Origin: a virus
Reading direction: 5' to 3' (one strand)
Length of the DNA stretch: 26,249 nt
Virus record (IMG/VR): IMGVR_UViG_3300042306_000142
Coordinates: 1 to 26,249 of that record
The position numbers were made by a program, and so were the translations under genes. This document shows, one piece after another, positions 1-26,249 of the stretch. Each line of letters begins with the position of its first letter. Position 1 is the stretch's first letter. Under the pieces are notes generated by a model. It did not search any database. It saw nothing but the letters and a program-made list of their open reading frames with translations, and was not told the DNA's origin.

Positions 1-3000
1 TTTCATTAACTTCTATTGTATTGTTAGTAACATTAGAAACGTTTGTAGTGTTGTTAACAGTCGTAAAGGTGTTATTTACTGTAGTATTCTGAATTGTTCC
101 AACTGTTCTCTCGCCGATGCGATTTGCAGTAGTATTGTTTTCAGTCACCGAACGAGAATCACTAACATTAGTGAAAGATACTTTTGCCTCTCTCGTAGAA
201 ACAACAGTTCCCTCGACCACCTGCGAAAGACCATTCGCGGAGAATGAATTTGTCGCTGAAGTTGTAATGAATGGTGATCTATTAAATGCATCGTCGCAAA
301 CTCTAAAGTTCTTGGTTCCTGTTCTAAACGTACCAGCAGGAATTTTAAACTGAATTGCAAGTTCGCCATTGGCATCAGTAACCAACGGAGCACCATAAAC
401 ACCCGTTGGACCAGCAATAGCATATGCAGAATATTCTGCTGGATCAGTCGGTGATGCAGTTAGAGCAGCACTTGATAGTGGGCGACAATGTGCTGTAACA
501 TCAATACCGTCAAAGAATGGATAGATTCTTGTCAGAGGTTTTAATCTCTTAGTTTTAACTGTAATTGTTACACTTCTCATATATGGAATGATAGAAGCAT
601 TTGTTACGCGATTACCAAGATCCCTCGTCGTAGTTTCTGGAGTAACACCCATAGTCACACCTTGACGTGTTTGACGCTGCGTAGTGGTTGTCGTTGAGAT
701 CTGAATTTGCTCTTGGAAAAGAGTGTCACCAGATACGCGAGTCTGTCCACCTGTTGTAGTTGTATCGGTCGAAATCGAACGACCAGTTACGATGTCCTGC
801 CAGTCATTCCATTGAGTTCCCCATGCATTTGCCATGGCAGCAAAGTTGTCGTAGTTGCCGTCAAAGTTTACTGCGAGGTCAGGAAGTTGTGCAGTATCTG
901 TCCAGTTATCAACTGGAGGATCTAGGGTCATATCTCCAATGTAATTGAATAGGAGTTCTCCAACGCAGTTTCTAGACTTCGAAGCAAATTTATTCTGAGT
1001 AAGAACACCATAGTTATATGGAAGTGTTAGAAGATCGCCTGTCTTTTTTACGCCAATAGAATTTGCAGAATCAAAAATTAGATCAACATTTTCGATATTA
1101 AAGTAAGGACGGAGTTCTTGATTGACTGCATCAATCGAGCAACTATAGTTGAGATCCTTTGGATTACCTACATTGTGTCCAGTAAACGCATCTACTAGAA
1201 TACCATGTTTAAATCTATTCAACATTTCATCTGTGGCACTCGGAATAAACAGAGACTCTGTTGCTTTTTCGAGAAGTGTCAGAGTAGTATAATATTCTAG
1301 GCGAGAAACACGTTGTTCAATTGCACCAATATCGCGCATTGTATAGCGTCGATTATCAAGGGTGCGGAAAGTTACACCATATTCATTGCGCCCTGTTGAC
1401 TTTGCAACATTAGGAGCAAGCGAAGGATATGGTGGAATTGTAACGATCGCAATACACATCGCGTTTTCTGGAGTAAGTGGTTCGACAGGAGTTAGTGATG
1501 GAGTTCCACTAACTGCGCTGAACACTCCATGGTCATCCATTACGATCTTGTCTTTACGACCAACGTAATATTCGTAGTTGATATTAATTTCTTGCTCAGG
1601 ACGAGGAATAGTAAGATTACTCAATCCCAATGGTTTAAATATTGTTCCAGTTGAATTTGCTGGATTGACTGGTACTGACTCGATTGTTGCAAATGTAGCA
1701 GGTGTAACTGAGTCGGTAATTCTTACTCGGAAGTCCAGCGTGTCGCGTAGGTCATACGATTCACCAGTCGTTGGTGAAGTATAAATTGGAATCTCGTATG
1801 TCTTGATAAAGGCACTATCAGGTTCTGCACTATCCAATACATCATATGAGTCGACCGCGAAGTAACCAGCATTCGTTGACAATGTGACATGAGTAAAGTA
1901 ACTAAACTTGACAATCAGATTAAAACCTTCCAGGGAAGGTGCATTATTTGCTTGTATAAGTTTAGCAAGTTCGTATGTGTTATCACGCTGACCATTATCC
2001 AACGTATATTGCGAGGTGATATCAGTACCTGTTGTTACAGCGGCCGCACGTGTAGTGGTTCCAACTGGTGCTCTGTAAACAGCATCAACAGAGAATACGT
2101 CAGCAACGCCCAAGTTTAATGACGCAGCGCCATCTACCTTGAAGAAGTATTGATTATTGTTACCTGTACCCGAAAGATTTATTGCTGAACCACCCGAAGA
2201 TGCAGAAACCGAAAATGTATTCGTCCCAAGATTGATTGCGAAATATTCAGTTCCATCAGTAAGTCCGCCGATCGGAGTTCCGCCATTCGCTTTATACTTG
2301 ATTTTATCATTCGTTTGCAGACCGTGATTATTATATGTAATAACTTCAGTGCTAGTATTTACTCCAGTAGTAGGAATTTTTAGTGAAAGGTCAAACGCAA
2401 CATGTCTCGCTCGGTTCAGAGTTTTCCTAAGAGGCGCAGCAAAGTTTGCTTCGACTGTAGAATATACTGTAACCGTATCAGAGAAACCAAGTCCAGAAAA
2501 ACTAATAATTTGCGAAGAAGGATCCTGTGCATCAACTGTGCCTACTGTTAGATCAACAATTGCACCACCAGTATCTCGAACCATCAAAAGATTTCTATTG
2601 ATGTAAGTTTCAATCGCATCATTTTGATCTTGGATAAAGAACTCATTGCCCGATAGTGTAATGCTACCAACACCCGATGTTATATCAATATTTTCATATA
2701 CCTTAGTATAATATAACGATGTTTCATAACTACCAGAAGGAAATGGTGGTTTGATTGTCTTAGTAGCACGCGATGGCATTCTATAGAGTAGTTTATTATA
2801 TTGTGATGACTTCAATACAGATTCAACAACGTCAGCATAACCATCGTTGGTTCCACTGGTCGAGTAATACAATCCACTAACGTCGGCGAAGTCTCCTGCT
2901 GTCATCTGAACATCGTAAACGTAGATGTTATACACTGCAGTTGCAGTTCCTGGAGCATCAGGTCCAACATGTTCAATGTGACGAACACGAGCAGTACCAA

Positions 3001-4291
3001 TTTCAGTACCTTGAACTGCTGTCTGTGAACCAGAAACGCCGTTTTGCGGGTCGGTGCGTAGAGAAATCTTAGAACCATCTAGTGGCAGAACACCCTTATA
3101 GTCTGTTACTACAACATAGTTGCCATAAGCAGAACTAATGGGAACACTATATTTCTGTACGGTGTCAATACCCTTTTCAGTAATAGCATATTCTGTCTGG
3201 CGAGTTTCGTACTCATAACCGCGAACATATGCTTTACCCGCTTCAAGACCGACTGCAAGAAGAAATTCATCACCACCAAGTTCTTCGGTATAAAGACCGT
3301 TATTGCCACCAACATTTAGATGTTCGCGAACAAGAACAGGAAATGCCTTTGTCGTATAATTACCTGATTCATCATATGTTCTGCGTGCTAGATTGTCGCC
3401 AAGTTTGGCATAGATGTCAGAGGTATGTGTTCTATTAAGACCACCAGAAACAACTGTTGCAACTTCATAATATCCGTCTGGGATTGTATCCCCAATATTG
3501 ACGAAAATTAGGTCAGTCGATACATAGTATCTATCTGCGCCAGGAGCAGCAAAGTTATATGTGCCTTGTGCTGGATCGAGAAGAGTCTCGCCCACTACAC
3601 CGTCTCCCGTGTCTAATACTTGCTCATCTGCACCAACGCATACACTACCAGTTGGGTTGCCAGTATACTTTGAAAGATAAATTGTCTGCGAACTATGGAG
3701 AATAAATTTACCGTCGATATAAAGAATACCTTCACCGACAGTCATGCGAGTGGCACGACCCCAATAGTTATTTGTCAATACGTCAGTATCAACTTCAAGT
3801 GCTTGAACAGTAAATATATCATCTGCTAGAGGGTCTGTATCCTCTGGGTCTGGAGTTGGCAAAACTGTAAGAGTTTCTGCGCCAGTGAAGTGGACAGCAT
3901 TTGTGCTACCATCACCGCTTGTGTATCTCAGGTAAAGAGTTCCTGGATCTGTTGCTGTTGCTTCAATTGCGTCTACGATTACTGCTGTAAGATTGTTACC
4001 GCCCTCGACTGTTCTACCGATATATTCTGGCAGTCGTGCATTTCCAGCAGCATTTGCATCAATTTTTACATATGATAATTCATTATCAATCTGAACGTCG
4101 CAACCTGAAACGATCGCGCCATTCTTGAAAATATGGTCGCCGAACTTATTAACTTGATTTTGGAGAATGGTTTGTAATTGTGTAAGTTCGCGAGCCTGAA
4201 CCGCATATCCAGGTTTGAAGAGAATTCTATGAAACTTGTTCGCCTCATCAAAGTCATCATAATACGGAGATGTATTTAAATTCAGTGCCAT
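1..4291 (-). CDS. Giant DUF4815-type virion structural protein, C-terminus cut by window edge
   Basis: An uninterrupted minus-strand frame runs from an ATG at 4291 to the left edge with no stop, giving at least 1,429 residues. I checked the frame at several places (near 3200, 2050, 920 and 2) and it stays open. The N-terminus (about residues 8-55) has the pattern YYDDFDEANKFHR, then LFKPGYAVQARELTQLQNQ, then FGDHIFKNG, which is the hallmark of the DUF4815 family of T4-like and other myovirus structural proteins. Around residues 650-695 is a 'HGL...IGGLTDGTEYF' beta module that also occurs in gp8. The last visible part is rich in Asn and Thr (NTTVNNTFTTVNNTTN). It lies downstream of gp8, where T4 has genes 9-12, so a peripheral baseplate or fibre-attachment role is inferred. 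The start is supported by a TAGGA ribosome site 6 nt upstream. Family assignment is from memory of the motif; the exact role is unknown. Confidence 0.85.
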   Translation of the reverse strand, partial: MALNLNTSPYYDDFDEANKFHRILFKPGYAVQARELTQLQTILQNQVNKFGDHIFKNGAIVSGCDVQIDNELSYVKIDANAAGNARLPEYIGRTVEGGNNLTAVIVDAIEATATDPGTLYLRYTSGDGSTNAVHFTGAETLTVLPTPDPEDTDPLADDIFTVQALEVDTDVLTNNYWGRATRMTVGEGILYIDGKFILHSSQTIYLSKYTGNPTGSVCVGADEQVLDTGDGVVGETLLDPAQGTYNFAAPGADRYYVSTDLIFVNIGDTIPDGYYEVATVVSGGLNRTHTSDIYAKLGDNLARRTYDESGNYTTKAFPVLVREHLNVGGNNGLYTEELGGDEFLLAVGLEAGKAYVRGYEYETRQTEYAITEKGIDTVQKYSVPISSAYGNYVVVTDYKGVLPLDGSKISLRTDPQNGVSGSQTAVQGTEIGTARVRHIEHVGPDAPGTATAVYNIYVYDVQMTAGDFADVSGLYYSTSGTNDGYADVVESVLKSSQYNKLLYRMPSRATKTIKPPFPSGSYETSLYYTKVYENIDITSGVGSITLSGNEFFIQDQNDAIETYINRNLLMVRDTGGAIVDLTVGTVDAQDPSSQIISFSGLGFSDTVTVYSTVEANFAAPLRKTLNRARHVAFDLSLKIPTTGVNTSTEVITYNNHGLQTNDKIKYKANGGTPIGGLTDGTEYFAINLGTNTFSVSASSGGSAINLSGTGNNNQYFFKVDGAASLNLGVADVFSVDAVYRAPVGTTTRAAAVTTGTDITSQYTLDNGQRDNTYELAKLIQANNAPSLEGFNLIVKFSYFTHVTLSTNAGYFAVDSYDVLDSAEPDSAFIKTYEIPIYTSPTTGESYDLRDTLDFRVRITDSVTPATFATIESVPVNPANSTGTIFKPLGLSNLTIPRPEQEININYEYYVGRKDKIVMDDHGVFSAVSGTPSLTPVEPLTPENAMCIAIVTIPPYPSLAPNVAKSTGRNEYGVTFRTLDNRRYTMRDIGAIEQRVSRLEYYTTLTLLEKATESLFIPSATDEMLNRFKHGILVDAFTGHNVGNPKDLNYSCSIDAVNQELRPYFNIENVDLIFDSANSIGVKKTGDLLTLPYNYGVLTQNKFASKSRNCVGELLFNYIGDMTLDPPVDNWTDTAQLPDLAVNFDGNYDNFAAMANAWGTQWNDWQDIVTGRSISTDTTTTGGQTRVSGDTLFQEQIQISTTTTTQRQTRQGVTMGVTPETTTRDLGNRVTNASIIPYMRSVTITVKTKRLKPLTRIYPFFDGIDVTAHCRPLSSAALTASPTDPAEYSAYAIAGPTGVYGAPLVTDANGELAIQFKIPAGTFRTGTKNFRVCDDAFNRSPFITTSATNSFSANGLSQVVEGTVVSTREAKVSFTNVSDSRSVTENNTTANRIGERTVGTIQNTTVNNTFTTVNNTTNVSNVTNNTIEVNE

Positions 4292-4306
4292 ATTTTCCTA
4301 CTTCTT

Positions 4307-6565
4307 TTAAAAATTGATCAATGCTCTGATTTTTTCGACTTGATCAGATGTTCTAATTATTTTAACTCTATTATCTAGATATATGATTTCACCAGTTCTA
4401 TTGTCAACTTCTGGTTCCAGATAATCAACAAGAATAGGTTCTGCTACTGTACCTATATTAAAGGAATCGGGTACAATAGATCCTAATGCCACTTCTGTAT
4501 TCACATTAGTCAACTGAGTCGATACATAAAGTTTTGGTATAATAGGCAACAAGTGAATTCTATCTACGACACCATCATTATTACTATCTTCTTTTTGGAC
4601 AACAATGAATCTTCCTCCATCATCGCCCTCAATAACATCATCATAATCTACCAATTCAGGATTATTTATTACGACAACATAACAACAATTGCCAGTATTT
4701 GAAGTAAAGTTACTAGAAGATCCGAAAATTCTAGGATTCTTTACAATACCTAATTGTCTAAAGTCGTTGTTTAGGAATGTGTCAGAGGTTTCATTGGTAA
4801 GAGAAACCGTCAACGATAAACTCTTAGCAAACAACTCTTTCTGTGGGTTCGACCCGTGTCCACCATATGGTGAGATAATTGCTCTGAACCTTGCGCCAGT
4901 TCCTGGAGAATTTTCAGAAGCATTAACTACAGAAATTTCAGCAAAACTATAACCAGATCCTGGATTTGTAATAGTAATGCCAGTAACTTCGCCGTTAGTT
5001 AATGTCAATCTTGCTTGCGCATCTTGTCCATCACCTACAATAGAGACAGAGGCATCCCCTTGGATGTAACTATTTCCACTTGAGAGAATTACTATTCTGT
5101 CAATAGTTCCAGGAATGGCGGCCGCCTCCACATTTTCTTGTGGTGTGCCACCCTCAGTAAATCCAAGCACCGCAGCTGCAGCTGCAGTTTCGGTAATTGA
5201 ATCACCAGCGACAGGAATGAAATTGATATTCGCAAACGAGAATCCAGATCCAGGTTCGGTTACTGTGACTGAAACTACTTTACCAGCAGTTGCACCTGTT
5301 CCCAAAGCAGCAGTTGCTCTGGCACCAGTATAACCTAAACCACCGTTTGTTACAGTAATTCCAGTAATTACACCCCCCGTGATAACTGCAGAAGCAGTTG
5401 CTCCAGTACCAGTACCTCCTGCAAGATACACCTTAGTTCCTTCGAATGTTAGCGAATGTGCATCGCCAATACCGAATGAAGTAAAGTCAATCGCAACATC
5501 TGTATCTGCATCATCATATGAAGTGGCGAGTTTAATTGTATTTGCATCAATACGAATTACATAATACGATCTATTGTGTGTTAATCCACCAATAGAATTT
5601 CCGCCGCCATTTGAATATTTGACGAGATCAAGGTTCGTAAACCCATGACTAGTGATACTAATTTCGTCGGTCGTGAGTGAAATATCACCCGTAGAGGATC
5701 CATCAAAGGTTTTAGAGAGCGCAGATCTATACCCCGATCCACCATTCGTTACTACGATTTGCGAAACAATATCTTGATTTGCTCCATTTGTAGCACAAGT
5801 AGCAAATGCTTCTGCATCTTGTCCTGTGGTACTGTCGATGATTACATCAGGTGCAGATTTACCGTCGCCCTGAATACGAACATACGGTGCAGATGAGTAT
5901 CCTGAACCACCGAACGTAACATCAATTCTGTCTACAAACCCGTTTACGTCATATTGTGGTTCACCAAACCCAGACATCTTACGAACTGGAATATGCGTTG
6001 GTGTTAGAAACTTGGTGACATCACCTGCTTCGACACGAAACATAAATTTCCAAATATAACCGTCTGATGTTTCAAACGCATTCGTATCTGTTCCTGTAGG
6101 TTTGACTGTGCTTGCAGATGGAAGATCAGAGGATGCATCACCTCTTTTACCATTACTGATACATTTATATACGTTATATTCATCAGTTATAACATAGAAC
6201 CTAGCAGTCGATAATGATGATGCACCCCCATCTGGTGCAATCAATCTTCCGTTCGCATTAGTTTGCCCATATAAATCATCATATTGAGCGTAAACTGTAC
6301 CTAGTGTCCAATTATATCTTGGTGCCATTAAGACCGCATCATTTGCATTTATTCTTTTTACAAACAATGTGTTTCTATGAGACGTGTTTGAGTATGACAC
6401 AGAGTCAACAGGTTGCTCTGGGTTTTCCTCACCATGAGGTGGGTTCTCGTCCCATTCGAGAGTGCGGGAGACAAAGAAATAGTAGTAATCGTTTTCGTTG
6501 TAAATGTCACGATAAACGCTTCTTGCTATTTCTTGTCGCCCTTGCGATCTTAGAAGAAGTGGCAT
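4307..6565 (-). CDS. 8: Baseplate wedge protein gp8, enlarged by beta modules
   Basis: The product (752 aa) is more than twice the length of T4 gp8 (334 aa). Residues 1-205 and 555-752 match the gp8 plan: an N-terminal part with 'APRYNWTLGTVYAQYDD', a central 'TSDGYIWKFMFRV' like T4's 'GDGYVWEYLFEI', and a C-terminal signature 'GEIIYLDNRVKIIRTSDQ' ending in KIRALINF, which parallels T4 'GEMIYMENRPPIIMAMDQ' ending in NILFTF. Between them, residues about 205-555 are several copies of an 'I.VT.GGSGY..A.V...G.G..A' beta motif and one 'HGF...IGGLTHNRSYY' module. gp8 joins the wedge with gp7, gp10, gp6 and gp53. The gene sits 6 nt after the 150-aa gene's stop and 15 nt before the DUF4815-type gene. 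No clear Shine-Dalgarno is seen, so coupling to the upstream gene is likely. Confidence 0.9.
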   Translation of the reverse strand: MPLLLRSQGRQEIARSVYRDIYNENDYYYFFVSRTLEWDENPPHGEENPEQPVDSVSYSNTSHRNTLFVKRINANDAVLMAPRYNWTLGTVYAQYDDLYGQTNANGRLIAPDGGASSLSTARFYVITDEYNVYKCISNGKRGDASSDLPSASTVKPTGTDTNAFETSDGYIWKFMFRVEAGDVTKFLTPTHIPVRKMSGFGEPQYDVNGFVDRIDVTFGGSGYSSAPYVRIQGDGKSAPDVIIDSTTGQDAEAFATCATNGANQDIVSQIVVTNGGSGYRSALSKTFDGSSTGDISLTTDEISITSHGFTNLDLVKYSNGGGNSIGGLTHNRSYYVIRIDANTIKLATSYDDADTDVAIDFTSFGIGDAHSLTFEGTKVYLAGGTGTGATASAVITGGVITGITVTNGGLGYTGARATAALGTGATAGKVVSVTVTEPGSGFSFANINFIPVAGDSITETAAAAAVLGFTEGGTPQENVEAAAIPGTIDRIVILSSGNSYIQGDASVSIVGDGQDAQARLTLTNGEVTGITITNPGSGYSFAEISVVNASENSPGTGARFRAIISPYGGHGSNPQKELFAKSLSLTVSLTNETSDTFLNNDFRQLGIVKNPRIFGSSSNFTSNTGNCCYVVVINNPELVDYDDVIEGDDGGRFIVVQKEDSNNDGVVDRIHLLPIIPKLYVSTQLTNVNTEVALGSIVPDSFNIGTVAEPILVDYLEPEVDNRTGEIIYLDNRVKIIRTSDQVEKIRALINF
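4901..5953 (-). repeat. Degenerate GGSGY beta-module array inside gp8
   Basis: Residues about 205-555 of gp8 hold repeated protein modules of roughly 35-45 residues. Visible copies contain VTFGGSGYSSAP, VTNGGSGYRSAL, VTNGGLGYTGAR, VTEPGSGFSFAN, SSGNSYIQG and ITNPGSGYSFAE, usually separated by a short G-rich strand and an 'I..G.V..I.V' strand. The repeats are at protein level; the DNA copies have diverged too far to be a recent tandem duplication. The segment is absent from T4 gp8 and is an insertion between its two conserved halves. Similar modules occur in gp7. Confidence 0.75.
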
Positions 6566-6571
6566 GTTATA

Positions 6572-7024
6572 TTACGATACAGTAACCGTCCAAGTGATAG
6601 TCATGCTGTCTGATGCGCCCTTGTTGATAACATCAAACACGGTGCGGCAAAGCATATCACCTGATGTTGAAGCATTGAAGATTCCTGCCTCAACAACTGC
6701 ACCAGTACCTTCGCCTGCAGCGAAAGTTGCAACATATTCAACAGCGTTGAGAGTTGCAGTCGAACTTGTCAACGCCTTGCGCGAACCAAGAATCGATCCA
6801 ACGTTGGTATCACCTGCCGCTGCAGCAGTGTCGTCTGAACCAACTGCCATGTGAGACATAACATTCTTTGAAGTCCCGACCATACGCGATGCGATATAGT
6901 TAAGACCTGTATCAACAACAAGGTTTGTTGTTTCGATATCGTGCTTGATTTCGCCTGTCACTTCGTCTTGAACGACGATGCGAAGTTTACCAGTAGCACC
7001 TGCGATTTTTTCTTTGAGATTCAT
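6572..7024 (-). CDS. Putative virion structural protein between gp7 and gp8
   Basis: The product is 150 aa, small and mostly beta in character, with no signal peptide or membrane segment. It shows a central 'MAVGSDDTAAAAGDT' segment and a C-terminal 'VEAGIFNASTSGDMLCRTVF' followed by 'NKGASDSMTITWTVTVS'. I recognise this pattern as recurring in small phage structural or tail-fibre-associated proteins of tailed phages, but it has no established function that I can name. The start is supported by an AAGG ribosome site about 8 nt upstream of the ATG. The gene is sandwiched between the wedge genes gp7 and gp8, so a baseplate or fibre-associated role is a reasonable inference. T4 has no gene between 7 and 8. 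Confidence 0.7.
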   Translation of the reverse strand: MNLKEKIAGATGKLRIVVQDEVTGEIKHDIETTNLVVDTGLNYIASRMVGTSKNVMSHMAVGSDDTAAAAGDTNVGSILGSRKALTSSTATLNAVEYVATFAAGEGTGAVVEAGIFNASTSGDMLCRTVFDVINKGASDSMTITWTVTVS

Positions 7025-7043
7025 TTGAGTTACCTTCTTCTAG

Positions 7044-10000
7044 TTAAAAATAAACGGCTTGACCAACAAAGTCTGAACCAAAATCACCGTTGACATAATC
7101 TTGAGTGTTAATAATTCCTGAATCAGTTATGCCAAGCATGTCCCCGATTCCTTTATTTATAATCATTCTTGAACTCTCATTCACTCCAACCATATCAATA
7201 TGCGGAATTTCGTCTTCGATGAAAATAATTTCTGAGGTTTCTGCGCCATCTGCACTGGAGATTTGCAAAACCTTATTATAGTAGTCCAGAGTTGTTGCAA
7301 TTTCTGTTTTAGTTAGAAGATTACTAATGATAGAATCTTCAGAAACAATAAATGAATCCGCCAAAGTCGGGAGTGCAGTTGTGATAGATTTGGCATCTGA
7401 TGCAAAAATTGTTTCAGACAATACTTTATTGATTACAAATCCTGGACGCTCTATTGATATGCTTGCAGTGTCTGTGATAACTTTGCCAAACGAAATTATA
7501 TCAATGATATCGGATGAACTATAAGAATCCGAAACGTTTTTACCAAACGCAACTTCAATTGTTTCCTCTGCATTCCATGCAAATTCAGTACCACTATAAT
7601 CAGGATTTGCCCAGAAATCTCTAGTAACCCAAAGCGGATCTTCTATTAGAGTTTTACCAAAATCGACTGCAGTAGTATGCGAGGTATAGAACGCATCATT
7701 AAATAGTCTAACATATTGAACAACTCTGCTGAAGGAATCGATCAGAGTTGTTTCTTCGTCAAACTCTCTGACATATTGCACGACACGATCGAAAGAATCG
7801 GTCGACGATATTTCTTCATTAAAAAGTCTGACATATTGAACTACACGATCAAATGAATCGCTTAGAGAAGTTCCTTCGTCGAACACTCTAAAATATTGCA
7901 CGACACGATCGAAAGAATCGGTTGGTGTTGCAACATCGTTAAACTCTCTGAAATATTGAACAACACGGTCGAAAGAATCGACCATAGAAGTAGCATCTTC
8001 TTCGGTATCATAGAGTCCCTTGTCGTAAAGTAAATCTACTGAATCTGACAGATTTGTGAGATCAGAAAGAACCTTATAGAAGTGCACTTTTAGTAAGTCT
8101 GAATCTGCTGATGCATATTCAGTTGGGACATAGTCGGGAATCGCATAGTAAGATCTGCGCCCATCAACATTATCTAATAGAACCTTTTCAAAATCAACAG
8201 ATCTAGTTTGGTCATTGATCACCGTAATGTCACCAAAGAATTCATTGAGCACTAGGATTTCTAGAACACCAATATAATCAACCATATCGATTGTCTGTGT
8301 GATGAGCAATTCACCAAATACCGCCATACCAGCAGGATGCACAGTTTTATTAATTATTGGTAACCATGTATTCGAGGTCACGCCAGATTTAATTACGTAG
8401 GAATAGTTCTGGTAATAATAATTGTCTTGTAGTTTGTTGATGTTCGACAACATACCACGGGAATCTTTAAATCTACCTGCCTTTACGAGAACGGCACCAG
8501 TGGTAAATGCAAGAACTGCTTCACATCCATTTGGAGATATGATGGTTGTTTGGAATTGTTCCTGCTCGAACTCGAATCCTGTATTGAAGATGGTAACAGC
8601 AGTAACGCATCCAGATTCATCAATGGATGAAATTCTAATCGATGCTCTGTTATCGCGATTGACCCTAATATATTCATCACCAATATTGAAGAATGGATCA
8701 TTAATACCATCAGCAAATCTTTCGGCATCATATGTTCCATACTCTAATGGATTTGCATCGATAGCATCGATGAGAGTGTCTGTGACAGCAGACATCGGTG
8801 GATCTATTACGTATTGACCGACAACACTTTGCTCGTCGATTTGATAAATCTGCCCGACCCTAAATCCACAATCGTCATCGACGCCATCACCATCACAGGA
8901 AATAACTTCTACTGTAGATAATTGACGGATAACATAACCATAAATCGTATTGGGATCTGATGGCAGATGAATATGAGTTCGAATAGAGTCTGTAGAAAAG
9001 ACTACTTCAATACTTTCTTCTTCATTCTCATCATCATTTTCAATATAACCAGATCCACCTTGGATGACAGCAATCGTATCAACTTCACCATCTACAATGT
9101 TTGCACGAAGAACTGCACCTGATCCGTTTGTGCCAGTTAAAGTTATTTCTGGGGCAGCATAAAACCCTGATCCACCAGAAACGACTGTTACACTTGTGAT
9201 TACTCCACTAGTTATGTTGAGTGTTGCAACTGCACCTGCACCTGGAACTTTTAGAGGAGAATTCTTAGGAAGTGATACATTGAGTTCGTAAATTGCTGGT
9301 AGAGTGTATGCTAGTTTCTTTACGCCAGTTACCGTCGTTTCGATTGTCTTTGGAAAAATCTGAACGCCAGTATTTTCGTAATAAACTAAATTACAAATCT
9401 TACCTTGTAAGGTAAATGGATCAACGTCATCATCACCTTCGATTATTCTAATAATAACATCTTCAATCCAAACACCATCTGATGCTTTTAGGATGTGCGT
9501 CGAGGGGTAAAAGAATTCTACCGTTTCATCATATAGGATCTTGAACAGAAGTTCGATTGAATCTTCTGCACCCTTAGATTCATAAAAATCGCGAATCAGT
9601 TTTACGAGTCTGCGTTGATTGACAAGCACATTTTTTGGAATGTCTACTGCATATTGCGATCTAAATTGCTCAATGAATGCTTCTAATGTAGTATCGACAT
9701 CAGAATAATCTTTTGCGCTCAAAAGAAAATTGTTGACTTCTCCTGATTGATCAAGAAAACGATAATAACCTTCTAGAAAGGTTACGAATCCAGTATATTC
9801 ATTTTGAACAAATTCGGGAAGTTGCTCCTGAATGAGAAACTCTAGTTTATTCTTATATGGAGGATCGCCAATTATTGCAGTTATTGATGCACCTTCCCCT
9901 TCATCATCTTCGATAGTGACAGTAGGGGGAGTAGTGAAACCAGATCCCTGATTGATAATATTCAATGCAGTAATTTTACCGCCAACAACAGTTGCTTCTA

Positions 10001-10118
10001 CTGATGCGCCAATACCACCACCACCATCAATTTCAATAGTTGGCGAGACATAGTTATTCCCGCCTGAGATTATGGTAAATCCAGTAACAACTTTCTTGGA
10101 TGGTGGAATAAGATTCAT
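7044..10118 (-). CDS. 7: Baseplate wedge protein gp7, rearranged
   Basis: The product is 1024 aa, close in length to T4 gp7 (1032 aa) but built differently. Residues 10-75 are GGSGY-type beta modules. Residues about 85-205 match the T4 gp7 region around 'FYSTKGIEASYKFLFKVLYNEEVE', here 'FYESKGAEDSIELLFKILYD'. Residues 558-606 match T4 'YINRSRSYYVMKIKSNLPSS...VHPVGF', here 'YYYQNYSYVIKSGV' then 'INKTVHPAGMAVFGELL'. A second pair of GGSGF/GGSGY modules lies near 310-360. The C-terminal third is an extension with five exact-length 20-residue repeats (714-813). The large N-terminal part of T4 gp7 is missing. gp7 links the hub-proximal wedge (gp6, gp25, gp53) to gp8 and gp10. The ATG overlaps the gp6 stop (TAATG), implying coupled translation. 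Confidence 0.88.
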   Translation of the reverse strand: MNLIPPSKKVVTGFTIISGGNNYVSPTIEIDGGGGIGASVEATVVGGKITALNIINQGSGFTTPPTVTIEDDEGEGASITAIIGDPPYKNKLEFLIQEQLPEFVQNEYTGFVTFLEGYYRFLDQSGEVNNFLLSAKDYSDVDTTLEAFIEQFRSQYAVDIPKNVLVNQRRLVKLIRDFYESKGAEDSIELLFKILYDETVEFFYPSTHILKASDGVWIEDVIIRIIEGDDDVDPFTLQGKICNLVYYENTGVQIFPKTIETTVTGVKKLAYTLPAIYELNVSLPKNSPLKVPGAGAVATLNITSGVITSVTVVSGGSGFYAAPEITLTGTNGSGAVLRANIVDGEVDTIAVIQGGSGYIENDDENEEESIEVVFSTDSIRTHIHLPSDPNTIYGYVIRQLSTVEVISCDGDGVDDDCGFRVGQIYQIDEQSVVGQYVIDPPMSAVTDTLIDAIDANPLEYGTYDAERFADGINDPFFNIGDEYIRVNRDNRASIRISSIDESGCVTAVTIFNTGFEFEQEQFQTTIISPNGCEAVLAFTTGAVLVKAGRFKDSRGMLSNINKLQDNYYYQNYSYVIKSGVTSNTWLPIINKTVHPAGMAVFGELLITQTIDMVDYIGVLEILVLNEFFGDITVINDQTRSVDFEKVLLDNVDGRRSYYAIPDYVPTEYASADSDLLKVHFYKVLSDLTNLSDSVDLLYDKGLYDTEEDATSMVDSFDRVVQYFREFNDVATPTDSFDRVVQYFRVFDEGTSLSDSFDRVVQYVRLFNEEISSTDSFDRVVQYVREFDEETTLIDSFSRVVQYVRLFNDAFYTSHTTAVDFGKTLIEDPLWVTRDFWANPDYSGTEFAWNAEETIEVAFGKNVSDSYSSSDIIDIISFGKVITDTASISIERPGFVINKVLSETIFASDAKSITTALPTLADSFIVSEDSIISNLLTKTEIATTLDYYNKVLQISSADGAETSEIIFIEDEIPHIDMVGVNESSRMIINKGIGDMLGITDSGIINTQDYVNGDFGSDFVGQAVYF
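7680..7979 (-). repeat. Five tandem 60-bp repeats in gp7
   Basis: Five head-to-tail units of exactly 60 bp encode 20-residue units that each begin DSF(D/S)RVVQY(F/V)R.F, giving gp7 residues 714-813. The first 12 residues of each unit are nearly fixed and the last 6-8 vary (for example NDVATPT, DEGTSLS, NEEISST, DEETTLI). Third-base differences between units are modest, so the DNA repeat is still easily seen. The heptad-like hydrophobic spacing (F, V, V, Y, F) suggests a helical or beta-hairpin stalk. Function is unknown. Confidence 0.95.
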
Positions 10119-12034
10119 TATGTTGTAACCGTTACCTGTAGACCCGTAGTAATATTAGCAGCAACATTAGCAGCACTATCTTGATCTAATTTGAGCAGAG
10201 AATTTCTAGAAATCGTAGGAATAATTGCTCCCGTATAATCTTCGAGAGTTCTTGTTAAAATTTTAGTTGTAATATCTGCTGTGACATTTTGTGGTTTGAC
10301 GTAAATTCTAAATGCATTTGCACCACCCAACAAAGAGATAAAATAGCAGGTCGGTATAAGTATTTTGCCTGTTCCGTAATTTATTGTTCCGAAACTAGAA
10401 GATAGAACTACATCAGTGCCAATTTGTTTCAGGTAAATTGTTCCAGTTCCCAATGGATCTGGAGGAGATTGATCTGGAACATCAACCATATATGCGTCAT
10501 AATAGGTATTATTTAACAACGTATTAAAATACGTAGAACGCAAACTATTTGGTTGCACAGGTTGTCCGAAATTTGGATCCAATCTGAATGAAATTTGATT
10601 TGATACTACACCAGTGAACCGTTTATGTAAAGTAAGATCAATATTATTCGTAATGATCGAACTAGAAGTATCCATGATTTCTGCACTCAATTTTGAATAG
10701 TAGAAATCTTGCGCAAGTTTATTCACATTAAGGTCGAAGTGATCGATTACAGATTGTCTAACTCTAGTAGCAAGTTCGGATGAAGTTTCGAAAGTTTTCT
10801 TCTGATCATATTTAATTGTCGAATTAACACTGATGAATGTATATTCGGGATCAACAAAAACAGGTTGGATCGAGACTACACTCTTTGGTGCGATAATATC
10901 TCGCGCGATTGTATCCTTATCTGATTCTGTGATAACCGTGCCAGCAACTGGATCTAAACAAATAAACACTCTACCATAAATCGGCGGATCATTAATTTCT
11001 CCACCCCAAACACTGATAGAATTAATTCCAGGGAATCTTCTCTTAATCAGAGTTGCGTAGTCATCAGAGGTTACTGCACGATCTCTGGTTGTATTGAATT
11101 TTGGTGCATTGAATTTAATACTATCAATGCTCTCTGCTTGCGCACCACGAGAAGCACGTGTAATGACTTCTACTGTTTTAGTCTCTGTCGATCCAGTAAG
11201 GATATTACTCACAGAAAAATTGGATAAGTTATTTGCGCCATCTGCAGAACCAACAAAATATTCAACAGTAATAATATCACCGTATTCTAATTGCTTCCCT
11301 AAAATGTTATCGCCAAATACGATTTGGTATAAACCGTCATAACCCATCTCAATCCAAAACACATTACTATTATTATCGATGTTAAGATATGTATCTGAAT
11401 AATTGAAAGACGTAGTTATATCATCACTTGGGGTTTGAACAGAAACCGTAACCGTAGTAATATCTACATTTTTGTTTGGAATGATAAATGGTCCAGACAG
11501 AGTTGTACTATCTGCAAAGAATGTATTTGCGACTCTGTTGCCTTCGATTAATTTAATATCCCCGAATGTAAATGTTTTTATCGATCCATTTTGATCTGAT
11601 ACAGTAACAGTATAATCGTCATCAGGTTTAAATGAGTATACACCACTTGGTACTAGGTCAGAAGGAATTCCTGTCGCAGTAAAAGAAGTGTTTTTAGATA
11701 ATGTGAGAGAATCTGGACCGTAGTTTGCTGGTGCGACTACTTCTAATGAGACTTCTGCTCTTGCACAAGTCTGAGAATTTGGTAAATACCCCATTGTCTT
11801 TGCAATAGAAACAACAGAAGATCTTTTTAACGCACTATCGAGGAACATTTCATTAGCAAGAAGATGTGCAAGAGTAGCATTGTAGTGCGTATTATATGCA
11901 AGAACATCGAGTAGGACTGACATTGCAGATCCCTCGAAATTATAATCTGAAAATTCATCCTGTGAAGCAAGATATTCTTTCAGGTTTTGCTTGATTCCGT
12001 GGAAATCAAGTTCTGTTACTCTAAGTTCTGCCAT
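10118..12034 (-). CDS. 6: Baseplate wedge protein gp6
   Basis: The product is 638 aa, against 660 aa in T4 gp6. The N-terminus 'TELDFHGIKQNLKEYLASQDEF' followed by 'YNFEGSAMSVLLDVLAYNTHYN' and 'ANEMFLDSALKRSSV' is the diagnostic gp6/Baseplate_J-like opening shared by T4 and marine T4-like phages. The middle has 'RAVTSDDYATLIKRRFPGI' followed by 'SVWGGEINDPPIYGRVFI', the conserved core. gp6 forms the inner ring of wedge dimers that changes shape when the tail contracts. The ATG directly abuts the gp25 stop (TAAATG) and the gene ends overlapping gp7, fitting the conserved 25-6-7-8 order. A purine-rich AAAGAGAG stretch in the end of gp25 may serve as ribosome site. Confidence 0.95.
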   Translation of the reverse strand: MAELRVTELDFHGIKQNLKEYLASQDEFSDYNFEGSAMSVLLDVLAYNTHYNATLAHLLANEMFLDSALKRSSVVSIAKTMGYLPNSQTCARAEVSLEVVAPANYGPDSLTLSKNTSFTATGIPSDLVPSGVYSFKPDDDYTVTVSDQNGSIKTFTFGDIKLIEGNRVANTFFADSTTLSGPFIIPNKNVDITTVTVSVQTPSDDITTSFNYSDTYLNIDNNSNVFWIEMGYDGLYQIVFGDNILGKQLEYGDIITVEYFVGSADGANNLSNFSVSNILTGSTETKTVEVITRASRGAQAESIDSIKFNAPKFNTTRDRAVTSDDYATLIKRRFPGINSISVWGGEINDPPIYGRVFICLDPVAGTVITESDKDTIARDIIAPKSVVSIQPVFVDPEYTFISVNSTIKYDQKKTFETSSELATRVRQSVIDHFDLNVNKLAQDFYYSKLSAEIMDTSSSIITNNIDLTLHKRFTGVVSNQISFRLDPNFGQPVQPNSLRSTYFNTLLNNTYYDAYMVDVPDQSPPDPLGTGTIYLKQIGTDVVLSSSFGTINYGTGKILIPTCYFISLLGGANAFRIYVKPQNVTADITTKILTRTLEDYTGAIIPTISRNSLLKLDQDSAANVAANITTGLQVTVTT

Positions 12035-12424
12035 TTAGCGAGCTCTCTTTAAGAATGTTGAATATGTAATTGGTTCGGGATTGCCGACTACATAGAAACT
12101 GATGGTTATGTCATATTGATTAAGGTCAAAATTTGGTGACACCTCAACCAATTCAAGTTTACATCTAGGTTCGAACTGAGTGATCAGAAGCGTAATTTGT
12201 GCCTCTAACATGTTTGCAGTAACGAGATCCATAGGTTCAAACAACATCATATAAATCGGCGAACCAACAATATAGTTAAACGGTCTTTCACCGTTCGCAG
12301 TCAACAATAATATTCTAAGCGATTGCTTAACTGAATTGATGTCAAACTTCATCCCCAAGTCACCCGTTCCAGGATGCGGAGTAAAGGAAAGATCTAAATC
12401 TTTGTATATTCTGACTGTCTTCAT
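12035..12424 (-). CDS. 25: Baseplate wedge protein gp25
   Basis: The product is 129 aa (T4 gp25, 132 aa) of the GPW/gp25 family, which is found in all contractile tail machines. It shows the typical 'YKDLDLSFTPHPGTGDL' opening, 'VKQSLRILLLTANGERPF' and the 'EPRCKLELVEVSPN' segment. gp25 binds gp6 and gp53 at the wedge core and helps start sheath polymerisation. It begins the 25-6-7 block. Its ATG lies only 6 nt after a perfect late-promoter element (see 12431-12438), so a transcript from that element would have almost no leader. Alternatively the gene is read from the upstream operon transcript. Downstream starts would delete the conserved N-terminal strand, so this start is preferred. Confidence 0.95.
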   Translation of the reverse strand: MKTVRIYKDLDLSFTPHPGTGDLGMKFDINSVKQSLRILLLTANGERPFNYIVGSPIYMMLFEPMDLVTANMLEAQITLLITQFEPRCKLELVEVSPNFDLNQYDITISFYVVGNPEPITYSTFLKRAR

Positions 12425-12430
12425 AATACT

Positions 12431-12438
12431 TATTTATA
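12431..12438 (-). promoter_or_regulatory. Candidate T4-type late promoter upstream of gp25
   Basis: The minus strand reads TATAAATA, an exact match to the T4 late promoter -10 element, followed by AGTATT and then the gp25 ATG. The stretch after the core also resembles the extended T4 consensus. It lies in the only gap (20 nt) between the gp5C-type gene and gp25. Transcription would start about at the gp25 ATG, so it would be near-leaderless. Confidence 0.5.
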
Positions 12439-12444
12439 TGCCTT

Positions 12445-15400
12445 TTAGTATTTTTTAAACGATCCATTTGCCGAAACACGTTTGTGATTATACATGGTAA
12501 AGTGTTGGTATCGATTCCCAGATTGTTTAAATGAGATATGAATCCAGTGTCCGCCCGAAGGTAGATATTCTAGAAGAACTTGATCGTAAGGAACGTTTTT
12601 GATAATCCACTGCACAATCTCGTCATGATATTTCGCCTTACTCATACCGTTGAATTTCATATCAACTGCCTGCCCGAGCATATGCTGCGAGGTTGTTGAT
12701 CCTCCAGATGGAATATAATCTCGGAATCCTGATGTGAAATACATTCCAGGGAACTTAGTTCTGATTGGATCTAAGCAGTTTACTGCCAAACAGCGCATGT
12801 TTGCAATCATGTCTGCTTTGCTGAATCCACCATACGCTCTCAACTTACCCTTGACCATTACATCTTTTAAGGTAAATTTATCAGAGATTTTCATCCCATA
12901 ATTTACGCCATTTGAAATGTTAATATCTGGGAGTTTGGTTCCAGTCTTAGTTACATTACATGCAGTAGGTGCGACCTTTCCGCTTTCTGGACTACTTGAT
13001 CCATCTTCTCCAGGAGTCGCGCTATCCTCAATACCTGCAGCGTTGCTATCTGCAATACCATCTTCGCCATCATAATCCATACCCTTTGCTTCATCCGGAG
13101 AGACACCACCGCCACCTCCAACAAATTCAGGTTCACTTGGAGTCATCGGTGAAACTGGATCTGCAACAATAGTAATATCAGGAGGAGTACCATCCGATGC
13201 GGTCACCGCAGAACCTGCGCTTCCAGGATTTACTGTAATGATTGCACCATCAACATTGGTAGCACCACCACCCTTAACATTCATCGTTGAACCTGCTTGG
13301 ATATTTGTCTTACCAGATGCCTTGATGTTTGTCTCTGCGCCGTAAACATTCGCCTTCGCGTCGGACTTAATGTTAATATCAGAGGTAGCATCAATATTAA
13401 TCTTGTTGTTGGACAGAATGTCCACGCTTGTCGCAGATCCAAGACGCCAAGAACCTGAAGTGGCAGAGTCAATATTACCATTGACATCCATTGAATAATC
13501 ACCATCGACGCGAGTAGCAAAGGTTCCTTTGACAGCAAGGTTCATGTTGCCACCGACTTTCCAGTCAACGTTTCCGTGTGTATCGATATTCGTATTACCA
13601 CCGACTGTAAGATTACAGTTGTTTGCTACATAGATATTACAACTGCCACCAACGTGAACATTTGCCTTGCCTTCGATCGTAATAACACCATTGCGATCGA
13701 TAACCGTATAACCGTCACCAATAATTTTATTTACCTGCGAACCATCTGGTCGCATTTCTTGGAACGTGCCTGATTTATGATTTAGAGAAACACGTTCTGC
13801 ATTCGGCGTATCATCAAATTCCATAGTGTGACCAGATTCACTCTGGTAGGTATGGTTGTATGGATACTCAGCAGCAAAGGCAGACTTCGGTTGAGAAACA
13901 GACTCGCCTGTTCGACCAGCAATAGGTTTCGAAGTTGTCCTTTGTGCATCATGTTGACCGTGGATCGTTTGATCCTGTGGTAGTGCTTTAGTTTCTCCTG
14001 GATTTTTCCCAACCGCGAGTGCATTGACATCACCGTTACCTGCTTCGAGATATTCTTTCTTGGGATAGACATTATTTGGATCTTTATATCCCTTTGTCGG
14101 ATCAGTATCTCGAAGTCCCTCGTTTGTGGGTTGATTTGCCACAGTTGGTTTTGCCTGAACAAGTTCTGCTGGGTTGGGTGCAGAGATTGTTGGTGATCCA
14201 GGTTTTGTTTGTAGAAGATCGTCTAATAATTTGTTTGCCGAAAACCCAACCCCAAAGAAATCCATGGAAGTTTTTCCACTAGAACTGGTTTTAATCAATC
14301 CATTTGCGAACTTAATCGCTGTGTCGATTCCCTGACCATTAGCAACAGACAGCATTCCCATGATAACATCTTTGGGTGAATCCGCTGTAATTGCCTTTGC
14401 AGAAAGAAGAGATTTGATATTTCTATCGAGCAAAGAAACCATAGCATTGTTTTGGGAAGATGGATCGTTTAAAAATCCACCACCACCGCCGCCAAGATTA
14501 GTAATCTGCTCGATGTGAGCATCATCGATAATTTCTGTGACTTCTTTTTCATGTGTATCAACCAAAGAAGTAACTACAGAGACTGCATTCGTTAAATTTT
14601 CAACAGAAGGTGCTATTCTGAATGGATCAAAAGAAACATCAATTGCTTCATTTACTGCAGATGTTTTTCTATCAATTTGGTTGGAAACTAATTCAAATGC
14701 AACCTTAGTTGCAGATGGAAGTTTGACTGAATTAGTAATTAATGCAGTAGCAGATTTTACCGCAGAAGAAGTAAGTGTCTTTGTTATGGTGTTAACCATT
14801 TTATTTGTAGTGCTTAATACTTCATTCGATCCTGAGGCAGATGTTGTCAATGCAATCTTTGTAGTAAGACCAGACCCCTCCTTAGAAAGAGTGTTTTTAA
14901 CAGAAGAAACTGCGGATCCTACCGAACCGTTTGCTTGGTTGACAACTGTATTTGCAATCGCTGCTGCACTGCCAATTTTCGCAGTCCAGATTTTAGGATC
15001 AGCGAGAGCAGCAAAGTTTAGATTATTACCAACATTACCAATGTTCGTTGGAATCGGAAGTCCCAATTTATTAAGAGCATCAAGCGCAAAGTTTTTACCG
15101 AGGTTTTTACCAATCAATCCACCAAGACCAAACTTCGCGAGAGAATCAGATGACTGTTCTCTAATCCAAGTTTTCTTTGTCAGTATTGAAATGTCAGGAA
15201 TATTCTTTTTAATATTCTCTAATGTTTTTTCGATAGCATTAGGCGCGACTGCACCAACAGTCTGTAGGGCCTCGAGATTGAAACCATATGCCCCGACTTT
15301 ACCACTATCTGAAATTGTAGAATGTGAACCGCCGCCAACATCATGCGCGATGGATCCCATCAATTGCTTAATTTCTGTCGCAGAAAGAACCTTGCTTATT

Positions 15401-15453
15401 TTAGTATTATCTAAAATTTTAGATAAATCTTGGTTGAGCAGAACATCCAACAT
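12445..15453 (-). CDS. Central spike protein: gp5C-like beta-helix with M15 peptidase
   Basis: The product is 1002 aa. Residues 1-520 are an Ala/Ser/Thr-rich region with predicted helices that I do not recognise. Residues about 527-580 closely follow the start of the T4 gp5 C-terminal part ('EYPYNHTYQSESGHTMEFDD' matching T4 'EYPYVHTMETESGHIQEFDD'). Residues 590-735 are repeats of the V.VGG.. / INI.. type that build the triple-stranded beta-helix needle. A Pro/Gly/Asp-rich linker follows, then a C-terminal M15-type peptidase (about 845-985) with the zinc motif SQHMLGQAVD (H924, D931) and E962, HWIH (H972). M15 enzymes cleave D-Ala-containing peptide bonds in peptidoglycan. All expected metal and catalytic residues are present. 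The ATG overlaps the upstream stop (TGATG), so it is translated coupled to the OB/GH19 gene. It replaces the C-terminal half of T4 gp5. Confidence 0.9.
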   Translation of the reverse strand: MLDVLLNQDLSKILDNTKISKVLSATEIKQLMGSIAHDVGGGSHSTISDSGKVGAYGFNLEALQTVGAVAPNAIEKTLENIKKNIPDISILTKKTWIREQSSDSLAKFGLGGLIGKNLGKNFALDALNKLGLPIPTNIGNVGNNLNFAALADPKIWTAKIGSAAAIANTVVNQANGSVGSAVSSVKNTLSKEGSGLTTKIALTTSASGSNEVLSTTNKMVNTITKTLTSSAVKSATALITNSVKLPSATKVAFELVSNQIDRKTSAVNEAIDVSFDPFRIAPSVENLTNAVSVVTSLVDTHEKEVTEIIDDAHIEQITNLGGGGGGFLNDPSSQNNAMVSLLDRNIKSLLSAKAITADSPKDVIMGMLSVANGQGIDTAIKFANGLIKTSSSGKTSMDFFGVGFSANKLLDDLLQTKPGSPTISAPNPAELVQAKPTVANQPTNEGLRDTDPTKGYKDPNNVYPKKEYLEAGNGDVNALAVGKNPGETKALPQDQTIHGQHDAQRTTSKPIAGRTGESVSQPKSAFAAEYPYNHTYQSESGHTMEFDDTPNAERVSLNHKSGTFQEMRPDGSQVNKIIGDGYTVIDRNGVITIEGKANVHVGGSCNIYVANNCNLTVGGNTNIDTHGNVDWKVGGNMNLAVKGTFATRVDGDYSMDVNGNIDSATSGSWRLGSATSVDILSNNKINIDATSDINIKSDAKANVYGAETNIKASGKTNIQAGSTMNVKGGGATNVDGAIITVNPGSAGSAVTASDGTPPDITIVADPVSPMTPSEPEFVGGGGGVSPDEAKGMDYDGEDGIADSNAAGIEDSATPGEDGSSSPESGKVAPTACNVTKTGTKLPDINISNGVNYGMKISDKFTLKDVMVKGKLRAYGGFSKADMIANMRCLAVNCLDPIRTKFPGMYFTSGFRDYIPSGGSTTSQHMLGQAVDMKFNGMSKAKYHDEIVQWIIKNVPYDQVLLEYLPSGGHWIHISFKQSGNRYQHFTMYNHKRVSANGSFKKY

Positions 15454-16556
15454 CAGATAAAGTTCCCGTTCTTAGTAAAGTTTTCCATAAAGCACTTATA
15501 TAATTCTCGTTTGTGTTGGTGATTCTTATTAATATCAAGACCAGTTTGTTTAATCAAAATTTCAATGGCATTATCACCAACAAGAGAAGAAGTCTTTACT
15601 CCTTTATACTGATAAAATGCAAGGCAGCACTTGGCACTAAATTCGACGCTGGAGTTTACTTTTTGTGGATTGGACACTAGATCCTCTCCAATTATCTTAC
15701 CAATCTTCGCAAATGCATCTTTACCAGTTATTTGCACAAAAGAATGTCCACGGAATTTATAACCATCCAGTGGAGAGGTGGTAATAGTATTGCAATTGGC
15801 ATTACCAAGACCCTTACTGGTATCACCATAGATAAAGTTTGCCATGGCAATTGGACCTGCTGACTTTAACTGACGAGCAAATGCTTCACCTCTATTACGA
15901 ACTTTCCTGAAATTCTTCAGCATGGTCTTGACTGACCAATTGGTGTTTTCGGCAATAGGACTAAACGCAGATTCTACACCAGCGATTGCCAGAAATGCAG
16001 CAACTGCATTGTTGCTATATCCTGCTGCTCGACATGCTTTAATGATTTGATTAATATTTGATTTATTACCACGCGCCATAATGTTTTTAGCAAAACTGCT
16101 GCAGTTGCAATTCTTTAACTTTTCTAGAGCAGCAGGATCGACTTTATTAGAACTACCACTACCACTACCACTACCATCACTGCCTCCCGAGGTAGGAGAG
16201 TTACCTGATCCGTCACCCCCACCGCCGCTACCATTGCTCGCAGGAACAGCATTAATTGTCCCAACAAAAGCAGGTTGCTGACCTTCTGCGCCATCCATGA
16301 AGAATCCCCACACCCAAGTACCTTCTACTGGACCAGTTGGGGACCAACCAATACCAGAAGTGCTGGCACTATTTGCGGGCATAATTGGCATCGCCCAAGG
16401 AAGATCGTCGGTTGGTAACTGTTCTTTATCATCTGTGTGATAACCAAGAATTCGCAATCTTACGCGACCAATACGCATAGGATCTCCACGATCTTCAACA
16501 CATCCGAAGAACCAATAAAAGTTTGAATCATTATTTGAAAAGAAATTATCTGCCAT
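15453..16556 (-). CDS. 5: Baseplate hub gp5 N-terminal part with GH19 lysozyme/chitinase-like domain
   Basis: The product is 367 aa. Residues 10-102 match the gp5 OB fold of T4 ('NFYWFFGCVEDRGDPMRIGR' against 'NLNWFVGVVEDRMDPLKLGR', then LPWAMPIMP, SGIGWSPTGPVEGTWVWGFF). Residues 106-137 are a Gly/Ser linker. Residues about 165-350 look like a glycoside hydrolase family 19 fold: AAFLAIAGVESAF with the probable catalytic E195, then 'DGYKFRGHSFVQITGKDAF', the conserved second motif. GH19 enzymes cut beta-1,4 links of chitin or peptidoglycan glycan. T4 gp5 has a GH24 (T4-type) lysozyme at this place, so the enzyme domain has been swapped. There is no beta-helix here; it is on the next gene. The ATG lies 7 nt after the gp27-like stop. 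Confidence 0.9.
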   Translation of the reverse strand: MADNFFSNNDSNFYWFFGCVEDRGDPMRIGRVRLRILGYHTDDKEQLPTDDLPWAMPIMPANSASTSGIGWSPTGPVEGTWVWGFFMDGAEGQQPAFVGTINAVPASNGSGGGGDGSGNSPTSGGSDGSGSGSGSSNKVDPAALEKLKNCNCSSFAKNIMARGNKSNINQIIKACRAAGYSNNAVAAFLAIAGVESAFSPIAENTNWSVKTMLKNFRKVRNRGEAFARQLKSAGPIAMANFIYGDTSKGLGNANCNTITTSPLDGYKFRGHSFVQITGKDAFAKIGKIIGEDLVSNPQKVNSSVEFSAKCCLAFYQYKGVKTSSLVGDNAIEILIKQTGLDINKNHQHKRELYKCFMENFTKNGNFI

Positions 16557-16563
16557 TTTTATC

Positions 16564-18510
16564 TCACGAAATGTAAGGTCCAGGATCTTGGAACTTACCG
16601 TTTAAATTAATCTCGAAGTGTAGGTGATGTCCTGTAGAATTTCCAGTATTGTTGACCTGCATAATTTGCTGTCCTGCCTTTACCTTATCTCCCACTTTTA
16701 CCTTGAGAGACCCCTCGTTTGCATGGGCATATACAGATGTATAACCTCCACCATGATCAATGGTAATACGTAAACCATATCCAGAACCTTCACCATAGTG
16801 TTTACCTGCATTTTGCCAACCTGCTTTAATAACTGTACCATCTTTGACTGCGAAAACTGGAGTACCCTTTGGTGCTCCAATATCATACCCTTTATGTCCT
16901 GTAGATGCACCAGAGGTAGGTGCTTGCCTTGGTCCAGTTTTACTTGTAATTCTACCCTTACCACCAGTTGGGTGAGTCCAACCTGCTTTATTGATCGGTC
17001 CAGGAGATGACGGAGATACACCATTTTGCTGATCTGCCTGCACTTCAGGATCATCTGCTGCTGGTGGGGTTGGTGCGGGTGCACGTGTGATTGCTTGGAA
17101 TGCCGTATGGAAAGAATCCTTAGCAATTTCCAAAATCATATTATGTGCTACTGGAGTCATCTTGTGGTGAATCGCGGTAATCATCCATACACCAGAAAGA
17201 AAGGGATCCCAATGGTTTTTTGGATCTGATTTATCTGCACTGTCTCCGACCTTGGGATATTTAAAGTTGATAATCTTACCAACTTCAGCGTCAGTTCTTC
17301 CAGGAACTGTAATATGCATACGCAATCCAGAAATATCTTCAAGAACGCTTTGTCTCATACCCAACCATTTATCTGGTGCATAGTCTAGTAATTCATCGTC
17401 ACTAGTAGTAAGAACTTTTCTATGCACAGGACGGAAGAAACGTTTAGACAATGCTGAACGAGTTACGTTGGCAGGATATGTCATATTATCTTTTGATTTC
17501 TCATCAAATGTTGCTTTACCATTTTCAATACGGTAATTTTCCATATGAATAATATCAGGATATGAATATGAATAATCGTGTGGTGCGTTTGTCGCTTCTT
17601 TAATCATAATATCGAAAATTGTTGTAGTGCTGGCGAATCTTCCTTGATCCTGCGACTTTAGAATATCTACTTGTTCATTAAAACGAATATCAGATACAGT
17701 GTTGAAACCTTTGTCCAATCCTGGTTTGGAAGTATCAAAAGTTATTCCCCCAGTCAAATTTGTTTCAGGGTTGACAGGTTTTTGTAAATATACATACTCA
17801 GCAAATACAGAACTATCGTCTAATTGACTCTTAATCAAATTGTCAATAGAAGTAAAATAGAATTGTCTAGTAGTTTCATAGAACAAGAAACTCGGCGATT
17901 TTTGTTTAGCACCGATAGATCTTTGCGCTACATAATTGAGGCAACGGAATGGTGACCACATATTTGCAACGAATGCAATTTTACCCTCGTGTGGAGTATC
18001 TGCGATGACCATCGGAGTTTCATCTTTATTATCGATTCCACCGAAGCAACGTTTTTGCTTTAGATAATCAGTATAAAGTTTATCTGCGATTTCATCGGTA
18101 GTACCCTCGTACTTTTTACTTACTTGAGTAATATTATCACTGACTGCTTCCATGGAACAGAAGTATAATGCATACATTTGTTCACGGTCAGCATTCAACA
18201 TTCTATTCTTAATCGAATAAATTGAAAATGTCTTTTTGATACTTTCACCATATTCATCACCAAAAGATGGAGTTTGGACCCAAAGATTTAAAAGTTCGTC
18301 TCCAACGAGAGGTAATCCAGAAAGAAGTTCTTTCGAGTCTACAACAATCAGAACACCCTGTAGTGCATTGGAAAATATATCCTCATAGATGTTAAGTTCG
18401 ACAATAAAATTTTTGATGTCAAGAACCTCGCCGTTGACACTTTGAATCTCAACAGTCTTAAAAGAAACGTCACCTGGATTTGATAACTGTTTTGATTTTG
18501 GATCCGACAT
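16564..18510 (-). CDS. Baseplate hub protein (gp27-like position) fused to M23 endopeptidase
   Basis: The product is 648 aa. Residues about 15-470 are a hub-type domain: an N-terminal 'FIVELNIYEDIFSNALQGVL' strand region, a central 'FLFYETTRQFYFTSIDNL' segment and a 'GLRMHITVPGRTDAEVGKII' then 'SGVWMITAIHHKM' ending, the layout of gp27/gpD-type hub proteins. T4 gp27 itself is 391 aa and similarity is at the level of arrangement, so the gp27 name is an inference. A Pro-rich linker (477-505) leads to a complete M23 (LytM-type) metallopeptidase at about 515-648, with GHKGYD (H539, D543), YAH (H596) and HLHFE (H629, H631). M23 enzymes cut peptide cross-bridges. The gene directly precedes gp5, as hub trimers pair with gp5. 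Confidence 0.88.
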   Translation of the reverse strand: MSDPKSKQLSNPGDVSFKTVEIQSVNGEVLDIKNFIVELNIYEDIFSNALQGVLIVVDSKELLSGLPLVGDELLNLWVQTPSFGDEYGESIKKTFSIYSIKNRMLNADREQMYALYFCSMEAVSDNITQVSKKYEGTTDEIADKLYTDYLKQKRCFGGIDNKDETPMVIADTPHEGKIAFVANMWSPFRCLNYVAQRSIGAKQKSPSFLFYETTRQFYFTSIDNLIKSQLDDSSVFAEYVYLQKPVNPETNLTGGITFDTSKPGLDKGFNTVSDIRFNEQVDILKSQDQGRFASTTTIFDIMIKEATNAPHDYSYSYPDIIHMENYRIENGKATFDEKSKDNMTYPANVTRSALSKRFFRPVHRKVLTTSDDELLDYAPDKWLGMRQSVLEDISGLRMHITVPGRTDAEVGKIINFKYPKVGDSADKSDPKNHWDPFLSGVWMITAIHHKMTPVAHNMILEIAKDSFHTAFQAITRAPAPTPPAADDPEVQADQQNGVSPSSPGPINKAGWTHPTGGKGRITSKTGPRQAPTSGASTGHKGYDIGAPKGTPVFAVKDGTVIKAGWQNAGKHYGEGSGYGLRITIDHGGGYTSVYAHANEGSLKVKVGDKVKAGQQIMQVNNTGNSTGHHLHFEINLNGKFQDPGPYIS

Positions 18511-18511
18511 A

Positions 18512-19042
18512 TTATACTCTAATTAATCTTTGGAATTCCGAAACAAACTTACCAATTAAATTCTTTGGAATATACTTTATTTGTCGCTTCTGCTCATTTA
18601 ACTCGACTTCATAGTCCCAGTTCGAAACTGGTTCATGTTCACCCGATAGAACTTTTGCCGAATTATAATCAACAATAATTCCTTGTGGGACACCTTGTGA
18701 TGCAAGCATATCTGTAGTCCTGTAATGATGCACTGCTTGGTATATATTATTCTCACCGTATTTTTCTACGCAATACGAATAAAGATCTTTATCTTTTCTT
18801 GGCCATTCTTCGCGAACATCAACGATATTGTTTGTCAGTAGTAGAACCCAATGATAATCTTCTCTTCCATACATTTTATATGCGAGCAATTCTGGAGTTT
18901 CTCCATTTTCAATGTAAGTTGTTTCTAAAAAGTCCACATTTTTAATAGGAGTTTTTGGTGCTACACGAAGAAAAATATCTGTGATGCCCTTATAGGTGCC
19001 ATCGAACTTTCCTCTTAATACTGGAAATTGTCTAAAATACAT
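18512..19042 (-). CDS. 53: Baseplate wedge protein gp53
   Basis: The product is 176 aa (T4 gp53, 196 aa). It shows the family pattern of 'GETPELLAYKMYGREDYHWV' then LLLTNNIVD, equivalent to T4 'PEELANAIYGNPQLYWVLLM', and a C-terminal 'NEQKRQIKYIPKNLIGKFVS' like T4 'NEKLRQIKIIAKSDINSFMN'. gp53 contains a LysM-like fold and clamps the wedge core around gp6 and gp25. The start is supported by AAGGA 7 nt upstream of the ATG. It follows gp48 with a 1-nt gap and is followed 1 nt later by the hub gene. Confidence 0.95.
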   Translation of the reverse strand: MYFRQFPVLRGKFDGTYKGITDIFLRVAPKTPIKNVDFLETTYIENGETPELLAYKMYGREDYHWVLLLTNNIVDVREEWPRKDKDLYSYCVEKYGENNIYQAVHHYRTTDMLASQGVPQGIIVDYNSAKVLSGEHEPVSNWDYEVELNEQKRQIKYIPKNLIGKFVSEFQRLIRV

Positions 19043-19043
19043 C

Positions 19044-20156
19044 TTAATATCCTTGATTGACTCTTTGTGCAGTCATTAGTTCTAGTTCTAAGAATTCTAG
19101 ACGCATAGTCGCATGGGTTGGCATACCATTATCGAATGTAGTAAATCCAGTATCACTTCCATAATCTATTGTCATATTAGTAAGAACGCAAGTGGAAATT
19201 TTGCGAACAAATTGGTTTTCTTTTCCTGCATGATAATATACAATGGTAAATTCTGAAGGATAGTTGAAGAAGTATCCAGAGTCTTTGAGTTCTGGATGCA
19301 TATGATATGCAAACTTTTGAATGATTCCCATACTATCCCCCTTTCCGCCAGTTGTGCGATTAAAAATCGCCTTTGCTTCTGCTTCACTTCTTGGGGCAAA
19401 ATTATATTCGAATATAAAAGATCTATTACTCATCGATTTGAAGAATTGTTCTTTGTATGGGTTGGTCACAGTTTTAGTTGTGGATTCTAGCACTTTATTA
19501 ACATCAAGCGCATTGTCGCTTAAAACTTTAGAAATTTTACCGCCTGAACGTAATGCCAGTTTCATGTTATCTGTACTTAGTGGATTCATTGCACCCAAGA
19601 GAGACTGGTTACCAGCACCGATCGCACCGAGCAATGTGCCCATTTCACCTTCTTTCCAAGTTGCTCGATATCCTGCAGACATTTTATTTTCAGGCATCTG
19701 TAGAGCAATGGCACCAGCACCTGTATATAGTTCCTGATTACCTGACAATGCTCCGATGGCACCACCAACAAGTCCACCACCTAAAGTTTTTGCTGCAACG
19801 CTACCAAGGCGACCCAAAAGACTAACGCCACCAGCATTTTTACCGCCACCATTAGTCAACTGTTCTGCGATGCCAAGACCAGCACCAATACCTGCACCTA
19901 GAGCAGCAGTTTGAGCAGTGGCATTTTTTGGTTGTTGTGTATTTTGCTGACTTTTATCAAAGACCTGTCCACCATTGTTCTTGAACGATTCACCAAGACG
20001 AGAACCTTCTCTTACCAATGGATAAAAGACAACATAATGCGGGGATTGCGTTTCTACATCAAGTGGATACCGAAGCGCACTGCCACTATCGATTCCATAT
20101 TTTTGAATGTGCGCTTCTCTCGCATCATCTTTTGGCGTAAATTTGATTTGCGACAC
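19044..20156 (-). CDS. 48: Baseplate tail-tube junction protein gp48
   Basis: The product is 370 aa (T4 gp48, 364 aa). The C-terminal half, 'FIFEYNFAPRSEAEAKAIFN' with 'YPSEFTIVYYHAGKENQFV', 'TCVLTNMTIDYGSDTG' and 'PTHATMRLEFLELELMTAQR', follows T4 gp48's 'KVFTWDLTPRSTEDL...I...F' and its closing 'FTLEITMREIITLNR'. This is the tail-tube fold used by gp48, gp54 and gp19. The middle (about 85-145) is Gly/Ala-rich and hydrophobic. gp48 sits on the hub and starts the tube with gp54. The start is GTG (V in the genome, read as Met), chosen because AAGGGA lies 9 nt upstream and a late promoter lies 33 nt upstream. It is the first gene of the minus-strand operon. Confidence 0.88.
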   Translation of the reverse strand: MSQIKFTPKDDAREAHIQKYGIDSGSALRYPLDVETQSPHYVVFYPLVREGSRLGESFKNNGGQVFDKSQQNTQQPKNATAQTAALGAGIGAGLGIAEQLTNGGGKNAGGVSLLGRLGSVAAKTLGGGLVGGAIGALSGNQELYTGAGAIALQMPENKMSAGYRATWKEGEMGTLLGAIGAGNQSLLGAMNPLSTDNMKLALRSGGKISKVLSDNALDVNKVLESTTKTVTNPYKEQFFKSMSNRSFIFEYNFAPRSEAEAKAIFNRTTGGKGDSMGIIQKFAYHMHPELKDSGYFFNYPSEFTIVYYHAGKENQFVRKISTCVLTNMTIDYGSDTGFTTFDNGMPTHATMRLEFLELELMTAQRVNQGY

Positions 20157-20157
20157 G

Positions 20158-20165
20158 AATAAATA
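20158..20165 (+). promoter_or_regulatory. Possible late-promoter element for gp4
   Basis: The plus strand reads AATAAATA, one mismatch from the T4 late -10 element TATAAATA. Transcription would start about 20172-20175, roughly 22 nt before the gp4 ATG. It overlaps the ribosome-site region of the opposite gp48 gene. One mismatch in an A/T-rich gap makes this weak. Confidence 0.3.
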
Positions 20166-20171
20166 TCCCTT
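20166..20171 (-). promoter_or_regulatory. Ribosome binding site deciding the GTG start of gp48
   Basis: The minus strand reads AAGGGA, followed by a 9-nt spacer and GTG at 20156. It supports GTG as the true start because no ATG occurs nearby in frame and the next ATG would be far inside the protein. Confidence 0.65.
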
Positions 20172-20188
20172 AGATTGGTATTTTCTTA

Positions 20189-20196
20189 TATTTATA
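20189..20196 (-). promoter_or_regulatory. T4-type late promoter for the minus-strand baseplate operon
   Basis: The minus strand reads TATAAATA, an exact match to the T4 late promoter core recognised by sigma gp55 with the sliding clamp. It is followed by an A-rich initial transcribed region, AAGGGA and the GTG of gp48, giving a leader of about 25 nt. The element overlaps by one base the ATG of the divergent gp4 gene. Confidence 0.65.
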
Positions 20197-20639
20197 TGGT
20201 TTATTCAAAAGATTCACTCAAAGGCAGATATAATATACAGAAACCCAATAAGTATATCGGGGATCCGAGCAACATCATCTTCCGTTCTAGTTACGAACTA
20301 AAGTTTATGAAATGGTGTGATGCGAATGATAATGTTTCGGAGTGGGGTTCAGAAGAACTTGCAATACCATATAGATCTCCTGTTGATGGAAGAGTCCATA
20401 GATACTTCGTCGACTTCTATATTAAAGTCAATGATCAACGTTACTTGATAGAAATTAAACCTGCTAAGTTTACGCAGGAACCCAAAATCCCAAAACGAAG
20501 AACAAAACAGTTTCTCCAAGAAGTAATGAATTGGGGTGTGAATCAAGCAAAGTGGAAAGCAGCAACTGAATTCTGTTTAGATAGAAAATGGAAATTCCTG
20601 ATATTAACTGAAAAAGAATTGGGAATAACGAATAAATAG
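20196..20639 (+). CDS. 4: Head completion protein gp4
   Basis: The product is 147 aa (T4 gp4, 150 aa). The sequence 'YIGDPSNIIFRSSYELKFMK', then 'VSEWGSEELAIPYRSPVDGR', 'VHRYFVDFYI', LIEIKPAK and 'NQAKWKAATEFC' is the well-conserved gp4/TnsA-like family pattern. E34, D73, E86 and K88 form a PD-(D/E)xK-like nuclease arrangement. gp4 is needed, with gp2, to finish filled heads before tail joining. I chose the ATG at 20196 over an in-frame TTG at 20175 because homologues begin a few residues before the Y-N-I-Q-K-P-N-K-Y segment. No Shine-Dalgarno is evident. It opens the plus-strand operon, divergent from gp48. T4 has the related order 2-4-53 on one strand. Confidence 0.93.
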   Translation: MVYSKDSLKGRYNIQKPNKYIGDPSNIIFRSSYELKFMKWCDANDNVSEWGSEELAIPYRSPVDGRVHRYFVDFYIKVNDQRYLIEIKPAKFTQEPKIPKRRTKQFLQEVMNWGVNQAKWKAATEFCLDRKWKFLILTEKELGITNK

Positions 20640-20644
20640 TTATT

Positions 20645-21217
20645 ATGGCAAATCCTTTCGAAAACCTTCGTGCTAAAGCTGGGGATGGACAAAAGTCTAT
20701 CTGGTGGTATATGCGCAATGCTCAAAAATTAGTCGGCGCGAGTTTATCGCCGAATACAGCAATGCAATCTGATATTGGAGAACTAAAGTCAAACATCGAA
20801 ATCGGTTCGATGTATATGTACTATTACGATCCAAAATGGAAAAACGAATTACCATTCTATGATGCCTTCCCGTTAGTGCTGCCATTCGGTCCAGCACCTG
20901 GAGGGTTTTATGGTATCAATCTGCACTACGCACCATATCTGGTAAGAGGAAAGATTCTAGGCGAGTTGCTTGATTACACAAATTCAAAAACATTTAGTCC
21001 CACTACCAAAATTCAAATGTCGTATCAAATGTTACAGAGCATTAGCACTGCAAATGAGGTTAAACCTTGCATCAAGCATTATTTGACAACTCATGTGCAA
21101 TCAAGATTTATGAAGATAAATCCCATCGACTGGAAAAGTGCCATATTTTTACCCCTTGAAGCATTCCAGAAAAAAACAAAAGAAGAAGTATTCAGAGACT
21201 CGAGGAGTAAATACTAA
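20645..21217 (+). CDS. Probable DNA end protector protein, gp2-like
   Basis: The product is 190 aa. Its core, 'YYYDPKWKNELPFYDAFPLV' then GFYGINLHYAPYLVRGKIL, 'KPCIKHYLTTHVQSRFMKI' and FLPLEAFQKKTK, is a pattern I know from proteins of marine T4-like phages labelled DNA end protector (gp2). T4 gp2 is longer (274 aa), so homology to T4 gp2 is not certain from sequence alone. The position next to gp4, as in T4 2-4, supports the name. gp2 caps the DNA ends in the head and protects them from RecBCD. The ATG is 5 nt after the gp4 stop; its last codon overlaps the next ATG (TAATG). No classic ribosome site is seen. Confidence 0.55.
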   Translation: MANPFENLRAKAGDGQKSIWWYMRNAQKLVGASLSPNTAMQSDIGELKSNIEIGSMYMYYYDPKWKNELPFYDAFPLVLPFGPAPGGFYGINLHYAPYLVRGKILGELLDYTNSKTFSPTTKIQMSYQMLQSISTANEVKPCIKHYLTTHVQSRFMKINPIDWKSAIFLPLEAFQKKTKEEVFRDSRSKY

Positions 21218-21921
21218 TGGCAGCGGCAGGCAACGGGATACAAGAATTTCTCGCAGAAGTGGGTGCAAAGGACTTAGCACGTTCACACAGATTCGAAGTA
21301 ATTCTCGGCACACCGAAATGTATGAATGGTTTGGAAAATAGCATTACCAATGCACTTCTAAATATTCCTGGAGTTCCAGAAGCATCAGAATTTCTTCTGG
21401 GACAGAAAAACACTCCCGAAAATAATAACACTGCTTATACATCACTAATGTGCGAAGAAGCAATCTTTCCTGGATTAGTGATGGGTTCAAAACCATTCAA
21501 GTATAATAACCGTGTCGAGAATCGAGCAACTTTTCTAGACTATACTGGCGAATCTGCAACATTTACTTTCCTTTGTGATAAAGACTGGAAAGTAAAGAAA
21601 TACTTCGACACATGGATGCGCAAGATCGTAAATCCTGAGAAACGATATGTTGGATATTATGAGGATTATACGTGTCAAATCGTTTTAAATTCACTGGATC
21701 AAAACGACCAAGTAACACAAACATGGATCATGGAAGAAGCATGGCCTAGAGCAATGGCACCTGTTTCATTAGCATGGTCCAATACACAATTCGTTAGACT
21801 GCCAATAACCTTTACATTTAGAAATTGGAGACTGCAGCAAAATGTCGGATCAAGAATGGAAAATGTGCTTGGTGGACTGGCTGGCGATACATATGCGGAC
21901 AGAGGGCAACCCCTCGGATAA
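21217..21921 (+). CDS. 54: Tail-tube-fold protein, probable baseplate tube initiator gp54
   Basis: The product is 234 aa. It has the gp19/gp54 tail-tube layout: an N-terminal 'FEVILGTP' strand, a middle 'CEEAIFPGLVMGSKPFKYNN' loop, 'ATFTFLCDKDWKVKKYFDTW' and a long strand pair ending 'RLPITFTFRNWRLQQ'. In T4 gp54 (320 aa) the equivalent segments are 'KMPENRLSYETDWNYN', 'PLVISFRMDSEACNYRAMQDW' and 'TTFDVTFAYRV'. gp54 tops gp48 and is the platform for gp19 tube rings. A gp19 tube protein is the main alternative, but gp19 genes normally sit next to the sheath gene gp18, which is absent here. Its ATG overlaps the upstream stop. Confidence 0.7.
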   Translation: MAAAGNGIQEFLAEVGAKDLARSHRFEVILGTPKCMNGLENSITNALLNIPGVPEASEFLLGQKNTPENNNTAYTSLMCEEAIFPGLVMGSKPFKYNNRVENRATFLDYTGESATFTFLCDKDWKVKKYFDTWMRKIVNPEKRYVGYYEDYTCQIVLNSLDQNDQVTQTWIMEEAWPRAMAPVSLAWSNTQFVRLPITFTFRNWRLQQNVGSRMENVLGGLAGDTYADRGQPLG

Positions 21922-21927
21922 ATTATT

Positions 21928-21933
21928 AGGAGA
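21928..21933 (+). promoter_or_regulatory. Strong ribosome binding site of gp26
   Basis: AGGAGA lies 5 nt upstream of the gp26 ATG. It is the clearest Shine-Dalgarno of the plus-strand operon and contrasts with the lack of one before the next, gp51-like frame. Confidence 0.75.
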
Positions 21934-21938
21934 ATATT

Positions 21939-22619
21939 ATGTTACCTGTTATGGAAACACCAACGTTTTACGTTGAAATGATTGGAAGTAAAGAGCGAGT
22001 TAAATTCAGACCATTCTTAGTTAGAGAAGAAAAGTTGCTGATCATGGCATCAGAATCTGAAGATCAATCTGAAATGTTAAACGTGATGCAAGAAATTGTC
22101 GACGTTTGTAGTTTCGGTAAATTGGTAGGCAAAGATCTCCCGTTCTTTGAACTCCAAAATATCTTCATTAAACTTCGCTCTGAATCTATTGGTCAGATTA
22201 CCGAGTTTAATTTGGTATGTGGTGAGTGCGGTCATAAGACTGCAGCGGAACTTGACTTGACAACAATTAAACCCACCATTACCGAGGGTCATACAAATAA
22301 AATCGATTTCGGAAACGGTCTTGGGGTTATTATGCGGTATCCAACTTCGATCGATATGGGAGGCGATTCCGTAACATATGATTTAGTAGTTTCTTGCATC
22401 GATAGTGTCTACACTACAGATGAAGTCTTCACAACTAAAGATATTCAACGAAAAGACGTAGAGCAATTTGTTGACAATCTAACCTCTTCACAGTTTAAGA
22501 AGATTACAGAATTCTTTCTTTCTATGCCCAGAGTCGAACATAAGATTGAGTACGATTGCTCGAACTGTTCAACAAATAATGTAATTTTCCTCGACGGTGT
22601 AGAAAGTTTTTTCGAATAA
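21939..22619 (+). CDS. 26: Baseplate hub / tail-assembly chaperone gp26
   Basis: The product is 226 aa (T4 gp26, 208 aa) of the T4_baseplate family. It starts 'MLPVMETPTFYVEMIGSKER' then VKFRPFLVREEKLLIMASES, the family signature. Four cysteines, C94-GE-C97 and C207-SN-C210, would make a zinc ribbon, as in many family members. T4 gp26 is classed with baseplate hub assembly. By position, directly before the tape-measure gene, and by its -1 frameshift signal it corresponds to the lambda gpG-type tail-assembly chaperones. Its last codons (VESFFE) contain the slippery T TTT TTC. The start has a strong AGGAGA ribosome site. Confidence 0.92.
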   Translation: MLPVMETPTFYVEMIGSKERVKFRPFLVREEKLLIMASESEDQSEMLNVMQEIVDVCSFGKLVGKDLPFFELQNIFIKLRSESIGQITEFNLVCGECGHKTAAELDLTTIKPTITEGHTNKIDFGNGLGVIMRYPTSIDMGGDSVTYDLVVSCIDSVYTTDEVFTTKDIQRKDVEQFVDNLTSSQFKKITEFFLSMPRVEHKIEYDCSNCSTNNVIFLDGVESFFE

Positions 22620-22644
22620 CCCTTTCTCATGACAACATGAGGAA
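22607..22644 (+). promoter_or_regulatory. -1 programmed ribosomal frameshift signal
   Basis: Three elements lie in order. The slippery heptamer T TTT TTC is at 22607-22613, in the right phase with the gp26 codons TTT TTC. A 9-nt spacer (22614-22622) holds the gp26 stop. A stem-loop lies at 22623-22644, with 9 pairs (eight Watson-Crick, one G-U): left arm TTTCTCATG, loop ACAA, right arm CATGAGGAA. Heptamer type, spacing and stem fit established -1 frameshift signals. The ATG of the gp51-like frame (22637) is buried in the right arm. Confidence 0.75.
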
Positions 22645-22795
22645 TCATTATAAGACCAACTTTATTTTAATGCACGAACATAAATATTCGTTAAGTGAAC
22701 TTGAAAATATGATTCCTTGGGAAAGGGAAGTTTATGTTGGTTTATTGGCAATGCACTTAAAAGAAAAAGCAGATAAGCAAAGGCAGCAACAATAA
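22637..22795 (+). CDS. Short gp51-like frame, likely C-terminal part of the tail-assembly chaperone
   Basis: This is a 52-codon frame in the -1 phase relative to gp26. The product has 'YKTNFILMHEHKYSLSELEN' then MIPWEREVYVGLLAMHLKEK and a Lys/Gln-rich end. The 'L.ELE.M.PWER..Y..LL....KE' pattern is typical of the short second frames of tail-assembly chaperones and of small gp51-type hub assembly proteins annotated in marine T4-like phages. T4 gp51 is larger (249 aa), and T4 also places 51 right after 26. Its ATG has no Shine-Dalgarno and is sequestered in a hairpin, so expression as a frameshift extension of gp26 is more likely than independent initiation. Its stop overlaps the tape-measure ATG (TAATG). 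Confidence 0.7.
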   Translation: MRNHYKTNFILMHEHKYSLSELENMIPWEREVYVGLLAMHLKEKADKQRQQQ

Positions 22796-25461
22796 TGGAA
22801 ACCAAGTCCGCATCAGAAAGATTTGCGAGGGTAATAGAAACCGCCAAGAACACTTCGAGTTCTGGTGAAAAACCAATGCAATCTGAAGAAAAGGACAAAT
22901 TGTTCTCTGAAGTTCGCAAGGTTCTAGATCTTAATAAGAATAGACCTGCTGATAAGGAAGCATCTGCAAGATTGGTAAATAGTTTTATTCAATCTATCGA
23001 AAGGAATACATCTGATGTAATCCGCACAATGGAATCCCAAGACAAGAAACTCATGGAGGATACGTTGGATGCAATTACAAAATTGCAATTCAAGACGGTC
23101 GACGAGTTTAAGAAATCACTCAAAGACATCAATGACCTTGCATCAAAAATGATTGCTAGAAGCGAAAGTGGTGGTCCAGGACAACTTGGTGAAATTGGTA
23201 AAGAGTTACAACAGCAAGCTCTAGGCGAACGCTTCAAGGCAGAAGGATTAACACTAGAAGGTAAAGACGACACATTCGTCAATCGTCTGAAACAAGAATT
23301 GTTTGGAAACTCAAAAGAACCTGGAAGAGAAGGCACGCCAACTAAAGGATTCAGAGAAGGTTTCAAAAACGCTGGCAGCGAATTCATGGGCGGATTCAAG
23401 AAAGGATTGACGCCGCAGAGCGGAGTTCTTGGGAGCATATTCAAATCTCAAGAATCCCGTCGCGAAGAAATTCGTAATGAAACCAATCAATCGAATGAAA
23501 GACTTTCAGAAGTAGAACGTTTAAAGAAAATGTTTTCTGAGGCAATCGGTAGCAAAACAGAAACCAATAAGTCTACCAATAATAATTCAACGACGACCAG
23601 TCAGTCAACCAATGACGTTAATAAGTCAACGACGACCAATCAGTCTGCCAATGACGTTAATAAGTCAACGACGACCAGTCAGTCTTCGTCAAATGACACC
23701 GCAACAGAAACGAATCAGTCTGCAAGTCAATCTGTTGCAGAATTTACATCTGTAGATAAAATGGTAAATCTTACTGAAGAACAAAAGAAGATTTTAGAGC
23801 AGCAAGGCATCAAACCATCTTCCGAGAAAGATTTCTCGTATAGAAAAGATGGTAAACCTGTTTCAATGGAAGAGATTAATAAAACTCTGGAAGCAAAACA
23901 CAAAGAATCTATACAACCAAAGGTAAAGATTCAATCTGCAAAAGGTGGAGTTGTAGTAGGAGATAAGAATGATGTTGCATCTATCTTAACTGAAATCAAA
24001 CAACTCATCACAGAGATTAAAGATAAGTTATTCAAACGTGCTGGTGTTGCACCTTCTGGCAAAAAACAGTTAGACCCAAGTTCCAGCGTAAAAGATGTAA
24101 TGACTCGCAACAAAATAGCACAGGCAGAAGCAGAACAAGCATCTGCAGACGCCCAAAAACGTGCTGAAAATATTGATAAACAAAACGCCGAAAAGGCATC
24201 TGCAACAGTAGAAGCGAAAGAACAATCTACCCCGAAAGTAGTTATCGGCGGAACAGAATCTGCAAACACTAGAGTCACACCAGAAACTCCTACAACTGGT
24301 AACGGTGAGCAAGATGAAGGTGGAGGATCTCTGTTTGGCGGGATCGCTGCTGGGTATGCTGGGTTCAAAGCTGGCGGTCAGGGTCTATTTAAAAAACTAG
24401 AAAATCAAAGATACTCTAGTCGTCTCTCCAACTTTGGTGCAAAAGCAGGTGGTGTATTCGAGAGAGGCACCAATGCAGTAGATGGTGCTGTTGATCGAGT
24501 AAGGGGAACTGCAAATACTCTGAGAACAAAGGCGACTGACCTTGTTAAAAACAGAGGTTTACGAGCAGAACAATTATTAGACAAGAATGGTAGACCTCTT
24601 GCTGGTGCTGCTAAGCAGTCTCGAATTGGTAAAGTGATGCGAGATCGTATTGCGGGAGTTAGTGAAAGCGGTAAAGGGATGTTTAATAAAGCATCTCAAT
24701 TTATCGGCAAAAACACCGCAAAGGGTGCCACCGCTGGTAAAATTGCTGAGAGTGGTATGGGCATGCTCAGTAAAGCAAAAGGTGCTATCAGCAAGGTCGC
24801 AGAAAAGGGAATGTCTAAAGTTGGTGGCAAGATTGCTACAAAGGGTGCTGCTAAAATAGGCGCAAAGGCAGTTGGTAAATCTCTACTGAAAAAGATTCCA
24901 ATTATTGGTGCAATTGCTGGTCTTGGGTTTGGTGCCATGCGTGCACTACAAGGAGACTTCGTTGGCGCTGCAGGTGAAGTAGCGTCGGGTGTCGCCTCTA
25001 CTGTTCCTGGAGCGGGAACTGCTGCGTCATTTGCAATTGACGCTGGTCTTGCAGCAAGAGATATTTCCAGAGCAGGTAATGAAGACTCAACAGAGGGTTC
25101 AACTGAATCCGTCGACGGAGCGAGAGCAGAAGGTGGTCCAGTATCTGCCAAGGGTTCATATCTGGTTGGTGAAAATGGACCAGAATTATTCACACCTAAT
25201 ACAGCAGGTTCAATTAAAACTAATCAAATTACCAAGAGCAATTTGGAAACTGGGAATAATACTGCTGCGGCGAATTTAAAAGAAATGACAGATAGTGCTA
25301 GAGAAGATACTGCGCCAGTTATTAATGTTCCACCACCAACTGTAATTCAACAACCTGCTGCACCGCAACAAAATAATGGTAGCGGATCTCTACCGATGGA
25401 TACGGTCAGAACTGAAGACAGTAGTTGGCAAAGGTTCCAGAATAAAAGATCTTTCGGATAA
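22795..25461 (+). CDS. 29: Tail tape measure protein, gp29-like
   Basis: The product is 888 aa, longer than T4 gp29 (590 aa). Residues 1-260 are charged and helical, with coiled-coil character. Residues 265-303 hold a 13-residue repeat. A Gly/Ala/Lys-rich segment (about 510-705) contains many G..M...K....K.A repeats. A hydrophobic stretch near 705-745 (KKIPIIGAIAGLGFGAMRAL, then Ala/Gly-rich) could enter the host membrane. Near 775-805 is 'GGPVSAKGSYLVGENGPELF' followed by TPNTAGSI, a motif very common in tape measure proteins. A Pro/Gln-rich tail ends the chain. The tape measure sets tail length and is threaded inside the tube. It follows the chaperone frames directly and ends 1 nt before the terminator stem. 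Confidence 0.85.
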   Translation: METKSASERFARVIETAKNTSSSGEKPMQSEEKDKLFSEVRKVLDLNKNRPADKEASARLVNSFIQSIERNTSDVIRTMESQDKKLMEDTLDAITKLQFKTVDEFKKSLKDINDLASKMIARSESGGPGQLGEIGKELQQQALGERFKAEGLTLEGKDDTFVNRLKQELFGNSKEPGREGTPTKGFREGFKNAGSEFMGGFKKGLTPQSGVLGSIFKSQESRREEIRNETNQSNERLSEVERLKKMFSEAIGSKTETNKSTNNNSTTTSQSTNDVNKSTTTNQSANDVNKSTTTSQSSSNDTATETNQSASQSVAEFTSVDKMVNLTEEQKKILEQQGIKPSSEKDFSYRKDGKPVSMEEINKTLEAKHKESIQPKVKIQSAKGGVVVGDKNDVASILTEIKQLITEIKDKLFKRAGVAPSGKKQLDPSSSVKDVMTRNKIAQAEAEQASADAQKRAENIDKQNAEKASATVEAKEQSTPKVVIGGTESANTRVTPETPTTGNGEQDEGGGSLFGGIAAGYAGFKAGGQGLFKKLENQRYSSRLSNFGAKAGGVFERGTNAVDGAVDRVRGTANTLRTKATDLVKNRGLRAEQLLDKNGRPLAGAAKQSRIGKVMRDRIAGVSESGKGMFNKASQFIGKNTAKGATAGKIAESGMGMLSKAKGAISKVAEKGMSKVGGKIATKGAAKIGAKAVGKSLLKKIPIIGAIAGLGFGAMRALQGDFVGAAGEVASGVASTVPGAGTAASFAIDAGLAARDISRAGNEDSTEGSTESVDGARAEGGPVSAKGSYLVGENGPELFTPNTAGSIKTNQITKSNLETGNNTAAANLKEMTDSAREDTAPVINVPPPTVIQQPAAPQQNNGSGSLPMDTVRTEDSSWQRFQNKRSFG
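23587..23703 (+). repeat. Three tandem 39-bp repeats in the tape measure gene
   Basis: Units start at 23587, 23626 and 23665 and encode STTTSQSTNDVNK, STTTNQSANDVNK and STTTSQSSSNDTA. The first two units are nearly identical at DNA level, so this looks like recent slippage or duplication. A related but degenerate Asn/Ser/Thr-rich stretch lies just upstream. The encoded linker is hydrophilic and probably disordered. Confidence 0.9.
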
Positions 25462-25462
25462 A

Positions 25463-25490
25463 AAAAGGGGGACAATTAAGTCCCCCTTTT
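25463..25490. terminator. Bidirectional intrinsic terminator between tape measure and gp32
   Basis: A perfect 11-bp stem, AAAAGGGGGAC / GTCCCCCTTTT, closes a 6-nt loop (AATTAA). It has a T run on the right for plus-strand transcripts and the complementary A run on the left, which gives a U run for minus-strand transcripts. It lies between convergent stops at 25461 and 25495 and can end both operons. Confidence 0.93.
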
Positions 25491-25494
25491 CATT

Positions 25495-26249
25495 TTAGTC
25501 GTCAGCGAGACTCGAGAAGTAACTCATCGTGTCATCGTCACTGTCTTCCTTCCATGGCGGCGAATCATCGGTCACCGTAGAAGTTGCAGACTTCATCTTA
25601 GTTTCAACGAACAGTTCGTCTTCAGCATCCAGCGGATTAACCTTCTCGGCAGTTGCTACGCGAGCACCACCCGAAAGGACTGCATTCAACTTCGCCTTCA
25701 GTTCGTCATATGACTTGAAGTTTGAAGGATCGAGGAACGCTGCGAGAGAATGGGTCTTACCCCAGATCTGCTCCAACTTATCTTCGTCATCAGACAAAGG
25801 AGTTGGTCCATCAAATTCCGATTTATCGTAGTTACGATAACCTTCAACCTGACGAATGCGCAACTTGAAGTTAGCACCTTCCCATAGATCGAACGGATTG
25901 ACTGGTTGTTCATCTTCGAACGTAGGTTGCATCACGTCCTTAATCTTATCGAAGATCTTCTTACCGTACTTATACAGGAAGACCTTACCTTCGTTCTCTG
26001 GATTCGCGGGATCGCGAATAACAAGGACGTTCGAGATGTAAGTGAGGCGACGCTTCTGCTTGCGAGCAATTTCCTTGTTCGCTTCGACGCCTGAGTTCCA
26101 CAGTTCGGAATTCAGTTCGCCAACAGGATCTGGTTTGTTGAGAGTAGTAAGCGAGTTTTCGATATACCACTTACCAGTTGGACCTTGGAAACCATGGTCC
26201 CATACGCGAACCCACGGAAGTTCTTCACCTGCAGGAGCAGGGAGGAAGC
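25495..26249 (-). CDS. 32: Single-stranded DNA-binding protein gp32, N-terminus cut by window edge
   Basis: The frame is open from the right edge to the stop at 25495, giving 250 visible residues; about 45-50 N-terminal residues lie outside. The visible part starts [20 protein letters not shown] and continues '[20 protein letters not shown]', '[20 protein letters not shown]' and [21 protein letters not shown], the gp32 OB-fold core (T4: NHGFKKNGKWYIE, '[20 protein letters not shown]', PWEGANFVLKVKQVSG). It ends in the acidic tail '[18 protein letters not shown]', which in T4 recruits replication proteins. The T4 zinc ligands C77, C87 and C90 are not present; the H64 equivalent is kept. gp32 coats ssDNA in replication, recombination and repair. 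An internal GTG at 25935 is not the true start. Confidence 0.95.
   Translation of the reverse strand, partial: [250 protein letters not shown]

Follow-up and report, generated by a model that had tools for sequence, protein, structure and literature searches.

The window analysed here, positions 1 to 26,249 of IMG/VR virus record IMGVR_UViG_3300042306_000142, carries a tube-like gene, a putative tail assembly chaperone (TAC) gene and a large ORF in that order (Table 1). The candidate chaperone, gp26, matches the PF12322 T4_baseplate (gp26/gp51) family at 188.4 bits against a gathering score of 24.5 (E 1.9e-55) and phrog_150 of PHROGs at E 8.5e-57. The −1 frame that continues from its 3′ end matches phrog_634, “baseplate hub assembly catalyst” (PHROGs, E 3.4e-25), as well as the last 48 positions of phrog_150 (235–282 of 282, E 6.8e-7), so that phrog_150 already spans both parts. 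The start codon of the large ORF overlaps the TAA of the −1 frame (22793–22795) by one base; in HTVC008M, a gene annotated as putative tail tape measure likewise lies downstream, with one 333-bp gene in between. Inside this presumed tape-measure ORF, positions 22942–23130 match PF12322 below threshold (17.7 bits, cut-off 24.5), probably by chance. Rfam gave nothing above a gathering score over the window, and a sequence search of solved structures returned one chain only, a ribosomal protein at E 0.32.

Table 1. Positions of the putative chaperone gene, its recoding elements and the neighbouring genes in the window.
Feature	Positions	Strand	Basis
Tail-tube-like protein gene, upstream of gp26	21217..21921	+	phrog_45, PHROGs E 8.5e-32
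gp26, putative short tail assembly chaperone (TAC-N), 226 aa	21939..22619	+	PF12322, phrog_150, predicted fold like HK97 gp13
Shine-Dalgarno-like stretch 5′ of slip site	22591..22600	+	duplex energy −5.9 kcal/mol, generic anti-SD
Slippery heptamer T_TTT_TTC	22607..22613	+	sequence; T_TTT_TTN in 157/157 distinct contexts
0-frame stop TAA of the putative short form	22617..22619	+	sequence
9-bp hairpin, 4-nt loop, 9-nt spacer from heptamer, lineage-specific	22623..22644	+	−9.4 kcal/mol, z −2.75
−1 frame extension, 60 codons + stop, putative C-terminal part of long chaperone (TAC-NC)	22613..22795	+	phrog_634, phrog_150
52-codon “gp51” ATG frame, inside the −1 extension	22637–22795	+	sequence
888-codon ORF directly downstream, presumed tape-measure gene	22795..25461	+	named by position only

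The gp26 ORF ends in AGT TTT TTC GAA TAA, and its T_TTT_TTC lies two codons before the stop in the X_XXY_YYZ phase of a canonical −1 programmed frameshift heptamer, as the initial annotation had pointed out. That annotation had further described a 9-nt spacer, here GAATAACCC at 22614–22622, followed by a 9-bp stem-loop, and both are present: the stem arms TTTCTCATG (22623–22631) and CATGAGGAA (22636–22644) pair over 9 bp including one G·U and enclose the loop ACAA, with a folding energy equalled by 5 of 200 shuffles. Its third element, an open −1 frame that leads into a 52-codon frame overlapping the start of the next ORF, is found as well, beginning with CGA at 22613 as the first codon after the slip and staying open from the slip site to its TAA. 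The window has 25 stop-to-stop frames that are 120 codons or longer; in-frame T_TTT_TT occurs twice in them, and only the copy in gp26 lies at a frame end.

The −1 frame extension matches 660 phage records (tblastn, E up to 1). Related loci were collected from protein searches with the −1 frame, in each of which the best 80 of at least 594 confirmed matches were kept, from searches with gp26 of two Straboviridae and from annotated phage records; the 179 entries gave 157 distinct contexts once 22 duplicate contexts were dropped, the window being identical to L001, dropped as a duplicate and represented in its cluster by L006. The site was placed by −1 frame homology in 172 of the 179 entries, with an extension back by 1–2 codons where the match began at residue 2 or 3; in the other 7 (L086, L190–L195) a T-run close to the stop of gp26 served to find it, so that these are not independent tests. 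T_TTT_TTN is kept in the same phase in every one of the 157 contexts, the base after the six T's being C in 146, T in 7, A in 3 and G in 1, and the run is present in all clusters defined by −1 domain identity (40 at 70%, 16 at 60%). The 0-frame stop follows 0 or 1 codon past the slip site in 154 contexts and 8 codons past it in 3. The background was taken from the rest of the 40 cluster representatives: their stop-to-stop frames of 200 codons or more in any frame, not all of them genes, contain 177 xFF tripeptides, of which 10 are encoded by the same pattern. Four contexts, including that of Rhizobium phage AF3, encode Phe-Leu at the site (TTTTTTA in 3, TTTTTTG in 1) and yet retain the T-run, which argues that what is conserved is the DNA run, not the amino acids. 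The −1 domain of DLP6, used as a scan query, found no relatives.

Of the elements flanking the heptamer, the hairpin differs between lineages, and a Shine-Dalgarno-like stretch on the 5′ side is shared by many relatives. Averaged over the 36 of 40 clusters usable for this purpose, the 38-nt stretch just 3′ of the slip site has the lowest folding energy of 177 offsets, and it reaches −8 kcal/mol in only 11 of the 36. Dinucleotide shuffles put the mean z at −0.5 and 9 of 40 clusters below −1, values that are rough because our home-made shuffle mixes poorly; for the hairpin score, mononucleotide shuffles average 3.67 (sd 2.41) and the 40 clusters 5.35, a mean that 24% of shuffles reach individually. 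Aligned by eye with the window, all 10 near relatives show a weakened hairpin, with one stem pair lost in L002, L004, L005 and L006, one pair lost in mid-stem in L018, and two or more lost in L008, L009, L014, L015 and L045. Near relatives have the hairpin in weakened form and many lineages lack it, so that a universal hairpin was rejected in favour of a lineage-specific one. The initial annotation had spoken of a complete signal, had proposed looking for heptamer and hairpin in relatives, and had named the loss of both where the two frames persist as evidence against its reading: the signal is complete in the window, downstream RNA structure included, and the heptamer is kept in all 157 contexts, whereas the hairpin is weakened or missing among relatives and is no part of the conserved signal. 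Upstream, a Shine-Dalgarno-like (SD-like) stretch at most 16 nt 5′ of the heptamer has the strongest mean duplex energy of 204 offsets (−6.1 against an overall mean of −0.6 kcal/mol; 39 of 40 clusters usable) and reaches −6 kcal/mol or lower at the best offset in 17 of the 39. The window's own stretch is no obvious SD, and part of the signal could reflect a conserved E-G-L protein motif.

A model of gp26 (pLDDT 89, 53 sequences) is predicted to adopt a TAC-like fold. Its best matches among solved structures, ranks 1–3 of 977 chains aligned, are 3FGX, HK97 gp13 (2OB9) and YqbN (3KLU), at Z 7.3, 7.0 and 6.6 with the next at 4.8, each over 83–85 residues within gp26 residues 1–94, where a Z under 8 can reflect a common arrangement. 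All three are termed tail assembly chaperones in the excerpted text of PMC9603447, and their place at the head of the list leads us to assign the gene to this class. Foldseek found no PDB match to the gp26 model under E 0.001; among predicted viral structures, where 62 matches reached E 0.001 or better (best 50 of 62 listed), it picked out gp26-type phage baseplate hub proteins. For a T4-type gp51 model (14-row alignment, pLDDT 83), no TAC was among the 50 matches listed, and none reached Z 5.

In family scans of T4-type proteins from 3 phages, the full length of the PF12322 profile is matched by T4 gp26 (208 aa, E 8.8e-64) and by T4 gp51 (249 aa, E 3.9e-52). The two resemble each other (BLASTP E 2e-6; profile against profile E 1.5e-21), and the gp51 profile also finds gp26 of the frameshifting phages (E 1.4e-16). 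The C-terminal part is found in T4 gp51 alone, where a profile matches the −1 domain at E 4e-10: T4 gp26 ends ...GLKEFFELL at the slip-site position, while gp51 continues into the domain that the others would reach by frameshifting. The slip-site position of T4 gene 26 reads TTC TTT, so that the T-run is gone, and no T_TTT_TT was found at the gp26 DNA end in the 6 of 13 T4-type loci inspected. On sequence grounds, T4 gp26 and gp51 are thus paralogues matching the short and the long form, and T4 would use two genes in place of a frameshift.

We consider it very probable that gp26 and “gp51” of the window are a single tail assembly chaperone gene, expressed in a short and a long form by −1 ribosome slippage. 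That gp51 is instead a separate small protein, begun at the internal ATG 22637 by re-initiation past the gp26 stop and with the T-run incidental, has in its favour that this ATG, at codon 9 of the −1 frame, lies 17 nt past the stop, and that 10 of 14 annotated records of frameshifting phages (L081–L084, L086–L089, L091–L093, L095–L097) carry a separate gp51-like CDS; the remaining four (L082, L088, L096 and L097) have none, and a joined product is annotated in none of the 14. The −1 frame itself points the other way. Its homology sets in directly after the slip site, ahead of the first ATG, and in 39 of 40 clusters (149 of 157 contexts) the open frame upstream of that site holds neither ATG nor GTG. 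Across the 157 contexts, the codon at which an ATG first appears takes 12 different values between 2 and 33, although codons ahead of it are conserved across the 40 clusters (R1 in 28, H6 in 31, L9 in 36, N16 in 34 and F17 in 37). Because the first ATG lies at codon 19 or later in 23 clusters, a free product would often be without these conserved residues; counting GTG and TTG too, the first possible start is that late in only 16. With the T-run invariant and both parts forming one polypeptide in T4, we regard a separate gp51 as highly improbable. Still less probable, in our judgement, are two forms produced by RNA polymerase slippage: an invariant homopolymer run would suit it, but polymerase slippage needs no codon phase, and NNT TTT TTN is kept in 157 of 157 contexts. 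Six T's are also short for transcriptional slippage.

The conserved heptamer, together with −1 homology that begins at the slip site ahead of any ATG, makes “gp51” most likely the frameshift-made C-terminus of gp26. The initial annotation had held that gp51 is made only as an extension, which is likely, while the internal ATG could still yield a shorter free product. Its broader suggestion, a G/GT-type chaperone pair linked by frameshifting, is supported by the heptamer, by −1 homology from the first codon, by the predicted fold and by the T4 counterparts; judged from sequence, the signal and the conserved open −1 frame would provide the frameshift-linked short and long form near the 3′ end by which a TAC is recognised. 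We propose that most ribosomes would stop at 22617 and release the 226-aa short form, and that a minority would slip back one base on U_UUU_UUC, with P-site UUU and A-site UUC both re-pairing one base upstream, and so extend the product to a long form of roughly 285 aa. If lambda G/GT is a guide, the domain common to both forms may coat the tape-measure protein, and tube subunits may be recruited by the C-terminal extension. We infer the slippage itself, its rate and these binding roles. The annotation of the gp26/gp51 pair is thereby corrected to one gene, and the “baseplate hub assembly catalyst” gp51 gains a concrete role.

An unrooted tree of 68 rows sets the T4-type gp26 and gp51 (24 rows) apart from 44 frameshifting rows with support 98/94, and the frameshifting Straboviridae XZ1, EniLVp02, Aeh1 and AS-zj fall on the frameshifting side together with IMG/VR contigs L191 and L194. 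Two Pseudotevenvirus-type gp26 rows group with gp51; two separate duplications were considered and set aside, a single gp26 clade not being rejected (AU p 0.174). The T4-like IMG/VR contig L106 was excluded from the tree for its broken gp51 frame, which breaks after 120 codons in a homologous stretch (2501–3246) of 746 bases, no multiple of three; the break is either a sequencing error or a broken gene. A third, distant relative of gp26 may exist in gp28, given the weak profile similarity between the two (probability 32, E 0.00048; T4 genes 26 and 28, entry L085) and a match of T4 gp26 to phrog_1140, “baseplate hub distal subunit”, at E 9.4e-4. Since frameshifting is the more widely spread arrangement, we infer, from a tree that is unrooted, that it is ancestral and the duplication derived. 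We lean towards a scenario in which a two-form frameshift is ancestral in Kyanoviridae, part of Straboviridae and other T4-like phages, with an invariant U_UUU_UUN, help from an upstream SD-like stretch and hairpins repeatedly gained and lost, and in which the T4 lineage escaped once by gene duplication; parts of this scenario are probably already in print. If true, that duplication would account for the “hub assembly catalyst” gp51, which would be the long chaperone form. It appears to offer a clear natural case of a recoding site replaced by gene duplication.

In phage P2, a −1 slip late in gene E, which immediately precedes the tape-measure gene, yields the short product E and the longer E+E′. 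Lambda gpG/gpGT, as excerpts of PMC5009743 set out, is likewise a short product with its longer counterpart, separated by a −1 slip towards the 3′ end of a gene that adjoins the tape-measure gene on its upstream side. In contrast to both, gp26 has a further region of strands and Cys pairs past its TAC-like first 90 residues. For T4 itself, a review (PMC3004832, in excerpt) places gp26 and gp51 among the hub assembly chaperones and describes gp51 as required and absent from the particle; it also reports genetic studies supporting gp26 in the hub, a poor fit with a chaperone that leaves. The arrangement in T4-like phages was taken by the initial annotation to be undescribed, which does not hold, as their TAC genes were identified by Vladimirov, Gautam and Davidson (Virology 2022, as cited in excerpts of PMC10885494 and PMC12846349), some of these phages pairing one short TAC gene with a longer fusion gene (as cited in PMC10885494), and poly-T sequences are given as known −1 signals in their TAC-N genes (PMC12846349). 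Beyond this, titles and abstract openings among the literature matches listed contained no account of a gp26/gp51 frameshift. The mechanism outlined here is thus a well-supported further case of the described TAC frameshift, with a core biology that, as far as the citing excerpts convey it, was largely described in 2022. A further parallel, the TAC locus of Pseudomonas phage Adele and the Vandenendeviridae, for which PMC12846349 (in excerpt) proposes a −1 frameshift at an invariant GTTTTT at the TAC-N end, belongs to another family, whereas the invariant motif in the window's lineage is T_TTT_TTN.
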